The notes beneath the pieces are model-generated. The model saw nothing but the letters and a program-made list of their open reading frames with translations, was not told the DNA's origin and did no database searches. A DNA stretch of 64,000 bases from Pseudoalteromonas rubra (GTDB lineage: Bacteria > Pseudomonadota > Gammaproteobacteria > Enterobacterales > Alteromonadaceae): the NCBI RefSeq assembly GCF_001482385.1, contig NZ_CP013612.1:806001-870000 (forward strand), written 5' to 3'. This document shows, piece by piece, positions 1-64,000 of the stretch (its first letter is position 1; each line of letters opens with the position of its first letter). The translations under genes and the position numbers were made by a program.

Positions 1-2
1 TA

Positions 3-332
3 GAAGATAGCTACCAGGCTGAGCAGGATAAACGCTGGGTCGTAGTGGCTCCCCCGAATTCTCATGGCATGGCTTTATTGTTGGCAAAGGCCTCTAAACC
101 CCGACAAAAACCTTTTATCGGTGATCAGGCTGGCGGTCGTGTGTTTTTGTTTTTAAGTACCGATGACTTTTGGCGGGATTACGAATGGATGAAAGCCAAG
201 GGGATACAGTTTGTGCGTGAGCCCGCTACGCAGGACTATGGCACTGTCGCTGTGTTTGAAGATCTCTATGGCAATTTATGGGATCTGATCCAATATGTCG
301 ATGGCCATCCCATGTCGGCCAGGTGTCGTTAG
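3..332 (+). CDS. VOC/glyoxalase family protein, 5' partial
   Basis: The reading frame is already open at the window edge and runs without a stop to base 332, so the start lies upstream. What is visible (about 109 residues) resembles the second half of a vicinal-oxygen-chelate protein: a strand pattern ending in a motif like 'AVFEDLYGNLWDLIQ', where the Glu before the D-x-x-G-N-x-W-D turn is the usual metal ligand. Such proteins include glyoxalase I-like enzymes, dioxygenases and resistance proteins; the substrate cannot be told. It is followed by a gap of about 100 bases and an unrelated membrane protein gene. Confidence 0.75.
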   Translation, partial: EDSYQAEQDKRWVVVAPPNSHGMALLLAKASKPRQKPFIGDQAGGRVFLFLSTDDFWRDYEWMKAKGIQFVREPATQDYGTVAVFEDLYGNLWDLIQYVDGHPMSARCR

Positions 333-431
333 TTGCTGCGGGAATGGCGAACAATACTTGCTGCTGAACACGGGTAAATAGCGTACACTCGCGCAATCAT
401 CCAATGTTGTATCTTTTTGGGTTATATAACA

Positions 432-1034
432 ATGATAAAAGTTGATTACTCTCAGTATACTCAGGCTGAACTCCACGAAGCGCTGCAACAAATCACACCT
501 GACTCAGAGCACTATTTAGCCCTGCTCGCCGAGATAGATGCTCGTCAGGGGGAAGCCGAATTGCACGAACAACAGCAAGCAAAAAAATCACCTCACACTA
601 CTGAAAGGCGTGTGAAAGTCATAGGATATATACAGCTGCTGGCCGCATTTGTGATGACCGTCGGGCTGATATTCGGCCCCCTTAGTTCATGGCTGTCTCT
701 TGTTAGTGTGCCTTTTATTTTGCTCAGTGCTGCTGCGGGTTATACGGCGGTTAAAGAGCAGGTAAAGTGGTATTGGTTATCGATACTGAATCAGGGGCTA
801 CAGATTGTCAGTTTCTCTTTTGGCGTACTTAATTACAAGTATACGGGGCTTGGGGGCATTCAAATCGGTTTTACCTGGTTGAAAGACTTTGAACTGTCTT
901 TTGGTATTTTATTTTCTTCCACCGTCCGCCTGACAGGACACTCCGGCGCGTTTTCTTTGAATGCAGTTCAGATAGACATGTTCGCGCTGGTATTGATGAT
1001 TGCGCTGCTTACTCTGCGGTCTCGTCAGCAATAA
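432..1034 (+). CDS. hypothetical membrane protein
   Basis: I do not recognise a named family. The N-terminal 60 residues are soluble and acidic with a helical pattern (Y-T-Q-A-E-L-H-E-A-L-Q-Q). They are followed by about four hydrophobic segments (roughly residues 65-85, 90-108, 118-135 and 175-198), so the protein is probably an inner-membrane protein with a cytoplasmic N-terminus. I chose the ATG at 432; an in-frame TTG at 417 is possible but has no ribosome binding site. No operon partner: the next gene starts 168 bases on after an AT-rich spacer. Confidence 0.6.
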   Translation: MIKVDYSQYTQAELHEALQQITPDSEHYLALLAEIDARQGEAELHEQQQAKKSPHTTERRVKVIGYIQLLAAFVMTVGLIFGPLSSWLSLVSVPFILLSAAAGYTAVKEQVKWYWLSILNQGLQIVSFSFGVLNYKYTGLGGIQIGFTWLKDFELSFGILFSSTVRLTGHSGAFSLNAVQIDMFALVLMIALLTLRSRQQ

Positions 1035-1202
1035 GTCAGCCCTAAAGTGGCTGTTCAGGCCACTAATTTGTTGTATGTTACCCCTCTTATTCTCAAATCA
1101 TCTTATTTATTCCTTTAATGAATATGTGATATTATATCTTAATTGTGCAGTATGAGCTGTTGGCATAATCTAAATAGCTCGTTGAGTAAGAAAGGTAAAT
1201 GT

Positions 1203-1592
1203 ATGTTATTTGAGTTAGAAACCTATACTCGCCACGCCAAGTGGCTGGGCCTCGTTGCCATTGGAGTCTCTATCTTAGCCTGGACGGTTGAGCTAATGGG
1301 CGTGGTTTATGTCTGCCCTTATTGCCGTGTACAACGTACCGTGATTGGTCTGCTAGGTTTGATGTTGTTCACCGGTGCCGGGCGTCATTGGATGGGCAAG
1401 TATGCGGCTATGGTCATGGGCTTTTTTGGCGCTGTTGTTGCTGCGAACCAGCATTTTATGGGCTGGAAAAAGATTTCGGCTGGTAAGTTTGAGTTTCATG
1501 AAACCCTGATTGTTGATCCCTTCTTGCTGTCGGGCTTCGCAATGACGGCAATCATCGGCCTGGTTTGGTTGATAACCCGACAACAAAAGTGA
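1203..1592 (+). CDS. DsbB-like small membrane protein with CPYC motif
   Basis: A 129-residue protein with about four hydrophobic segments and a Cys-Pro-Tyr-Cys pair near residues 40-43, at the end of the first segment, followed by 'RVQRTVIGLLG'. This layout resembles the first periplasmic loop of the disulfide-bond oxidoreductase DsbB (CxxC followed by an Arg/Gln-rich second helix). A second cysteine pair, needed by classical DsbB for passing electrons to DsbA, is not seen, so it may be a reduced or divergent relative. The ATG at 1203 is preceded by GAAAGG; the frame remains open upstream, but that stretch lacks a better start. Likely membrane located, possible role in thiol redox. Confidence 0.6.
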   Translation: MLFELETYTRHAKWLGLVAIGVSILAWTVELMGVVYVCPYCRVQRTVIGLLGLMLFTGAGRHWMGKYAAMVMGFFGAVVAANQHFMGWKKISAGKFEFHETLIVDPFLLSGFAMTAIIGLVWLITRQQK

Positions 1593-1696
1593 TTGTTTCC
1601 TCCTCCATTGTGTTTACTATGAATCACAATGAAGTGATTTAATTGAGTGTACTGGCGCGGCCATTTGAGTGTCAGTATGCTCTTTGTTAAGGAAGC

Positions 1697-2506
1697 ATGA
1701 TGAAGTATGACATATACATAGTAGATGCCTTTACCCAGGCTCAATTCAAAGGCAATTCGGCCGCCGTAGTCCCTGTTAACCTATGGCCGGAAGACACCAC
1801 AATGCAGCAGATTGCTGCTGAAAACAACCTCTCTGAAACCGCTTTCATTCGCTCTATTGAGACAGGATCAGGTCATCACTTTGAGATCCGATGGTTTTCT
1901 CCGCTGACAGAAATCGCTTTTTGTGGTCATGCAACACTCGCTGCGTCGTTTGTGATTTTTAATCATTTAGGTGCCAAGGGCGAGATTACCTTCCTTACCC
2001 GCGAGGTGGGCCCTTTAACTGTTAATCAGTTGCCGGATCAGCGAATAGAAATGAGCTTTCCGAACCAGCAGCCTGAGCCTGTCGAGCAAGCGCCAGCTGC
2101 GTTACTGGAGGGCTTGTCTGAGCAGCCTGCACAGGTGCTTAAAAATCGTCAGGCTTACTTTGCTGTGTTCGATCAAGCCGCTTCGGTAGAGCAATTGACA
2201 TACCATAGTGATTTACTCAAACAGCTGGCTCCACTGGACGTGGTAGCAACAGCACGAGCTGACAATTATGACTTCATTTCTCGCTATTTTTGGCCTGCCA
2301 ATGGTGGCGATGAAGATCCTGTTACCGGTTCCATTCATGCAGGGCTGGCCCCATACTGGGCAGTGATATTGGGTCGCGATGAATTGGTGGCCTATCAGGC
2401 CTCGCAGCGTGGTGGTGTATTACATTGTCAGGTAGCAGGCGAGCGAGTTTTGGTATCCGGGTTTGGGGTGTTGTATTTGCAGGGTACTATTTTCGTTGCT
2501 GATTAA
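1697..2506 (+). CDS. PhzF family epimerase/isomerase
   Basis: A 269-residue protein of the PhzF phenazine-biosynthesis-like family, two-domain enzymes with a diaminopimelate-epimerase fold. The visible signatures are the N-terminal 'VDAFTQ..FKGNSAAVV', the 'NNLSETAFI' motif whose Glu47 corresponds to the catalytic Glu of PhzF, 'FCGHATLA' near residue 76, and 'GGDEDPVTGSIHAGLAPYW' near residue 210 for the second half-site. Full length for the family. The substrate is unknown; no other phenazine genes are near, so a role in phenazine synthesis is not implied. RBS AAGGAAG precedes the ATG-ATG start. A strong hairpin follows the stop. Confidence 0.88.
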   Translation: MMKYDIYIVDAFTQAQFKGNSAAVVPVNLWPEDTTMQQIAAENNLSETAFIRSIETGSGHHFEIRWFSPLTEIAFCGHATLAASFVIFNHLGAKGEITFLTREVGPLTVNQLPDQRIEMSFPNQQPEPVEQAPAALLEGLSEQPAQVLKNRQAYFAVFDQAASVEQLTYHSDLLKQLAPLDVVATARADNYDFISRYFWPANGGDEDPVTGSIHAGLAPYWAVILGRDELVAYQASQRGGVLHCQVAGERVLVSGFGVLYLQGTIFVAD

Positions 2507-2511
2507 ACAAA

Positions 2512-2534
2512 GCCCGAAGCATTGTGCTTCGGGC
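2512..2534. terminator. bidirectional hairpin terminator
   Basis: Perfect 10-bp inverted repeat (GCCCGAAGCA / TGCTTCGGGC) with a 3-base loop in the 38-bp gap between two converging genes, the PhzF-like gene and the RND pump gene. Short T-rich runs follow on both strands, so it may serve both. Confidence 0.8.
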
Positions 2535-2544
2535 CAAGATGTTT

Positions 2545-5500
2545 TTAGGCTGGCTTTTCATCCTTCATCACCGCCACCAGAAGTGCCGGCAAAAAGGTCA
2601 GGCTGAGTAGCGTCGAAACCAGAATACCACTGAGTACGATAATGCCTACGCCACGATATAGCTCGGTACCCTCACCCGGTATAAGCACCAGAGGCGCAAG
2701 ACCAAAGATGGTGGTGGTGGTTGACATCAGTATCGGTCTGAGGCGTTTTGCAACAGCCTGTTGAACCGCTTCTTTAACCTTCAGTCCCTGTTCCATGACG
2801 TAGCGTCGGGTCTGATCGACAATCAGGATTGGGTTGTTCACCACAGTACCCAGTAAGATCAAAAAGCCCAGCATAGTGATCATGTCAAATGGCTGGTGGA
2901 AGGCACTGAGGCCCATTGCAGACAAGGTGTTGTTGATGCCATTGACGGTCACTAACCCTAACAATCCCCCTGCCATACCCAAAGGCACAGTGGCCAGAAT
3001 AAACAGTGGATAGCGCCAGTGTGTGAAAATAGCCACAAGCAGCAGGTAACTCAGCACCAGCGCAATGACAAAGTTGCCAGAGAGCGACGATTTGGTTGCT
3101 TCCAGCTGGTCCGCTGCGCCACTGATGTTAACCTTAATGCCCTGAGCAATCTTGCCCTGTTGCCAGAGATTAGGTAACAGTTGCTGACGCACTATTTGCT
3201 CGGCTGTTTCCAGCGCGATGTCTCTCGGTGGAATGATGTAAACAGTGACGGTTCGGTTGCCATCAACGCGACGCACCGAATTACTGTTTTTACTTTCTAC
3301 CAGATCGGCCAGCGCGTTAAGCGGCAGTACTTGTCCGTTAGGCGTGATGATCGGTGTTGTCGATAGCTGCTCTATGGTTTGGCGATTGCCAGCGCCACTG
3401 AACAGGAACATGTCAACTTTGTCATCATTGAGGATGAACTCATCAACATACGCACCATCACTCATTGCGGCCACCGCATAACCAAAGTCGCGGTTATCGA
3501 GCTCCAGTTCAGCCAGGCGTGCCCAGCGGGGCTGGATCTCTATCAGTGGCTGGTCGAGCGTCAGTGATCTGGGGTCTGAGTTAATTTGTGGCTTGTCGAA
3601 CAGCTTGTCTGCTTCTGCATATACTGCTTCTGCGGCGCTGTACAAGTCTGTGATATTTGCACCGGCAATATCCACAGCCACGGCCCGTGTACCGCCGTCA
3701 TTGCTGGAAATGATAGACCCTCTGGCCGAGAAAGCGCGCATGCCTTCGTAGCTTCTGAACTTGTCTGTGATAGCACTCATCATCTGATTAATGTGTTCCG
3801 GCTGTACCGGTGCACTTAAGAACCAGATCCGTCCAACCGATACTGACATGGCGTAGTATTCAAGCGGTGGCATGTCCGTATTACCCGCCAGAAAATCACT
3901 GCTGTCTGCCTGCACATAGTCATCAAAATAGGCGCGCAGTTCAGTACCAATCTTTTCCATTTCGGTCAGGTTATAATTGGGCGGCGCTATCATCATAGAG
4001 AAGGCTTTAGGCTCCTCTCCTTCTGGCAAATATTCGGCTGCTGGCATCAAGGTAGTTGCCAGACCCATGATCACGATAATGAAAGCGGCACTGGCAATGC
4101 GTGCCTGGGTGGTGCTGCGGGTAAATAACTGCGACAACTTGAGCCAATAGCTGCCCAGTTCAACCTGGCGCTTTTCTTCCAGATCCTGTTTTTTACCAAA
4201 ATTCGCCAGTGCGACGGGCACCACAAAAATGGCCACAAGCATAGAGGCTATGATGGCACCTGAAATGGCAATCGCAATGTCAGAGTAGAGCTGACCGGCT
4301 TCTTGTTGCACAAATAAAATAGGCGCGAATACCAACACAGTGGTTGCGGTTGAAGCCAATACCGCTGGCCAGACTTCTTTTACACCATTAATCGCGGCTA
4401 AACGTCGGCTGATCCCTTCACGTTTGGCCTGAACGATAGACTCTAACACTACAATGGTGTTGTCTACTGTCATCCCGATGGCAAAGGCAACCCCAGCCAG
4501 AGAGATCACATTGATGGTACGGCCAAAGCTCATCAGGGCAAAAAACGCGGCGATGGTACACAGTGGGATCCCCATTACACCAACCAGGGTTGCCCGTCCT
4601 GAGCGCAGGAAGAAGTACATGACCAGAGTAGCCAGCAGTGCACCTAACGCCAGGTTAGCCCAGACATTTTCAAGTGAGCTTTTCACATAGCGTACATCGT
4701 CGCTAAGCAAGGTCAGCTCTAGACCGTTTTGTGCCAGTAATTGTTGGTTAATCTCTGCAACGACCGGGAGCATCTGCTCTTTGATGTCGAGCACATTTGA
4801 GCCGCTTTCGCGACGTACCGACAAGCGCAAAGTACGCTCGCCATTTGAATAAGACACACCGCGGGTTTCGAAGTGATCCAGCGTTACATTGGCAACATCT
4901 TTAAGCAATACATTGGCGTTGCCATCGCGTTTTATGATGAGGTTTTCCAGTTCACTGAGCTGCTCAAAACGGCCAATTACACGCAGCAGATAGCGGCTTT
5001 CACCACTCTCTATGTCACCGCCTGAGGTATCTCTGTTACGGTCGCGGATCACGGTTCTGACATCGCTCAGGCTTATACCACGCTGTGCCAGACGTGCAGC
5101 ATCAACCTTAATCTGGATCTGTCGTTGTGCACCGCCACCAATGCGCACCTCGGAGACGCCAGTGACACTTTCCATACGAGGCCGGATATAGTCCTCTGCG
5201 TAGTCCCGCAGTAGATCCATGTCTAACTGTAATGGGTTACCTGGTTGTGGCTTGAGCAGGAAAAACATAAAGGCATTGCTGGAAAAGGAGCTGGAAAATA
5301 GCCTTGGCTGATCGACGTTTTCCGGATAGGCGGGTACCTGGCTGAGCGCATTGTTTACCCGAATAAGGGCATCATTGACCTCAACACCAAAGGGGAACTC
5401 CAGCTCTATGGTGGCTTCGCCCATTTCGGCAAATGAGATCATGCGTTGCAGGTTCGGTAAACTGCGCAGATAGCGCTCCTGCTCTATCAGGATCTCTTTC

Positions 5501-5673
5501 TCCACATCTTGTGGCGTTGCACCAGGCCAGCCCGTTTGTACTGTAATTGTTCTGACTTCCAGGTCCGGGATCATCTGCACGGGGATGTTGAGCGCTGAAA
5601 CCAGGCCTAAAATGGTGGTGATCAGCACCACCACGGCCACTAAAGTGCCGCGTTTTACCGCTGATTCTATCAT
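2545..5673 (-). CDS. RND efflux transporter, inner-membrane subunit
   Basis: A 1042-residue protein, the usual length for the resistance-nodulation-division (AcrB/HAE-1) family of proton-driven trimeric pumps. It starts with the typical 'AVKRGTLVAVVVLITTILG' first membrane helix and has two large periplasmic porter regions and twelve expected membrane helices. In helix 4 'GMTVDNTIVVLES' carries one Asp followed by Asn where AcrB has the Asp407-Asp408 pair, as in many non-AcrB RND groups. In the second half 'TMLGFLILLGTVVNNPILIVDQ' matches the conserved helix 10/11 region. Its start overlaps the end of the adaptor gene by 4 bases, so the two are translated together. No outer-membrane channel gene is nearby, so a TolC-like partner encoded elsewhere is likely. 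Substrate unknown. Confidence 0.93.
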   Translation of the reverse strand: MIESAVKRGTLVAVVVLITTILGLVSALNIPVQMIPDLEVRTITVQTGWPGATPQDVEKEILIEQERYLRSLPNLQRMISFAEMGEATIELEFPFGVEVNDALIRVNNALSQVPAYPENVDQPRLFSSSFSSNAFMFFLLKPQPGNPLQLDMDLLRDYAEDYIRPRMESVTGVSEVRIGGGAQRQIQIKVDAARLAQRGISLSDVRTVIRDRNRDTSGGDIESGESRYLLRVIGRFEQLSELENLIIKRDGNANVLLKDVANVTLDHFETRGVSYSNGERTLRLSVRRESGSNVLDIKEQMLPVVAEINQQLLAQNGLELTLLSDDVRYVKSSLENVWANLALGALLATLVMYFFLRSGRATLVGVMGIPLCTIAAFFALMSFGRTINVISLAGVAFAIGMTVDNTIVVLESIVQAKREGISRRLAAINGVKEVWPAVLASTATTVLVFAPILFVQQEAGQLYSDIAIAISGAIIASMLVAIFVVPVALANFGKKQDLEEKRQVELGSYWLKLSQLFTRSTTQARIASAAFIIVIMGLATTLMPAAEYLPEGEEPKAFSMMIAPPNYNLTEMEKIGTELRAYFDDYVQADSSDFLAGNTDMPPLEYYAMSVSVGRIWFLSAPVQPEHINQMMSAITDKFRSYEGMRAFSARGSIISSNDGGTRAVAVDIAGANITDLYSAAEAVYAEADKLFDKPQINSDPRSLTLDQPLIEIQPRWARLAELELDNRDFGYAVAAMSDGAYVDEFILNDDKVDMFLFSGAGNRQTIEQLSTTPIITPNGQVLPLNALADLVESKNSNSVRRVDGNRTVTVYIIPPRDIALETAEQIVRQQLLPNLWQQGKIAQGIKVNISGAADQLEATKSSLSGNFVIALVLSYLLLVAIFTHWRYPLFILATVPLGMAGGLLGLVTVNGINNTLSAMGLSAFHQPFDMITMLGFLILLGTVVNNPILIVDQTRRYVMEQGLKVKEAVQQAVAKRLRPILMSTTTTIFGLAPLVLIPGEGTELYRGVGIIVLSGILVSTLLSLTFLPALLVAVMKDEKPA

Positions 5674-6761
5674 TGTAAGTTACCTGCCCTGGCGCTGATT
5701 TGCAGTTGTGTGCCTTCTTTTAACAGCTCAATGCCTGTGGTGATCACCGACTCATTACCTGCCAGGCCGGTTACTGCAACATAGTCTGGTCGTGAATCCG
5801 TGATAGTGACCATTCTACGTTTTGCCGTATTGTTATCGGCAATAAACACACTGCTGCCGCCATCCGGATGTTGCTTTACGGCCTTTTTGGGGATCCAGAC
5901 CGCACCGTCTTGTGCGCTCAGCAACAGATCTGCCTGGGCCGACATGCCTGGGGTAAATTGAGCATGGACCGCCATGGTATCGGTCAAATCTATATGTGCC
6001 GTAAAGGTTCTGCTGGACGGATCTGTGACAGCAACAATGCGGCTGATCTCTGCCTTGATGGACTTAGCTGCGTTGATATCGGGCGTGACCATAACCGGAA
6101 GGTTAGGCGTTGAGCGCAACAGCGGGAAGTACTCCTGTGGCACATTAACCACAATCCGTAAGTCCGATTCTGCGACCAGAGTAAAGAGCTGATTGCCTGG
6201 TGTGACCCATTCGCCCATGTCCACAGAGCGTTGCCCAATCACACCTGTAAAGGGGGCATACAGGGTGTGACGACTGAGTCTTTCCTGGGCCAGCGCCACC
6301 AGAGCCTGTTGTTTGATTTCTTCTGCCTTGGCATTGGCCAGTGCGGCGGTGCGCTCGCCAATCAGCGTTTGTGCGACACTTTGCTTTTTGGAAAGGGCTT
6401 CCACTTCATCGAGTAATCGCTGTGCTTCCTGAACCGATATTTTTGCCGCCTGTGCCCCCGCTCGTGCCTGCGCCAGGTTCAGTTCGGCCAGTGTGGCATC
6501 CAGTTTTAACAGTGGCTCGCCCTGAGTGACGTTGTGGCCAACGTCAACGAGCAAAGTTTGCACCAGCCCAGACTCTTGGCTGGCCAGTTGTGCATGGTGT
6601 CTGGCTTCTACAGAGCCACTGAGGGTCATCACCCTGGGTTGCTTTGTTGCACTGGGTGTGTAAACCTCAACTTGTGTGGTTTGCGCTGTGCCTGAGTGGC
6701 TGTAGAACAACATGGTGGTGAGCAGTATAACGCTTGCGATAACGCGTGCGGAAATATGCAT
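5670..6761 (-). CDS. RND efflux periplasmic adaptor (membrane fusion protein)
   Basis: A 363-residue HlyD/AcrA-type adaptor. An N-terminal signal peptide (about residues 1-26, ending ..HSGTAQ) is followed by a lipoyl half-motif ('LVDVGHNVTQGEPLLKLD'), a helical hairpin of about 80 residues, the second lipoyl half ('LYAPFTGVIGQRSVDMGEWVTPG') and a beta-barrel/membrane-proximal region. It bridges the inner-membrane RND pump, encoded immediately downstream with a 4-base overlap, to an outer-membrane channel. A Fur-like box lies just upstream of the ATG, suggesting iron-dependent control of the pair. Confidence 0.92.
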   Translation of the reverse strand: MHISARVIASVILLTTMLFYSHSGTAQTTQVEVYTPSATKQPRVMTLSGSVEARHHAQLASQESGLVQTLLVDVGHNVTQGEPLLKLDATLAELNLAQARAGAQAAKISVQEAQRLLDEVEALSKKQSVAQTLIGERTAALANAKAEEIKQQALVALAQERLSRHTLYAPFTGVIGQRSVDMGEWVTPGNQLFTLVAESDLRIVVNVPQEYFPLLRSTPNLPVMVTPDINAAKSIKAEISRIVAVTDPSSRTFTAHIDLTDTMAVHAQFTPGMSAQADLLLSAQDGAVWIPKKAVKQHPDGGSSVFIADNNTAKRRMVTITDSRPDYVAVTGLAGNESVITTGIELLKEGTQLQISARAGNLQ

Positions 6762-6768
6762 ATAAGCC

Positions 6769-6787
6769 TCTAATGATAATAGTTTTC
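6769..6787. promoter_or_regulatory. candidate Fur box upstream of the RND operon
   Basis: The 19-mer centred on TAATGATAATAGTTTTC matches 14 of 19 positions of the classical Fur consensus GATAATGATAATCATTATC. It lies 8 bases in front of the adaptor ATG and 52 bases in front of a divergent small secreted-protein gene, so it could act on both. Consensus matching by eye only. Confidence 0.5.
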
Positions 6788-6838
6788 ATTTAATTCTATG
6801 GGTCTTTTAACCAACAAGCATGTGATTTGCGATTAAAC

Positions 6839-7141
6839 ATGAGATTTTTGCTATTTATGGGGTTACTTGCCTCCTTTGCGGGTTTAGCAGGTATGGCAGA
6901 CTGCTCCGATGCTGATAAACGGTTTGTCCATGAGCTGGTCAGTAGCCCTACATTTGAAGAAACAAAAACAAACAGAATGTATAAAGTGAAGCACGGACAA
7001 GTGTGTGTTGTGGGTAATGCATTGGCGACTGACGGTATGCGTTATTATTTGTATAAGATTGGGCCCTCTGCTCGTTATATCGCTGTGCATAACGGGCTGA
7101 GCGGACACGTGCAGATACACGGCCCGTTTAAACCTGAGTGA
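6839..7141 (+). CDS. small secreted hypothetical protein
   Basis: A 100-residue protein with a clear signal peptide (MRFLLFMGLLASFAGLAGMA, cleavage near residue 20) and a mature part of about 80 residues containing two cysteines, which could form one disulfide in the periplasm. I do not recognise a family. The ATG at 6839 gives the proper signal peptide; a TTG four codons earlier is in frame but unlikely. It is divergent from the RND efflux operon and shares its 77-bp control region, including the candidate Fur box. It ends 4 bases before the converging SDR gene. Confidence 0.6.
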   Translation: MRFLLFMGLLASFAGLAGMADCSDADKRFVHELVSSPTFEETKTNRMYKVKHGQVCVVGNALATDGMRYYLYKIGPSARYIAVHNGLSGHVQIHGPFKPE

Positions 7142-7145
7142 TCTA

Positions 7146-7853
7146 CTACCAGGTAATCGCAGAACCATCATAACTATAAAACCCCCCGCTGTCTGATGCC
7201 TGTTTGCTCTGTATTAGATCTGTCAGGCTCTGTGCCACAAAATCGGCAGAAAAAAGCTTGCCGGGTGGCACATTTTTCTGAAAAGGCACGGATAAGGCGG
7301 TATCGGTTGTACCTGGGTGGAAAGCCAGGACGCAGCAATTAGGCAGTTTATAACGCCACTCAATACTGATGGTTTTAAGCGCCATGTTCAGTGCCGCTTT
7401 GGCGCTGCGGTAACTGATCCATCCACCCAGCTGATTATCTGAAATGCTACCGATCCGGGCTGACAGAGCAACGAAGTAAGTCGGGTGTTTTGCTTTCAGT
7501 GCTTTTGCAAAGTGCTTGGCCAATAACAGCGTTGGGAGCGTATTGGCTTTGAGGTTGTCGTTGAAAAAGTCAGGGTCAAATTCCTGAATAGATTTCTCTG
7601 GGAGCTTGTTGGGCGTGTGTAGCAGTCCGGTGGCATTTATGAGCACATCGACTTCAGGCAGCTGCGCAGCCAAAGCTCTGACGTTGTCTTCCTGGCTTAC
7701 ATCGAGGTGGAACCATTGGACGTTTTGCGGTGTTATTTCGGGTCTGGAGGTTCGGTAGGTCGCGTATATGTGGGCTTCGGGTTGCTCACTGGCATAGTGA
7801 TTAACCAGTGCTCTCCCTATGCCGCCTGATCCGCCTACAATCAGTATGATCAT
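7146..7853 (-). CDS. short-chain dehydrogenase/reductase (SDR)
   Basis: A 235-residue classical SDR with the N-terminal Rossmann nucleotide motif 'GGSGGIGRAL' (residues 7-16), 'NATGLL' corresponding to the NNAG strand motif, a Ser in 'ALSARIGS', and the catalytic Tyr-x-x-x-Lys seen as 'YRSAK' near residue 152. It resembles the C-factor/CsgA-like short SDRs. Substrate unknown. Its upstream region carries the ten-copy GATC/TTTACTAAC repeat array, which begins about 80 bases before its start, so that array may be its long-range control region. Confidence 0.85.
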   Translation of the reverse strand: MIILIVGGSGGIGRALVNHYASEQPEAHIYATYRTSRPEITPQNVQWFHLDVSQEDNVRALAAQLPEVDVLINATGLLHTPNKLPEKSIQEFDPDFFNDNLKANTLPTLLLAKHFAKALKAKHPTYFVALSARIGSISDNQLGGWISYRSAKAALNMALKTISIEWRYKLPNCCVLAFHPGTTDTALSVPFQKNVPPGKLFSADFVAQSLTDLIQSKQASDSGGFYSYDGSAITW

Positions 7854-7931
7854 TTGCTTTCCCCTGCGCTGATTACTCTAATTTATTGCTTTTATTAAAC
7901 GGGCATTCCCGAGAATTGGATCTGTTCAGTG

Positions 7932-8391
7932 AGATCGAGTTTTTACTAACTCAGTCAGTATGGCTGTTATCCGTAACGCTTGTGAGTCTTCAGATCGTTA
8001 TTTTACTAACTGGAGTGTTCTACTGGATCACGTATTAACTAACGTTATCGTCATCCAGATCAAAGTATTACTAACTTACCCCTGCTCAGATCACGAATTT
8101 ACTAACAGTGAAGGCATTTTGGCAGGTTTCTGGCCACTGGGTCGTTATTGTTGGCTGTTGTGGCTATATTTAGGTGCTCAGATGGCGAGTAAACCAAGTT
8201 TATGGTAGCCATAGATCATCATTTTACTAACTACTTGATAAAGTGAACAGCCTTTAGATCAGTAATTTACTAAGTGATTTTGTCTTCAGATCGTAATTTT
8301 ACTAACTGAGAAGCGCTATTTGGGGTCAGAGATCATCATTTTACTAACACTTGAAGTACACAGCGTCATACAGAGCAGGTTTTTTACTAAG
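7932..8391 (+). repeat. array of ten phased AGATC...TTTACTAAC repeats
   Basis: Ten same-orientation copies of AGATC-RNNWW-TTTACTAAC start at 7932, 7992, 8025, 8057, 8088, 8213, 8256, 8288, 8330 and 8372. The AGATC block (GGATC in copy 3, AGAGC in copy 10) and ACTAAC block (ACTAAG in copies 7 and 10) are conserved, while the middle five bases vary. Nine copies contain GATC, the Dam methylation site. Copy 10 has one extra T. The DNA between copies is unique. Start-to-start steps are 60, 33, 32, 31, 125, 43, 32, 42 and 42 bases; all but the first are close to whole multiples of 10.5 bp, so copies 2-10 face the same side of the helix. This is the architecture of an operator, iteron or SeqA-type protein array, not of a CRISPR or coding repeat. 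The binding protein is unknown. Confidence 0.9.
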
Positions 8392-8522
8392 AGTCGGGTG
8401 AATCTAAAGTGGGTGAGAGAGATATGAGCGGGATCTTTAATCAAGTTGGTAAATTTTTGCTCCAATAGGTTGGAAAATATACCGAGTTGTTGTATCTATG
8501 TGTTTGATTTATCGATTTAATA

Positions 8523-8545
8523 GGGGCTGAACTTGGCTCAGCCCC
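8523..8545 (-). terminator. hairpin terminator of the PepSY operon
   Basis: Eight-bp inverted repeat GGGGCTGA / TCAGCCCC with a 7-base loop directly after the stop of the DUF3325 gene (minus strand), followed by an AT-rich stretch. Confidence 0.75.
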
Positions 8546-8551
8546 TGACTA

Positions 8552-8884
8552 TTATAAAGTGGCAAGCACAACCGCAATAAGTGTGGTTGCGGGGAGTAGG
8601 TAAAATAATGATCTCACCCAGTTAGGCCGGAAGGACAGTACGATTGCCAGCAGTAAAACGGCGAGGGCCATCTGGCCGCAGAACATCAGACTGCCGTAAC
8701 CAACGGCCTGGCTAATATCGACAGCCAGAGTTAGTAAAAGCATGATCCATGCTGCAAGCAGATATCGTTTACTCTGAATCTGATCGGGTCTTGTCCCAAA
8801 TACCGCTTTATAGTGCGGTGTTTTAGCCAGCGCGAAGGCCGTAAAGCTGGACAGGCACAGTAAGGTTGCAATCAGATACATCAT
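8552..8884 (-). CDS. DUF3325-type small membrane protein
   Basis: A 110-residue, very hydrophobic protein with four predicted membrane helices and the 'R/Q..L..AAW..LL.....A' pattern of the DUF3325 family. Members typically sit beside PepSY-domain and DUF3649 proteins in siderophore/TonB-receptor loci, as here. Its start overlaps the PepSY gene's stop by 4 bases, so it is the last gene of a three-gene operon. Function unknown; membrane partner of the PepSY protein is a reasonable inference. Confidence 0.75.
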   Translation of the reverse strand: MMYLIATLLCLSSFTAFALAKTPHYKAVFGTRPDQIQSKRYLLAAWIMLLLTLAVDISQAVGYGSLMFCGQMALAVLLLAIVLSFRPNWVRSLFYLLPATTLIAVVLATL

Positions 8885-10452
8885 GCAGCACGCTCCCTGC
8901 GGGCACGTTGTGGCCGAGCCTGCCGGGCAGGCTGAAGTTTTTTACTTTGCCAGAAGAACACCGCAGCGGCTAACAGAGCCAGTATGTCGAACATGGCCAA
9001 TGGCCACTGAGCGTTGCTAATGTAACGGATTAAATTCCCTTGTGTTGTAAGTGCATTACACAGAGGCAGCATGAGCCAGGCACAGGCATTGGCGAGTGCC
9101 AGGGTGCGCCACCCTTGGGCATTTCGCCATTTAGCGGCAACCAGCGTTGTAGCAGCCCAGGTCAGGAAAAATGCCAGCACTTCCTGGTCGGCACGACCGC
9201 TGTTGCTGACAGGCAGTAGTCGATTGGCGTAGAAGAATGCCGCTGTAGCCAGTGGCAGGCCCATAATGGCAGCTAGGTTGAGTGATTCGACTAGCTTAAG
9301 ACCAAAACTGGCTGGCTGAGTGGGTTTTTGGCGTTCTCGGATCCGTTTGGCCCACATAACGCAGCCACTGGCAATCATAGCGCAGCCTGCCAGTCCACAC
9401 AGAAAGTACAACCAACGCAAGCCGGGGGAAGCCAGGCGCCCGGTGTGCATGGCAATCATACCGCCATATAATTGCGCCGCAGTGCTGTCTTCGAGGTGCA
9501 CAGTATTCAGTAGTTCACCCGTTTGGCCTGAATACAGCCAGACGGCTTGCTCGTCTTTTATTTCACTGCGGTTAGCACCGTAAATTTTCATTACTGCCGC
9601 TGCATCCTGAGGGTGATCTATGATGATGCGCGAAATGGGTTGCTCTGGCCAGTTAGTAAAAAAGTGATCTAGTGACTGTGCGAAAGCCGGATCGGTCAGT
9701 GTCTGATGGCTTAGCTGAGGACGCTGTCGTTCCGGATAAAACGCTTTTCTGAATTCTTTTACCCCATCATCATACACCGTTTGCGCAGGATACGGGAAAA
9801 GCGTAAAAATAAGCGTGATCAGTCCAGTGTAGGTGATCATCAGATGAAATGGCAAAGCCAGCACTGAGCTTAGGTTATGTCCATCCAGCCAACTGCGGCT
9901 GCCCTTGCCAGCCCTGAACTGGAACATATCCTTGAAAATACGTTTGTGGATCACAATGCCTGAAACCAGCGCAACCAGCATAAACAGGCTGGCCAGACAC
10001 ACTATCCAGCGTGCCGTCGTACGGTCCATATAATGTAAGTCAAAATGCAAACGATAAAAGAAGCTCCCGCCTTTTGATTCTCTCGGTGTCACCGGTGTTT
10101 TGCTATCGGCCGCCAGGTTATGGCTGACCCAACTGGCTTTTTCGCCTGGCTCCGCATAGGGCAGGTGCGAGACGCGCAGTAGCGAGTTGCGCTCAGACGG
10201 TAGACTAATCCACCACCTTGCTGCGTCAGGCGCTTCTGTGTTCAGGCGTTCAAAGCCGTAGTCCAGTAGCGCTTGTTGTGAGCTCTGAACTTCAATGCTG
10301 TGGGGGTGCAGCTCAGGCTTGCTCCACAATGTAATTTCCTGACGGAAAAAGCTTAATGTGCCTGCAAAAAACACCAGCCACAACAGCCAGCAAAAAAGTA
10401 ACCCGACCCAGGTATGGAGCCAGGTCATAGAACGAAAAAAACTGTCTTTCAT
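8881..10452 (-). CDS. PepSY-associated membrane protein (PiuB-like)
   Basis: A 523-residue protein from the ATG at 10452 (MKDSFFRSMTWLHTWVG). The first helix with 'TWLHTWVGLLFCWLLW' and the later helices with conserved His residues are the signature of the PepSY-TM family, inner-membrane proteins encoded with TonB-dependent siderophore receptors and thought to reduce or release iron from ferric siderophores in the periplasm. Further helices lie near residues 150-175, 195-220, 320-345 and then a C-terminal set of four. A longer frame reaches 10587 but the extra N-terminus is not family-like and overlaps the upstream gene. It lies 2 bases after that DUF3649 gene and overlaps DUF3325 by 4 bases. 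Confidence 0.85.
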   Translation of the reverse strand: MKDSFFRSMTWLHTWVGLLFCWLLWLVFFAGTLSFFRQEITLWSKPELHPHSIEVQSSQQALLDYGFERLNTEAPDAARWWISLPSERNSLLRVSHLPYAEPGEKASWVSHNLAADSKTPVTPRESKGGSFFYRLHFDLHYMDRTTARWIVCLASLFMLVALVSGIVIHKRIFKDMFQFRAGKGSRSWLDGHNLSSVLALPFHLMITYTGLITLIFTLFPYPAQTVYDDGVKEFRKAFYPERQRPQLSHQTLTDPAFAQSLDHFFTNWPEQPISRIIIDHPQDAAAVMKIYGANRSEIKDEQAVWLYSGQTGELLNTVHLEDSTAAQLYGGMIAMHTGRLASPGLRWLYFLCGLAGCAMIASGCVMWAKRIRERQKPTQPASFGLKLVESLNLAAIMGLPLATAAFFYANRLLPVSNSGRADQEVLAFFLTWAATTLVAAKWRNAQGWRTLALANACAWLMLPLCNALTTQGNLIRYISNAQWPLAMFDILALLAAAVFFWQSKKLQPARQARPQRARRERAA

Positions 10453-10454
10453 TA

Positions 10455-10751
10455 TTATCCTCTTAACATCAGGATCAGCAGCCATTGCACTGTTGCAAGC
10501 AGCAGCAAACCACCACAGAGGAAGCGGAGTGATTTTGTTGCGAATACAGCGATAAAAATAAGGCAGTGAATGAGTACACTCAGGCATACGCTAAATAGCA
10601 CGGCATCCACTTTTGACACTGGTAACAACAAACTCATCAGGCTGATAGAAAGCGCGGTGCATGCATACCCTCCGAAAATAGCGAGAGCAAACCGGGTGAT
10701 AACGTTTATGCGATAGGCTGTAAAGTAAGCAAAGTAGGGCGATAGCGACAT
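10455..10751 (-). CDS. DUF3649-type small membrane protein
   Basis: About 98 residues from the ATG at 10751 (MSLSPYFAYFTAYRINV), with three hydrophobic helices. Length, the 'RFALAIFGGYACTALSISLMSLLLP' segment and position before a PepSY gene fit the DUF3649 (iron-uptake-associated) family. A GTG at 10790 would add 13 residues. First gene of the DUF3649-PepSY-DUF3325 operon; a Fur-like box lies 57 bases upstream of the ATG. Confidence 0.72.
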   Translation of the reverse strand: MSLSPYFAYFTAYRINVITRFALAIFGGYACTALSISLMSLLLPVSKVDAVLFSVCLSVLIHCLIFIAVFATKSLRFLCGGLLLLATVQWLLILMLRG

Positions 10752-10807
10752 ACTTGTTCTTTGATCAAAAATAGGGAGGCGAATTATCACTGAATCGCGC
10801 TATAAAT

Positions 10808-10826
10808 AACAGTAATTATCATTAGC
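10808..10826 (-). promoter_or_regulatory. candidate Fur box of the PepSY operon
   Basis: On the minus strand the 19-mer GCTAATGATAATTACTGTT matches 13 of 19 consensus Fur positions, with an intact central AATGATAAT. Its place in front of an iron-type operon makes regulation by Fur likely. Confidence 0.6.
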
Positions 10827-10984
10827 AAATGCGTTAAATGTACAATTATTAATGCCAAAAGGAATATCAAATTCCTGTTGGATTAAGCTCTGGATATTTA
10901 GTGACCGCACTCGTGCACTCTTTTATTGGGCTACAGGCTGATATACTTACCTGGGTTTATTGCGTTGTGAGGAGAAGTATAAAC

Positions 10985-11554
10985 GTGGATATCATTGAGC
11001 GTGTCCGGCGATGCACTCTATGTCGGGGACAATTGCCTTTCGAACCCAGACCTGTGATCCAGGGATTGCCAGCTGCGAAAATTCTGATTGCCGGTCAGGC
11101 CCCCAGCTTGAGTGTGCAAAAAACCGGTAAGCCGTTTAACGATGCCAGTGGTAAACGGCTTAGAGAATGGTTAGGGGTCACAGAGGCTCAGTTTTATGAT
11201 CCGACTTTATTCGCGATTATACCTATGGCTTTTTGTTACCCTGGTAAGGGTAAATCTGGCGACTTACCACCACCCAAAATCTGCGCGCAGACATGGCGGG
11301 TGTCTTTGCTTGAGGTATTCAATAACATTGAGTTAACTATCTTGATTGGCCAATATGCACAAAGCTATCATATAGCTGATTTTGTTAGTGTGTCTCAAGC
11401 GGTGACCGAATGGAGGACTGGCTTACCGGGGCAAATCGCATTGCCACATCCCAGCCCACGTAATCAATTATGGGTTCGAAAACGTCCCTGGTTTGAGGCT
11501 GAAGTGTTACCTGTATTAAGAACTCGAGTTCGGGAGGTGTTGTTGTCTTTTTAA
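10985..11554 (+). CDS. uracil-DNA glycosylase family protein with probable Fe-S cluster
   Basis: A 189-residue protein from a GTG at 10985, chosen because GAGGAGAAG lies just before it and the upstream in-frame extension is not family-like. It shows the UDG-superfamily motif 'GQAPS' (residues 37-41) in place of GEAPG, a conserved Asn/Asp loop ('KPFNDASGKRL') and the C-terminal 'LPHPSPRN' with the catalytic-loop His. Four cysteines at about 10, 13, 84 and 100 have the CxxC...C-x15-C spacing of family 4/5 UDGs, where they bind a 4Fe-4S cluster. It would remove uracil or another deaminated base from DNA, or act on a related substrate. Confidence 0.82.
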   Translation: MDIIERVRRCTLCRGQLPFEPRPVIQGLPAAKILIAGQAPSLSVQKTGKPFNDASGKRLREWLGVTEAQFYDPTLFAIIPMAFCYPGKGKSGDLPPPKICAQTWRVSLLEVFNNIELTILIGQYAQSYHIADFVSVSQAVTEWRTGLPGQIALPHPSPRNQLWVRKRPWFEAEVLPVLRTRVREVLLSF

Positions 11555-11713
11555 ACCGTCGAACTCCAGTGTTTATAAGCCCTAAGACAGCATTATGTAA
11601 ATAATTAGAAAATGAATTAACTCATATGGGTTGCTATTTGGTACTGTATCGCTCATAATTTGGGGTGAGTTAGAATTACAAATTTTAACAAATTACATTC
11701 AAAGGATTTGAAC

Positions 11714-12079
11714 ATGTTATATCGAATTTCGGGTTGGTCAGCTATCGTTCTCTCCCTGCTGGCATTATACCCAAGCTATCAAACGGGTGCTCTGTCCGTT
11801 ATCGGATTTTACCTTGGTTTATTCGCACTGATCCTCTCCTCTTTTGCCAGTCATACCGGAAACCTCTTTTATTACCGCAGTGTATTTGTATTTTCTGTGT
11901 TAAACGTTTTCTTTGTAAATGATGGCACGTGTGTGATGTTATTAGCTGAGAATAATGACTGGGTGTATATCGGTTCTATGTATGGGATCTTCATTGTCAT
12001 AAGTAGTATATGTGGTTTCCTGGTTAATAAAGACAGCTTTTTGGTGAATATGGCGCCTAAAGTCAAGCGCGTACGGTAA
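11714..12079 (+). CDS. hypothetical small membrane protein
   Basis: A 121-residue protein with four hydrophobic helices and a basic C-terminus (PKVKRVR), so a small integral inner-membrane protein. I do not recognise the family. The start is the ATG at 11714, preceded by AAAGGA at 7 bases; a TTG two codons earlier is unlikely. It stands alone between a DNA-repair gene and a YciI-like gene. Confidence 0.6.
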   Translation: MLYRISGWSAIVLSLLALYPSYQTGALSVIGFYLGLFALILSSFASHTGNLFYYRSVFVFSVLNVFFVNDGTCVMLLAENNDWVYIGSMYGIFIVISSICGFLVNKDSFLVNMAPKVKRVR

Positions 12080-12209
12080 CGCATCTGGTAACACAAGCAA
12101 TAATTACTTAATACAGCGTTGGTTTACAAAACGATCGAAGACTTATACACTTGTGGTGGTTTTTAAAACAGCTGCACTGATAATACAAATTCGCAAGGAG
12201 CGGTGAAGA

Positions 12210-12500
12210 GTGTTTGTCGTAAATATCACGTACACCGTTGAACTTGAACAAGTCGATGCGCATTTACCTGCTCATATACAGTTTTTACAGCAATATTATC
12301 AGCAAGGTGCGTTTTTAGCGTCTGGCAGAAAGGTTCCCAGAACTGGGGGAATGATTTTCGCTACCGCAAAAAACCAAACTGAGTTAGAAGCAATTCTACA
12401 CAACGACCCTTTTTACCTCGCCGGACTGGCGAACTACGAGATCACAGAAATTGAAGTAAGCAAGACTGCCAGTGGTTTATCACAACTGCTAACCCTTTGA
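12210..12500 (+). CDS. YciI family protein
   Basis: A 96-residue ferredoxin-like-fold protein with the YciI signatures: 'HIQFLQQYYQQGAFLASGRK' (family 'H..y...l...G....aGp') and 'NDPFYLAGLANYEI' with the conserved Asp-Pro-Phe. The His-Asp pair is proposed as active site in Haemophilus YciI; substrate unknown. The GTG start is supported by AAGGAG 9 bases before. Single gene. Confidence 0.85.
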   Translation: MFVVNITYTVELEQVDAHLPAHIQFLQQYYQQGAFLASGRKVPRTGGMIFATAKNQTELEAILHNDPFYLAGLANYEITEIEVSKTASGLSQLLTL

Positions 12501-12754
12501 ATCAGCATTATTGTAATGCTGAATATACACTATGACTGAACGTCCATTGAGGATGTGCATTCGTGGTGGTATAGCAGAGTGACCGCGCGCCAGTTTTGAT
12601 GCTTTGATATCAATTCAAGCTTACGTATTCTTTCTACTCTGCATGATATCGCAGCGGCTTTTTATGTCAGCCTGACTTTGAGTGCGTTTTGGTTACTCTG
12701 TTTATAACTGCCACTTTGCTGCAATTTAACGGATTGCTATAAACGGAGAATATT

Positions 12755-13558
12755 ATGCCCAGACTAAACAATAAAATTGCCCTGATCACAGGTGCTGCAC
12801 GTGGTATTGGCGCTGCGGTTGCGACCTGCTTTATTGAGCAAGGTGCGACAGTGATCATTACAGACAAAAATGCCGAAGAGGCTCAAAAACTGTGCGACAC
12901 ACTCGGCGATCGCGCGTATTTCCATCTGCTCGATGTATCTGAGGAGTCGCATTGGCAAGCCGTTGAAGCCTTTGTACAAACCGAGTTCGGTCGGCTGGAT
13001 ATTTTGGTGAATAATGCAGGTATAACGGGATTTTTGGAAACCGTGGGACCTCATGACCCTGAACATTTAGACTTAGCAAGCTGGCATACTGTGCAACGCA
13101 CCAACAGTGATGGCGTTGCGCTTGGTTGCAAATATGGGATCCGACTTATGAAAGCATCTCAGGCTGCGAGTATCGTCAATATCTCCTCTCGTTCCGGTTT
13201 GGTAGGGATCCCGGCCGCAGCAGCTTATGCAGCGAGTAAGGCTGCAGTACGTAATCACAGTAAATCGGTAGCCCTGTATTGTGCTCAACAAGGTTACCCT
13301 ATTCGTTGTAACTCTGTTCATCCGGGCGCCATTTTAACACCTATGTGGGATGCCATGTTGGGTGAAGGGGAAGCTCGGGAAGCGGCAATTGCTGGTATTG
13401 CTGCCGATATTCCGGTTGGACACATGGGCAATGCTATGGATGTAGCCTATGCGGTGCTTTATCTGGCCTCAGATGAGTCCGCTTATGTGACAGGAATTGA
13501 ACTGAATATTGATGGTGGGATCCTGGCCGGCAGCAGTGCCGCGCCTAAATCAAGTTAA
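12755..13558 (+). CDS. SDR family oxidoreductase
   Basis: A 267-residue classical SDR: 'TGAARGIGAAV' coenzyme motif (residues 12-22) with Asp at the end of strand 2 ('TDKN'), suggesting NAD preference; 'NNAGIT'; Ser in 'VNISSRSG'; and catalytic 'YAASK' near residue 156; ending with 'YVTGIELNIDGG'. It resembles glucose/cyclohexanol/steroid dehydrogenases, but substrate cannot be assigned. RBS GGAG precedes the ATG. A hairpin with a T-run terminates it. Confidence 0.88.
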   Translation: MPRLNNKIALITGAARGIGAAVATCFIEQGATVIITDKNAEEAQKLCDTLGDRAYFHLLDVSEESHWQAVEAFVQTEFGRLDILVNNAGITGFLETVGPHDPEHLDLASWHTVQRTNSDGVALGCKYGIRLMKASQAASIVNISSRSGLVGIPAAAAYAASKAAVRNHSKSVALYCAQQGYPIRCNSVHPGAILTPMWDAMLGEGEAREAAIAGIAADIPVGHMGNAMDVAYAVLYLASDESAYVTGIELNIDGGILAGSSAAPKSS

Positions 13559-13573
13559 GTTATATCAAACCTG

Positions 13574-13600
13574 GCCGGTATAATCCTGATACCGGCTTTT
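13574..13600 (+). terminator. rho-independent terminator after SDR gene
   Basis: Eight-bp stem GCCGGTAT / ATACCGGC, 7-base loop, then TTTT, 15 bases after the stop at 13558. Confidence 0.85.
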
Positions 13601-13664
13601 GTCCGGCGGATTAGTTTGCTAAGCTCAAATGAACAGATGTCGCAATTACAAGGAGTTTGAGCCT

Positions 13665-14153
13665 ATGTATTGGGGTTTAATTGTTGTCTTTATTGTGCTG
13701 GCTTTTTGGCTTCACAACCGCTATAGCTCTAGTTCTGAGGATTATCCAGCACTGGAGACTGACCCAAATGATCCTTTGCTGCTCCAGGCTGTGGCAGATG
13801 CCAAAGCGTCATTAGAGGAATTCAAATCCCTGTATCGCCAGTTTCCTAAGGACGCTTTTGTTAAACTCGACTTTGAAAGCGATTGTGGTGTTTCTGAACA
13901 CCTTGGTGCACACGTTGAAGGGATAAAAGGCGATGAGATCAGTGTCTTTCTGGTCACGCCACCTGTCACGCATCAGGGTAAGCTTGCGCACAATTACACC
14001 TGCCACTTCGATGACATAGAGGACTGGCAGATCACAGATAAAGAGGGCAACATTTATGGCGGATTTACGCAGCGCGCCATGTTTGCGATCGCTGAACGTG
14101 AAGGCGTGGAGTTGCCCCGTGAGCTACAGGAAATGCAGGGAAAATATGTTTAA
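13665..14153 (+). CDS. DUF2314-like membrane-anchored protein
   Basis: A 162-residue protein from the ATG at 13665 (AAGGAG nine bases upstream). A single N-terminal membrane helix (residues 3-18, 'GLIVVFIVLAFWL') anchors a soluble domain resembling DUF2314: an initial helix 'AVADAKASLEEFKSLYRQFP', 'VKLDFES...EHLGAHVEGIKGDEISVFLV', 'DIEDWQITDKEGNIYGGFTQRAM'. DUF2314 domains are of unknown function. Stand-alone gene. Confidence 0.65.
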   Translation: MYWGLIVVFIVLAFWLHNRYSSSSEDYPALETDPNDPLLLQAVADAKASLEEFKSLYRQFPKDAFVKLDFESDCGVSEHLGAHVEGIKGDEISVFLVTPPVTHQGKLAHNYTCHFDDIEDWQITDKEGNIYGGFTQRAMFAIAEREGVELPRELQEMQGKYV

Positions 14154-14212
14154 CGTTGCGCCCTGGCGCTATTACTAGCGTGTCATTCAAAAAGCACTCA
14201 CTCCTTTAAGGC

Positions 14213-14256
14213 TGTTTCCATCACTGTCTTTTACGTGAGTGATGGCGATGGAAACA
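14213..14256. repeat. long imperfect inverted repeat
   Basis: TGTTTCCATCACT pairs with AGTGATG-GC-GATGGAAACA except for a 6-base insertion in the right arm. It sits between two converging genes and probably works as a bidirectional terminator or RNA-stabilising hairpin. Confidence 0.5.
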
Positions 14257-14297
14257 ACTATTTGATGTAGTTATATAGAGCACTTTTGTACGTTGAA

Positions 14298-14780
14298 TTA
14301 AGGTTGTTCGGCAAATGCTCTTAGCTCGTCACCTGTCAGACGATAAATGATCCACTCGTCCTGAGGTTTGGCACCAATGCTGTTGTAGAAGTCGATCGCT
14401 GGCTTGTTCCAGTCGAGCACGACCCATTCAAAACGACCACAGTCTTTTTTTATGGCCAGTTGTGCCAGAAACTTCATCAATGCTTTACCTGCACCCTGCC
14501 CGCGCTGATCCTGAGCAACATACAGATCTTCCAGGTACAGACCGTATTTACCAAGCCAGGTCGAATAATTAAAGAAATACACGGCAAAACCAATGGCCTC
14601 GCCCTCTTGCTCGCAGATCAGGGCGTGGGCACGTACATCGTCGCCAAATAGTTTTTGCTCTATATCCGCGACTGTATTGAGGACTGCGTCTGGCTCTTTC
14701 TCATAGATGGCTAATTCATTGATAAAATGTAATATTGTTGCTGCATCGCCTTTTTGTGCGTGGCGGATCGTGATACTCAT
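14298..14780 (-). CDS. GNAT family N-acetyltransferase
   Basis: A 160-residue acetyltransferase. Motif A is visible as 'LYVAQDQRGQGAGKALMKFL' (Q/RxxGxG/A acetyl-CoA binding, about residues 88-107), preceded by 'GLYLEDLYV'. 'YNSIGAKPQDEW' is the usual C-terminal strand. The combination resembles spermidine/diamine acetyltransferase-like (SAT-like) members, which is only suggestive. It is divergent from a LysR regulator gene with a palindrome between them. Confidence 0.88.
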   Translation of the reverse strand: MSITIRHAQKGDAATILHFINELAIYEKEPDAVLNTVADIEQKLFGDDVRAHALICEQEGEAIGFAVYFFNYSTWLGKYGLYLEDLYVAQDQRGQGAGKALMKFLAQLAIKKDCGRFEWVVLDWNKPAIDFYNSIGAKPQDEWIIYRLTGDELRAFAEQP

Positions 14781-14848
14781 CGACTGTTTATTTCCAAAGT
14801 TGACATGATGGTTGCTCAGTGTAAGCTCAATCTATAAATGAATAAAGT

Positions 14849-14861
14849 GCATAGATTGCAC
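14849..14861. promoter_or_regulatory. candidate LysR-type operator
   Basis: TGCATAGATTGCA (a T-N11-A palindrome with 4-5 bp arms) lies in the 101-bp space between the GNAT and LysR genes. A further inverted repeat AATCTAT-N15-ATAGATT (14829-14857) overlaps it. Confidence 0.4.
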
Positions 14862-14881
14862 GTACTAAATGTATATTATTA

Positions 14882-15811
14882 ATGAAACATTTGCCTAATT
14901 TGGATCTTAATCTGCTTAAACTGTTTGCTGTTTTGTATCAGAATGGCTCAGTTACGCTCTCTGCCGAGCAGCTGAATCTCAGTCAGTCTGCATGTAGTCA
15001 CGCACTGACCCGGCTCCGGGAGCGCCTGGGTGATGAACTGTTTGTGCGGGTGAATAATCGTATGTTGGCAACCGCGCATGCACATCGACTGGCAAAGACC
15101 GTGTTGCCAGCGTTGCAGATGCTGGAGGGAGGCCTGCAAGAAGCCAGCCCGTTTGATGCAAATGAACCTCATACGCTGACGATTGCGGTAACGGATTATA
15201 CTGCCTGGTGTCTGCGGCCTTTTGTAGCTCATTTGGTTAGCCTGTTTGAAAATCTGGATATCCGTTTTGTTCAGCTTGAAGAACGCATTGCAGAGCAAGC
15301 TCTGAAAGAGGAAAGTCTGGATCTGGTATGCGGGTTTGCACATCAGCAGGAGTTTTCTGAGAGCCTGACCCAGCTTAGCTGGTTTGAGGATGCCTACGTG
15401 ACAGTGCGTTGTCAGTCTCACCCATGCAAAAAACAAATAGATCTGAGTACTTTTATTGCATATCCGCATATTTTGATTGCGCCATGGAACGAGCGTCGGG
15501 GAATAGTTGACAGAGCACTGGCAAAAATTAAGAAATCCAGAACCATTGCAGTGACAACCCCACATGTGTTGGTGGCACCAACGTTGCTACCAGAGAGTGA
15601 TATGTTGCTGACTATGCCCAGGCGTTATGCCTTGCAGGTGTGTGACAGATTACACCTTCAGTTACAGCCACCGCCGCTTCCGGTGCCTGATTACCAGCTG
15701 AAGTTGTACTGGCACCGGACGCGCAAGCGCGATCCTAAGATTGGCTGGTTTATTACTCAGTTCTGCGACTTTCATGAGCTAGAACATGACGAGGCCAAGT
15801 TAGTAAAATAG
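14882..15811 (+). CDS. LysR family transcriptional regulator
   Basis: A 309-residue LysR protein. The N-terminal winged helix-turn-helix covers about residues 7-66 ('LNLLKLFAVLYQNGSVTLSAEQLNLSQSACSHALTRLRERLGDELFVR'), followed by a linker helix and the periplasmic-binding-like effector domain. The HTH resembles the NodD/ToxR-like subgroup beginning 'DLNLLKLF'. It is divergent from a GNAT gene, its most likely target. Effector unknown. Confidence 0.9.
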   Translation: MKHLPNLDLNLLKLFAVLYQNGSVTLSAEQLNLSQSACSHALTRLRERLGDELFVRVNNRMLATAHAHRLAKTVLPALQMLEGGLQEASPFDANEPHTLTIAVTDYTAWCLRPFVAHLVSLFENLDIRFVQLEERIAEQALKEESLDLVCGFAHQQEFSESLTQLSWFEDAYVTVRCQSHPCKKQIDLSTFIAYPHILIAPWNERRGIVDRALAKIKKSRTIAVTTPHVLVAPTLLPESDMLLTMPRRYALQVCDRLHLQLQPPPLPVPDYQLKLYWHRTRKRDPKIGWFITQFCDFHELEHDEAKLVK

Positions 15812-15895
15812 TGATCTGTTAACTGACGCCGTGAATACAGATATGCTCGCTGAAATGTCTAATTTAGTTTATATAATTCAATGTTTTAATTTAGA

Positions 15896-16831
15896 TCAGA
15901 ATTTTACCATATCGACAGCATGAGCACGCATATAGTCACAAATAAAGTCGACGCTGAGTTTAATATTCGGGAGCTGATATTTGGCGTGTTGATATACCAG
16001 ATTTATTTCTACTGTGTGTGTTTTACCGGGTGACAATTTAAGGTGCTGTGCAACGGGTGTTACCACGCTTTTTAGGTGTGCGGGGAGTAGCCAGTCGGGG
16101 GCTAGCAACAGGCCCTCGCCCTGAGCGAGCGCATCCAGTAAGGTAGTACTGTCATTGCTGATCAGAACGGGTTGAGTAGACACCGGCTGCCAGTTGTCTT
16201 GTTCGTGCACCCACCATGGGACGAGGGCCGTTTTACTGCGAAACATGATTGTCGGACAAAGACAGAGCTGATCAACAGACCAATTGGTGGTGCCAAATTG
16301 AGTATTTAATCGATCAGCCAGTTGGGTATGCGCCCACAGTGTAAAGCCACTGCGAATGAGCGGTTTGGCAATAAGACGGGCATCGTCGATCGGCCCGCCC
16401 CTGATTGCCAGGTCGACAGAGTCTTGCCCGAAGAGCGCATATTCATTGGTATAGTCGAGGTCGAGTAAAATGTTTGGAAATTGCTGGCGAAAACGCCGGA
16501 ATAAGGGCACCAGCAGCGCCTTTGACAGGCCGGGAGGTGCACTGACTTTTAGCGTGCCGCTCGGGTTATCAAAGCTCTGTGAGATCAGTTCATCGGCGTA
16601 GGTCAGCTTAGTGAGGATCTCATCAATATGTTGGTAGTAGATCTGCCCTAATTCAGTAATACTGACGTGGCGAGTCGTTCGTTTGATCAGCTCGATCCCT
16701 AGCGACGCTTCGAGATCTTTAATACGCCTTGATACGGAAGAAGCAGGCACCGAGAATTCCTCGGCAACAGCGCTGAAACTATTCAATTCAACAACACGCT
16801 TGAAATAGCGCAGTGCTCTGAGTTTATCCAT
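15896..16831 (-). CDS. LysR family transcriptional regulator (azoreductase-linked)
   Basis: A 311-residue LysR protein with N-terminal HTH ('LRALRYFKRVVELNSFSAVAEEFSVPASSVSRRIKDLEASLGIELIKRTTR') of the AaeR/DsdC-like class and a C-terminal effector domain. It is divergent from an FMN-dependent azoreductase gene; a 19-bp palindrome lies between them. The likely job is redox- or quinone/azo-responsive control of that gene. It converges on the preceding LysR gene. Confidence 0.9.
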   Translation of the reverse strand: MDKLRALRYFKRVVELNSFSAVAEEFSVPASSVSRRIKDLEASLGIELIKRTTRHVSITELGQIYYQHIDEILTKLTYADELISQSFDNPSGTLKVSAPPGLSKALLVPLFRRFRQQFPNILLDLDYTNEYALFGQDSVDLAIRGGPIDDARLIAKPLIRSGFTLWAHTQLADRLNTQFGTTNWSVDQLCLCPTIMFRSKTALVPWWVHEQDNWQPVSTQPVLISNDSTTLLDALAQGEGLLLAPDWLLPAHLKSVVTPVAQHLKLSPGKTHTVEINLVYQHAKYQLPNIKLSVDFICDYMRAHAVDMVKF

Positions 16832-16872
16832 TGTGATCCAAGATGCTTTTTATCTCAGATAATCTAGTTTAT

Positions 16873-16891
16873 TTTTGTCAAAAAGACAAAA
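16873..16891. promoter_or_regulatory. palindromic operator between lysR and azoreductase gene
   Basis: TTTTGTC-AAAAA-GACAAAA, perfect 7-bp arms with a 5-base spacer, 41 bases upstream of the LysR ATG. It fits the T-N11-A form of LysR sites. Confidence 0.6.
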
Positions 16892-16973
16892 CTGATTTGT
16901 GGCTGATGTACTTTTTAGTATGCCACCTTCGCGTAATAATATCTGAAATTTTCAAAGGTATTTAGTTATTACA

Positions 16974-17597
16974 ATGACAAAGCAAGTGCTTATTATAAAA
17001 TCGAGTCCGGCGAACGAATTTTCTGTATCCAGTGAGATAGCTGATTATTTGCAATCACAATTGCAAAATAAGAATGAAAGCTTGGCTTTCACAGTGCGCG
17101 ATCTGAGCCAGACGCCTGCCCCAGTGTATGATAATCAAATCCTCAATAGCTTTTATGGTGATCAGGATGCACTCACAGCAGAGCAAACTGCGGTTGCACA
17201 GCCATCATTGCTTTATATTGATGAACTAAAACAGGCTGACATCATTGTCTTTGCATCTCCCATGCATAATTTCAGTGTGACGAGTTTGATGAAAAATTAC
17301 ATCGATCAGATCTGTCGTTTTGGTTTGACCTTTTCTTATTCAGAGCAGGGTCCGCAAGGCTTGTTAGAGGGTAAACAGGCCGTCATTATTGCCAGTGCGG
17401 GAGCTGATATGTCGATACCAGAAATGCATGCCATTGACTTTCAGGTACCCTATCTCAAACAGGTGCTCGGCTTTATTGGTATTGCAGACATTGATGTGAT
17501 CACCGCATATGGGATCAGTATGCCGCATATTGGCAGTGAGGTGGCGACCAGGCAGGCGAAAGCTCAGGTGGACCACTGGGTAAATGCTATCGCCTGA
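16974..17597 (+). CDS. azoR: FMN-dependent NADH-azoreductase
   Basis: A 207-residue flavodoxin-fold enzyme of the AzoR/ACP-phosphodiesterase family. It shows the phosphate-binding start 'VLIIKSSPANEFSVSSEIAD', the 'ADIIVFASPMHNFSVTSLMKNYIDQICRFGLTF' segment with P-M-H-N-F binding the FMN, and 'IIASAGADMS' for the third FMN loop. Members are homodimeric cytoplasmic enzymes that reduce quinones and azo dyes with NADH. It is probably controlled by the divergent LysR regulator. A long hairpin follows. Confidence 0.9.
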   Translation: MTKQVLIIKSSPANEFSVSSEIADYLQSQLQNKNESLAFTVRDLSQTPAPVYDNQILNSFYGDQDALTAEQTAVAQPSLLYIDELKQADIIVFASPMHNFSVTSLMKNYIDQICRFGLTFSYSEQGPQGLLEGKQAVIIASAGADMSIPEMHAIDFQVPYLKQVLGFIGIADIDVITAYGISMPHIGSEVATRQAKAQVDHWVNAIA

Positions 17598-17601
17598 ATC
17601 T

Positions 17602-17649
17602 ATATAAGCCAGCAATAATTATGTTAAATTAAACATTATTGGCTTATAT
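17602..17649. terminator. bidirectional hairpin between converging genes
   Basis: Arms ATATAAGCCA-(GC)-AATAAT and ATTATTGGCTTATAT, 15 paired bases with a 2-base bulge, in the 68-bp space between the azoreductase gene and the deformylase gene. Confidence 0.65.
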
Positions 17650-17665
17650 CTGAGCAATGCTTGGT

Positions 17666-18181
17666 TTAAGCGTTTTGTTTGTTTTGTGCTTTGACGTATT
17701 TTTTTACTTTTTTCATGGCCATTTGACGCTTGAGTGGCGACAGGTAATCGATAAACAAATTGCCTGATAAGTGATCGATTTCGTGTTGCATAACAATGGC
17801 CAGAAACTCATCGCTATGCACAGTAACAGACTCTCCATTGCGGTCGAGCGCTGAGACAGTGACGTCAGTGTAGCGTTCAACATTGGCAAAATAATCAGGT
17901 ACAGATAAACACCCCTCCTGCCCCATTGCTTTGTTAGTACCACTTACTACTTCAGGATTGATGAGGATCAGTGGATCGTTGCGTTCGTCTGATATGTCAA
18001 TGATCACAATCGCTTCTTCGCGGCCAACCTGAGTTGCTGCCAGTCCTATACCGTTGCTGGTTGCGTACAGGGTGTCGAGCATGTCGTCGATCAGGGTTTG
18101 AACTGACGCGATGTCGGTTACCGGTTTAGCTGTTACGCGTAATCTGGGATCAGGTGTGGTTAGAATTTCTAAAATTGCCAT
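17666..18181 (-). CDS. def: peptide deformylase
   Basis: A 171-residue deformylase with all three family motifs: 'GIGLAATQ' (residues 44-51), 'EGCLS' (about 90-94, with the metal-ligand Cys) and 'QHEIDH' (about 131-136, two metal-ligand His and the catalytic Glu). It removes the formyl group from nascent proteins using Fe2+ or another metal. It is not next to fmt, so it is probably a second, stand-alone deformylase copy instead of the usual def-fmt pair. Confidence 0.93.
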   Translation of the reverse strand: MAILEILTTPDPRLRVTAKPVTDIASVQTLIDDMLDTLYATSNGIGLAATQVGREEAIVIIDISDERNDPLILINPEVVSGTNKAMGQEGCLSVPDYFANVERYTDVTVSALDRNGESVTVHSDEFLAIVMQHEIDHLSGNLFIDYLSPLKRQMAMKKVKKYVKAQNKQNA

Positions 18182-18241
18182 CTTGTTATTGTTATATCTC
18201 TATGAAAAGTATAAGTTTAATACTTAATGCAAGGCAAAGCC

Positions 18242-18263
18242 AGCGAAACGCATACGTTTCGCT
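18242..18263 (-). terminator. hairpin terminator of the glxA-type gene
   Basis: Perfect 9-bp stem AGCGAAACG / CGTTTCGCT with a 4-base loop, starting at the stop codon of the regulator gene on the minus strand. Confidence 0.75.
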
Positions 18264-19231
18264 CACTGTTGATGAGCCTGGCGATATTGCGAAGGAGACA
18301 GAGTTTCAAACTGGTTCCAGATGCGACGAAAATGACGTGCACTGCTGTATCCACAGGCATCAGCGATGGCCTCTATTTGGGTATTGCTCCTAGACAGGAG
18401 TGCTTTAGCATGGGCAACTTTAATTCCACTTACATATTCACCGGGGGTAATCCCGAGGTTTTGCTTGAACAACCTGCTTAGCTGGCGAACTGACAGATGG
18501 GCCGCACTTGCCAGTGTTTGCAAGCTGTGTGGGCTGCTTATCTGGCCGCACACTAAATCTTGTACCTGATGTAAAGCTCGGTGCATATGGTTACGATGGC
18601 AGAGCCAGGGGCTGAGCTGAGGATCTTGTCCACTGCGACGAAAGTACACCAGCATCTCTCTGGCAACCCGGGCTGCAATGTGTTCTCCGAATAACACGGA
18701 GACAAAGTGCAGTGTCATATCGATACCGGAGCTTATGCCTGCACTGCTGAATAGCTTACCATCCTGGACAAAAATGCGATTCTCAGCAACTTTACAGGCC
18801 CGAAATGCACTACGAAAACGCTCAATGAGCGCGAAGTGTGTGGTGCAGGCTTTGTTCTCCATTAACCCGGCTTTGGCTGCCAGCACAGCCCCTGAGCAAA
18901 TAGACAAGATATATGGGTCATATCTGGCCTGAGCTTTTAGCCATTTCTGGGTACGCAAGCCAGCCGGGTTGTTGTAGGTTACAAAGGCATCATTGCAGCC
19001 TGGTAAAATGACCACGTCGGTTGCATTCAGCTTGGCAGGTAAGGGCCTGAGTTGATGCAATCTCAGGCCACCATCCATAATTTGTGCATCTTCGGCACTG
19101 ACATAATGTATGTCGATAGCCTGCCCTGCGCGCTGTGCTTCAAGCAGTACTTGTAATGGCCCTGCCAGATCAAGGGGCAAGGTGTCATTGAGCAGCACAA
19201 AATAAAATTGTCTGGGTGTTGGCATGGTCAT
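18263..19231 (-). CDS. GlxA family transcriptional regulator (DJ-1/PfpI + AraC HTH)
   Basis: A 322-residue fusion. Residues 1 to about 180 form a DJ-1/PfpI amidase-like domain ('FVLLNDTLPLDLAGPLQVL', 'DVVILPGCND', 'ILSICSGAVLAAKAGLM' with the nucleophile-elbow Cys). The C-terminal 100 residues are an AraC double HTH ('LASAAHLSVRQLSRLFKQNLGITPGEYV' and 'IEAIADACGYSSARHFRRIW'). Such GlxA-type proteins activate catabolic genes in response to nitrogenous compounds. The isochorismatase-like gene 20 bases upstream on the same strand is probably co-transcribed. Confidence 0.9.
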   Translation of the reverse strand: MTMPTPRQFYFVLLNDTLPLDLAGPLQVLLEAQRAGQAIDIHYVSAEDAQIMDGGLRLHQLRPLPAKLNATDVVILPGCNDAFVTYNNPAGLRTQKWLKAQARYDPYILSICSGAVLAAKAGLMENKACTTHFALIERFRSAFRACKVAENRIFVQDGKLFSSAGISSGIDMTLHFVSVLFGEHIAARVAREMLVYFRRSGQDPQLSPWLCHRNHMHRALHQVQDLVCGQISSPHSLQTLASAAHLSVRQLSRLFKQNLGITPGEYVSGIKVAHAKALLSRSNTQIEAIADACGYSSARHFRRIWNQFETLSPSQYRQAHQQ

Positions 19232-19251
19232 GTGTGTTTTTCCCGGTGGTA

Positions 19252-19797
19252 TTATGCCAGATAGTCGCGTGTTCGATGAACGGTTGCAAACCGTTCCGCC
19301 AGCACCAGTTCTGTCCGGGTTTTTATGTCTACCGAACTAATGAGTTTCCCACTGGGCTTATGTTGCATATCAAAGGTTAACGTGGCGTCAGTCACAAATT
19401 CAACGTCAAATCCCAGATCGCTGGCTATACGTGCCGTTGTTTCGCAGCACTGTTCTGTTCGAATACCTGAAATGACGACGCAGTCTATCTTAGCTCGCTT
19501 CAGCCACGTAGCCAATCCCGTATCGGTAAAGGCATTATGTACCGATTTATAAAAAGTTTTATCAAACTGAGTTTCCAAAAATGCCATAGGTTTAACAAAT
19601 CCCGACGCCGGATTGAAGGGACTGTCAGCGAGGTCTTCCCGACTATGAAGAATTTTGACTACTTTCCCCTGATTGCGCTGGAATGCGCCAATCAACTGGG
19701 TCAAATTATGCTGAAAATCGGGGATATCACGCACAGACCAGTAAGGTGTGTGATAGAAGGAATCCTGAGTGTCGATAACCAGTAGTGCTTTATTCAT
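19252..19797 (-). CDS. isochorismatase-like cysteine hydrolase
   Basis: A 181-residue member of the cysteine-hydrolase (isochorismatase/nicotinamidase) family. 'LLVIDTQDSF' carries the catalytic Asp (residue 9), and 'VISGIRTEQCCETTARIASDLGFDVEFVTDAT' carries the catalytic Cys and following helix. The central Lys region is around 'KVVKILHSRED'. It hydrolyses an amide or ester, with unknown substrate. It precedes the GlxA-type regulator gene by 20 bases, so the pair probably forms an operon. Confidence 0.88.
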   Translation of the reverse strand: MNKALLVIDTQDSFYHTPYWSVRDIPDFQHNLTQLIGAFQRNQGKVVKILHSREDLADSPFNPASGFVKPMAFLETQFDKTFYKSVHNAFTDTGLATWLKRAKIDCVVISGIRTEQCCETTARIASDLGFDVEFVTDATLTFDMQHKPSGKLISSVDIKTRTELVLAERFATVHRTRDYLA

Positions 19798-19973
19798 AGA
19801 TTGTTTTCCTGTTTGTGTATTGAGTGTGTTTGTTGAGGTTAGTGTAGGGGGTTGGCGCGCAGGAAAAGAGACGAATTACAGACATAGATGGGACCTATCT
19901 GGCCTTTAGCGGATGGGGTATCTGCCCAGGAGGCTGAACAAAAAAAGAGTCCAGTGTTGACAGGTGTTTAAAA

Positions 19974-19993
19974 TGTATATACGTTGTATATAC
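19974..19993 (+). promoter_or_regulatory. tandem TGTATATAC operator with TTGACA promoter element
   Basis: Two direct copies of TGTATATAC, each containing the palindrome GTATATAC, are spaced exactly 11 bp apart (19974 and 19985), about one helical turn. A perfect -35 hexamer TTGACA lies at 19957-19962 just upstream. This is a natural binding site for a ribbon-helix-helix dimer pair, presumably the protein encoded 40 bases downstream (autoregulation). Confidence 0.6.
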
Positions 19994-20032
19994 ACAAGGG
20001 CTTCAGAGATGCCCTCTTGCAGGAAGCAAAGC

Positions 20033-20218
20033 ATGGCAAACAACAAAGATGCACAATTGATTGTGCGTATTAATAAAGCGCAAAGAGATGAGTTTGTTGC
20101 CCTGTGCAATGAGCTGGATACATCTTCTTCCCGCGAAATTAGAAAGTTTATTAAGCGGTTTGTGAAAAAACACAAGCCAGAGCAAGAGAAACCGGTCAAA
20201 GGAGATCAGGATGGCTAA
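20033..20218 (+). CDS. small ribbon-helix-helix-like DNA-binding protein
   Basis: A 61-residue protein from the ATG at 20033 (AGGAAG ten bases before). The strand-helix-helix pattern 'AQLIVRINKAQRDEFVALCNELDTSSSREIRKFIKRF' resembles MetJ/Arc/CopG repressors: a short beta strand with alternating residues, then two helices, with a basic C-terminal tail. It likely represses its own operon by binding the tandem TGTATATAC sites upstream. Its last 8 bases overlap a 39-codon lysine-rich gene in another frame, so the two are translationally linked. Not a recognised toxin-antitoxin pair. Confidence 0.65.
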   Translation: MANNKDAQLIVRINKAQRDEFVALCNELDTSSSREIRKFIKRFVKKHKPEQEKPVKGDQDG

Positions 20219-20330
20219 GAAAGTTGATGTTAAAAAGCTAAAGAAAGAAGTACAGAAACGTACTGGTAAAATCGCAAAACATGAAGCGAAAATCAAAAAG
20301 CTGAAAAAAGCGATCAAAAAAGCGAATTAA
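20211..20330 (+). CDS. 39-residue lysine-rich peptide
   Basis: A 39-codon frame starting inside the end of the RHH gene, with AAAGGAGATC as ribosome binding site. The product is mostly Lys with regularly spaced Val/Leu/Ile (KVDVKKLKKEVQKRT, then KIKKLKKAIKKAN), an amphipathic, strongly cationic helix that could form a coiled coil or bind nucleic acid. I know no family. It is followed within 10 bases by a strong terminator, so it is the last gene of a two-gene unit. The start codon/SD quality and clean overlap argue it is real. Confidence 0.6.
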   Translation: MAKKVDVKKLKKEVQKRTGKIAKHEAKIKKLKKAIKKAN

Positions 20331-20340
20331 TCGCGAAAAA

Positions 20341-20364
20341 AGGCAACCACAGGTTGCCTTTTTC
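20341..20364 (+). terminator. rho-independent terminator of the RHH mini-operon
   Basis: Eight-bp stem AGGCAACC / GGTTGCCT with 3-base loop, followed by TTTTCTTTT and preceded by an A-run. Confidence 0.92.
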
Positions 20365-20393
20365 TTTTCAGAGTTTGGCCTTACTTCTTAATC

Positions 20394-20410
20394 TGTAAAG
20401 CCCCTTTACA
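20394..20410 (-). repeat. 17-bp near-palindrome, copy 1
   Basis: TGTAAAG-CCC-CTTTACA, perfect 7-bp arms. One of five related copies in the window (others at 29779, 41605, 48802, 56826). It starts 8 bases after the stop codon of the minus-strand gene at 20419. Confidence 0.7.
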
Positions 20411-20418
20411 AACTGACA

Positions 20419-20745
20419 TTAAAAGCGGCAATAACCTCGTGCATTGTCATGGAATACCCACCTTCTCTTTGCTTCCCAGATACAGTGATTAGGATTCTGA
20501 ACAGCCCGTGTTTTAGTGGTATGCTCGGTGCGATCCAGATCCCACCATAAGTAAGATGCGGGGCAAGCGACATGGCCATCATAGCTGGTAGTGACGCTGT
20601 TCGGTGCCCCCTGATTTGGATAATCGGTATAAAAATGGCAAATGGTCACGGGGTAAGTTTGTTCAACCGAACAGTTCTTTACATAGTAGGTCTCCCAATA
20701 GCCGCATTCATCTGCGGCGCTTACTGTGCCAGATAGAATAAACAT
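20419..20745 (-). CDS. secreted cysteine-rich hypothetical protein, probable frameshift at start
   Basis: A 108-residue frame with six cysteines in the mature part, many aromatic residues and no family I recognise. The ATG at 20745 yields a stub signal sequence (MFILSGTVSAAD) lacking the positive N-terminus. An ATG at 20771, with AAAGGA in front, would encode MKKVLIPLA joined to this frame if the A-run after it had six instead of five As; as written it stops after four codons. So either one base was lost (mutation, phase variation or sequencing error) or a shortened start is used. The mature protein is probably periplasmic or secreted with disulfides. Confidence 0.55.
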   Translation of the reverse strand: MFILSGTVSAADECGYWETYYVKNCSVEQTYPVTICHFYTDYPNQGAPNSVTTSYDGHVACPASYLWWDLDRTEHTTKTRAVQNPNHCIWEAKRRWVFHDNARGYCRF

Positions 20746-20886
20746 GGCGAGAGGTATTAGTACTTTTTCATAACTTTGTCCTTTATTTTCCTTGAAAGAA
20801 TCTTTCCTGCTAAGGTACCGCTCGATCCCTAATAGAAAGTCCGGCGTATCAATGATATGAATGCCCTCAGTAGAGCGTCTGTGAGG

Positions 20887-21504
20887 TTAAGTTGTTTGCC
20901 TCCTTGCTCCGTTTATGAAACTGTTAAGTTGGTAAGCGAGTTCAGCCAGATCAGTATCAATATTAAAACGCCCGCGCAGTTTGCCTTCTGGCCCAATTAA
21001 ATAAAGCATGGTGGAATGGGTAATCTGGTAATTGCCCGAATTTGCGGTAACCTGAAATTGCGCACCGACACTGCGAGCCAGCAATTTCAGTTGTTCTGTA
21101 TGGCCCGTAACCCCTATAAAAGAGTCGCTAAAATAGCGTACATACTTGTGTAGTTCAGGTGCTGGATCTCGTTTCGGGTCGACGGATACAAACACATACG
21201 CCAATGTTCCTTCGGTGGAGCGTGTTGTTAAGTGTGTTTCCAGAGACGCTAGCCGAGACAGTGCCGTTGGGCAAATATCCGGACAATGTGTGAACCCGAA
21301 TATGACGATTGTCCATTGCCCGAGTAGTGCGTGTTGATCAAATGTGCCGTGTACACTGTGTAACTCAAAAGGGCTCAGGTGTCGCTTTGTTTTTTGCATG
21401 ATTTGCTGCGTGACGACAGATTGAGCTGGTTGGGCGACCGGGAGCAGCATACCTAACCCTAAGCCGAACAACAGCGCCGACAGTACTGCGTACTTGCTAT
21501 GCAT
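20887..21504 (-). CDS. SCO1/SenC family protein
   Basis: A 205-residue protein with an N-terminal membrane/signal segment (residues 5-25) and a thioredoxin-fold SCO domain. The copper-binding/redox motif is 'THCPDICPTALSRL' (CxxxC) and the third ligand is the His in 'QITHSTMLYLIGPEGKL'. SCO proteins deliver copper to cytochrome oxidase CuA or serve as thiol reductants on the outer face of the membrane. The ATG at 21504 is preceded by AAGGAG and overlaps the end of the previous gene by 8 bases. It is the last gene of a four-gene operon with an MFS transporter, not near cytochrome oxidase genes. Confidence 0.9.
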   Translation of the reverse strand: MHSKYAVLSALLFGLGLGMLLPVAQPAQSVVTQQIMQKTKRHLSPFELHSVHGTFDQHALLGQWTIVIFGFTHCPDICPTALSRLASLETHLTTRSTEGTLAYVFVSVDPKRDPAPELHKYVRYFSDSFIGVTGHTEQLKLLARSVGAQFQVTANSGNYQITHSTMLYLIGPEGKLRGRFNIDTDLAELAYQLNSFINGARRQTT

Positions 21505-21898
21505 CAACTTGCTCCTTTCTTACCTGCCAGCACAGCCATAGTCCCAGCAAAGCGGGCAAAGTGACGCCCGCAAAATCAATGAGCAGAAAAATGGGCCCGC
21601 AGATCCCGACCAGCACTTCCCAAAAGTGAAATAACGCATGACAGCTTAACCACAAGGTAGGAAACAGCCATATCTGAAAACGGTAGCGAGTATAAAAAGC
21701 GCCGTAGCTAAATGCCCCGCCAATCAGCATATACAACATACCGATATCGCGAATAAAATGCTGATTATAAAAGCCCCGATCGGGCACACCGGGCACACTC
21801 CAGTACCACTGCTGTGGATAGAAGAGCATAAATATGCCATTTGCCAGCGCCGCCAGCCCCAGCAAAACAGCAATGGATGTAGTGACTTTTTTGCGCAT
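21497..21898 (-). CDS. hypothetical four-helix membrane protein
   Basis: A 133-residue protein from the ATG at 21898, with four hydrophobic helices and conserved-looking aromatic/His residues ('YNQHFIRDIGMLYMLIGGAFSYGAF', 'SCHALFHFWEVL'). The His and Glu inside the helices could bind a cofactor. I do not recognise a named family, although the layout recalls DoxX-like/DUF4345-type four-helix proteins. Starts 4 bases after the AhpD-like gene and overlaps the SCO gene by 8 bases, so it is translated in the same operon. Confidence 0.65.
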   Translation of the reverse strand: MRKKVTTSIAVLLGLAALANGIFMLFYPQQWYWSVPGVPDRGFYNQHFIRDIGMLYMLIGGAFSYGAFYTRYRFQIWLFPTLWLSCHALFHFWEVLVGICGPIFLLIDFAGVTLPALLGLWLCWQVRKEQVDA

Positions 21899-21902
21899 AA
21901 CA

Positions 21903-22460
21903 TTACCCTGTGACTGCACTGTTTTTATCTGTTGGAGTCAGGGTTTGCTCGTTCACGACGACACGGCTGCACGCTTTACCATGCCCCAGAGTATATTTTA
22001 GTGCCGGGTAGACACGACATGAGCTGATGCTAAAGGCAATGGCGATCAGCCCCTTATCTCCCCACTTTGAACGGATATGTGGACGAATATCATCAGCACC
22101 GGGATTGTGGGCCAGAACTAGGTCGGTAAACTCCACGATTTGCGCCAGTTCATCAGGCAGTGCTGCAAGGTCCTTATTGATAATTGCACTGACCTGAGTG
22201 GCGGGCACGCCGGCTTCCAGTGCCATATTGACCAGCAGTTGAGTGCAGGGGCCGCAGTCGTCCCACAAAATGGCGCGCAATTTGGCTGCATACAAGGGGG
22301 CGGCAGGTAAACCGCCACGATAATCAGCCATGGACTGAAATTTCAGATATTTAAAAAAAGCGCTCAGATCCGCAGACAGCACATCCTGCATGTAGGTGAC
22401 GTCGTAGTCGTACTTTTTCTGCATCGAAATGAGCATTTTGTTCAGTATGTATTTGATCAT
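21903..22460 (-). CDS. AhpD-like (carboxymuconolactone decarboxylase fold) protein
   Basis: A 185-residue, mostly helical protein. 'KLRAILWDDCGPCTQLLVNMALEAGV' has the CxxC and position of the AhpD/CMD active-site helix, and a second Cys group appears in 'ISSCRVYPALKYTLGHGKACSRV'. AhpD-type proteins reduce hydroperoxides or peroxiredoxin partners through the CxxC. The start overlaps the MFS stop by 4 bases, so the genes are co-translated. A thiol/peroxide role beside a SCO protein and an exporter is an inference. Confidence 0.7.
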   Translation of the reverse strand: MIKYILNKMLISMQKKYDYDVTYMQDVLSADLSAFFKYLKFQSMADYRGGLPAAPLYAAKLRAILWDDCGPCTQLLVNMALEAGVPATQVSAIINKDLAALPDELAQIVEFTDLVLAHNPGADDIRPHIRSKWGDKGLIAIAFSISSCRVYPALKYTLGHGKACSRVVVNEQTLTPTDKNSAVTG

Positions 22461-23665
22461 CGGATACTCCTTGTGGCTTGGTAATCTTGTTCAGGCGTTG
22501 TGGTTAGTTGAGATTGCGCGAGTCTTGGGGCTTTTAGTGGCCCGAGCAGCATTCCCAGGCTGAGGGCTAGCAGTGCAGCAAAGGTGCTCAACATCGTGGT
22601 GAAGACATCGTTGTTGAGTAATGCGGAACCGAGCAGCGGCCCGGATGCCACTCCGACACTGGATACTACCGCTGCGAAGGAAGAGAGTTGACCTGAGCTG
22701 TCCAGCCCTGCCGTCACTGCAAGCAGATAGGCATGTACCGCCGGCCAGGCAAAAAATAGCAGGGCCAGTGCAAGCGTGTAGATCAAGTCAAAGTGTGCAA
22801 AACAAAGCAATAAGGCTGCTATGGCTGAAAGTGAAATACCGCCACTTAAGCACACAGCGCGGTGGGCCTTGTTTGGATTGAGTATGGGTAACAGCGCGCC
22901 ACCTAGCCCCAGTAAGCCCGTCATTGCAATTGTCTGGCTGGTCTGTTGTTGTGACATCCCTGCCGCCAGCCCTATTTGGCCAGCATAGGCCCAGATCCCA
23001 CTCGCTGCAACCAGATAGAGCAGCATCGCCAGCAGTAATTGGCTGCTCTTGGCTGATAGCTGCAAGCGTTTTGTCTGCTGCTTGGTGTCAGTTTGGGCTG
23101 GTAATGCGGGTAACAAGGGCAAACATATCAGGGCCAGGCACACCAAACCCGCCATGGTGTAAAACACCGCGTAGTCACCCAGCAAGGCTTCAAGCAGCGG
23201 TATGGCATAGATAATCATTGAGCCGATACTAAACTGAATCAACAATAATGCGCCGAACGCTCTGTCGGGGTTACTTAAACGCGCGAGTGTGGCAAATGAC
23301 ACACCTACGCTAAACCCGCCCAGTACACCGGCGATAAATCGCCAGACCAATAAACTAGTGTACGTGCTCCATGCAGCGGTACAGAGTTCCATAATGCACA
23401 ATGCGAGGAAGGTGATGAGTAAAGCTTGCTTCCAGGCAATATGGCGAACCACAAAGATGGCGCAGATACTGCCCAGTAATGCACCGTAGCCGTTGCTGGC
23501 TACCAGTGTGCCGGCTTGCTGTGGGGAAAAACCAATGCCGCCTGCCAGCGCGTCCACGACCGCAGGTAAAAAATTAAGGTAGGCCAGCCCGGCCATGGCA
23601 ACGAATGCCAGGCAAAAATAACTGACCCATGAGTTTGCTGCACTGTTTGCAGTACGATTTAACAT
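22457..23665 (-). CDS. MFS transporter
   Basis: A 402-residue major facilitator protein with twelve hydrophobic helices, with 'NGYGALLGS' in helix 2 region and 'FIAGVLGGFSVGVSFATLARLSNPDRAF' around helices 4-5. It resembles YbfB-type or arabinose-efflux-like MFS members; substrate unknown. AGGAGG lies just before the ATG. It heads a four-gene operon (MFS, AhpD-like, membrane protein, SCO) and is divergent from a LysR gene with palindromes between them. Confidence 0.88.
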   Translation of the reverse strand: MLNRTANSAANSWVSYFCLAFVAMAGLAYLNFLPAVVDALAGGIGFSPQQAGTLVASNGYGALLGSICAIFVVRHIAWKQALLITFLALCIMELCTAAWSTYTSLLVWRFIAGVLGGFSVGVSFATLARLSNPDRAFGALLLIQFSIGSMIIYAIPLLEALLGDYAVFYTMAGLVCLALICLPLLPALPAQTDTKQQTKRLQLSAKSSQLLLAMLLYLVAASGIWAYAGQIGLAAGMSQQQTSQTIAMTGLLGLGGALLPILNPNKAHRAVCLSGGISLSAIAALLLCFAHFDLIYTLALALLFFAWPAVHAYLLAVTAGLDSSGQLSSFAAVVSSVGVASGPLLGSALLNNDVFTTMLSTFAALLALSLGMLLGPLKAPRLAQSQLTTTPEQDYQATRSIR

Positions 23666-23748
23666 AGTCTGTCGCCTCCTGAGTATCTTTGCGGATACTT
23701 TAAGTGGCTGCGAGAGGTTGAAAAACCTCAGTTCTGGCCATTTAGTCG

Positions 23749-23767
23749 TGAATACTATTCATGAATA
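23749..23767. promoter_or_regulatory. overlapping palindromes between MFS and lysR genes
   Basis: TGAATA-C-TATTCA (23749-23761) overlaps the perfect 12-bp palindrome TATTCATGAATA (23756-23767), giving three half-sites in tandem. Likely the binding site of the divergent LysR protein. Confidence 0.55.
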
Positions 23768-23824
23768 ATTGCTGATATAGTGCCAATATCTAAGGTGTTT
23801 ACCCAAATCACAGGACTGACTATC

Positions 23825-24784
23825 ATGGATAAACTGAGATCGCTAACCTTGTTTCTGGCAACCTGTGAAGAGCAGAGCTTTGCGGCCGCGGCACGAGTTT
23901 GCAATACTGACCCCTCCACCATCAGTAAAGCCGTGAGCCGGCTGGAAGCTGAGCTCGGGGTGACTTTATTCCAGCGCTCTACCCGTCAACTGAAGATCAC
24001 GGCGGCCGGGCGTCACTATGCACAAACCGTGCGTTCGAGCATTCAGGCACTGTCCAGCTGTGAAGACGAACTTAGGCAGCTAAATGATGCCCCCAGAGGG
24101 CGGTTACGCGTCAATTCTGCGGTGTGTTATGGTCATTTGTATCTACGCCCCTTGCTTAAAGCGTTTTGTCAGCGTTACCCGGAGATCACACTGGAACTAT
24201 CCCTTGATGATATGCATGTGGATATTATCGAGCAGGACATTGATGTGGCATTACGCACCGGCTTTGTTAAAGACAGCCGTCTGGTTGCGCGTTGTCTGAG
24301 CCCGATGGATTTTGTGGTTTGTGCGTCACCGGATTATCTTAATCAGCATGGCATGCCTGTTCATTTGGACGATTTCAACGGACATGCCTGGATAGGCTTT
24401 AAGATAAAGGAAACGCAGCAGCTGCAACCGATTTTTTTGCCAGATGCGGACGGTGTTTATCAACTCTGTGAGCTACATCGCACGCATATTACGGATGATG
24501 GTGAAGCCATGGCCCAATTGTGTGCCGATGGCTTTGGATTCGCTCAGTTGCCGCACTTTCTCGCTAAAGCAGGACTCAAAAGCGGGGCTTTGGTATCGCT
24601 TTACCCCGCGTTCAGAGCACCTATGCCAGACAGCGGGGTGTTTGCGATTTATCCAAAACGTGCGTATTTGCCTGCCAGAGTACGGGTATTTCTGGATTTC
24701 CTGGTCACCGCTTTGGAAGCACAGCAAGAAACACCAACCCATACCTGGGCACAGCACTGGCCGCCGCGTGTGCAATTTGATTGA
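23825..24784 (+). CDS. LysR family transcriptional regulator
   Basis: A 319-residue LysR protein from the ATG at 23825 (MDKLRSLTLFLATCEEQSF). Wing-HTH in residues 3-62, then the effector domain ('GRLRVNSAVCYGHLYLRPLLKAF', 'DIDVALRTGFVKDSRLVARCL'). An earlier in-frame GTG at 23780 would place the operator palindromes partly in reach of the coding region and is less likely. Divergent from the MFS-SCO operon, which it probably regulates. Its stop abuts the converging next gene without a gap. Confidence 0.9.
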   Translation: MDKLRSLTLFLATCEEQSFAAAARVCNTDPSTISKAVSRLEAELGVTLFQRSTRQLKITAAGRHYAQTVRSSIQALSSCEDELRQLNDAPRGRLRVNSAVCYGHLYLRPLLKAFCQRYPEITLELSLDDMHVDIIEQDIDVALRTGFVKDSRLVARCLSPMDFVVCASPDYLNQHGMPVHLDDFNGHAWIGFKIKETQQLQPIFLPDADGVYQLCELHRTHITDDGEAMAQLCADGFGFAQLPHFLAKAGLKSGALVSLYPAFRAPMPDSGVFAIYPKRAYLPARVRVFLDFLVTALEAQQETPTHTWAQHWPPRVQFD

Positions 24785-25546
24785 TCAGCCGAATAAAGGT
24801 GCACAGTTGCCCTGCGAGCGGATCTCCTGGAGTTGCTGGGTTAGATGGGTGCACATCCCTTCAAAGGCAAAATTGCCCATACTGATCCGTTTCACCCCGA
24901 GCGCACCAAGCGTGTCAAAATCGGCCAGATCTGGCATTGCCATGACATTCAGGGGTAATTGACAAGTCTCTGTGATGGCCTGAATATCTGCTTGTTGGGT
25001 AATACAGGGTAAGAACAAACCATCGGCGCCCGCTTGCTGGTATGTAGATGCCCGATGCATTGCTTCCTCGCGCGCGTTGTCGAGACCCAGCAAGAAAGCG
25101 TCGCAGCGCACATTAATAAAGATGTCGATCTGCTGAGCGGCTAACTCATGACGTACGGCTTTTAACCGTGCCGCAAATTCATTAGCATCGAATAAGGTGC
25201 GGGTTGTGTTTACCAGGCTGTCTTCGAGATTAACTCCGACCACACCCAGTTGCGCAAGTTGTTGAATGTGCTTTGCTATTGTCTGTGGATCACGGCTGTA
25301 ACCGGATTCGATATCAACACTTAAAGGTAAGTCGGTGGCATGGCTGATCCGAGTGACCATAAAAAATAGTTCGTCGAAAGACATGTGTTCGCCGTCGTCG
25401 TAGCCCAGTACGCTGGCAACGGCTGCGCTGGAAGTCCCCAGCGCCTGATATCCCGCTTGCTGTGCTGCTTTGGCACTGGCGGCGTCCCAGACATTGGCTA
25501 GTAAAAACGGGCTTGTTTGTTGATGTAATTGTTTGAATGCTTGCAT
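24785..25546 (-). CDS. isocitrate lyase/PEP mutase family protein
   Basis: A 253-residue TIM-barrel enzyme of the isocitrate lyase/phosphoenolpyruvate mutase superfamily. Family features are 'LANVWDAASAKAAQQAGYQALGTSSAAVA', 'DLPLSVDIESGYS' (metal-binding Asp/Glu), 'VGVNLEDSL' and 'RCDAFLLG'. Such proteins include oxaloacetate decarboxylases, methylisocitrate lyase-like and phosphonopyruvate hydrolases; the short form here is commonly annotated only to family level. Divergent from a LysR gene. Confidence 0.87.
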   Translation of the reverse strand: MQAFKQLHQQTSPFLLANVWDAASAKAAQQAGYQALGTSSAAVASVLGYDDGEHMSFDELFFMVTRISHATDLPLSVDIESGYSRDPQTIAKHIQQLAQLGVVGVNLEDSLVNTTRTLFDANEFAARLKAVRHELAAQQIDIFINVRCDAFLLGLDNAREEAMHRASTYQQAGADGLFLPCITQQADIQAITETCQLPLNVMAMPDLADFDTLGALGVKRISMGNFAFEGMCTHLTQQLQEIRSQGNCAPLFG

Positions 25547-25633
25547 ATTATCTCGCTGATATTATCACTGTTTTGTGGTCACTATAGTGCGGTTACCCGG
25601 TTCCAAAGACCAACGATATAAATCGACTTGTAC

Positions 25634-25650
25634 TATAAGCTCAGCTTATA
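25634..25650. promoter_or_regulatory. palindrome adjoining a LysR gene start
   Basis: TATAAGC-TCA-GCTTATA, perfect 7-bp arms, ends at the base before the ATG at 25651. As an operator it would lie where a ribosome binding site is expected, which favours the later GTG start of the gene. Confidence 0.5.
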
Positions 25651-25686
25651 ATGTTTTTTGTCCTGGAATTCGGAAGTGCCCCTATC

Positions 25687-26577
25687 GTGTTCAAAAATAT
25701 CAATTTGCTGGTGACATTTGAGTGTGCGGCAAGACATCAGAGTTATAGTCTGGCCGCCTCCGAGTTGTGTATTTCGCAGGCCGCAGTCAGTCAGCAGATG
25801 AGGATGCTGGAGCGACAGCTGGGGCAAAGGTTATTTGTACGAGTTGGCCGTCAAATGCAGTTGACTCAGGCCGGGTGTACGTTGGCAGAGCATACCGGAC
25901 CGGCCTTAACGATGATCGGTCAAGGCATTAATAGCCTGCGTCAGGAAGAATTAGCGGGAGAGCTCAGCATTAGTTCTACACAGGCATTTAATACCTTGTG
26001 GCTGATGCCCAGATTGCAGGAGTTCGCAAGCTTGTATCCACAGATCCGCATTCGTCTGCACTCTTCCGCGAGTTTTGAAGACTTGAGACACGCTCGCATT
26101 GATCTGGCAATTCGTTTCTGCACACAGGTCGAAAAGCACACCCCAACCTCGCTGGCTTGTGAGTATTTTGGCGCTTCACCTGTGTTACCCGTATGCTCCG
26201 CGCAGCTGGCTGCATCTTTACCGCTCAAAACCCCGGCCGATCTGCTGGCTACCTGGCTGGTAACGTTGGAGCAACCCGGTGCATATGACTGGCCAAGCTG
26301 GTTTGAGGCGCAACAGGTCGTAGATTATGTCGATCACCCACACTGGACCTATGTTAATAGCACGGATATGGCACTCAGCGCTGTGGCCAACGGCCATGGT
26401 GTTACCCTGGCTGTACCATATCTGTTTCGCCGTCAGCTCGATAACGGTGAACTCGTTATTCCGTTCCAACTGCCCCACCCTAATCCGGTGAAACGCTATC
26501 TGGTTTACGACCCTAACTCCGCCCGGATAGCGCGCTTACAAACGTTTATGAACTGGTTAAAAGCGCAGGAGATATAG
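25687..26577 (+). CDS. LysR family transcriptional regulator (GcvA-like)
   Basis: A LysR protein of 296 residues from the GTG at 25687 (MFKNINLLVTFECAARHQSYSLAASELCISQAAVSQQMRMLERQLG). The HTH matches the GcvA/AmpR subgroup. An ATG at 25651 would add 12 residues but directly follows a palindrome and lacks an RBS; GGAAG lies ten bases before the GTG. Effector domain follows. Divergent from the isocitrate lyase/PEP mutase-like gene, its probable target. Confidence 0.85.
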   Translation: MFKNINLLVTFECAARHQSYSLAASELCISQAAVSQQMRMLERQLGQRLFVRVGRQMQLTQAGCTLAEHTGPALTMIGQGINSLRQEELAGELSISSTQAFNTLWLMPRLQEFASLYPQIRIRLHSSASFEDLRHARIDLAIRFCTQVEKHTPTSLACEYFGASPVLPVCSAQLAASLPLKTPADLLATWLVTLEQPGAYDWPSWFEAQQVVDYVDHPHWTYVNSTDMALSAVANGHGVTLAVPYLFRRQLDNGELVIPFQLPHPNPVKRYLVYDPNSARIARLQTFMNWLKAQEI

Positions 26578-26837
26578 CGTTGTATGGGCTTGCGCCCAAG
26601 TAAAAATTGGCCATTTGCAGCCAGGTTTGAGCATATTAAAGCTACGGCTGTGATTGACTTGGGCTTAACGCATATGTTTTTTGATTCTCTGATACAACGA
26701 CCAGCCTTGGTGGCATGCGTATGTCCAAGGCGGACCACCGTCTATCTTTTTTATGACAAATACATTTTAATTTCAAAAGTTTATTGGCTTTAATCTATCG
26801 TTGTCCGGGTGACAAGCATGTAGATTTTCTGTAATTT

Positions 26838-26860
26838 ATTTCCATATTTATAGAAATATA
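26838..26860. promoter_or_regulatory. ArsR-type operator, copy 1
   Basis: 23-bp element of form ATTTCCAT-N7-AGAAATATA. A second copy begins exactly 40 bp downstream and a third precedes arsR. The same element at both promoters points to the local ArsR protein. Confidence 0.65.
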
Positions 26861-26877
26861 GATTGATCTGATTTTAT

Positions 26878-26900
26878 ATTTCCATGATACTAGAAATATA
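26878..26900. promoter_or_regulatory. ArsR-type operator, copy 2
   Basis: Same 23-bp element as at 26838, ending 21 bases before the permease ATG, where repressor binding would block the promoter or transcript start. Confidence 0.7.
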
Positions 26901-26921
26901 AAATTAGATCAGGAGAGATGT

Positions 26922-27905
26922 ATGTCACCAGAAATGCAGGTCATGCTTAAAGAAGCGGCCGATATGTTTGTGTTCCTTGCGCTGGAGTTAACCGTGTTAT
27001 TTCTTGTCGTAAGCTATTTGGTGGGTGTGCTGCAGGAGTACATTACGCCTGAAAAAGTGAGGGAAAATCTGAGTGCCCGTAAAGGTAAGGGTTATATGAT
27101 TGCGGCGTTGCTGGGAGCAATCACCCCATTTTGTTCCTGCTCAACGATCCCGTTCTTAAAAGGACTGTTGCAGGCACGGGCCGGGTTTGGGCCCGTCACC
27201 GTATTCTTATTTTCCAGCCCACTGTTAAACCCTATTGTTATTGGGTTATTGATTGTGACGTTCGGCCTGGATGTGGCGTTGTTTTATTTTGCCGTTGCTT
27301 TGATCACATCAGTCGTATCGGGCTACTTATTGGAGCGACTGGGGTTTGAGCGTTTTGTTCGGGATGAAGCCTATCAGGCTGCGGTCAGTCAGTCGGGTTG
27401 CAACGCCGGTCAGACGAGCAAAGAGACGCCGCTTAACCCGGAAAGTAGCCAATGTGGGGATAGAAAAAACCCCGCTACAGGCACAAAGCAGGCAGAAAAT
27501 CGCTGGTTGCGAATTTGGCGAACAACCTGGAAAGACTTCCTCACTACCCTGCCCTATTTATTGCTTGGTATCACCGTAGGGTCATTTATATACGGGTTTG
27601 TACCGACAGAGCTCATTGTTGACTATGCCGGTGAAAACAAATGGTATGCCATTCCACTTGCCGCCGTCATTGGTATTCCTCTTTATGTTCGAGCTTCTGC
27701 GGTGATCCCTCTGAGTGCCGGTTTGGTGCAAAAAGGTATGGCACTGGGGTCGGTCATGGCGCTGATCATTGGCAGTGCTGGTGCCAGCCTGACCGAAGTT
27801 ATCCTGCTTAAATCCATTTTCAAAACGCAGATGATCCTGGCATTTCTGGGTGTGGTACTCGGGATGGCGATGACTGCCGGGTACTTATATACCCTTATTT
27901 TTTAG
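26922..27905 (+). CDS. arsP: ArsP/YraQ-type permease (DUF318)
   Basis: A 327-residue membrane protein with about eight helices in two halves separated by a variable hydrophilic loop (residues ~150-190). 'ITPFCSCSTIPFLKGLLQARAGFGPVTVFLFSSPLLNP' is the DUF318/ArsP signature with the Cys-Ser-Cys used in trivalent organoarsenical export, and the second half repeats it as 'YVRASAVIPLSAGLVQKGMALGSVMALIIGSAGAS'. ArsP members export methylarsenite and roxarsone-type compounds. The assignment rests on the motif plus an ArsR with matching cysteines 1.3 kb away. AGGAGAG precedes the ATG. Next gene follows after 80 bases on the same strand. Confidence 0.8.
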   Translation: MSPEMQVMLKEAADMFVFLALELTVLFLVVSYLVGVLQEYITPEKVRENLSARKGKGYMIAALLGAITPFCSCSTIPFLKGLLQARAGFGPVTVFLFSSPLLNPIVIGLLIVTFGLDVALFYFAVALITSVVSGYLLERLGFERFVRDEAYQAAVSQSGCNAGQTSKETPLNPESSQCGDRKNPATGTKQAENRWLRIWRTTWKDFLTTLPYLLLGITVGSFIYGFVPTELIVDYAGENKWYAIPLAAVIGIPLYVRASAVIPLSAGLVQKGMALGSVMALIIGSAGASLTEVILLKSIFKTQMILAFLGVVLGMAMTAGYLYTLIF

Positions 27906-27985
27906 CCGTTTATTTGTTTTTTTAGAGGTTGGCAGGCTAAGCCGACCGCCTGAGTTAGATACTATTAATCAAGAGGTAACCCGAT

Positions 27986-29245
27986 ATGAAACCAATCAAA
28001 GAAGTCATTATTATTGGTGCCGGACCCATCGGCCTGGCTGCGGCTGCAAGACTGCTGGAAAAAGGGATCCGCCCCACTATTATTGAAAAAGGTGACACCG
28101 CTGGGGCTGCAATGTTGCAATGGGGACACGTTAGCTTGTTTACGCCCTGGTCCTATATGCTGGATGAGGCTGTGGTAAACCTGCTGACTGAGCATGGCTG
28201 GCCCGGCGTAGATGCCGATGTAACTCCTACTGGTCGGGAAGTCGTCGAACACTACTTGCAACCTGCGGCCAAATTACCCGAATTGGCGGAGCATATTCGC
28301 TATGGCACAGAGGTCTTTGGTGTATCTAAAGCTGGGGTCAGTAAGCATACAACGCAAGGTCGTGACAGCGCACGTTTTGTTGTGCATTGTCGAAATGAGC
28401 TAGGGAGCCAGATGCTGCACAGTGATGCTGTAATAGATGCGTCCGGGACCTGGTCGAGTCCAAATCCGCTGGGGCTTGATGGTTTGCCTGTGCCTGGTGA
28501 GTTGGCCAATCAGCAGAGTGTTTATTATGGCATCCCGGACATTCTGGGCAGTCAGCGAAGCGATTTTGCGAGAAAACGCAACTTGGTGGTGGGTGCCGGC
28601 CACTCAGCAATGAATATCGCACTGGATTTGCTAAAACTGCAAGTGGCAGAGCCCGGTACCGAAGTGATTTGGGGCATGCGTAAAAACAACATCGATAAGC
28701 TGCTGGGCAAAGGCATCAACGACAAAGTGCCTGCGCGCCGGCAGCTCGGGTTGGCGGCCAAAAAGGCTATAGAAAATGATACGTTAAAGCTGGTTTCTCA
28801 CTTAGAGATCAAAGAGATTATCCGGGCCGGGCATGGGCTGGATATCCGCGCTTTGGCGGGTGGGGCACCTATCGGGATGCAGGTCGATAACATTATCGTT
28901 GCGACCGGCTTCAGGCCTGACCTGGAGATGTTGCGAGAATTAAGGCTGGATTTGGATCATATTGTCGAAGCACCAACGCGGCTTGCACCATTGATTGACC
29001 CAAATTTGCATAGTTGTGGTTCAGTGCGTGCACACGGAGTCGATGAGTTGTCTCATGATGATGCGCACTTTTACATTGCGGGTATGAAATCCTATGGACG
29101 TGCCCCGACTTTCTTAATGCTCACCGGGTATGAGCAGGTGCGCTCGATTGTCGAATCTCTGGCGGGTAATACAGAGGCCGCTCGCTCGTCTCAGTTGAGA
29201 TTTCCTGGTGCACCAAAGGCGCAACAGGGCGCATGTTGTGGCTAG
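27986..29245 (+). CDS. FAD/NAD(P)-binding flavoprotein (ArsO-like)
   Basis: A 419-residue flavoprotein. An N-terminal FAD motif 'IIGAGPIGLAAAARLLEKG' (residues 9-27) and a second dinucleotide motif 'LVVGAGHSAMNIALDLL' (about 196-212) give the two-domain layout of flavin monooxygenases and pyridine-nucleotide reductases; 'IIVATGFRPD' is the usual C-terminal element. It ends with Cys-Cys-Gly. Proteins of this type, called ArsO, occur in arsenic operons, and its place between arsP and arsR suggests arsenical oxidation or reduction. Its stop overlaps the converging arsR stop by 4 bases. Confidence 0.82.
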   Translation: MKPIKEVIIIGAGPIGLAAAARLLEKGIRPTIIEKGDTAGAAMLQWGHVSLFTPWSYMLDEAVVNLLTEHGWPGVDADVTPTGREVVEHYLQPAAKLPELAEHIRYGTEVFGVSKAGVSKHTTQGRDSARFVVHCRNELGSQMLHSDAVIDASGTWSSPNPLGLDGLPVPGELANQQSVYYGIPDILGSQRSDFARKRNLVVGAGHSAMNIALDLLKLQVAEPGTEVIWGMRKNNIDKLLGKGINDKVPARRQLGLAAKKAIENDTLKLVSHLEIKEIIRAGHGLDIRALAGGAPIGMQVDNIIVATGFRPDLEMLRELRLDLDHIVEAPTRLAPLIDPNLHSCGSVRAHGVDELSHDDAHFYIAGMKSYGRAPTFLMLTGYEQVRSIVESLAGNTEAARSSQLRFPGAPKAQQGACCG

Positions 29246-29583
29246 CTTGGCTCGCCCTGAGCGGTATTACATGTGCTATCGCAGCTGGGGTCGTCTGACT
29301 GGTTGACACAACACTCTTCTTGCAAGAATCCGATCAGCCCTATTAGTGCATCGTATTGAGGCACGCAGTAAAGTGTGCGGCTTTCTCGCCTTTGCTTGAC
29401 CAGCCCCACTTTTACCAGCCGATTAATATGATGAGACAAAGTCGAACCCGGCACATCTAGCGCAGCCTGTATTTCGCCAACGGGTACGCCATGCGTGCCC
29501 CCTTTCACTAAATATCGAAAAATACTTAATCGGGTGGTGTGTCCCAGTTCGGCGAGTTTATCTGCCGCAGATGCCAGTTCCAT
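29242..29583 (-). CDS. arsR: ArsR/SmtB family repressor, organoarsenical type
   Basis: A 113-residue winged-helix repressor. The start is the ATG at 29583 with GAGGAG seven bases before; an upstream in-frame start at 29601 is less likely and overlaps the operator. The HTH is 'VPVGEIQAALDVPGSTLSHHINRLVKVGLVKQRR'. Cysteines at 73, 91 and 92 have the 18+1 spacing known for Shewanella SpArsR (Cys83, Cys101, Cys102), a methylarsenite-selective repressor; further Cys lie in the tail ('DDPSCDSTC'). It should dissociate from its operators when trivalent arsenicals bind and so derepress the permease, flavoprotein and itself. Confidence 0.88.
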   Translation of the reverse strand: MELASAADKLAELGHTTRLSIFRYLVKGGTHGVPVGEIQAALDVPGSTLSHHINRLVKVGLVKQRRESRTLYCVPQYDALIGLIGFLQEECCVNQSDDPSCDSTCNTAQGEPS

Positions 29584-29603
29584 ATCTTGCTCCTCAATCA
29601 TAT

Positions 29604-29626
29604 AATTCCATAATACTGGAAATATA
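29604..29626. promoter_or_regulatory. ArsR-type operator, copy 3
   Basis: Third copy of the 23-bp element (AATTCCAT-N7-GGAAATATA form), 20 bases before the arsR ATG on the minus strand; points to autoregulation. Confidence 0.7.
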
Positions 29627-29698
29627 CGAATGAGGCAAAAAGGCTTTGTCAGAGCTTGCTCTTTGCCTTATCACTCAGCAGCACAGGTCTGTAAGACG

Positions 29699-30826
29699 TT
29701 ACTTGAGCACCAATTTGTCTGCCAGTCTTGCATGACCCGTGAGCATGTCTTGTGTAAGTTGGGTATTCGGTATTGTACTGTAAGCCCCCTTTACAGCAGT
29801 GCCGCCAATCACAATTGAGCCCTTACGAGGGAACATATAAAGCCAGCCTTCAGCTGCGGGAACCACATAGGAGTAGCTGACCTCTGGTTGTGGCATGAGA
29901 TGAGTGAGCTGGCCCTGTACAGGATACATGCTATCGTCACCGAACAGCGTTTTTGACCCCAGGCCCGTGCAGTTCACAATCACACGTTCTTTGAGTGTCA
30001 GGATATGGGCTAGTGAGTCAAAGCGTACCTGTGTGAGGCTTGCCCCCGCCATCTGAGCATCACGCAACAGGCTTGGCAGATAGAGCATGGGGTCTATCAT
30101 CAATGCTCGCATGAAGCGCTGGTAGGGGTAACCGAACAGGTTATCTTGCGTGCTGGATGACAAGTCCGGATAGAGATCATCACCACCTGGCAGGGCGCGG
30201 CTTACTTTTGGCTGCTGATTGAGCAGTAAGTGATAATTATGCCAATACACACCGTAACCCGGACGGTTGATATAGGGCAAGAAACGCTTAAAAGCTTGGC
30301 GTATTATCTGTCGGTCTTGCTTGATGAACTCAGAAGAGACAAGCTTCCGATCAAAATAGCTGCTGGGCAACCACAGCGCAGCCGCGATGTCTGATGTGGT
30401 GTTTGGGGGGAATGAGTCAGCATAGAGGGTGACATTGAATCCTTTTTGCGCTAGCAGTAAGGCGGTTGTGATCCCCATTACACCAGAACCGAGGATAGCA
30501 ATATCCTTATGTTTAGCCTGACTGGCCAGCTCTGCGGCGATGTGGGATGTGCCCCAAGATAGGCTAATGCCGCCGCCCCCATGGCCATAATTATGCACCA
30601 GGGTTTTATCCCCCATCATCTCTTTGTCTAATCTGTACCCTGCTGGTCTGAACGGCCTCAATCCAACCACAGTGTTTAATACGCTGTCCGCCGTTGCGTT
30701 TACTTGCTGGTAGTCTGCATATCGGCTGCCAGAGCGTAAAGCCGCTGTAGACAAACCCGCACAAGAAGTCAGACCCAGTAATCCCAGGCAGCTCCCGGCA
30801 CCTTGTAGTAATTCACGCCTGTTCAT
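29699..30826 (-). CDS. FAD-dependent D-amino-acid-oxidase-type protein, exported
   Basis: A 375-residue DAO-family flavoenzyme. The N-terminus MNRRELLQGAGSCLGLLGLTSC carries a twin-arginine-like motif and a lipobox ending at Cys22, so it is probably a Tat-exported, periplasmic lipoprotein. The FAD motif 'IAILGSGVMGITTALLLAQKG' is near residue 95, preceded by 'GGISLSWGTS'. 'VNCTGLGSKTLFGDDSMYPVQGQ' is the classic DAO segment. It would oxidise an amino acid with oxygen, making peroxide outside the cytoplasm. Exported DAO homologues are unusual compared with cytoplasmic or peroxisomal forms. Single gene. Confidence 0.87.
   Translation of the reverse strand: MNRRELLQGAGSCLGLLGLTSCAGLSTAALRSGSRYADYQQVNATADSVLNTVVGLRPFRPAGYRLDKEMMGDKTLVHNYGHGGGGISLSWGTSHIAAELASQAKHKDIAILGSGVMGITTALLLAQKGFNVTLYADSFPPNTTSDIAAALWLPSSYFDRKLVSSEFIKQDRQIIRQAFKRFLPYINRPGYGVYWHNYHLLLNQQPKVSRALPGGDDLYPDLSSSTQDNLFGYPYQRFMRALMIDPMLYLPSLLRDAQMAGASLTQVRFDSLAHILTLKERVIVNCTGLGSKTLFGDDSMYPVQGQLTHLMPQPEVSYSYVVPAAEGWLYMFPRKGSIVIGGTAVKGAYSTIPNTQLTQDMLTGHARLADKLVLK
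29779..29795 (-). repeat. 17-bp near-palindrome, copy 2 (inside the DAO-type gene)
   Basis: TGTAAGCCCCCTTTACA lies in the C-terminal coding part of the oxidase gene, within a larger CTGTAA...TTACAG inverted repeat. The only copy that is fully inside a gene. Confidence 0.55.
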
Positions 30827-30975
30827 GCTCTCTCCCTTTTTATTATTGATATGTGATAATGTTGCATTTGCAGTGTGGTGTTACAACAAAATAGGGACAA
30901 AGCGGCATAATTATCAGCTCAGTATCAGTTTTATTTGGATTGAATTTCTTTATATTAAGAGGCTTAAAGTATGAA

Positions 30976-31003
30976 CTCGCGGGGTGAGTTTTCAGCCCGC
31001 GAG
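30976..31003 (-). terminator. hairpin terminator after alpha-2-macroglobulin gene
   Basis: Perfect 8-bp GC-rich arms CTCGCGGG / CCCGCGAG with a 12-base loop, 26 bases after the stop of the long minus-strand gene. Confidence 0.75.
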
Positions 31004-31028
31004 TGTGTGGTGCTGGAATGCACAAAGC

Positions 31029-34000
31029 TTAGGGTAAGGTGGCTATAGAGATCGTCTCCGCATTACTATTGCCTGCAATGTCTGGCTGGTACATCATTTC
31101 AGCTCTGGCTGGCGGTGCAAGATAAAGGCCACTGGCGCGCACTTGTGCCAGATATTCAAATATGGTGGTGCCGGCGCTGAGGTGGGCCTGATAAAAGGTG
31201 GCCTGCTGTAAACCCTGTATGGTTTGTTGCAGATGTAGTCCGATATCCGCGTAATCTGTCTTTAACCAGTTTTTGTACTGGGTATAACGGTGTTCAGGGT
31301 TAAGTGCATGCAATCCGCCAGCCAGAGTATCGGTTAACAGCACATGTGCCCGGTCTTCGGCCGAAAAGACCTCCAGCGACACTTTGATCAGGTCCCCGGG
31401 GTTGAGTGTTTGTCCTGCAAATGGCTGCCAGCGATTGTTATCGTAAACCTGATAACGACGTGTCACATCAAGTCCGCCATTTACCACTGTGGGAGACGCC
31501 AGTGGTTGGCGGCTCTGCACTGTTAGCCAATATGCTGCTTTCAGAGGTGAGTCAATATGATAGCTTTGCTCATTGTCCTGAGAGGAGTTGTGCTGTGTAA
31601 ATGTCACGGGAACTGAAGCACTTTGGCGGTGGCCTTTCAGGGCGAGTGAGCAGATCCCATCTGTCAGTGTATTGCCAAAATGCCCTTGTCTATGTTGACG
31701 ACTGATGGCCAGCTTGCTGAGCTGCGCGGTTAATGTCTCGCGCTCTGTAAGCATTAATGCAAGACACTGCTCCTGTGGTCCGGAGAGTGCGCTGAGGGTT
31801 TGATCCTGAAAGCCTTCATCCAGCAGCCGTGCAAGGGCTTTTTCCAGTTCAGGCTGGTTATAACCAGCGGCTTTCATTGCTAAGAGTTGTAGTAAATTAC
31901 TGCGGGTACCTGATACGCCGAACATCTGTCGCCAGCTCAAAATTTGCGCGAGTGTCACCTGACCCTTCTGTGCCAGAGCCCACCACTGCCAGTCAGCACT
32001 GTCATCAATGAAATTGCGTCGATTGTGTGGGGCCCTTTGCAATGCTTTAAGTAGGTTAGCTGCCATCGATTCAAGAGTTTCTTTGTTGGTGTTGAGGTCG
32101 AAGTCGCTGCCACTCAGCCAGTGACTGACGAGCAGAGTGTACGCGCTTAGCATCGGGTCAGCGTTACGGTTCGGATAATAGGCATACCCAATGTCATGAT
32201 GCCAACTTAAATTCTCCGTTTCCCCTTTCGTTAAAGCGTGTTGCAGGGACGCTTTGCCATCAGGCCAAAGTTGACTGGCAAGGGGGTTTACACTGTAGCT
32301 TAAAGCTCTGGATAAGGTTTGCTCCCAGCATTGATGCGGGTAATGCTGATGGTGTTGTATCAAGGCTGACCAATTAGGCGCAAGCTGCTTAATGGGGTGT
32401 GCTTCAGCAGAGACAAGCGTTGCATCATCTGCCAGCGAAATGGTGTTTTGACGAGCCGGGTCGAGTAGCCAGCTTGCCTGAACTATACGACTATTGTCAC
32501 TCACTTTAAAGGTCGAGAACCGAGGCTTGTTTAGGCGCCTGCTGTAAAGTTTCAGCGCGTATTCGCCGGGGCCTAATTCGGGGAGCGGCACATGCATGAC
32601 TTGCTCCCCCTGACTGTTTAGCACAATACTTTGGCCAATGAGTGTTTGACCGTTCAGTGTGAGTTGTACTGTATCCTTTTGTGCTGTATTCGTTCGGTTT
32701 GCTGCTCTGACAGTGATGATGGCCTGATCGCCCTGAATGAAATGTGTCGCATGTGTCACATGATACTCCAGCTGAGCATGGCTGGTCAGGGTACCCGTAT
32801 ATGTCTGAGTATCCTGCGCATTCAGTGCAACAGCAAAGACACGCCAACGCCCGAGCAGCTGGGGCAACGCCAGTGTGACGGTTTTTTCCTTGTTAGCATT
32901 CAGTGATATAACAGGTTGCCATACTGACTGTGCAAGCGCATATGCTTGTGAATTATTGTCGGCCATACTAGAGCCGGTCATTCTCAGTGCCTCGTATTTA
33001 GCACTCAGACTAGTCTGTTCCAGTTGCTGGGTTAGTTGGGGGTCAACCAGCCAGTTGTTCAGATTGTAGTTGCTGACAATGCGCTGGTGATAGCGGCTCT
33101 GGTTAAACAAATCCGCCAGATGTATATCTGTGACCTCGTCATACGCGATGTTGAACAACGCATCATTGACCAGCCAGAGCTGAATGTCTGCATCCTGATT
33201 GCTAGACAGGGTGATGTCTAGTTGACCGCTGGCCGGTACTGCATCCGGGTGCGTTACTTCAAGTGATAAACTTTGGGCTGGCAAAACGGTCACTGTGAGT
33301 CTGGCGAATTGGCCATGGGTGTCTGGTTTATTTGGCAGTGCAGGTGCAGAGCTCGCCAGCGTAAAGCGAGGCTGAGCTTGCCACTCGCTCAATGCTTGAT
33401 TGGCCTGGTTTTGCCATTGCTGGCGTAATGCGGCTCTTTGTTTGTCTGTATGTGGCATGACTGCTTTCATCTCAAAGCCGGGACGCCAGCTATGTGGTAT
33501 TGACAATGTTAAGTCGTTGTTGCCCTGTGTGACAGCGAAGGAGTGTAATGCCTGATGCTCACCCGCAGTGACGAAAACCAGGGCTTCACCGTCTTGTGGA
33601 GCATCAAGTGAGAAAGCATACTCCTGTCCGGCAAGGACTTGTTTGTCACCAGATAAGGTGAGTTTATGTGCTGACGTATGCTCATCGTTTGAGGGGCCGT
33701 GCCTGAATAGGTAACGTTGCCATAAGTAATTTTGTTTTCCGCTGCGGATATCCAGCGAATAATAGCCAGACTCATCGTCTGGCAAGTCGCAGTATGCAGG
33801 CGTTTGCACTTTACATAGCAAAACTTGCTCCGTGCGCTCTTTTCCGTTTTCACTGGTCGATACTTCCACATAGACGGCTGCCGGTACCGATAGTTGCGCA
33901 CCGCCCTGGTCAACAGCGATGATATGGACTTTATCGTCTGATTCTTTTAAGCCAATGTAATGTGCCCGCGATAGGTAGGTCAGTGCCTGATCGAAAAAGT

Positions 34001-36344
34001 GCATTTCGCCCTGTTCAGTGACCACTCTGCCAGACAATGCGAGTCGAACTAGCGGCATGGTCTCAGTGGGAGTAAAACCTGCAGATGCTCTTGGGCCGTT
34101 GGCACTTAATGCAACAGCTTGTTGATGCTGGTTTTCCGGGGCTTCTCTGCTGCTGCTAAATTCGTAATCTTGTGGCCAGCTGCTAGGCAGGTCTGAATAG
34201 CCAAAGCGGATAAACTGGTATTTTAATTCGCCACTGAGGTTGTCTGCTGTATAGCCATTCATTGTTTTACCACTGACTGAGATGGTCATTGGTTGGTCTT
34301 TATATGCCATGTCCGGGTGTTGCCAGCTCAATTCTACTTCAGGCGGAATGAACTCAAAGACAAGGAGGTCACCTAACGAATATGCCTCTCCTGCTACCTC
34401 GGCGCTTACCTGATAAATGCTGGCTTTGTCTAACCCCTTCGCGAGGTGAAATTGTCGTATGCCAAATTCAGATATCGACCTCTGCTCCAGTTGAACCGTA
34501 TGGTCAGTGTCTCTGTCTCGTAGGATCAGGTCGACATTATCTAGCAGAGGTTGCAGGCCATTTGGGGTGTGCTGATACAGCACAACGCTTAAATCAATGG
34601 CAGAGCCTGGCTGGTAAATAGGCTGACTATTGAGCAGACTACCCGTGATGGCACTGGCAGGTTTTGGGGTGATTGTGATCATGGCATGTGCCTCGCCTTT
34701 GCTGGCCCATAACCAGCAGTCAACGTCACTGTGTGGTAGTAATGATTGCCATGTACCATAACTGAGCGTCAACAAGCCATTAGAATTACTCTTTCCCAGC
34801 TGTTTAGGGGTGACGAATGACGAACAGGCGAGATAAACCTCAACGTCTGTCATTGGGACATCCGTATTAAATTCGCTGCTGCGAAGTGTGATGCCGGGTC
34901 CCTGATGTACTGTCAGGTTAAAATCGGAGGCGGCCAGCGTGTGCTGATGCTGGCGCATTTCAACGTCGCTCGCATAAATGGAGGCTGTACTCGCACCTCG
35001 TATATCGTAAAACAGGACCCCACTTTGGTCATTTAACCGGGCACTGACGGGCAAACGCGTTTGGTGCAACTGATTGTCCATATGGCGTGATACATTGGGC
35101 ACTTTGGTGAGCAGTGTGGTTTTGTTTTTTGTAGTAAGCCAGTGATGTAATTGCGTCAGAGTTTTTGCCGGGTAAAACTGAATTGAGAGATCTTGCGTAT
35201 TGCGTGTCATCAGTGGTAACTCGGCGTGCGTATGCGCTGGGTATGCTTCGCCAGATTGGTCACTTATCTGCCAATATGGACTATTGGGGGCTGTGTGAAA
35301 ATGCAGCGTACCAGCCCCTGAGAAGGCTTGTTTGGTTGAGTCAGAACGCAATGCTCTGAAGTTGAGTTGGTAGTCGGTATCTCCTTTGAGCGCAACCGGG
35401 TAGTAGTAGAGATCGTCATCTGGATTTTTACGGGCACTGCCTGTGATGATAATCGGCTGGGTCGAAACGGATGGTGAAATCACAGACTCCATGAGCCAGA
35501 ACTTTTCTACCTCATGATTAAATCCGAATGCCAGAGACTCAGGTGTACAAGTGGCGATGTCGTCCGGGGAGAGTGGATAGTAGGTCTTGTACCAGAAGGA
35601 ATCAGACGGATAAGATTGTTCACAAAAAATACCCATAAATTTGGCTTCTACAGGAGGCTGCGAGGTCTGAACCAGGAATGGGATCGGTTGTGGCGCAGGT
35701 AAAGCTAGATGCGCTTCTGTTGGCCGAAAACCGGCAGGCAAGGTGACTTCCACGCTGCCAGGTTGCAGTGATGCTGCAAAATCAAAGGTGAGCAAATAAC
35801 CGCGATTATCACTGTACTCGTCATAGTGCCGTTTGCTTGGTGTCACTGGTTGACCATCGAGTGTAAAGGTCAGGGAGTTTGTGATGTCCCACACTGCACG
35901 TTTGTCTGCGTCGGAGAAAGCACGGTATTTCAGCTGAAGCTGTTGTTCGTGGGACTCATCAATATAAAGGGGCCAATGTGCGCTATACCACTGTGTTGTA
36001 TAGTCTTTTTGTAATTGAGCGTGCAGACCGGGGAATTTTGCTTCAATGCGTACTTCTAACGGTACATAGGCGCTAATATTGGCATACAAATCACAGCTGA
36101 GTTTATTCAGCGATACAAAGCGCCAGCGGCATTGTTGTTTATACTTATCCGAAAGCCTGATCCGAGATAGCTGAGCATGGCTGGGTACCTGGCCCGGCTG
36201 GGCAACCTCTTCGTTAAACTGGATCAGGATTTGGGTCAGCTTGTTTTTGTGAGTATTAAAGCGGACATTCTCTACCTCCAGTGCCTGCACCTGAAAAAAG
36301 CAGATGACGAGGGTAAGCAACAGCAGCGCGCTTCTTTGCAACAT
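31029..36344 (-). CDS. alpha-2-macroglobulin family protein with thioester
   Basis: A 1771-residue exported protein. A signal peptide (about residues 1-21, 'SALLLLTLVICFFQVQA') is followed by a long series of MG-type beta domains. The middle has 'AMITITPKPASAITGSLLNSQPIYQPGSAIDLSVVLYQ', an MG2-like 'YQPGE' motif. Residues 1339-1342 read Cys-Trp-Glu-Gln, the thioester site (C-x-E-Q) that traps proteases, inside an alpha/alpha-toroid domain. Bacterial homologues are periplasmic protease traps usually encoded with penicillin-binding protein 1C; no pbpC is present here. No clear lipobox, so it may be soluble or anchored otherwise. A 9-bp inverted repeat lies 90-115 bases upstream. Confidence 0.92.
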   Translation of the reverse strand: MLQRSALLLLTLVICFFQVQALEVENVRFNTHKNKLTQILIQFNEEVAQPGQVPSHAQLSRIRLSDKYKQQCRWRFVSLNKLSCDLYANISAYVPLEVRIEAKFPGLHAQLQKDYTTQWYSAHWPLYIDESHEQQLQLKYRAFSDADKRAVWDITNSLTFTLDGQPVTPSKRHYDEYSDNRGYLLTFDFAASLQPGSVEVTLPAGFRPTEAHLALPAPQPIPFLVQTSQPPVEAKFMGIFCEQSYPSDSFWYKTYYPLSPDDIATCTPESLAFGFNHEVEKFWLMESVISPSVSTQPIIITGSARKNPDDDLYYYPVALKGDTDYQLNFRALRSDSTKQAFSGAGTLHFHTAPNSPYWQISDQSGEAYPAHTHAELPLMTRNTQDLSIQFYPAKTLTQLHHWLTTKNKTTLLTKVPNVSRHMDNQLHQTRLPVSARLNDQSGVLFYDIRGASTASIYASDVEMRQHQHTLAASDFNLTVHQGPGITLRSSEFNTDVPMTDVEVYLACSSFVTPKQLGKSNSNGLLTLSYGTWQSLLPHSDVDCWLWASKGEAHAMITITPKPASAITGSLLNSQPIYQPGSAIDLSVVLYQHTPNGLQPLLDNVDLILRDRDTDHTVQLEQRSISEFGIRQFHLAKGLDKASIYQVSAEVAGEAYSLGDLLVFEFIPPEVELSWQHPDMAYKDQPMTISVSGKTMNGYTADNLSGELKYQFIRFGYSDLPSSWPQDYEFSSSREAPENQHQQAVALSANGPRASAGFTPTETMPLVRLALSGRVVTEQGEMHFFDQALTYLSRAHYIGLKESDDKVHIIAVDQGGAQLSVPAAVYVEVSTSENGKERTEQVLLCKVQTPAYCDLPDDESGYYSLDIRSGKQNYLWQRYLFRHGPSNDEHTSAHKLTLSGDKQVLAGQEYAFSLDAPQDGEALVFVTAGEHQALHSFAVTQGNNDLTLSIPHSWRPGFEMKAVMPHTDKQRAALRQQWQNQANQALSEWQAQPRFTLASSAPALPNKPDTHGQFARLTVTVLPAQSLSLEVTHPDAVPASGQLDITLSSNQDADIQLWLVNDALFNIAYDEVTDIHLADLFNQSRYHQRIVSNYNLNNWLVDPQLTQQLEQTSLSAKYEALRMTGSSMADNNSQAYALAQSVWQPVISLNANKEKTVTLALPQLLGRWRVFAVALNAQDTQTYTGTLTSHAQLEYHVTHATHFIQGDQAIITVRAANRTNTAQKDTVQLTLNGQTLIGQSIVLNSQGEQVMHVPLPELGPGEYALKLYSRRLNKPRFSTFKVSDNSRIVQASWLLDPARQNTISLADDATLVSAEAHPIKQLAPNWSALIQHHQHYPHQCWEQTLSRALSYSVNPLASQLWPDGKASLQHALTKGETENLSWHHDIGYAYYPNRNADPMLSAYTLLVSHWLSGSDFDLNTNKETLESMAANLLKALQRAPHNRRNFIDDSADWQWWALAQKGQVTLAQILSWRQMFGVSGTRSNLLQLLAMKAAGYNQPELEKALARLLDEGFQDQTLSALSGPQEQCLALMLTERETLTAQLSKLAISRQHRQGHFGNTLTDGICSLALKGHRQSASVPVTFTQHNSSQDNEQSYHIDSPLKAAYWLTVQSRQPLASPTVVNGGLDVTRRYQVYDNNRWQPFAGQTLNPGDLIKVSLEVFSAEDRAHVLLTDTLAGGLHALNPEHRYTQYKNWLKTDYADIGLHLQQTIQGLQQATFYQAHLSAGTTIFEYLAQVRASGLYLAPPARAEMMYQPDIAGNSNAETISIATLP

Positions 36345-36434
36345 GTGTATTCCTTATTCTGAGTAGCTGGCAACTTGATCAAACCAATAACGCCTGCCTG
36401 CAGGAATAGGGGTGAAAAAGTGCATTTTTAGAGT

Positions 36435-36459
36435 GATTATCAATCAAACCTTGATAATC
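36435..36459. promoter_or_regulatory. perfect 9-bp inverted repeat upstream of the macroglobulin gene
   Basis: GATTATCAA-N7-TTGATAATC lies 91 bases before the start of the minus-strand macroglobulin gene and 90 bases before a decayed cupin gene. Its perfect symmetry suggests an operator; the TGATAAT element recalls Fur-type sites but spacing does not match the Fur consensus. Confidence 0.5.
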
Positions 36460-36548
36460 TTTCAACCCGTAGCCAATTTTATCTTTTGTCTCCAAGGGCT
36501 TAAACTGATGTGCATTCACTTTGTCGTTTTCACACGAGACTTATCTTC

Positions 36549-37346
36549 GTGGCAAAATCCAGTTTACTCAGTGCTTTAATTATTTCGGCGTGTTTTTTCT
36601 CCCACTCTCTAAGGCTCAGGATACGAGCCTGGGTAGTAATGAGGTAACGATTATCAGCACCGAGCAAATTGAATGGGGTCATCTGAACCCGGCTTGGGTG
36701 ATAAGAGCCCGAGGGCTGCGAACTTGTGGAGAGACAGAAATGTTGGTGAGATTTGAACCGGGCTTTTCGTCACCGCCTCATATTCATAATGTGTCTTATC
36801 GCGGTATTGTGATAGAAGGCCCGCTGCATAACGACGACCCTCAGGCAAAAGCGATGTGGATGCCACCGGATCTTACTGGACTCAAGCGGCTGAGGAAGAT
36901 CACATTACATCCGCCAATGTGCAGGGCAATATGATTTACCTTGAAATTGACCTGGGCCTCTATCTGTTAAGCCCTCTGCACAGCAATTTGATAATGGTGA
37001 GCGGCCCGTCAATCTCCTGACCTGGTTGGATCAGCATACGTCAACGCAGCTCAGGGGCGCAGGTATTCGACTGACAAACTTATGCCAGCAAGCACCGCTG
37101 ACAGGTGCGTTGGTGAAGTTACCGGCAAAGACAAAGGTGACCTTGTCCAGCACGGGCACAGAGTTTAAAGCGATGGTGATCCAGGGGTCCATTAATGTCT
37201 TGCAGGCAAACACTCAGAAAAGCCCGGAGTTAAGACCTGGCAGTTATCTGGCCGTTCAGGACGTCGTAAAGCTGGCGTTGAGTACCAAGGCACCTACCCT
37301 ACTTTACGTGAGGACAAATCAGGCATTTCAAATAGCACGAGAATAG
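36549..37346 (+). pseudogene. decayed DUF4437 (cupin) gene with five frame changes
   Basis: Pieces of one DUF4437-type cupin protein appear in successive frames: a signal peptide in frame 0 from the GTG at 36549 (VAKSSLLSALIISACFFSHS), 'KAQDTSLGSNEVTIISTEQIEWGHLNPA' in frame 2, 'GDKSPRAANLWRDR' in frame 1, 'TEMLVRF..GFSSPPHIHNVSYRG' in frame 2, 'SYWTQAAEEDHIT' in frame 1 from about 36871, and 'AQQFDNGERPVNLLTWLDQ' to the end in frame 0. The cupin metal-site motif HIHN is intact, but the frame is broken at about 36607, 36695, 36738, 36870 and 36976. That is too many for chance sequencing errors, so the gene is dead. Confidence 0.75.
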
Positions 37347-37363
37347 TTTGAGGAGTGCTGGAA

Positions 37364-37394
37364 AATCAGCCCGGCACAACAAACCGGGCTGATT
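37364..37394. terminator. bidirectional hairpin terminator
   Basis: Perfect 11-bp arms AATCAGCCCGG / CCGGGCTGATT with a 9-base loop, flanked by A- and T-rich bases, in the gap between the cupin pseudogene and the converging RidA-like gene. Confidence 0.85.
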
Positions 37395-37397
37395 GTA

Positions 37398-37754
37398 TTA
37401 AGCTGGGTTGATCTCAGCTGCAATCACTGAAATTTCTACTAGTAAGGTGTCTCTTGCCATAGCCGCCTCTACACAAGCGCGGGCAGGTGCGTGGCCTTCA
37501 GGCACCCAGGCATCCCATACTTCGTTCATTTCACTAAAATACTGCATGTCTTTGATATAGATTGTGGCAGACAAGATATGCTCACGATCACTGCCAGCCT
37601 GAAGCAACAGCTCGTCGACTTTCTCAAGCATAGTGGCGGTTTGTTCCTTAATGCCCTGCTCTGCGTCTTTACACACCTGACCGCATAAATAGATGGTGCC
37701 GTTGTGTTTGACGATGCGGCTCATGCGTTGTTTGGTATCAATTCTCTGTATCAC
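37398..37754 (-). CDS. RidA/YjgF family protein
   Basis: A 118-residue protein from the GTG at 37754 with AAAGGA seven bases before; an ATG at 37787 is in frame but puts the RBS inside the gene. Family signatures are '[13 protein letters not shown]', '[49 protein letters not shown]', including the conserved Arg of the RidA motif. RidA hydrolyses reactive enamine/imine intermediates. The Cys-containing 'LCGQV' variant is typical of the broader YjgF group (Rid1-7), so the exact activity is uncertain. Confidence 0.88.
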
Positions 37755-38010
37755 GGGGGGTCCTTTATTGAATAAATAGTGGAACACATAACAGGCTTCG
37801 ATGGTATCACTGCCTGTTGCTCTGTGTAAGTGCTTTTGTCCCTTTATTCTCCAGCTTATCTTTGCCAGATGTCCCCGAATTATTGCCCTAAAGCGCCGAT
37901 TGTTATTTCCGCCTGACGCCTAACATGGCATCCAACGTTGACCTGATAGTGAACGTTATCCGAGGCGGCATGATGTCGCGAATTTAAGAGTAATTTTTGA
38001 GGAGAATTTT

Positions 38011-38633
38011 ATGTCTGGACTGGTATCTATGGCGCAGCAATTCAGTGGCTTACCTATGAAGTCGCTTATCGGTGGCCCACTGAAAGCTGCAACAGATGCA
38101 AATGGCATGATGGCACGTACGCAAACGCAGTTTATGCTCAGTACCTGCTTTGATAAATCAACCGGGGGGCTCAGGGGAGTTCAAGTCAGCTCAAGCCAAT
38201 TATGGTCGAGTTCACGCTGAGTCGCCCGGTGATCAAAGGCACAGCGACGTCAGAAGCGAATATCACACTGAAGCTACCTCTGTTGACGTTGATCCCGCTG
38301 AACTCTCTGGCGGTTGATGACGTGAAAGTGCACTTTGAAATGGAAGTGTCCAGCTCAATGTCCAAGGACAATGAAAAGCAGTCTGAGCAGGAAACCGCGG
38401 CCAAAGCCGACATCACGGCAAAATACAATGCCGGCTTGTTCTCGGTAGAAGTCCATGGTTCTGTATCACACAGCAGCAAATCCAGTTCGAAGCAACGTGA
38501 GCACTATGAGGCGTCGAATAAAGCCAAGTATGAAGTGGACGTTCATGCAGGCCAGTTACCGCTGCCAACCGGTGTAACCACCATCATCAATGCCTTTACG
38601 AAGAACATCGACCCGATTATCGAAAAAGAGTAA
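38011..38633 (+). pseudogene. DUF2589-type gene 1, split by a frameshift
   Basis: Start ATG after GAGGAG. The first 53 codons (SQFSGLPMKSLIGGPLKAATDANGMM..QTQFMLSTCFDK) and the rest, which opens in another frame with '..SSSQLKPIMVEFTLSRPV', together align along their length with the intact paralogue at 39234. The break falls at a run of six Gs (38164-38169); seven Gs would restore one frame of about 207 residues. So it is a recent mutation, a phase-variable tract, programmed slippage, or an assembly error. DUF2589 has no known function: an N-terminal helix, a beta core ('LPLLTLIPLNSLAVDDVKVHFEMEV'), a charged Ser/Gln/Lys-rich insert and a C-terminal helix. First gene of a four-gene cluster. 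Confidence 0.65.
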
Positions 38634-38656
38634 TCACCTGTAATAGCACCCAACCA

Positions 38657-38680
38657 GGGGAAGCCGTGTGCTTCCCTTTA
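38657..38680 (+). terminator. weak internal terminator in the DUF2589 cluster
   Basis: GGGAAGC / GCTTCCC with a 5-base loop followed by TTTATT, between DUF2589 gene 1 and gene 2. Possible attenuator reducing downstream transcription. Confidence 0.55.
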
Positions 38681-38708
38681 TTAACCGGATAAATACAAAG
38701 AGAATATC

Positions 38709-39209
38709 ATGATCGAATTCCAATCACTCATGAAAGCGATCCACAAAGGTGTCAAAGATGCTGCTAAATCGGTTGAAGGCGAAACGCTGGATTTTGTAAA
38801 ACGCTTTTTTGATGAACAAGATAATGGCAAAGGGAAAGCACCCAGCTACTCACCCAAAACTTGCGCAATGGAGTTTCCCAGCCGTACGGAGCATGGCATA
38901 GACACAGTAAGTGCGGAGGTGCCTTTATTAGCGCTGGTGCCTATTTCTTCACCTCGTATCTCTGAAGTGAAATTTATTGCCGAGCTGGAGATCAGCAACA
39001 ATGATCAAGAGCAGCTGATGGTCGCGTTTGCCCGCAGTAATGCCAAACCTGGTGGGCTGCGCAAAAAGCTAATGGGTCAGCAGGATACTACTGAGAGCAC
39101 GGCTAATGCGAGCCTGGAGATCACCTTGACCGGCAACGAACCGCCAGAAGGTCTGCAAAAGCTGATTGAAGGATATGAGCGTGCACTCAGGGCGCAAATT
39201 CCAGGCTAA
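38709..39209 (+). CDS. DUF2589-related protein 2
   Basis: A 166-residue protein that shares the beta-core pattern of its neighbours ('VSAEVPLLALVPISSPRISEVKFIAELEIS' compared with 'ISIPLMTLIPINSLAIEKLKVSFSMEVK' in the third gene) and the C-terminal helix 'PPEGLQKLIEGYERAL', but has a different N-terminus ('MIEFQSLMKAIHKGVKDAAKSVEGETLDFVKRFF'). It lacks the long Ser/Gln insert. No enzyme motif or signal peptide; probably cytoplasmic. Middle gene of the cluster; the next starts 24 bases on. Function unknown. Confidence 0.65.
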   Translation: MIEFQSLMKAIHKGVKDAAKSVEGETLDFVKRFFDEQDNGKGKAPSYSPKTCAMEFPSRTEHGIDTVSAEVPLLALVPISSPRISEVKFIAELEISNNDQEQLMVAFARSNAKPGGLRKKLMGQQDTTESTANASLEITLTGNEPPEGLQKLIEGYERALRAQIPG

Positions 39210-39233
39210 GCCACACAGTGTGAGGACTAAAGT

Positions 39234-39839
39234 ATGAACAACAATATTGCGTCTCAATTTGCCGGTTTGCCCATGAAAGCACTGATTGGTGCACCGCTCA
39301 AAGCAGCCACAGATGCCAATGCGATGATAGCAAATGCGCAAACTCAGTTTATTTTATCGACCTGCTTTGAAAAAGATAGCCATAACCATGGTCACCTGAC
39401 GCCGGTGATGGTGACATTTACGCTGTCCCGTTCAGTACTGGAGAAAGACGGCAGTATCAGTAAAACCCCTTATGAAATGGAGATCTCAATCCCGTTGATG
39501 ACGCTGATCCCGATCAACTCGCTGGCGATAGAAAAACTAAAAGTATCTTTTAGTATGGAAGTGAAAAGCTCCAGAGAAATAAAAAAGCAGACATCACAGG
39601 AAAGTAAACAGAGTCGCTCTCAGACTCGACAGCCCGAGCACGCGCATGAATTTGAAACCGAGTTGCATGGTGCTTTGGCGAAATCTGGCAATCAGAGCCA
39701 GCAACAATCCGGCTCGGCACATGCGAATTATGAAGTGATGCTCGAAGCGGGGCAACTACCTCTGCCACGTGGAATTACCACAATACTGGATATTTTCGCG
39801 AAAAGCCTGACTCCTTTACCCCGTAAAAATGAGGATTAA
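39234..39839 (+). CDS. DUF2589 domain protein 3
   Basis: A 201-residue intact DUF2589 protein, paralogue of the split gene at 38011 ('QFAGLPMKALIGAPLKAATDANAMIANAQTQFILSTCFEK'). Core strands 'MEISIPLMTLIPINSLAIEKLKVSFSMEV' precede a polar linker rich in Ser, Gln, Lys and His (about residues 105-160). The end is 'AGQLPLPRGITTILDIFAKSL'. No signal peptide, membrane helix or catalytic motif. The zinc-ribbon gene follows after 3 bases. I infer that the products form a complex, but nothing in the sequence names its task. Confidence 0.75.
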   Translation: MNNNIASQFAGLPMKALIGAPLKAATDANAMIANAQTQFILSTCFEKDSHNHGHLTPVMVTFTLSRSVLEKDGSISKTPYEMEISIPLMTLIPINSLAIEKLKVSFSMEVKSSREIKKQTSQESKQSRSQTRQPEHAHEFETELHGALAKSGNQSQQQSGSAHANYEVMLEAGQLPLPRGITTILDIFAKSLTPLPRKNED

Positions 39840-39842
39840 ACG

Positions 39843-40064
39843 ATGAGTATAAAATCTAAAATTGACTGCCCTGAATGCGGCGTGCCTATCCATTTTGAAT
39901 CCAGCCTCCTGCTGGCTGGACAAGCGTTTTCCTGCTCTAACCCAAGTTGTGGGGTGACTATTTCACTGACTGCGACGGATAAAGAGGTGGTGTCTGATGC
40001 GTTTGATAAGTTTGAGCAAATGCGTAACGAAGCGACGCACCAGGCAGGTCGATACGATGCCTGA
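39843..40064 (+). CDS. small zinc-ribbon protein
   Basis: A 73-residue protein with two metal-binding knuckles, CPEC (residues 9-12) and CSNPSC (residues 31-36), a zinc-ribbon, then a helical tail 'DKEVVSDAFDKFEQMRNEA'. It may bind nucleic acid or partner proteins. It starts 3 bases after the DUF2589 gene 3 and so belongs to that cluster. I know no named family. Confidence 0.72.
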   Translation: MSIKSKIDCPECGVPIHFESSLLLAGQAFSCSNPSCGVTISLTATDKEVVSDAFDKFEQMRNEATHQAGRYDA

Positions 40065-40080
40065 GCGGCGCGACTGTGAC

Positions 40081-40112
40081 TAGCCCGGCAGTGTATTAAC
40101 ACGCCCGGGCTA
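40081..40112. terminator. long bidirectional hairpin
   Basis: TAGCCCGG / CCGGGCTA outer arms and GTGT / ACAC inner arms around ATTA, 17 bases after the zinc-ribbon stop and 12 before the converging oxidoreductase stop. Confidence 0.85.
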
Positions 40113-40123
40113 TGGCATAGCTG

Positions 40124-41572
40124 TTAAGCGCCCGGACCACATTCCATACAATGCTGGATGATATCCGGACCAAATTTGAGTTTTGCGTTGAGGTTTCTCA
40201 ATGCAGTACGCAGGCCTTCTTCGATTACCGGGTGGTAAAAGGGCATATCCAGCATCTGAGGTACCGTCATTTTATTTTGTACAGCCCAGGCCAGCAGGTG
40301 CGCCATATGTTCAGCTGAGGGACCGATGAACTCTGCACCCAGGAACAGACCACTGCCCTGCTCTGCATACAAGTGCATATACCCTTTGTTTTTGAGCATC
40401 ACTCGGCTACGACCCTGATTCTCAAAGCTTACTTCACCAATCGCAAAGCATCCACACTTACCATATCGCTCATTGAGTTGTTTAAAACTCTCACCGACCA
40501 TGGCGATTTGCGGATCACTGAATACGGCCGCAATGGGCGCACGTCTCAGGCCATTACGCACATCCGGGAACCGTCCGGCATTTTGACCGGCAATGGTGCC
40601 CTGATCGGCCGCTTCATGTAACAATGGGATCTGATTGCTGGCATCACCGGCGATAAAAATATGGCTGTCGCCACATTGCATCGTATAGGGGTCGGCAAGT
40701 GGTACGCCGCGTTCGTCCAGTTCAATGCCGGTGTTTTCAAGGCCCAGTTTATCAACATTGGGTACCCTGCCCGTTGCTGCCAGTACGAAGTCAAACTGCT
40801 CCGTTTGTGGTTTACCCTCGCGGTCAATATAAGTCAGCTGTGCCTTATCGCCAACCTGCTTCATATCAGAGACTTTGGCATCGCTGTCGACATAAAACTC
40901 TTCTGCAAAAACGGTATTGGCATAGTCCTGGATCTGCGGATCAGTCAATGGTCCAATATTGCCGCCCACGCCAAATAGCTTCACATTGACGCCCAAACGG
41001 TGTAGTGCCTGTCCTAATTCGAGGCCGATTACGCCCGGACCAAACACGGCCACAGATTCAGGTAAATCCTGCCAGTCGAATACGTCATCATTGATGATCA
41101 GTTTGTCGCCAAATGCCTGAAAGAATCCGGGGACATTGGGCCTTGAACCGGTAGCGATGACAAACCGTTTCGCAGTGACCACGGTATGGTCGTCGATTTG
41201 AATTCGGTTGGCATCTAAAAAGCGCGCATACCCTTTGATACGGTCTTGCTCAGGCAGCTCATCCACGGCTTCCAGTACAAAACCTACAAACCGGTCACGT
41301 TCGCTACGTACCCGTGCCATCACGGCTTTACCATCTATTTCAGGTACTGTGGTATTAACCCCGAACTTGGGTGCTTCGGTGACACTGTGTGCGGCTTCCG
41401 CCGCAGCAATCAACAACTTGCTGGGCATGCAGCCGACCCGTGCGCAAGTGGTGCCATATGCACCGGCTTCGATCATTAACACTTTGTCAGTAGATTGTTT
41501 GGCATTTCGATAGGCGCTGAGCCCGGCAGTGCCCGCACCAATGACGACGACGTCAGTTTCAAGTTGTTTCAT
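40124..41572 (-). CDS. dihydrolipoamide dehydrogenase-type oxidoreductase
   Basis: A 482-residue pyridine-nucleotide-disulfide oxidoreductase. FAD motif 'VVIGAGTAGLSAYRNA' (residues 9-24), redox-active disulfide Cys43-x4-Cys48 ('TTCARVGCMPSKLL'), NAD motif 'VAVFGPGVIGLELGQAL' and the C-terminal catalytic 'YHPVIEEGL' (His-Pro...Glu) are all present. It also has an unusual C-terminal tail with a second Cys pair (HCMECGPGA). No 2-oxoacid dehydrogenase genes are near, so it is a stand-alone homologue with unassigned substrate, near the Prx-Grx gene. Confidence 0.88.
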   Translation of the reverse strand: MKQLETDVVVIGAGTAGLSAYRNAKQSTDKVLMIEAGAYGTTCARVGCMPSKLLIAAAEAAHSVTEAPKFGVNTTVPEIDGKAVMARVRSERDRFVGFVLEAVDELPEQDRIKGYARFLDANRIQIDDHTVVTAKRFVIATGSRPNVPGFFQAFGDKLIINDDVFDWQDLPESVAVFGPGVIGLELGQALHRLGVNVKLFGVGGNIGPLTDPQIQDYANTVFAEEFYVDSDAKVSDMKQVGDKAQLTYIDREGKPQTEQFDFVLAATGRVPNVDKLGLENTGIELDERGVPLADPYTMQCGDSHIFIAGDASNQIPLLHEAADQGTIAGQNAGRFPDVRNGLRRAPIAAVFSDPQIAMVGESFKQLNERYGKCGCFAIGEVSFENQGRSRVMLKNKGYMHLYAEQGSGLFLGAEFIGPSAEHMAHLLAWAVQNKMTVPQMLDMPFYHPVIEEGLRTALRNLNAKLKFGPDIIQHCMECGPGA

Positions 41573-41604
41573 GTTTTACCTCTGAGCAAGGGGAGTTGTG
41601 GGGC

Positions 41605-41621
41605 TGTTAAGCCCCTTTACA
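41605..41621 (-). repeat. 17-bp near-palindrome, copy 3
   Basis: TGTTAAG-CCC-CTTTACA, 30 bases after the stop of the peroxiredoxin gene on the minus strand. One mismatch to a perfect palindrome. Confidence 0.65.
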
Positions 41622-41651
41622 CTGATATTGGCCTAATGGCTGCTACGGGTA

Positions 41652-42380
41652 TTAAGCGAAGTGTGCAGCCAGGTCGTCTGAGCCGCCAATGTGTTTACCG
41701 CCAATGAACACCTGCGGCACAGTTTCACGACCGGATAGTGCTTTAAGGCTGGTCAGTGTGGCTTGTTGACCTAACACCAGTTCTTCATAAACCAGACCTT
41801 TCTCATCCAGCAGTGCTTTCGCTTTAGCGCAGAAAGGACAACCAGGTTTAGTGATGATTGAAACAGGCTGAGGCTTAACCTGCTCCGGGTTGATGTATTC
41901 AAGCATAGTATCGGCATCTGATACTTCAAACGGGTCGCCTGGTACGTCTGGTTCAATGAACATTTTTTCAATAACGCCATCTTTAACCAGCATAGAGTAA
42001 CGCCAGCTGCGTTTACCAAAGCCTAAGTCTTTTTTGTCAACCAACATGCCCATGCCTTCAGAAAACTCGCCGTTTCCGTCCGGGATAAGTGTCACATTCT
42101 CAGCTTCCTGATCTTTGGCCCAGGCGTTCATGACAAAGGTGTCATTTACAGAGATACAGACGATGTCGTCGACACCATTTTGTTTAAATACGCCGGCCAG
42201 CTCGTTGTAACGTGGCAGGTGTGTAGATGAACAGGTTGGCGTAAAGGCGCCTGGTAGCGAGAAAAGCACCACTGTTTTACCTTTGAACAGGTCATCTGTG
42301 CTGATGTTTTTCCATTCGTCGTTTTCACGTACCGGGAAAGTTACCTGAGGAATTGTCTGACCTTCGATATTGTTTAACAT
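41652..42380 (-). CDS. hybrid peroxiredoxin-glutaredoxin
   Basis: A 242-residue fusion from the ATG at 42380 (RBS AAGGAG at 10 bases). The first ~165 residues are a Prx5 domain with the peroxidatic Cys50 in '[15 protein letters not shown]'. The last ~70 are a glutaredoxin with '[18 protein letters not shown]' (CPFC). This is the Haemophilus-type hyPrx5 layout; it reduces peroxides using glutathione without a separate glutaredoxin. The frame remains open upstream to 42503, but no start there has an RBS. Neighbouring gene on the same strand is the lipoamide dehydrogenase-like oxidoreductase. Confidence 0.93.
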
Positions 42381-42576
42381 ACTGTTTGTCTCCTTTGATT
42401 TCGATGTAGCCATTATCAGGCGAATCGATTCATTTGTATAATGGGTTAAATTAATCAGTTCAATTGGAAAAATAGAATGAAATGATCGCTCAGTGCAATG
42501 CACTCAGGCGATGGTGTTTTTAGCCTAGTTCGAATTACTCTAAAGTAAAACTGTAAAAAGGGGAAGGCAGCCGGGT

Positions 42577-44781
42577 TTAGTCGGCTGAGGGCGTGCGTGC
42601 TGCGAGCGGCAGTGTCAGCGTGACCCGCAGACCGCCTAACTGACTGTGAGACAGGGACAGCTGTCCCTGATGTAATTCTGTGAGTTTCTGACAGATTGAC
42701 AGGCCCAGACCTGAGCCGCCTAAATCACGACTGCGGGATTTATCGCAGCGATAAAGTCGCTCGGTGAGACGAGGCAAATCTTCGTCACTGACACCCGGGC
42801 TGGAATCTTCAAAGTGACACACCAGCTGCTCATCTTGTTGGGCAATGGTGACACTGACCTGACCGGGTTTGTTACTGTAATGGCAGCTGTTGCGTGCCAG
42901 GTTGTTGAAGATCTGATGCATCCGGTTAATATCGCAGGTAATCTCCAGTGTGTCTGACAGCGTGTTTTGTGTACTGAGTGTCAGGTCGTTTTGCGCGACT
43001 AATGGCTGGATTGCACTGAGTAACTCATCAAACAGTGCTTTGGCAGGTCGGGTGTGCAAATCCAGTTGCAGACTATGTGTGTCTGCCTGCGCTAACTCGT
43101 AAATATCAGCAATAAGCGTATTTAACATTGATAAACGGCTTTGCATCAGGGTGTAAGTGGCGTCCGGATCGGTAATGAGATTGTGTTGGAGTGCTTCGAT
43201 ATTCAGTTTGAGTACGGTCAGAGGCGTTCTCAGTTCATGAGAGACATCCGCTAATAACTGCTGTTTGAGTGTCAACGCCTGGTTTAGTACTGCAGCCTCT
43301 TTTTCCATGACTTTGCGTTTTTTCAGATGGTACAGGTAAAACATCAGGAAAAAGTTCAGCAGCACGATAATCGCAGCTGCCAGGATAACACTTTGTAGTT
43401 TGTTCTGGCGTTTTTGTTCATCCAGTCCGCTTTGCAACTGATTTACCTTGAGCGTTTCTAAATGGAGTTCAGCGTCACGTTTTTTGGCTTCCAGGCGAGT
43501 CAGCCGCGACTGTTCTGTCTGCTGCTCGAGTAATTCAGTGGCCTGCGCCTGATAGCGCAGTGCTGATGCAAAGTCTCGTTGTTGCTGATAGGCAAATGCG
43601 AGCACTTTAGCGGCTTCCACCATAGTATCGGTCGGCTCGGCTTTGAAAAAAGGCATTAACTGTTCGATGGCCTGTTCCGGGTTCATGTGACTCAATGCTC
43701 TGGCATACCAGACAAGGTGTTGGCTGTGGAGTAGCTGGTTGTGAACCGGGTTGATTAAAGTCAGACCCTGGCCGATGAGATTCGCGGCCTGAGAGTAGTT
43801 ACCTTTGCTCAACTCAACACGGCCCAGCCCGGCAATGGCCCAGCCCAGATTACGCTTATGGTCGATTGATTCACTGAAGGTTTTTGCCTGTCCATAGGCC
43901 TTATCTGCGGCAGTTAAATCTCCGAGTTGGAGATGTTGCTCGGCGATCCTGATCTGGTTTTGTGCCATATAGAGACGATCATTGACCTGCTCGTCATAGC
44001 GATATGATTGCATGAAGGCGTCGAGCGCGGCCTGATGGTCACCAAAATCGACAAAAATGTCTGCCAGACCATAATAAGTTGCGGATAACATGGCCTCGTC
44101 CGGCACATTTTGTTGCTGAAGCCAGTTAAGCTGGGCCTGACGGCTTTCCAGTGCCCTGTCTAACTGGCCAAAGAGTTTGTATATTCTGGCTTCTGTATCA
44201 AAGGCCGCGTTGTGCAACGGGATGTTATTGTCCAGTTCAGCATAGTGCTTTGCCAAAGCAATGTGCTCAATGGCGTTTAGGTCTGGACTGCCTTTTGCGA
44301 CGGCATTGGCGGCCATCCGATAGGCATGGCTGAGCATGCGCCAGTCCTGAGTGCGGGAGAAAAACTCGCTGGCCTTGAGAAAGTGGTTTTGGGCACTTTG
44401 GTTGTGGCCCAGGCGAAAGGCCAGGTCACCGTTTACCCAGTGATATTTGCCTTGCATAGAATCGTCTGGGTGCGCGCTCAAATGCGTCGCGAGTGCATCA
44501 AGCCTGTGTTGTGCGCGGTCATACTCCCCCAGTCGAACCAAATGCAAAGCCGTACGATGTAGCACAAAGGTTCGCTGTTGCGCTGTGAGTGTTGATCGCG
44601 TGAGTAACGCCTCCCCTTCTTCCAGTGCAGCGCGAAATGTCTTTTTCCCCTTAAGTGGGAATTGCTGCTCATAGGTGGCAAAATCTGCGCTGTGTGAGAC
44701 CGAAGGCCAAAGTACACAGAGTTGGGTTGCAAAGGTTAAGGCGAGTATATTTTTCAAAGTCAGCGTCCAAAAGTATGACAC
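42577..44781 (-). CDS. TPR-containing sensor histidine kinase
   Basis: A 734-residue kinase. After a signal/anchor segment (residues 1-30) come several TPR-like helical repeats in the probable periplasmic half (residues 40-400), a transmembrane helix near 455-475, the H-box with the phospho-acceptor His515 in 'SHELRTPLTVLKLNI', an N-box 'FNNLARNSCHYSN', a G1 box 'DSSPGVSDEDL' and a G2 'GGSGLGLSICQKL'. No response regulator is adjacent; an AraC-type regulator gene lies just upstream on the same strand. The start is a GTG at 44781; a TTG at 44757 giving a neater signal peptide is possible. Confidence 0.85.
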   Translation of the reverse strand: MSYFWTLTLKNILALTFATQLCVLWPSVSHSADFATYEQQFPLKGKKTFRAALEEGEALLTRSTLTAQQRTFVLHRTALHLVRLGEYDRAQHRLDALATHLSAHPDDSMQGKYHWVNGDLAFRLGHNQSAQNHFLKASEFFSRTQDWRMLSHAYRMAANAVAKGSPDLNAIEHIALAKHYAELDNNIPLHNAAFDTEARIYKLFGQLDRALESRQAQLNWLQQQNVPDEAMLSATYYGLADIFVDFGDHQAALDAFMQSYRYDEQVNDRLYMAQNQIRIAEQHLQLGDLTAADKAYGQAKTFSESIDHKRNLGWAIAGLGRVELSKGNYSQAANLIGQGLTLINPVHNQLLHSQHLVWYARALSHMNPEQAIEQLMPFFKAEPTDTMVEAAKVLAFAYQQQRDFASALRYQAQATELLEQQTEQSRLTRLEAKKRDAELHLETLKVNQLQSGLDEQKRQNKLQSVILAAAIIVLLNFFLMFYLYHLKKRKVMEKEAAVLNQALTLKQQLLADVSHELRTPLTVLKLNIEALQHNLITDPDATYTLMQSRLSMLNTLIADIYELAQADTHSLQLDLHTRPAKALFDELLSAIQPLVAQNDLTLSTQNTLSDTLEITCDINRMHQIFNNLARNSCHYSNKPGQVSVTIAQQDEQLVCHFEDSSPGVSDEDLPRLTERLYRCDKSRSRDLGGSGLGLSICQKLTELHQGQLSLSHSQLGGLRVTLTLPLAARTPSAD

Positions 44782-44826
44782 TAAATTTTATGTGTATTGA
44801 GAATAAACGCCTATCCAACTTTTATA

Positions 44827-45846
44827 TTAAATTGAATAATCCTTGTCTGCACTGTGTGCATTCTGGTTTCGGAAGTGGCCGGGAGGCACCCCATTCCACT
44901 GGTTAAACGCACGAATAAAGGTATTGGCATCACTAAAGCCCAGCAGAAAGGCGATTTCCTGCAAAGACATGCTAGAACGTCGCAGGTACTGCCGGGCAAG
45001 GTCAGATCGTAGCGCACTCAGCAGCGACTGAAAGCTTGCTGATTCCCCATCAAGTTTACGTTGCAATGTACGTTTACTTATAGCCAGCTTGGCCGCTACT
45101 TGTTCTGCGCTCACTTGTCCTGAGGGCAGTAATTCCATCAGCAGCGCTTTGACTTTTTGCGTCATGCTGGCGCTGGCATCGAGTTCAGCCAGACGCTGGG
45201 CCAGATCATTTTCAAAAAAAGACCACATGGCGGCGTTTTCAGTCATAAAGGGTCGCTGTGTGTCCGCTTGATGAAAACGTATCGCCACCTGATTGCTGAG
45301 GGTCAGAGTGGTGCCAAAATAGTCTTCAAAATCAGTCATATTGTCCGGAAGTTGTGTCACATACAGGGTTTTTGGTATCACCTGTGTACGGGTTGCCAGG
45401 CGAGCGAGCTGGGTAAAAAAGGCGAGTTCGCACAGACCCAGCGATTTTGGCAGGGGTTTATCGTAGCCATAACAGTCCAGGCTGAGTAACAGGCCTTGCT
45501 GATCTTCTCTTACGTGCAGGGTTAGCGGACCGATCAATGGTTTGTAGCTGCTAAGGCGGCGCATAGCGGCACTCAGGTTGGCGCTGCACAAGCAGGCAAA
45601 AATGGCAGGATCGAAGGCCTCGATATTAAGATGTTGTGCCAATTTCAACGGTAATGTTTCACCAAGCTGCGCTTCCATCGCATGCCACAGGTCAAAATAC
45701 TGGGCCGCCGTTACTGAGGTGGGCAAGCTATGCCACAGATCAGCGGGTAGCTTTGCCTGTTTTAACAGCAACGCCTGATTCAGGCCGAGATCTTTGAATA
45801 AGATCAGGCAATGTGGTGACAAGGAGAATTTTGCTGCTCGCTTCAT
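44827..45846 (-). CDS. AraC family transcriptional regulator
   Basis: A 339-residue protein: an N-terminal arabinose-binding-like domain of the OruR/VirF group, followed by the C-terminal double HTH ('VAAKLAISKRTLQRKLDGESASFQSLLSALRSDLARQYLRRS' and 'LQEIAFLLGFSDANTFIRAFNQWNGVPPGHF'). Its start overlaps the SDR gene stop by 1 base (TAATG), so it is translationally coupled. It probably binds the 21-bp direct repeats upstream of the SDR gene. The histidine kinase gene follows after 45 bases. Confidence 0.88.
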   Translation of the reverse strand: MKRAAKFSLSPHCLILFKDLGLNQALLLKQAKLPADLWHSLPTSVTAAQYFDLWHAMEAQLGETLPLKLAQHLNIEAFDPAIFACLCSANLSAAMRRLSSYKPLIGPLTLHVREDQQGLLLSLDCYGYDKPLPKSLGLCELAFFTQLARLATRTQVIPKTLYVTQLPDNMTDFEDYFGTTLTLSNQVAIRFHQADTQRPFMTENAAMWSFFENDLAQRLAELDASASMTQKVKALLMELLPSGQVSAEQVAAKLAISKRTLQRKLDGESASFQSLLSALRSDLARQYLRRSSMSLQEIAFLLGFSDANTFIRAFNQWNGVPPGHFRNQNAHSADKDYSI

Positions 45847-46625
45847 TATTTTTCCATCGTACGGCGTGACAGTGCAAGTACCAGCCGACGTGGTAGCAAA
45901 GGCACTATCCAGTTGAGCATAAAGTTTAGCATAGGGTCGTTAAAGGCCAGTAGTTTACCTTTTTGCATGGCCTGATAACCACATCTGGCAACGGATTCAG
46001 GGCTTTTTCCTTGTTTAAAGACCGCGAGTTCTTCCAGGTTACCGGTTTTGGCAAACTCGGTGGCAACCGGACCCGGACATAGCGCCGTGACACTGATCCC
46101 GTGATCGCGCAGCTCTTCGGCCAGTGCCTGAGAAAAAGAAGTCACAAATGCTTTGGTCGCGTAGTAAGTTGCCTGCAATGGACCCGGTAGCAAGGAGGCG
46201 GTGGACGAGACATTCAGGATTTTACCACGTTTACGGGTGGCCATATCCTGTACAAAGAGGTGCGTGAGCGCAGTAAGACTGCTGATATTGACTTGTATCA
46301 TGTCCAGATCGGCCTGCAATTCACGTTCATGAAAAAAGCCATGACCCCCAAATCCGGCATTATTGATCAGGATATTAATCTCAATGCCCTGGCGTTTTGT
46401 TTCGTTGTAGATGGTCTGCGCCGATGCCGGATCGGTGAGATCGGCGGTGATCACACAAGCGTTGACATCATGGGATTGTTCCAGCTCTTTTTTCAGGGCA
46501 TTGAGCTTGTTTTCGGAGCGGGCGACCAGAACCAGGTCACCGCCCTGCTGTGCGTGTAAGCGCGCCAGTTCTAAACCAATACCTGAAGATGCGCCTGTGA
46601 TCAGGGCTGTGTTTGCGTAAGTCAT
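45846..46625 (-). CDS. SDR family oxidoreductase (DltE/YqjQ-like)
   Basis: A 259-residue SDR with 'TGASSGIGLELARLHAQQGGDLVLVARS' (NAD(P) motif and the Arg suggesting NADPH), 'NNAGFGGHGFF', 'VSSTASLLPGPLQATYYATKAFV' with the catalytic Ser-Tyr-Lys (YATK), and 'ALCPGPVATEF'. Such short-chain reductases act on fatty or ketoacyl substrates; no substrate can be given. First gene of an SDR-AraC pair whose control region holds a direct repeat GCAAAAGGTG. Confidence 0.88.
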   Translation of the reverse strand: MTYANTALITGASSGIGLELARLHAQQGGDLVLVARSENKLNALKKELEQSHDVNACVITADLTDPASAQTIYNETKRQGIEINILINNAGFGGHGFFHERELQADLDMIQVNISSLTALTHLFVQDMATRKRGKILNVSSTASLLPGPLQATYYATKAFVTSFSQALAEELRDHGISVTALCPGPVATEFAKTGNLEELAVFKQGKSPESVARCGYQAMQKGKLLAFNDPMLNFMLNWIVPLLPRRLVLALSRRTMEK

Positions 46626-46649
46626 GATATCACCTTGTTACCAGAAGTT

Positions 46650-46675
46650 ATGCGCTCATTGTAGAAGCTGAGCGC
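46650..46675 (-). terminator. hairpin in the SDR leader / lipoprotein gene 3' region
   Basis: Seven-bp inverted repeat TGCGCTC / GAGCGCA with a 12-base loop, roughly 25 bases before the SDR start and 60 after the lipoprotein gene stop. Confidence 0.45.
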
Positions 46676-46688
46676 ACAAAACTCACTC

Positions 46689-46719
46689 GCAAAAGGTGAC
46701 ACTTTGCTTGCAAAAGGTG
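46689..46719. promoter_or_regulatory. 21-bp direct repeat, candidate AraC binding site
   Basis: GCAAAAGGTG occurs twice, 46689-46698 and 46710-46719, period 21 bp. This is the half-site spacing of AraC-family dimers. It is upstream of the SDR-AraC operon, so autoregulation by that AraC protein is likely. The intervening CACTTTGC is an inverted partial copy. Confidence 0.55.
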
Positions 46720-46734
46720 TCGTTGTGGGAGCGG

Positions 46735-47763
46735 TTAATCTCGAATATTGACTTCGCCACGGATCTTTTCAATACGCTGACCGCCGGAGGAATCACCGGT
46801 GATGGTAAGGCCACCCGCCTGAATGACTTCGATATCGCCGGAATCATCGTCAATAGTCACATGACCTTTGATGTTTTGTAGCACCAGATTGCCACTGCCA
46901 TCATTGACCTTAGCGTTACCCTGTAAGTCCTGAACCCGGATAAACCCTGAGTCGTCGCGTAAATCAAGTGAATTACCGCCGCGGATTTCGAGGTTACCAG
47001 AGCCATCCACAATGGTCAGGTCGCCGCTCATGTCGGTCAGGCTGATGTTGCCTGATTCATCATCCAGGGTAAGCGAACGGCCGCCAATAATTTGGATATC
47101 GCCGGAGCCGTCTTCAATATCCAGATCCCCACGCACGTCGGTAATATATACTTGGCCCGACGCGTCATCGAGCTTCAACTGGTTGCCGCCCTGAATGGTA
47201 ATGTCTCCTGAGCCATCTTCGATATCCAGTATGCCGCTGACGCCGCGGATAAGCATTTGCCCTGAACCATCATCAATTTTAACATTCGCCGCACCATTGA
47301 TGCTGATATCGCCCGAGCCGTCCTCCAGCTCTATGTCTCCTGTCATGCCTTTGATAGCAATGTCGCCTGAGCTATCGTCAATATCCAGTGCAAGACTGTT
47401 GGGTACGCGGACAGTCAGATCGATTCTGGGGCTATTACCGCTGTACCAGACGATACCAACCCGGGCATTGTGTTTTGCGATCAGTCGTGCGTTGTTGCCG
47501 TCCTGTTCAAGCGTAAGCTGATAACTGTGATCTTTGTCTGTCAGTATTTTTGCATCAACTTCTATTTGTGTGAGGGTGTCATCACCGATGATATCCAGTG
47601 AGCCTGAACTGGTATCTGCCATCAGACTGTTCAAATTTGTGGCGTCCAGCGTCAGGGTTTTATGCAGCTCCACGTCTGCTACTGTTTTACTGTGGCCATC
47701 AATATGAACCACACAACCGCTGAGTGCGAGTGCTGCGAATAAGGGAGAAAGTTTTTTGATCAT
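46735..47763 (-). CDS. DUF4097-type beta-helical lipoprotein
   Basis: A 342-residue lipoprotein (lipobox LSGC, Cys17) from the ATG at 47763. After an initial DUF4097 part comes a run of about ten to twelve repeats of 17 and 18 residues alternating, with Asp-Asp/Glu-Asp-x-Ser-Gly and hydrophobic positions (DIEDGSGDI.I.GG..L.LDD.SG), typical of a right-handed beta-helix. The D-x-S-G-D turns could bind calcium, but this is inference. DUF4097 proteins are often extracytoplasmic and of unknown role. A longer frame up to 47823 is unlikely. Convergent with no close partner. Confidence 0.8.
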   Translation of the reverse strand: MIKKLSPLFAALALSGCVVHIDGHSKTVADVELHKTLTLDATNLNSLMADTSSGSLDIIGDDTLTQIEVDAKILTDKDHSYQLTLEQDGNNARLIAKHNARVGIVWYSGNSPRIDLTVRVPNSLALDIDDSSGDIAIKGMTGDIELEDGSGDISINGAANVKIDDGSGQMLIRGVSGILDIEDGSGDITIQGGNQLKLDDASGQVYITDVRGDLDIEDGSGDIQIIGGRSLTLDDESGNISLTDMSGDLTIVDGSGNLEIRGGNSLDLRDDSGFIRVQDLQGNAKVNDGSGNLVLQNIKGHVTIDDDSGDIEVIQAGGLTITGDSSGGQRIEKIRGEVNIRD

Positions 47764-48021
47764 GGCGCAATTCCAATTTGTTATTTTTTTCATATGACTG
47801 GAATATAGCAAAACAGATGCCAAAAAGGATATTTAATATATATCAGTATCTTATGTTTTTTTGATGATTGGTAGGCTGGATGTAAATTGACTCAATTTAG
47901 CGAAATTAACTAAATGTTGGTGTAACTATCTATTCGTTTAATATCGCCCTGTCACGGGAATGTCAATTATTGTATCTAGCATTGGGTTTGTACCGAGTGG
48001 CGAATATTGACGAGCAGACTG

Positions 48022-48807
48022 ATGTTAGATTCGATAGTGGCCCGGCCAACACAAGATCAACCGCATCGCACCCATCGACAGGTGCCAGTGCCTGATTGTG
48101 CGGTGTTTCTGGGCGTTGGTGGGGCCAGTGCGGCTGAGCTTGGTAATGCAGCCTGTGTAATCTGTTGCGAAGACACCCCCTGGTTACTGATTGATTGTGG
48201 CCACGACACACTGGCACGATTTAAACGTACTTTTGGCAACCAATCTTTGCCTCAGGCAGTATTTATCACTCACCTGCACTACGACCATGTTGGTGGCCTG
48301 GAACAGCTGTATTTTAAGGCGGCATTAGGCGGACAGAAAGTGCGTTTATATGTACCAGTTCAGCTAATTCAATCTCTGTGTGCAATGTTGGCATACACCG
48401 GACTGGCAGAGTTACGCGAAGATATCTGGCATACTTTTGAGTTGCACCCCGTTGGTGAGCACTTTTTCCATCAACAGCTCCGGCTAAACTGCTATCCGGT
48501 TCGCCACCAGGCGCCCGGTAGTGCATTTTCTTTGCATCTTCCCGGACGGTTTTTTTACAGCGGTGATACCCGCCCTATACCCGAGTTATTGATCCATCAA
48601 GTGACTCAGGGAGAAATCATTTTTCATGACTGTGTGGTGTCTGGTAATCCCAGCCATGCCGGGTTGGATGACCTGTTACGAGAGTATCCGCCAGCGATTT
48701 TAAACAGGTTGTGTGTATACCATTATCATTCACAGGAGGATGTACAGGCGTTTGATGATGCCGGTATTCGTTACGCTAAACCACAGCAACTTATTCCTTT
48801 GTGTTAA
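48022..48807 (+). CDS. MBL-fold metallo-hydrolase (RNase Z-like)
   Basis: A 261-residue beta-lactamase-fold hydrolase. Metal-binding motif 'THLHYDHVGG' (HxHxDH) near residue 84, 'SGDTRP' and 'HDCVVSGNPSHAG' further on, and a late His in 'YHYHS'. Resembles RNase Z/phosphonate-type members; substrate unknown. The ATG at 48022 was chosen; an in-frame TTG at 48007 gives five more residues. The stop overlaps the converging GNAT gene stop by four bases. Confidence 0.85.
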   Translation: MLDSIVARPTQDQPHRTHRQVPVPDCAVFLGVGGASAAELGNAACVICCEDTPWLLIDCGHDTLARFKRTFGNQSLPQAVFITHLHYDHVGGLEQLYFKAALGGQKVRLYVPVQLIQSLCAMLAYTGLAELREDIWHTFELHPVGEHFFHQQLRLNCYPVRHQAPGSAFSLHLPGRFFYSGDTRPIPELLIHQVTQGEIIFHDCVVSGNPSHAGLDDLLREYPPAILNRLCVYHYHSQEDVQAFDDAGIRYAKPQQLIPLC

Positions 48808-48818
48808 GCCCCTTTACA
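48802..48818 (-). repeat. 17-bp near-palindrome, copy 4 (spans two stop codons)
   Basis: TGTTAAG-CCC-CTTTACA contains the stop codons of both converging genes: on the minus strand it encodes the last residues Cys-Lys-Gly-Ala and the stop of the GNAT protein. Confidence 0.7.
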
Positions 48819-49712
48819 GTGGTCTAATCTGATCTCAGCGAGCATTTCTTCTTCCTCTTCATCGAAGCCCGTTTCTACAAAGCCAAAACTGCCATAAAAG
48901 CCTTTAGCGATCGGGTTGTCTGGTACATAGCAGATGGCGATTTCTGTCACCTCTGGCAGGCTACGGATCTCTTCCAGTGCCGCTTGCAGCGCTTGTCTGC
49001 CTATGCCCTGCTGTTGATAGGCTTTATCAATCATCAAGCGCCAAATTGAAATGCGATGCGGTTTTTCAGGGACCCACATCAGTAACCCGACTTGTTTATC
49101 CTGGTAGTTGATCGCACGCACTTCATACCCGGGATTATAGGCCGCTTCCAGCAAAGTCCATTCGTTTGGGGCCACCAACGGCTGCTGCGGTTTATGTAGA
49201 GTAAGGTCACCCAAATGTTCGAAGTTTTTTTGCCACACTGTGCTGAGGTATACCTCTGGCAGAGGTACGTCACGATGCCACTCCATCAGATAAGCTGTGT
49301 CTCCCCAGCGGCCTTTAAACTCAAAAGACATGTCACTGAGTAAACTGCGCATTCTTTCATTGCCCTCTACATAGACGGCAGAAATTACCTGACAATCAGA
49401 CTTGGCTCTGAGCTGTGTGAGTAACTGTTTCAGGGCTTGTCTGGCAAATCCCTGACGACGGAAGCGCTTGTCTATTGTCAGCTGTGTGATGGTATATTCA
49501 TGTTTTGTGCCCTCAGGTTCCATGGGGTGATACTGTATAAACCCGACCAGCGTTTGATGATGGTAGATAAGCAGATTTCGGTAGTAAGGAAAAAACGCTG
49601 ATTCTGCCAGTGTTTCAGCTGGTGACGCTATAAAGTTCAGGTCTTCAGGCAACAATTGTAGCGCAAATACATCACTGTAATTGTCTTTATGGGCTGCTTT
49701 TAATGTGATCAT
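48804..49712 (-). CDS. tandem-GNAT acetyltransferase
   Basis: A 302-residue protein with two GNAT domains. The first has 'LTIDKRFRRQGFARQALKQLL' and the second 'LMIDKAYQQQGIGRQALQAALEEI', both acetyl-CoA-binding motif A. The ATG at 49712 follows AAGGAGGTG, an excellent RBS; an upstream in-frame start is unsupported. Double GNATs include antibiotic- and peptide-acetylating enzymes; substrate unknown. Confidence 0.88.
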   Translation of the reverse strand: MITLKAAHKDNYSDVFALQLLPEDLNFIASPAETLAESAFFPYYRNLLIYHHQTLVGFIQYHPMEPEGTKHEYTITQLTIDKRFRRQGFARQALKQLLTQLRAKSDCQVISAVYVEGNERMRSLLSDMSFEFKGRWGDTAYLMEWHRDVPLPEVYLSTVWQKNFEHLGDLTLHKPQQPLVAPNEWTLLEAAYNPGYEVRAINYQDKQVGLLMWVPEKPHRISIWRLMIDKAYQQQGIGRQALQAALEEIRSLPEVTEIAICYVPDNPIAKGFYGSFGFVETGFDEEEEEMLAEIRLDHCKGA

Positions 49713-50351
49713 GACACCTCCTTTTTTCCTTATATAGGTCCATGCTAGTGAAAACCCAATCTTTCTGTGTGTTTTTTGCACAAAACAACAGGTTTTTTTA
49801 AGTTGTTGTATTGTATAAAGTTGCACGTAAAAATCGGACTATTAGCCTAGTTTTTAGGATAATATTTACACTATTTTCTGGTGTTCTGGGTATTTTTTTG
49901 CTATCAATGTTACTACTTTTGGTTGTAGTGCATTCTCCTTTATTAATACTTTTGTGGGTTTTACGTTGGGGGAAGCATAGGGGAGTTGTTTATGTTGTTT
50001 TCACAATCAGACCGTACTGGCCAGAATCAGTGTTCACTGCTTTTTACCACGATTGCCACCATACTGTTGCTTGCTATCACGCTTTGGCTAGCCTGAATGG
50101 TAAGATGCCATGGAGGGTATGAATGGCTATTTATCCGACAGGCGTGACACCGTCTGACATTCAACGTTAATCACATGCTGCAACATGTTTCCTTACCATT
50201 TAATCTGAATATATTTAGTTATATTTCCCGCAAAGTACGTTAAAATGCCCTTTTAGTTTGTCGCACCAGTCATTACGCTTAACCTGATTACGTGTCGTGT
50301 AAATGGGGGCTGGCTGGGCCCGGAAAGTAACTGTCAGTTGAAAGGAAAATT
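49713..50351. other. 640-bp intergenic region
   Basis: AT-rich. Contains one candidate 34-codon gene (49992, listed separately) and otherwise no gene I can defend. A TTG-initiated frame of 103 codons (49811-50122) is hydrophobic at first but has no RBS and overlaps the small candidate in another frame. The last 100 bases are leader to the GNAT gene at 50352. Confidence 0.5.
49992..50096 (+). CDS. candidate 34-residue single-span membrane peptide
   Basis: ATG preceded by AGGGGAG at 6 bases. The peptide has a polar N-terminus (MLFSQSDRTGQNQ) and a hydrophobic C-terminal span (LLFTTIATILLLAITLWLA). No family recognised. Small membrane peptides of this size are often missed; support is only SD strength and hydropathy. 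Confidence 0.35.
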   Translation: MLFSQSDRTGQNQCSLLFTTIATILLLAITLWLA

Positions 50352-50822
50352 ATGCAACTAGTTGATTTAAAGCCAGATGATCAAAGTGTTAGAGAACTAT
50401 TTGCAGAAATTGACCGCTTGATGAATACCCTCTACCCCATTGCCAGTGATCAGTCTTTGGCACTGGAAGAGCTTAATCAACCTAATGTACGTGCTGTGGG
50501 GCTACGCAACGAAGAGGGCATAGTGGCATGTGGCGCCATCGTTAAACAATTCGATAAAACCTTATACGGTGAAATAAAGCGTTTGTATGTCAAACCTCAG
50601 TATCGGGGAAAAGGGCTGTCTAAGCGTATCATGCAAATCTTGTTGCATTACGCGGGCGATGCACAAATTCCATTGATCCGCCTTGAAACTGGTGTGAAGC
50701 AGGAACAGGCAATTAACCTGTATGAAAGCCTTGGTTTTGACCGTTGTGAACGCTTCGGTCTGTACCGTGACAATCCACTCAGTGTGTTTATGTCTTTGTC
50801 ACTGAATAAAGAGTCAAACTAG
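50352..50822 (+). CDS. GNAT family N-acetyltransferase
   Basis: A 156-residue acetyltransferase with 'LYVKPQYRGKGLSKRIMQIL' (motif A; Q/RxxGxG) near residue 78 and 'LETGVKQEQAINLYESLGF' for the C-terminal half. RBS GAAAGGA precedes the ATG. Resembles phosphinothricin/RimI-type small GNATs; substrate unknown. Single gene. Confidence 0.87.
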   Translation: MQLVDLKPDDQSVRELFAEIDRLMNTLYPIASDQSLALEELNQPNVRAVGLRNEEGIVACGAIVKQFDKTLYGEIKRLYVKPQYRGKGLSKRIMQILLHYAGDAQIPLIRLETGVKQEQAINLYESLGFDRCERFGLYRDNPLSVFMSLSLNKESN

Positions 50823-51094
50823 GAATTCTCCTAAACCTTACGAGTAAAGTCGACTTTGCTGATATCTTGGTCTAATTTTTATTCTTATTATCGGTGAGAT
50901 TATACCAATTTGCTTAATAAAGCGTTCTATTTTGAGGCGAGAAAATAGGGTCGATAACCAGGCAAAAATTTGTGAACCTATGTCTTAGGTATAAGGTCCT
51001 AAATGAGGAATTTTTAACGCCGTTAGCGTCATATTTGCTCCGTCAAAATGAACTCGGATTAAGTGATATTGGTATTACTATTAAGGAGAGACAG

Positions 51095-51472
51095 GTGAAG
51101 ATACTGGTTGTTGATGACATGGGGTCAATGCGGCATGTGATGATAGGTATGCTCCGTCGGCTTGGTTTTACTGACATAGATGAAGCAACAGACGGCAAAC
51201 GAGCACTTGAGCTGCTCGAGGAAAAACCCTACCAGCTGGTGATTTCCGACCTGAATATGCCACACATAGATGGACTGGCCTTACTTCACGAAATTCGTAC
51301 CAGACCGGCACTAAAAAATCTCAAACTGGTGATGGTGACCTGTGAAAACGGTCGTGAGCGAGTACAGCAGGTGTTACTAGAAAAAGTAGATGGGTTTATT
51401 ATTAAGCCTTTCAGTATGGCAACGTTGGAAAAGCAATTTAAAAAGCTGCACTTACTAGAGCTCATAGAGTAG
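51095..51472 (+). CDS. CheY-like single-domain response regulator
   Basis: A 125-residue receiver domain from the GTG at 51095, with AAGGAG six bases before; a longer frame to 50972 is unlikely. 'ILVVDDMGSM' gives the acidic pocket, 'LVISDLNMPHIDG' the phospho-acceptor Asp (about residue 51), 'VMVTCE' the Thr switch and 'GFIIKPF' the Lys. It has no output domain and no kinase gene beside it; it resembles CheY and might act on the flagellar motor or a phosphorelay. A bidirectional terminator follows. Confidence 0.87.
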   Translation: MKILVVDDMGSMRHVMIGMLRRLGFTDIDEATDGKRALELLEEKPYQLVISDLNMPHIDGLALLHEIRTRPALKNLKLVMVTCENGRERVQQVLLEKVDGFIIKPFSMATLEKQFKKLHLLELIE

Positions 51473-51497
51473 CGCTTTAAATACGCCGTTTGTAAAG

Positions 51498-51526
51498 AAA
51501 AAGCCCTGTTATAACAGGGCTTTTTT
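51498..51526. terminator. bidirectional rho-independent terminator
   Basis: AAAAAGCCCTGTT / AACAGGGCTTTTTT, thirteen paired bases around AT, flanked by A- and T-runs, in the 64-bp gap between the CheY-like gene and the peptidase gene. Confidence 0.93.
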
Positions 51527-51536
51527 GGTTTTATGG

Positions 51537-53705
51537 TTACTTGTCTGCATTAACCGGGAAGCCGCGATCTAACATCAGAGCTTCTACCGCTGCATCACGA
51601 CCACGGAACTTGCGGTATGCCTCTGCCGGGTCCATTGCGTTACGCACTGAGAACAGGTAGTTCACCAGGCGATCTGCTACTTCTTCGTCATAAAAACCAC
51701 CTGGTGCACTGGCAAATGCCTGTGCTGCATCTGATGTCAGCACTTCGGCCCACAGGTAGCCGTAATAGCCGGCTGAATAGCCTTCACCTGAGAAAACGTG
51801 ACCAAAGTGTGTGGTGCGGTGACGCATGACGATCTCTGATGGCATACCAATGGCAGTCAGTTGAGATTTTTCAAATTCAACCGGGTCGCCAATCTGAGCT
51901 GGATCTGTGGTATGGAACTTCATATCCATAATGGCTGATGCCAGGTATTCAGTGGTGGCGAAGCCCTGGTTGAAGTTGGCAGCTTGCTTGATTTTATTCA
52001 CCAGTGCTTTCGGCATAGGTTGACCTGTTTCATGGTGAACCAGGAAACGATTGATGACTTCATCGGTGACCAGCCAACGCTCAAGCAACTGTGACTGGAA
52101 TTCTGTGTAGTCACGTACGCCAGAGTTGGAACCTGGGTATTTCACTTTAGAAGACAGAGAGTGCAATGCATGACCGAACTCATGGAAATAGGTCTCAGCA
52201 TCGTTCCACGAGATCAGACTGGCCTGTCCTGCTGGTGCTTTTACGAAGTTTGAGTTGTTCGAGCTCAATACGTTGGTTTTGCCATCAAAGGTGGTGTGGC
52301 CACGGTATGAAGTTGCCCATGCACCTGAGCGCTTACCCTGACGGGCAAATGGGTCTAAGTACCATAAGCCAATATGCTCACCGCTGGTTTTATCGGTGAC
52401 TTCCCATACGCGTACGTCTTCGTGGAAGACTGGCACTGAGCCTTCTGGTACTTCGGTAAACTCAAAGTTAAACAGGCGACCCGCGACATAGAACATGGCG
52501 TCACGTAGTTTGTCCAGCTGGAGATATTGTTTAACTTCGTTTGAGTCCAGGTCGTACTTGGCTTTACGGACTTTTTCAGAGTAAAAGCGATAATCCCATG
52601 GCTCAATCTTGATATTGGCGCCTTCTTTATCTGCCAGTGCTTGCATGTCTGCCACTTCTTCTTTTACGCGGGCAATTGCGGCTGGCCAGACTTTATCCAT
52701 CAGCTCCATCGCATTTTTTGGATCTTTAGCCATGCGATCTTCAAGACGCCACTGGGCGTAGTTTTCATAACCCAGCAGCTGTACCCGCTCGTGACGTAAT
52801 GTCAGAATTTCATTGATGATGGCTTTGTTGTTGTGCTCACCTGCGTTGTTACCACGGCTGTAGTAGTTCTGCCATACTTGCTTACGTAGCTCACGTTCAG
52901 TGGAGTACATCAGGAATGGGGCCATGGAAGAGCGGGTGTTGGTAACAGCATACATACCTGGTTTGCCACGCTCCTCAGCCGCAGCCGCCGCAGAAGTAAT
53001 GTAGGACTGAGGCAGACCAGAAAGCTGATCTTTGGTCAGGTAAACGACATAGCCTTCTTCGTCGGCCAGTACATTATTGGCAAAGTCTGCGTGTAGCTTT
53101 GATAAAGCCAGGTTAATTTCGGCGTAACGTTCAGCGGCTTCACCTTCCAGTGTCGCACCGTTACGAGCAAAGCTGTTGTACTGTAGCCAGGTGATACGCT
53201 GTTCTTCAGCACTCAGTTGCTTAAACTCTTGGCTGTCGTACACTGTTTTAACACGCTCAAATAACGCCTTGTTTTGCGTGATTTTAGAACGGTATTGAGC
53301 GTACTTTGCCATCAGGCCGCCTTGCATTTGGCGAAATTCAGGTGATGAATTGTTGGCGCTCCAGATACCAAAGTAGGTAAAAAGGCGATCCAGTGCCTGA
53401 CCTGAACGTTCCATCGCAACGATAGTATTGTCGAATGTCGCCGGTGCGGTGTTGTTTGCAATCAGATCAATTTCGCTTAAGTGGTCAGCCAGTGCGATGT
53501 CCAGTGCGGGCTCAAGATCTTTCAGTTGTACTTTATCGAATTGAGGCACACCCTGATAAGGGCCAGTAAAAGGCTGTAACAGTGGGTTCTGGTATTGCTT
53601 TTCCGCAACGGTTGGTGTGGTTGTGCTGCTTTGCTGTGTGCTGCTACAACCTGCCAGACCGATTATAACGGCGGCGCTGAGTAGTGTTAGTTTGATTTTC
53701 AACAT
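51537..53705 (-). CDS. dcp: M3 family peptidyl-dipeptidase (Dcp), lipoprotein form
   Basis: A 722-residue thermolysin-like zinc peptidase of family M3. The signal peptide ends in a lipobox (LAGC, Cys20), so it is probably a periplasmic or outer-membrane lipoprotein. The catalytic motif is His508-Glu-Phe-Gly-His512 ('YFHEFGHALHSLSS') with the downstream Glu about 25 residues later. The bulk of the N-terminal half is helical. Dcp releases C-terminal dipeptides from oligopeptides. Full length for the family. Confidence 0.92.
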   Translation of the reverse strand: MLKIKLTLLSAAVIIGLAGCSSTQQSSTTTPTVAEKQYQNPLLQPFTGPYQGVPQFDKVQLKDLEPALDIALADHLSEIDLIANNTAPATFDNTIVAMERSGQALDRLFTYFGIWSANNSSPEFRQMQGGLMAKYAQYRSKITQNKALFERVKTVYDSQEFKQLSAEEQRITWLQYNSFARNGATLEGEAAERYAEINLALSKLHADFANNVLADEEGYVVYLTKDQLSGLPQSYITSAAAAAEERGKPGMYAVTNTRSSMAPFLMYSTERELRKQVWQNYYSRGNNAGEHNNKAIINEILTLRHERVQLLGYENYAQWRLEDRMAKDPKNAMELMDKVWPAAIARVKEEVADMQALADKEGANIKIEPWDYRFYSEKVRKAKYDLDSNEVKQYLQLDKLRDAMFYVAGRLFNFEFTEVPEGSVPVFHEDVRVWEVTDKTSGEHIGLWYLDPFARQGKRSGAWATSYRGHTTFDGKTNVLSSNNSNFVKAPAGQASLISWNDAETYFHEFGHALHSLSSKVKYPGSNSGVRDYTEFQSQLLERWLVTDEVINRFLVHHETGQPMPKALVNKIKQAANFNQGFATTEYLASAIMDMKFHTTDPAQIGDPVEFEKSQLTAIGMPSEIVMRHRTTHFGHVFSGEGYSAGYYGYLWAEVLTSDAAQAFASAPGGFYDEEVADRLVNYLFSVRNAMDPAEAYRKFRGRDAAVEALMLDRGFPVNADK

Positions 53706-53876
53706 AGTTGGTTTTCGCTTGTTGGCATTTTGTTGCCAAGCATACTAAAAGACAAGTTCATGAAAGTGCAATCAGATCTCGATTAATCGCCAAAATCAAA
53801 GTGTAAATAGATATGAATGGCTAAGATCTGCGCTACACTAAGGGAGCTCAAAAACTTCCTTATTCTGGATCATTCA

Positions 53877-54446
53877 ATGGAAATCGGTATTTTTATTTAC
53901 GATGGCGTTGAAGTCTTGGACTTTAGCGGCCCATTTGAAGTGTTCAGCACGGCTGCCCGTTTTGTTGACGAGCCCGTAAATGTAAGCCTGATTGCACCCA
54001 GTCATGCACCCGTTAGTTGCCGAGGTGGCTTGTCTGTAAATCCGCATTACAGTATTCATGGTCATCCCAGATTTGATTTGCTGATTGTTGCAGGCGGACA
54101 ACATCAGCACGTACTCAGTAATACCTCAGTGTTAGCCTGGCTGGCTGAAACGGCGACTCATACCCGTCGTTGTGCATCTGTGTGCACCGGGGTCTTTTTG
54201 TTTGCCGAAGCTGGGTTAATTGACGGTAAATCAGTGACCACCCATTGGGATGACCTGGCGCGGCTGCAAACCAATTACCCGCACCTCAAAGTGTTTGAGG
54301 ATAAACGGTTTGTAATGGATCAGAATTTTACCAGCTCGGCAGGTGTGTCAGCGGGTATCGACATGAGCCTTGAGCTGGTAAAGCTGCACTTTGGTAAATC
54401 ACTGGCGATTAAAACGGCCCGTCAAATGGACTACAACTGGCACTAA
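53877..54446 (+). CDS. DJ-1/PfpI family protein
   Basis: A 189-residue DJ-1/PfpI protein ('IGIFIYDGVEVLDFSGPFEVFSTA', 'DLLIVAGG', 'CASVCTGVFLFAEAGLIDGKSVTTHWDD' with the nucleophile Cys in Cys-Thr-Gly). It matches the amidase half of GlxA-like regulators but has no HTH, so it is probably an enzyme. The ATG at 53877 is preferred over the upstream in-frame ATG at 53817. Its stop overlaps that of the converging LysR gene by 4 bases. Confidence 0.87.
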   Translation: MEIGIFIYDGVEVLDFSGPFEVFSTAARFVDEPVNVSLIAPSHAPVSCRGGLSVNPHYSIHGHPRFDLLIVAGGQHQHVLSNTSVLAWLAETATHTRRCASVCTGVFLFAEAGLIDGKSVTTHWDDLARLQTNYPHLKVFEDKRFVMDQNFTSSAGVSAGIDMSLELVKLHFGKSLAIKTARQMDYNWH

Positions 54447-55318
54447 AGTGCCATTGATAAAGCGGTGTCGTAAATCCAGTGAATGACGGGCCCTGTGGCT
54501 TTGTCTCTGCGCCTGACCAGGCCCATGTCTACGGTCAGAGAGCCGGGAATATGTCGAGTGGAAAGCGTGATAACGGCCTCATTAAACCAGTGAGACTTTA
54601 CGACATGTTCCGGTACCAGAGCCCAGCCAACCCCTCTTAACACCAGGCCTGCGATATAGTAGTAGCTGTCTACATGCCAGTGAAAAGAAGAAATCGCCTG
54701 AGATTGGCTGTTGCCAATGCGGTCTCGGATCACCAGCTGCCGATGCTGATTTAATTGCTTTACGGTTGGGTGTGAGTGTGATGCCAGCGGGTGATCGGGG
54801 GCGACTATCAGACGCTGCTCAAAGCTGCCCAGCGGCGTAAAATCGAGATTTAGTGAAAGTGGCTTTTGGTGAAATAAAATGCCCAAATCTGCTTTTTGTT
54901 CATCAACCCAGCCTGCAATATCGTCCTGTGAGCCGTTTAATATAGATAGCTTCAGGAGAGGAAACTGATGTGACAGCTGCTCGAACAGGGTTTCAAACGC
55001 ATTAATGGGCACAGCCTCATCCATGGCAACGGTCAGTGATACTTCCTCACCGCAACTCAAAGACAGCGCTCTTGATTGCAACCTCTGGCATTGCATGAGT
55101 ACTGCTTCTGCCTCCGCGAACAGGTCATGCCCGGCGGCATTTAACACTGGTAACCGGGCTGTGCGGTCAAATAACTCAAAACCCAGATCGGTTTCCAGGT
55201 TGGCAATGGCTGTGCTGACACGGGACTGGGCTTTACCCAGCTTGCGGGCGGCAGCAGAAAATGACCCCGTTCTGGCGGCAGTCACAAAGGCTTCCAGTTG
55301 ATCGAGTGTCCAGTGCAT
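54443..55318 (-). CDS. LysR family transcriptional regulator
   Basis: A 291-residue LysR protein from the ATG at 55318 (RBS GGAG). HTH 'LEAFVTAARTGSFSAAARKLGKAQSRVSTAIANLETDLGFELFDR', then an effector domain. Divergent from the MATE pump gene across a 98-bp space with a LysR-type palindrome, so likely its regulator. Confidence 0.9.
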   Translation of the reverse strand: MHWTLDQLEAFVTAARTGSFSAAARKLGKAQSRVSTAIANLETDLGFELFDRTARLPVLNAAGHDLFAEAEAVLMQCQRLQSRALSLSCGEEVSLTVAMDEAVPINAFETLFEQLSHQFPLLKLSILNGSQDDIAGWVDEQKADLGILFHQKPLSLNLDFTPLGSFEQRLIVAPDHPLASHSHPTVKQLNQHRQLVIRDRIGNSQSQAISSFHWHVDSYYYIAGLVLRGVGWALVPEHVVKSHWFNEAVITLSTRHIPGSLTVDMGLVRRRDKATGPVIHWIYDTALSMAL

Positions 55319-55332
55319 AGCAGGCTCCAATG

Positions 55333-55349
55333 TATCCGAAAAGCGGATA
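55333..55349. promoter_or_regulatory. LysR-type palindrome between lysR and MATE gene
   Basis: TATCCG-AAAAG-CGGATA, perfect 6-bp arms and 5-base spacer, with a further ATCCG half-site at about 55366. T-N11-A form, typical of LysR sites. Confidence 0.6.
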
Positions 55350-55416
55350 GAAACTAACTTTCTTTCATCCGATAGTTAAGCATAATAGCGGGTATTCGCA
55401 ATGAGCGGGGAGTTTT

Positions 55417-56808
55417 ATGCAAACGCATGATGTTGAGCTGACGGAGCTCAGTCAAAATCAAAAAGATCCGGCAGATAAGCAGAGTGATTCGGTTGCCCGA
55501 ACATTTTGGCGTTACACTATACCGGCTGTTGCCGCCATGATGGTGAACGGACTGTATCAGGTTGTTGATGGTGTCTTTGTTGGTCATTTTATAGGGGCAG
55601 ATGGCCTGGCTGCGGTGAATATCGCCTGGCCTGTAGTTGGCCTGATAGCGGGCCTCGGCACTTTGGTAGGCATAGGAGCCGGGAGCCTGTTGTCGTTGTT
55701 TCGCGGTGCCAAAGACAGCGAGCAGGCGCATGCTGTGCTGGCAACCAGTATCTGGTTGCTGCTGATACTGGCAATGATAACCAGTCTGGGTTTGTATGCC
55801 AGTGGTAGCCTGTTGCTTGATGTGCAGGGGGCCAGTGGTGAGGTGCTGAGGTTTGGCTACAGTTATTTGTCGGTATTTGGCTGGGGGACGTTAGCAACAA
55901 TGGCAGCAGGCGCGTTGCCTATGCTGATCCGTAATGATGGCAGTCCGGGCGTGGCGACGCGGTTACTGATCCTGGGTGCGCTGACCAATATTGTTCTGGA
56001 TTATGTGTTTATCGTGTTGTTGCAATGGCAGCTGGCAGGCGCAGCCTGGGCCAGCGTGGTATCGCAGTCCCTGGTGGGCATATTGGCACTGAGTTATTTT
56101 TGCTCTTCAAAAGCGGGTATCGGACTGAGCTTAAGCAGGCTGACTTTTTCTCAGAAACTGGCGGGGCGCACCTTAGTTCAGGGCGCATCCGGGCTTGTAA
56201 TGTTTTTGTACTTTGCTTTTATTACTGCGTTGCACAACAAGCAGTTACTGACTTATGGTGAATCATTGCACGTCGCTGCTTTCGCGCTCATAGGTTATAT
56301 TGGGGTAATCTATTACTTTTTTGCTGAAGGGGTTGCCAGTGGTATGCAGCCACCGGTGAGCTATTATTATGGCGCGGGGCAAATAGAGAAAATCCGCGCG
56401 ACCCTCAAGCTGGCATGTCAGGTTAGCTTGTCGGTTGGTCTTGTGATTGTACTGTGCCTGAACGTGTTTCCCGAAGCGATCGTATCCTTCTTTACTCAGG
56501 ACCAGGCACTGCTTAATGAGGCGCAACATGGTGCACGTCTGCATTTGTCTATGGTGTTTCTGGATGGGTTTATTTTTCTTGCCGCCATGTATTATGTGGC
56601 ACTGGATCAGGGAGGAAAATCTTTGCTGATCTCGCTGGGTAACATGGTCATTCAGATGCCATTTTTATACTTGCTGCCAGAACAGTTTGGGGTAGATGGA
56701 GTATGGTTGTCGGTGCCTGTGTCTAACCTGGTACTAACCTTGATTGTGGCACCTCTGCTGTGGCGTGATTTATCGCGATTAAAACAAGTCGCAGAGGTTC
56801 GCGGTTAG
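55417..56808 (+). CDS. MATE family efflux transporter
   Basis: A 463-residue protein with twelve hydrophobic helices in two related halves. 'IPAVAAMMVNGLYQVVDGVFVGHFIGADGLAAVNIAWP' is the classic MATE start, and the second half repeats it ('GASGLVMFLYFAFITALHN'). MATE pumps export cationic drugs and metabolites with Na+ or H+. The divergent LysR gene is the probable regulator. N-terminal 25 residues are polar. Confidence 0.9.
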   Translation: MQTHDVELTELSQNQKDPADKQSDSVARTFWRYTIPAVAAMMVNGLYQVVDGVFVGHFIGADGLAAVNIAWPVVGLIAGLGTLVGIGAGSLLSLFRGAKDSEQAHAVLATSIWLLLILAMITSLGLYASGSLLLDVQGASGEVLRFGYSYLSVFGWGTLATMAAGALPMLIRNDGSPGVATRLLILGALTNIVLDYVFIVLLQWQLAGAAWASVVSQSLVGILALSYFCSSKAGIGLSLSRLTFSQKLAGRTLVQGASGLVMFLYFAFITALHNKQLLTYGESLHVAAFALIGYIGVIYYFFAEGVASGMQPPVSYYYGAGQIEKIRATLKLACQVSLSVGLVIVLCLNVFPEAIVSFFTQDQALLNEAQHGARLHLSMVFLDGFIFLAAMYYVALDQGGKSLLISLGNMVIQMPFLYLLPEQFGVDGVWLSVPVSNLVLTLIVAPLLWRDLSRLKQVAEVRG

Positions 56809-56825
56809 TATTTAAAAAAAGGGAG

Positions 56826-56842
56826 TGGAAACCCCCTTTACA
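56826..56842 (-). repeat. 17-bp near-palindrome, copy 5 (degenerate)
   Basis: TGGAAAC-CCC-CTTTACA, two mismatches to copy 1, 2 bases after the stop of the minus-strand permease gene. Confidence 0.5.
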
Positions 56843-56844
56843 CA

Positions 56845-59232
56845 TCATAACAACCGCTTGGTGGGAACATATTGGCGGGCTGTGATGAGGCTGATAACCA
56901 CCAAGATCATAATCACACCAGCGATGCTTGCTGCAATGAGTGTCAGACTCGGAGAAAATACCATGAAGGTGTCGAGCCAGGGCCAGCTCAAGCTTATCGC
57001 AATCACTGCAAATGCAAGACTTATCAATGCAGGCTGTAAAAATGCACGGATCCTTGCCAACAATACCTGACGACGTTTTGCTCCCACCATCAAATGGACT
57101 TTGATTACACTTTGTTGAAGATAAGCTGCGTAGCTTTGCAGGCTGTATACGCCATAGGCGGTAATGATTAGGATCAGTAGATTAACGAGGGCCAACAGCC
57201 AGGTTGTGATCCGTCGGTATTGATGAGCATGGGCAACTTCTTCTTCCAATGCGCGCCACTGGGTCAGCACAAATTGTGGGTGTTGCTGTTTTAACCGCGT
57301 ACTGAGCTGTGCTTTGCTCAGGGTTGCCCCGGGAGCAAGTTTAATCAGCAGGTAAGTCGCCGAGCCTAAGTTCGGCAGGTAAAAGCGCGCCGGTGGAATG
57401 GGTTTACCGGGCAGTCGCAGGTCGTCGATGACTGCTATGATACGTTGTGCGTTCACCCCATCAATATTCAGCGTTTTATCCAGCACTTCACCGCCCAACT
57501 GACGGGCAAATGTGCGGTTGACGATTACCACAGGGCGTTGTTCCTCAATGTCCTGTGCGGTGAAGGTTCGCCCTGCAATAAGACGCTGTGCCAGTACAGT
57601 AAAGTAGTCTTGATCCACATTGCGATGAAATGGCAGATAGCGGGTATCACTCCACGATGCGGTGACATTGAACTGAAAGTCATCTTTAAGCGGAGTACGG
57701 GCGAAACTGGCTGCTATTACACCTGGCTCTTGCAGCAAAGACTGTCTAAACGCTTTAGCCATTGGTGCGTAAGCTGACCACCCCTGCCAGTCAAGAGTGG
57801 CGACATTGAACTCCAGTTCATAGACTTGTTGGGTATCGAAGCCCAGCGGGTGACTCAGCTGCTTGAGGTTGTCCCAAACAAGTTGAGTACAAGCCAAAAT
57901 GGCCAGGGAAACCAATAATACCTGAGAGGCAACGAAGCGCCTTATGGTTGTCTGCGATAGCTGCGCAGCCTGGCCCTTGCCGCTGCGATTGAGGCTGTTC
58001 AGTAATTTTTCTGGCTGGCAATGTTTGTGGCTTAAGCTCATGAACAAAGACAGGATTCCCGTCCCTAGCAGGCATGCCAGCGATACGATCTGCCAGTTAA
58101 CGGTCAATTGTTCACTTTGATAAATGAACTGTGATATCCATTTGCTGCTGTAATTTAGCGCGAGATGCGTTAGTCCGAGGGCGAACGCCAGTGCAGGGGC
58201 TATTAATAAAGTCAGCTGACACAGCAAGGTATTGCGCAAAGTTGTGTATTTTGCACCGACCACAGATCGCACAGCCAGCTGATGCCGGCTTTGCAGCAAC
58301 TGGAGTAAAAACAATTGTGCTAGATTCAGACTGGCTAGCAAAAATAGTGCTAGCGTACAGGTAAAGACAATAAAAATAACTGGATGCTCACCACGCAATG
58401 CAGCGGTCAGAGGATGTCCGGTCAAACGGGTTTGCCAGTCTCTGAGTTGCGCTGGTGCATGCAAGGCTGCTGATTCATTGGCTCTCGCTTGTAAGTCCGC
58501 AAGTTGTGCTTGAGGTGTCGGCGTGCGCAGCAGGACGCGAATGTGCGGATCGGGGTTTTGCCAGTACCCTTTATAATCCGAGTTGTTAAACCGCCAGGGT
58601 AGCCAGAGCTCTGGTTGCCAGCCGGGTTTTAATAGTTCGGGTGGATGGTAACCAGGGCTAACCACACCCTGAATAGGATGACGTACCCCGTTGATATTAA
58701 GGTGATGTTTTAAGATGTCAGGTGTACCACCGAAAGCGGTTTGCCACAGCGCATGGCTGATCACAGCTCCTTGTGGTTGAGTGTCTGGTGCGGCTAAAAA
58801 GGCATTACTATGACCATGAATGAGTTCAGCCCCCAGCATAGTCTGCCAGTCGCCACTGACATATGCGGTTTTTATTTTCTCCTGGTAGAGCGTGTCCAGA
58901 GGGACCTCTTCGGCATAGTAGTGAGCCAGTAATGTGTGTTTACCCGGCGCTGATAACAGCTGAGTAAGTGCCGGGTAAGGCCAACCCTGATCATTTAGCT
59001 CAGCGGCACTCCCCTGACGGTGGTGGTCTAGTAGATGGAGATGCTGTGGCTGAGGGTAGGGGAGTGGCTTAAACCAGATGTGGTAAAGCACAGTAGCAAC
59101 ACAGAGTACGGCACTGAGTGTCAGTGTCAGCAGGACAAGCATGCTTAATGCCCAGCGTGGTTGCCTGCGCAATTGCATAAGCGCTGGCTGTAAACAGGTG
59201 AACCAGATAAAGTCGCGATAGTGCTGTGACAT
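56845..59232 (-). CDS. FtsX/MacB-like ABC transporter permease without ATPase partner
   Basis: A 795-residue membrane protein with the MacB-type layout: an N-terminal helix ('WALSMLVLLTLTLSAVLCVATVLYHIWF'), a large periplasmic MacB-PCD domain, a cluster of FtsX helices ('VFTCTLALFLLASLNLAQLFLLQLLQSRHQLAVRSVVGA'), a second periplasmic domain and three C-terminal FtsX helices ('MVGAKRRQVLLARI'). This is the double FtsX form of ADOP/acidobacterial-type permeases. Such permeases need an ATP-binding subunit, but none is encoded in the window, so the partner must be elsewhere or absent. Divergent from the amidohydrolase gene. Confidence 0.82.
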   Translation of the reverse strand: MSQHYRDFIWFTCLQPALMQLRRQPRWALSMLVLLTLTLSAVLCVATVLYHIWFKPLPYPQPQHLHLLDHHRQGSAAELNDQGWPYPALTQLLSAPGKHTLLAHYYAEEVPLDTLYQEKIKTAYVSGDWQTMLGAELIHGHSNAFLAAPDTQPQGAVISHALWQTAFGGTPDILKHHLNINGVRHPIQGVVSPGYHPPELLKPGWQPELWLPWRFNNSDYKGYWQNPDPHIRVLLRTPTPQAQLADLQARANESAALHAPAQLRDWQTRLTGHPLTAALRGEHPVIFIVFTCTLALFLLASLNLAQLFLLQLLQSRHQLAVRSVVGAKYTTLRNTLLCQLTLLIAPALAFALGLTHLALNYSSKWISQFIYQSEQLTVNWQIVSLACLLGTGILSLFMSLSHKHCQPEKLLNSLNRSGKGQAAQLSQTTIRRFVASQVLLVSLAILACTQLVWDNLKQLSHPLGFDTQQVYELEFNVATLDWQGWSAYAPMAKAFRQSLLQEPGVIAASFARTPLKDDFQFNVTASWSDTRYLPFHRNVDQDYFTVLAQRLIAGRTFTAQDIEEQRPVVIVNRTFARQLGGEVLDKTLNIDGVNAQRIIAVIDDLRLPGKPIPPARFYLPNLGSATYLLIKLAPGATLSKAQLSTRLKQQHPQFVLTQWRALEEEVAHAHQYRRITTWLLALVNLLILIITAYGVYSLQSYAAYLQQSVIKVHLMVGAKRRQVLLARIRAFLQPALISLAFAVIAISLSWPWLDTFMVFSPSLTLIAASIAGVIMILVVISLITARQYVPTKRLL

Positions 59233-59409
59233 AACCAATATCTCTTGAATGGTCGGTGATCAGGATTTAGTCTACAGCAAAGAATGAACCAGAAAAATTG
59301 TATAGTGATAACAATTGGTTATATATTTCATGCTGCTATCAATTGCAAAAGCGGACCAAAAGTCCGGAATTGCCATGTTGCCATTGCTCAATCAGGGCAG
59401 GGAGAAACC

Positions 59410-60522
59410 GTGAAAATACATAAATTACGTGCTGCACTGCTACCTACGGTGATGGTCCTGACAGCGGCTTGTCAAAGCACGCTGAGCGAACGTCATTTGA
59501 CACAGTTTAAGCCGGATACCGCTCAGGCTTGTTACGACAGGGATACACAGCCTTATACGTTTGTGGTGGATGCCCATGCCCACTTTCGCCCTTTCGGTGG
59601 TGAGGCGGTTCCTTACCCAGAACTGATTAGCTATTTTCAGCCTGCGGGCGTGTTATTTGTGAATGCTTTTGGGATCGGACAAATGTTCAGCGCGCAAAGT
59701 GGTTGTCAGCGCTTTTCAGTGTGCCCGACGGGAGAGATTAAGCCGACCATCAGAAACGATATTATCAATGCATCCAACGCGTTATTGCACCCAAACACAG
59801 ATGTTCATCTGACCCTGTCAATGAGCTTTGCCGACCTCAGCGAGCCGCAGCATGTCGCGCAAAAAATGGCATTGCTGGATGATGAATTTGGACCTGCATT
59901 TACCTGGATGGGAGAGGTGAATCTGGTAAAACAGGCCTTGTTTGATCATTCGCACCGGGCAACGCCGCCGCAACGAATAGATGACTGGGCGCTGTTTATG
60001 GCCCGGCTCAGAGCACCTGAAGGCGGCAGGGCACCCATGCCTTTATCAATTCACGCTGATTTCGGCTCAGATCAGGCGCCAACCAAGTACTTGCATCTGA
60101 TGGAAAGTGTGCTGGCCCGTTACCCGGAAAATCCGATTGTCTGGGTCCACATGGGGTTGTCACGGGAACAAACTAAGCTTGACCCGCAGCTGCACATCGA
60201 GATTTTATCCCGCTTGCTGGATACCTACCCTAACCTGATGCTGGACATTTCGTGGCGGGTTTTATATGAAGCGTACTTTCGTCATGGGGCAATACGTGAG
60301 CAGTATGTAGCGTTTTTTAATCGCTATCCAAAACGTATTCTGACCGGTAGTGATTTTGTGGCAGCAAAAGGCTATCAGCAAAGGGATTACAAGCGTGAAG
60401 TAGAGATTAATAGCCGCATTAATCAATATCTAGATGATGAGGCATTTCGATACATAGTGCTGGGGCAAAACTATTTTGATTTGATGAAGCTGGACTATCA
60501 GGCCCCTGAGGTATGCCGATAA
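59410..60522 (+). CDS. amidohydrolase-like lipoprotein
   Basis: A 370-residue protein from the GTG at 59410 (GGGAG before it), with a lipobox (LTAAC, Cys21). The mature part starts 'FVVDAHAHFRPFGG', the HxH of metal-dependent amidohydrolases (His56, His58), and continues with a TIM-barrel-like pattern ('WVHMGLSREQTKLD' and 'GSDFVAAKGYQ'). Probably periplasmic or membrane anchored. The substrate is unknown. A 10-bp stem hairpin follows. The longer frame from 59284 does not give a signal peptide. Confidence 0.82.
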   Translation: MKIHKLRAALLPTVMVLTAACQSTLSERHLTQFKPDTAQACYDRDTQPYTFVVDAHAHFRPFGGEAVPYPELISYFQPAGVLFVNAFGIGQMFSAQSGCQRFSVCPTGEIKPTIRNDIINASNALLHPNTDVHLTLSMSFADLSEPQHVAQKMALLDDEFGPAFTWMGEVNLVKQALFDHSHRATPPQRIDDWALFMARLRAPEGGRAPMPLSIHADFGSDQAPTKYLHLMESVLARYPENPIVWVHMGLSREQTKLDPQLHIEILSRLLDTYPNLMLDISWRVLYEAYFRHGAIREQYVAFFNRYPKRILTGSDFVAAKGYQQRDYKREVEINSRINQYLDDEAFRYIVLGQNYFDLMKLDYQAPEVCR

Positions 60523-60561
60523 ATTAATAAAATACTGACAGACCTTGTAGAACAACCCCGT

Positions 60562-60600
60562 GCCCGTCATGTCGCGGCAAGCTATCATCGCATGGCGGGC
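60562..60600 (+). terminator. hairpin terminator after amidohydrolase gene
   Basis: GCCCGTCATG / CATGGCGGGC, ten-base arms with one G-U pair, followed by TTGATTATTATT. Confidence 0.65.
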
Positions 60601-60610
60601 TTGATTATTA

Positions 60611-60658
60611 TTGCTATTGCTATTGCTATTGCTATTGCTGTTGCTGTTGCTGTTGCTG
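60611..60658. repeat. hexanucleotide microsatellite TTGCTA(x4)/TTGCTG(x4)
   Basis: Eight 6-base units: four TTGCTA followed by four TTGCTG. On the minus strand they read CAACAG x4 then CAATAG x4, so the first group encodes Gln-Gln in the gene and the second places an in-frame TAG at every unit. Unit number changes leave the frame unchanged but alter the Gln tail. Confidence 0.9.
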
Positions 60659-61243
60659 TTGGTACACCAGTTGTTCTTCATACTCATCAAGTGTTTGCTG
60701 GTACTCCTGTGCTGAGATCTCTGTGAGCTGAAAGCGACGCTCTAAAATCAGCACTTGCTTGATGTAACGCATACTGGCGATAAAGGCCTGAGGGGCAACC
60801 TGCTTTGAGCGCTGCAATGTGATCAGGTGCTCATTCAACTCACTTAACCCTTCCTGTGACAAGTTTTTACTGATCAAATTCTGAGTGAGCATATTATCCA
60901 GGTAGTGTGGGTAAACGAGTGGATTGCGGGTAAAAAAGTCGCTCTGTTCACCAAACTGTTCGGGATTACCCTGGTAGATTTCATTGAGTTTTATGCTGTA
61001 GTCCAGGCTTTCCTCAACCACCGCTTCGGCGGCATTAAGTACCTTAATTAAGTCTTTAATTTCTTTTTTTTCTGCATCGTAATTGCTGATCGCAATTGCC
61101 AACAGCACACCGACTAAGGTGGCAACCAGGGTCAGAATGAAATTGCAGGCAACTTCGTAACGGAGCGTAAAAGCTTTGCATGAAGGGGTAAACAGTAAAG
61201 CGCTGAGCGCCAGCAGAGCAATGGTCAGTATGATGTACAGCAT
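60632..61243 (-). CDS. hypothetical membrane protein with poly-Gln tail
   Basis: A 203-residue protein with two N-terminal hydrophobic helices (residues 1-20 and 32-52) and a soluble helical domain (residues 55-190), ending in nine consecutive glutamines. The tail is encoded by a hexanucleotide repeat, and the stop is the first TAG within it, so the tail length can vary. No family recognised. Single gene between two minus/plus neighbours. Confidence 0.65.
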   Translation of the reverse strand: MLYIILTIALLALSALLFTPSCKAFTLRYEVACNFILTLVATLVGVLLAIAISNYDAEKKEIKDLIKVLNAAEAVVEESLDYSIKLNEIYQGNPEQFGEQSDFFTRNPLVYPHYLDNMLTQNLISKNLSQEGLSELNEHLITLQRSKQVAPQAFIASMRYIKQVLILERRFQLTEISAQEYQQTLDEYEEQLVYQQQQQQQQQ

Positions 61244-61313
61244 AATTGGATATTTTTATTATTGTATAAATAAGGTATTGATTTTATGTCTATTATGCAA
61301 CTAAAAGCGAAAG

Positions 61314-61342
61314 AGGGTAAAGCTTGCTTGCTGCTTCACCCT
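61314..61342 (-). terminator. hairpin after the alpha/beta hydrolase gene
   Basis: AGGGTAAAGC / GCTTCACCCT, ten-base arms with one mismatch, 9-base loop, followed on the minus strand by CTTTCGCTTTT. Confidence 0.55.
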
Positions 61343-61351
61343 GGTTTTAGG

Positions 61352-62386
61352 CTATAAGCGTTGTGGTTGTGCCTTGTGAGCGTGTGTATTCAGCCACTCG
61401 ACCAGTGTGTTCAGTGCGCCTGGAGCAAAGTCATCTTCCGTTAAATACAGTGCTGCTCGCATCGACAGCTCGGTTTTAAGCAGGCTGTGGGAAGCATTGC
61501 TGATCACCTTTTGAGTCAGCTTGTCTGATGCCCCCAGGGTAGTGGCAAATACCTGCTGGCTATGTTCAATATCAACCCGGATATCTGAATCGCCAAAGAG
61601 CGCCAGCATCGGAAAGCGGATCTGGGCAAATCCAAGACTGACGTCGGAGTCGATATTCGCACGTACAAAGCCAAAGCGTGCTTCATCCTCCAATGGTTGT
61701 GCCATAAATGGATGCAAGTGTAGGTCACTACCCAGATAGTCATTAAATCCGCTTTTAATGAGCTGATATTCCAGCTCATTAAGCTCTTCAATCTCTTGCC
61801 ACACGGCCGTGTCGTCAGGGTGAATTTTTTCTTCCTCTATCAGGCGCAACCACATGGTATATTTACTTTGTTCCCGCCAGTTTGCTGCACCACCTATCAG
61901 GGCGGCAAAGGTGATTTCGGGTTCATTGCCTAATTCGGCCAGCACCCAGCTTGCCTGGCTGAAGCCAACCACGCCAACGGGGTTATTCGGATAGCCATTT
62001 TGTCTCAGATAGCGAATAGCACTGCGGACCTCCTCTGCACGTTGTGACATGGTTTGCATCAGCCAGTCGCCATCAGAACTACCAACGCCAGGTTTACTCC
62101 ATGACAGCGTCGCGTATCGTTGTTCGTTTAAAGTGGTGATAATTGGCTCAAAGTAGCCTTTGGCGCTGTGATCCATCGCGCCATCACCATGTACAAGCAA
62201 AACGATAGCATCGTTACTTTGGTGCACTTTAGGTATCACCAGTCTGGCCTGTAACGTGTTGTCGCCTGAACTGAAGGTGATGATACGGTCTTCAACCAGC
62301 TCCTGGTTACGGTTATGACAACCGCTGAGTGAGCAAAGTAGAAAAAAAAAGAAGGCAGTGAAAAAAGTCGGATTCCATCTGGACAT
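61352..62386 (-). CDS. alpha/beta-hydrolase lipoprotein
   Basis: A 344-residue alpha/beta-hydrolase from the ATG at 62386 (RBS AAGGAGAG). Signal peptide with lipobox ending LSGC (Cys23). 'VVGFSQASWVLAELG' carries the nucleophile Ser in G-x-S-x-A/G, 'VLLVHGDGAMDHS' the oxyanion region, and 'FGDSDIRVDIEHS' and 'SNASHSLL' supply the acid and His of the triad. Resembles Peptidase S9/BAAT-like esterases; periplasmic or outer-membrane facing. Substrate unknown. Confidence 0.85.
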   Translation of the reverse strand: MSRWNPTFFTAFFFFLLCSLSGCHNRNQELVEDRIITFSSGDNTLQARLVIPKVHQSNDAIVLLVHGDGAMDHSAKGYFEPIITTLNEQRYATLSWSKPGVGSSDGDWLMQTMSQRAEEVRSAIRYLRQNGYPNNPVGVVGFSQASWVLAELGNEPEITFAALIGGAANWREQSKYTMWLRLIEEEKIHPDDTAVWQEIEELNELEYQLIKSGFNDYLGSDLHLHPFMAQPLEDEARFGFVRANIDSDVSLGFAQIRFPMLALFGDSDIRVDIEHSQQVFATTLGASDKLTQKVISNASHSLLKTELSMRAALYLTEDDFAPGALNTLVEWLNTHAHKAQPQRL

Positions 62387-62734
62387 TATGGTCTCTCCTT
62401 TACTTGATACGTCCAATAGTCATCAGACTTCTACCATATAGACTGACCCGCTCAAAGGATGTAAAGCTCTGTGGAAAAGTTGTAATTAGCTGTAAGACTT
62501 CAGCTAGGGTAAAGGTAATTTTTGTCTGAGCCAATGGGTTTGGTCGCATCAGGGCTGATATCAGCAGCCTGCAACTAGTATCAAGTTATTTTTGCAGTAT
62601 GGCAAAAGTGTTTGCCAGTTACATCCATTATCATTTATTGAGAAATAATCTACAGTGAATGCACACAAAGCAATGGCTTCGAAAAATGCCAGTATTGCAC
62701 ATACAGATCAAATAACTCAGGAGGGTAAAGTTCG
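62387..62734. other. 348-bp intergenic region
   Basis: I see no gene, repeat or operator here beyond the promoter space for two divergent genes; a GGAGGG RBS sits at the end before the ATG at 62735. Confidence 0.6.
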
Positions 62735-63409
62735 ATGAAAAAAGTTCTAATTCCGGTCACTAATCACGCAACCTTAGGCGAAACAGATCAGGCAAATGGT
62801 ACCTACGCCCCTGAGCTGACACATGTCGTTCATGTACTAAAAGCACAGGGAATTGCCTTTGAGCTGGCGTCTATTGTGGGTGGTCATGTGCCTTTATATG
62901 GCACAGAAACAGAAGGCGATGAGGTAAACCGGCAGATGCTTGAAGATCCTGAATTGCAGGCAAAAATAACCAATACGCTGAAAGTCTCAGAGGTTAATAT
63001 GAGCGATTATGATGCGATTTTTTACCCGGGTGGCTTTGGTCTGCTCAGCGATTTGGCAAGCGACGACCAGTTTGCTGCCTTGGCAGCAAGCCATTATGAA
63101 GCGGGTGGGGTGATAGCGGCAGTGTGCCATGGGCCAGCGGCCTTATTACCGATCACCCTGAGTAACGGTGAGCCGCTCATTGCTGATAAGTTGGTCACTT
63201 GTTTTACCCGCGAAGAGGAAATTGATTTTGGTACCATCAGCGATATTCCGTTCTTGCTGGAAGAAGCCATTGCCCGTAAAGCGACGCAATACAGAAAAGT
63301 GCAGCCCTGGCAGGAGCTGGTGGTCGAAGATGCACGCCTGATAACGGGTCAGAATCCGGCCAGCGCACACGCTGTGGGTGTGGCATTGGCTAAACATCTT
63401 ACACAGTAA
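62735..63409 (+). CDS. DJ-1/PfpI-type glutamine-amidotransferase-like protein
   Basis: A 224-residue type-1 GATase-like protein ('DYDAIFYPGGFGLLSDLASDDQFAALAASHYEAGGVIAAVCHGPAALLP'), with the nucleophile-elbow Cys in 'AVCHG' near residue 131 and the Glu pair earlier. This is the HchA/YajL-type family including glyoxalase III and chaperone/deglycase activities. The start has AGGAGGG. A strong terminator follows; the GST gene comes after it. Confidence 0.87.
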   Translation: MKKVLIPVTNHATLGETDQANGTYAPELTHVVHVLKAQGIAFELASIVGGHVPLYGTETEGDEVNRQMLEDPELQAKITNTLKVSEVNMSDYDAIFYPGGFGLLSDLASDDQFAALAASHYEAGGVIAAVCHGPAALLPITLSNGEPLIADKLVTCFTREEEIDFGTISDIPFLLEEAIARKATQYRKVQPWQELVVEDARLITGQNPASAHAVGVALAKHLTQ

Positions 63410-63423
63410 TCATTGTTATCCAC

Positions 63424-63458
63424 GCCGGCCGTTGTGGCTATGTGTACGGCCGGCTTTT
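63424..63458 (+). terminator. rho-independent terminator
   Basis: Perfect 8-bp stem GCCGGCCG / CGGCCGGC with a 15-base loop and TTTT, just after the stop at 63409. Confidence 0.88.
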
Positions 63459-63482
63459 CTCAGATAAGGGATCCATGTCTTC

Positions 63483-64000
63483 ATGATTAAAGTACACCAT
63501 CTCAATCAGTCACGTTCAACTCGCGTACTGTGGCTGCTCGAAGAGCTTAAGCTGCCTTACGAAGTGGTACATCACGAGCGCGATCCACATACCCGGCTGG
63601 CACCAGTAAGCCTGGGCCAGGTTCATCCGCTAAATAAAGCGCCGGCCATTGAACACAACGGGCTGGTGCTGTGTGAGTCGGGGGCCATCATGGAATATTT
63701 ACTTGATCAGGCTGAGTCGACAGCGCTGCGTCCTGCAAAAAGCGACACCCATTATTATCAGTATCTTGAATGGTTGCATTTCGCCGAAGGGTCTCTGGCA
63801 CTGCCGGTGATCACGACTTTGTTACTGGGTATGGAGCAGCGTGAGGGAAGCGCGCCAATGGATGGATATATTGCCAAAGAGCTGGCACTGGATCTGAGTT
63901 ATATTGAAGCAACGTTGTCGCAGCAAACGTTTTTTGCTGGCCCGCAATTTAGCGCAGCAGACATTATGATGACCATCACGCTGGAGTTTGCGGCGAATCT
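63483..64000 (+). CDS. glutathione S-transferase, 3' partial
   Basis: The frame starts at an ATG at 63483 and is open at the window end (172 codons). Residues 1-80 are a thioredoxin-like GST domain ('HHLNQSRSTRVLWLLEELKLPYEVV' with the Ser-x-Ser glutathione site, 'KAPAIEHNGLVLCESGAIMEYL' with the E-S-G binding motif) followed by the helical domain ('YLEWLHFAEGSLALPV', 'TFFAGPQFSAADIMMTITLEFA'). It conjugates glutathione to electrophiles or reduces peroxides. Confidence 0.9.
   Translation, partial: MIKVHHLNQSRSTRVLWLLEELKLPYEVVHHERDPHTRLAPVSLGQVHPLNKAPAIEHNGLVLCESGAIMEYLLDQAESTALRPAKSDTHYYQYLEWLHFAEGSLALPVITTLLLGMEQREGSAPMDGYIAKELALDLSYIEATLSQQTFFAGPQFSAADIMMTITLEFAAN

Follow-up and report, generated by a model that had tools for sequence, protein, structure and literature searches.

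The window analyzed here is a 64,000-nucleotide stretch of the Pseudoalteromonas rubra genome (5.91 Mb in three contigs), and corresponds to C2:806001-870000 of the 1,311,023-bp chromid C2. An array of same-strand GATC-N5-TTTACTAAC repeats lies upstream of the start of an SDR gene and beside a block of conserved genes (Table 1). Nine copies were located, six exact and three with one mismatch, starting at 7933, 7993, 8026, 8058, 8089, 8214, 8257, 8289 and 8331, together with a tenth in which TTTACTAAG is kept at 8383 and the GATC is lost; the ten same-direction copies, nine with a Dam site, that the earlier note had described were thus all found. The extent of 7932-8391 that it gave fits the ten-copy array, but outside it the minus strand has further exact copies at 8730, 9652 and 15799, and its description of the stretch as gene-free holds for genes of annotated size, but one mechanical ORF of 82 aa (7960-8208) overlaps the array. 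The exact copies at 8730-8747 and 9652-9669 fall inside coding sequence. When up to three mismatches were allowed, the window contained 30 matches; 100 shuffled versions averaged 13.4, and none had as many as 30. A search of window positions 7000-9700 for known RNA gave no match in Rfam. Eight plasmid records were similar to the same interval at 60-80% nucleotide identity, and none of them covered the array (query positions 932-1392).

Table 1. Repeats and genes in the window (plain numbers) and around the chromid origin (C2 coordinates).
Feature	Position	Strand	Remark
Distal iteron array, GATC-N5-TTTACTAA[C/G] type	7932..8391	+	Nine copies plus one without GATC (8374-8391)
Degenerate copy	8596..8613	-	Two mismatches; near the 3' end of ORF 8552-8884
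Exact copy	8730..8747	-	Within ORF 8552-8884
Exact copy	9652..9669	-	Within PepSY-type gene 8881-10587
Exact copy	15799..15816	-	Across the 3' end of LysR-type gene 14882-15811
Conserved neighbour block	8552..11554		In other species, motif clusters in or beside the block
ORF in conserved block	8552-8884	-	
PepSY-type gene in conserved block	8881-10587	-	PepSY label from annotation
ORF in conserved block	10455-10790	-	
UDG-like gene in conserved block	10901-11554	+	
tus	C2:744021-744857		Beside ori2
repA	C2:748303-749517	-	
parA	C2, from 750219	+	

The start-to-start steps of the ten copies were 60, 33, 32, 31, 125, 43, 32, 42 and 43 bp. The earlier note had listed the run from 33 to 42 correctly; it left out the 60-bp step, which is 5.7 turns and off-phase, and the last step is 43 bp. 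Helical phase coherence of the nine sites was R = 0.88 at 10.5 bp, which was equalled by 0.25% of 4000 random placements (same span, minimum gap of 28, best R over periods of 10-11), and that of the ten sites was R = 0.86, equalled by 0.075%. The proposed phasing therefore stands for this array, the omitted step aside, while elsewhere not every single array of at least five copies is phased, R ranging from 0.98 (genome G040) and 0.95 (G011) down to 0.29 (G010) and 0.19 (G002). Adjacent steps shorter than 160 bp were also pooled from eight arrays (57 steps), with G002, G051 and G099 excluded as near copies. The pooled steps peaked at 30-33, 40-43 and 50-53 bp and had a mean cosine of 0.69 for a 10.5-bp period and 0.74 for one of 10.4 bp, the related arrays not being independent.

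We searched for the motif in the rest of the genome. Exact GATC-N5-TTTACTAAC occurred 14 times, always in C2:749585-821816 (within 72 kb), and the reversed pattern did not occur. With one mismatch allowed there were 30 matches, 22 of them in the same interval, and the reversed pattern gave four. The gap between repA and parA is filled by seven copies at up to two mismatches, standing on both strands. This gap was taken as the chromid origin, ori2, because the arrangement matches the ori2 module of Pseudoalteromonas chromids, in which repA and ori2 form the minimal replicon (PMC7858055); the window array lies 64 kb from it. In every one of 30 loci, five to nine copies at up to two mismatches stood on both strands within 1 kb upstream of repA. 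In 65 of 89 ori2 copies the GATC was preceded by A. Besides these, four minus-strand copies with 31-32-bp steps were found at C2:762824-762935 (L062:16824-16935), in which TTTAC(T/C)AA is kept and GATC is lost; they are possibly a Dam-independent class of site. An extra motif cluster lies between parB and a helicase gene about 3 kb from ori2 at L094:2709-3011 (NZ_CP133570.1), and exact copies 3.0-3.2 kb from ori2 were also present in G005, G012, G015, G022, G036 and G067.

The exact motif was present in all 108 Pseudoalteromonas genomes searched, in which the reversed pattern appeared at most once each (11 in total). Paired exact copies no more than 30 bp apart were scanned for in one genome per species from 84,980 species, a set from which near relatives of P. 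rubra may be excluded; the scan yielded 51 stretches, each with Pseudoalteromonas in its title. All 141 exact sites of 16 complete chromids fell on the same side of repA as parAB, at distances of up to 5 kb (40 sites), 5-135 kb (95) and up to 199 kb (six). One chromid (G107) carries, in addition to a cluster at 75 kb, a second one of four exact copies 184 kb from ori2 (G107:C2:479763-479991).

Twenty loci around clusters were fetched, one of which (L232) held ori2 only. Among the other 19, 16 shared at least one gene with the window block ORF8552-PepSY-ORF10455-UDG-GNAT-LysR. The gene names within 8552-11554 are in part tentative assignments from sequence. The three loci lacking block genes (G043, G099 and G060) belong to the three chromids with two-way GC skew, and the absence is a local one, the fetched stretches being 6-20 kb long. 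Seven complete chromids (G005, G012, G015, G022, G036, G054 and G067) had paired or scattered copies at the syntenic locus and no long direct array. Since several chromids hold only such copies, the tandem array is not essential. The earlier note had named two findings that would speak against its reading, a widely scattered repeat with random spacing and a lack of conservation at this locus in close relatives. Neither was what we saw: the sites are confined to the origin-proximal chromid and one main-chromosome locus, their pooled spacing is phased, and synteny at the locus holds in most of the chromids read.

Which protein would read the repeats was examined from RepA and its plasmid relatives. 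Plasmids with a RepA 47-49% identical carry diverged GATC (Dam) repeats of their own upstream of repA in all eight readable loci, while four plasmid loci with a RepA 28-43% identical had few GATC repeats, none of them clear; the repeat sequence thus varies along with the initiator. RepA had no match in Pfam (E ≤ 1) and no meaningful match among PDB sequences (three hits with unrelated names, the best at E = 0.018). Its predicted fold matched RctB, Pi and RepE, which have the two-winged-helix Rep fold, and the closest solved fold was that of a Vibrio initiator. From the diverged repeats beside related plasmid repA genes and from this predicted fold, RepA iterons are the most likely identity of the repeats. 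They resemble RepE-, Pi- and RctB-type iterons in being direct repeats beside rep, with an initiator predicted to have the same fold, but differ in their 31-43-bp steps, in the unique DNA between copies and in the remote clusters on two replicons. A P. carrageenovora plasmid (L092, NZ_CP027525.1), whose RepA is 48.6% identical, has three chromid-type GATC-N5-TTTACTAAG copies at 1905, 2156 and 2409, which lie downstream of repA, unlike those of the other plasmids; this plasmid possibly cross-talks with the chromid. In one draft genome the chromid repA was found as two overlapping pieces (G031:C7:471413-472625), which may reflect a genuine break or a fault in the assembly.

The order of replication was examined by GC skew. 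In the P. rubra chromid 38 of 40 samples had a positive skew, and negative values were confined to 736-756 kb, an interval that surrounds ori2 (749.5-750.2 kb). This fits a single fork that sets out from ori2 in the direction of the array and terminates just behind the origin. With one fork leaving on this side, the array is copied early and would double about 64 kb after initiation. One-way replication has been reported for most Pseudoalteromonas chromids (PMC7858055). RctB iterons lying about 40 kb or farther from the ori2 of V. cholerae titrate RctB and so inhibit that origin, and their early duplication has been stressed (Baek and Chattoraj, 2014; PMC3937223); RctB binding to iterons there requires methylation of both strands (PMC11711613).

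The array would work in a similar way. RepA would bind it, and once doubled, some 64 kb of copying after initiation at ori2, the array would take up RepA, while its GATC sites, hemimethylated for a while after copying, would help to block re-firing of ori2. We favor, among the options listed in the earlier note, a Dam-sensitive titration or replication locus, the TTTACTAAC half of the motif being found at the chromid origin beside repA and in diverged versions beside related plasmid repA genes. Judged from the DNA, the array is quite probably an off-origin cluster of Dam-site RepA iterons and a datA-like sink, the role proposed for V. cholerae RctB iterons outside the origin, with a main-chromosome cluster between fba and phoB as its partner timer. 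Like the off-origin sites of V. cholerae chrII, these are initiator-type Dam iterons on a secondary chromosome, away from the origin but near it and copied early (PMC3937223). However, the chrII sites are scattered singles (PMC3937223), whereas those of Pseudoalteromonas often form a tandem, phased and syntenic array of six to nine copies; the motif and the presumed initiator protein also differ. Like E. coli datA, which is also described in PMC3937223, the array would be a cluster of initiator sites close to the origin with a proposed role in limiting re-initiation. The initiator and its sites differ from those of datA, and a role in nucleotide hydrolysis is not implied here.

The main-chromosome cluster was first seen as an inverted motif pair in some genomes of the genus search. 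It lies in non-coding DNA running from a class II fructose-bisphosphate aldolase gene (fba) to a phoB-like gene, which is followed by phoR; a porin gene intervenes in some genomes. The phoB-like gene was matched in 108 of 108 genomes, and the cluster was read in 59 distinct genomes of these. All 59 had at least three copies at up to two mismatches, on both strands, within 450 bp, and none of 59 background chromid stretches did. A typical cluster has three copies in each direction with steps of 30-32 bp and a gap of 105 or 136 bp. Over 22 oriented loci, pairwise identity was 90.5% in motif columns and 52.8% in the other columns, a comparison in which the higher figure is favored by choosing motif columns for the presence of the motif. 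The base before GATC was G in 79 of 107 copies. The P. rubra cluster (C1:2127784-2128165) consists of seven degenerate copies, one with one mismatch, six with two and none exact. In 12 complete genomes, six of 14 exact main-chromosome matches were inside the cluster and the other eight were isolated. One Dam-containing, iteron-like motif thus occurs at ori2, at a mostly syntenic and early-copied chromid locus to which the window array belongs, and at a conserved main-chromosome locus. In the single-contig genome G003 (L076, L121) the cluster was present and RepA and ParB gave no match; the chromid may be absent from the assembly or from the strain.

Next, the position of the cluster was compared with the expected time of chromid firing in 17 complete genomes. 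The distance from the cluster to dnaA was 544-925 kb (positions to about 1 kb). For the two replicons to finish at once, firing is predicted when the main fork has travelled L1/2 minus the chromid replication length, with ter1 assumed opposite oriC. Replication mode was assigned by GC skew in eight of the 17 genomes, as one-way in P. rubra, G030, G040, G044 and G107 and two-way in G043, G060 and G099; the other nine were taken as one-way. In all 17 genomes the cluster preceded this predicted point, the lead being 131-452 kb (mean 299 kb), with G060 counted as two-way by GC skew. Treated as one-way, G060 is an exception (-206 kb); its reassignment is post hoc, as this misfit prompted the look at its skew, although the skew itself is independent of the site. 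The crtS delay in V. cholerae is worth about 200 kb (PMC6090056). The skew of G060:C2 (L234-L244) indicates a two-way chromid with a length of 1.32 Mb, smaller than the 1.60-1.67 Mb given for two-way chromids in PMC7858055.

When cluster distance was regressed over the 17 genomes, the coefficient of L1/2 was +0.59 (P = 0.0002) and that of chromid replication length was -0.47 (P = 0.0023), each with the predicted sign. The strength of this regression, which has no phylogenetic control, hangs in part on G060; after removal of G051, G043 and G060 (14 genomes) the chromid-length term was -0.34 (P = 0.11). The distance from the site to the terminus correlated with chromid replication length (r = 0.91), a relationship weakened by the fact that main-chromosome length tracks both variables (r = 0.81 and 0.90).

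We infer from these positions that the fba-phoB cluster is a crtS-like timer. Copied 0.54-0.93 Mb from oriC, it would act as the partner element that licenses ori2, and ori2 would fire once the fork had travelled a further 130-450 kb, which would bring the two replicons to a simultaneous finish. Like crtS of the Vibrionaceae, it has a single conserved position in non-coding DNA of the main chromosome, ahead of the predicted firing of the chromid, and its distance may shift with replicon sizes towards synchronous termination (PMC3937223, PMC6090056, PMC5854411). The Pseudoalteromonas site, a candidate trigger, differs from crtS in being made up of copies of the chromid iteron, arranged as two mutually inverted sets. 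Somewhat on the favorable side of even, in our estimate, is a checkpoint between chromosomes that is the genus's own and unlike Vibrio crtS. In it RepA would read one Dam-site iteron in three locations: at ori2, at the early-copied, often phased chromid array acting as a sink, and at the inverted fba-phoB cluster acting as the timer, whose position would have shifted with replicon sizes to keep termination synchronous. Synchronous termination of Pseudoalteromonas chromids was measured in 2021, when a main-chromosome trigger was thought possible and its mechanism was left for further study (PMC7858055); Xie et al. report there that similarity searches in Pseudoalteromonas for Vibrio crtS and E. 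coli ter were without success. The fba-phoB cluster is a candidate for the trigger that they sought. A 2026 survey describes the finding of such timers beyond Vibrio and Agrobacterium as still open (PMC13342612), and in the open-licence papers searched we found no published account of these repeats. With the motif, the ori2 repeats, the distal locus and the candidate timer can be placed on the map of dozens of genomes, in a genus that holds both one-way and two-way chromids. The question of replicon coordination thereby becomes directly testable and open to comparison with the Vibrio system, whose initiator is the closest to RepA among solved folds.

An iteron-built cluster on the main chromosome could also be a sink that delays firing and does not trigger it. 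All off-origin RepA sites would then be inhibitory, the chromid array and the main-chromosome cluster both serving as sinks or handcuffing sites that set copy number. Off-origin iterons do inhibit in plasmids and in V. cholerae chrII (PMC3937223), and the main-chromosome copies are iteron-like, unlike Vibrio crtS. However, the layout of the fba-phoB cluster is inverted and conserved, its G before GATC is a preference of its own beside the A found at ori2, and it precedes the predicted firing point throughout, so we regard purely inhibitory sites as unlikely, although they merit serious consideration.

The repeats might instead be parS2 centromere sites for ParB2, with the copies at ori2, at the distal locus and on the main chromosome organizing segregation or tethering the chromosomes. 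Sites do stand in the interval from repA to parAB and continue over the first ~135 kb alongside parAB, and parS sites are often spread in this manner. The motif is asymmetric and not palindromic, however, and in plasmids the repeat clusters follow repA, while the chromid ParB was weakly matched at three of 15 loci, only one of which (L180) had a repeat cluster. A centromere role is accordingly improbable.

Fork-blocking Ter sites for the chromid-encoded Tus were also considered, and rejected on the orientation and position of the copies. Genus Ter sites are described as unknown in the literature (PMC7858055, PMC10331603), and tus adjoins ori2. A Ter site blocks one direction, yet copies face both ways at ori2 and on the main chromosome, and of 11 direct arrays, all in the path of the fork, four read away from ori2 and seven towards it; on these grounds the motif is not an E. 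coli-type ter. In favor of Ter, the ACTAA of the motif is shared with the E. coli Ter core. No Tus match was found in 15 plasmid stretches, and the third contig of P. rubra, plasmid C3, encodes a Tus relative and yet has no motif copy at up to one mismatch, which leaves a fork barrier very improbable. This second, diverged Tus relative lies on the small contig at G000:C3:25988-26716 (L069; 101.8 bits).

Equally far-fetched is an array that regulates the adjacent SDR gene, the enhancer proposed in the earlier note, or that is a SeqA platform only: the array does stand upstream of the SDR start and SeqA is encoded in the genome, but SeqA requires GATC pairs and not TTTACTAAC, so by itself it does not explain the conserved second half of the motif, as that note had recognized, and the enhancer was rejected by synteny, the SDR gene standing beside the cluster in one of the 20 loci fetched, that of the close relative G051.
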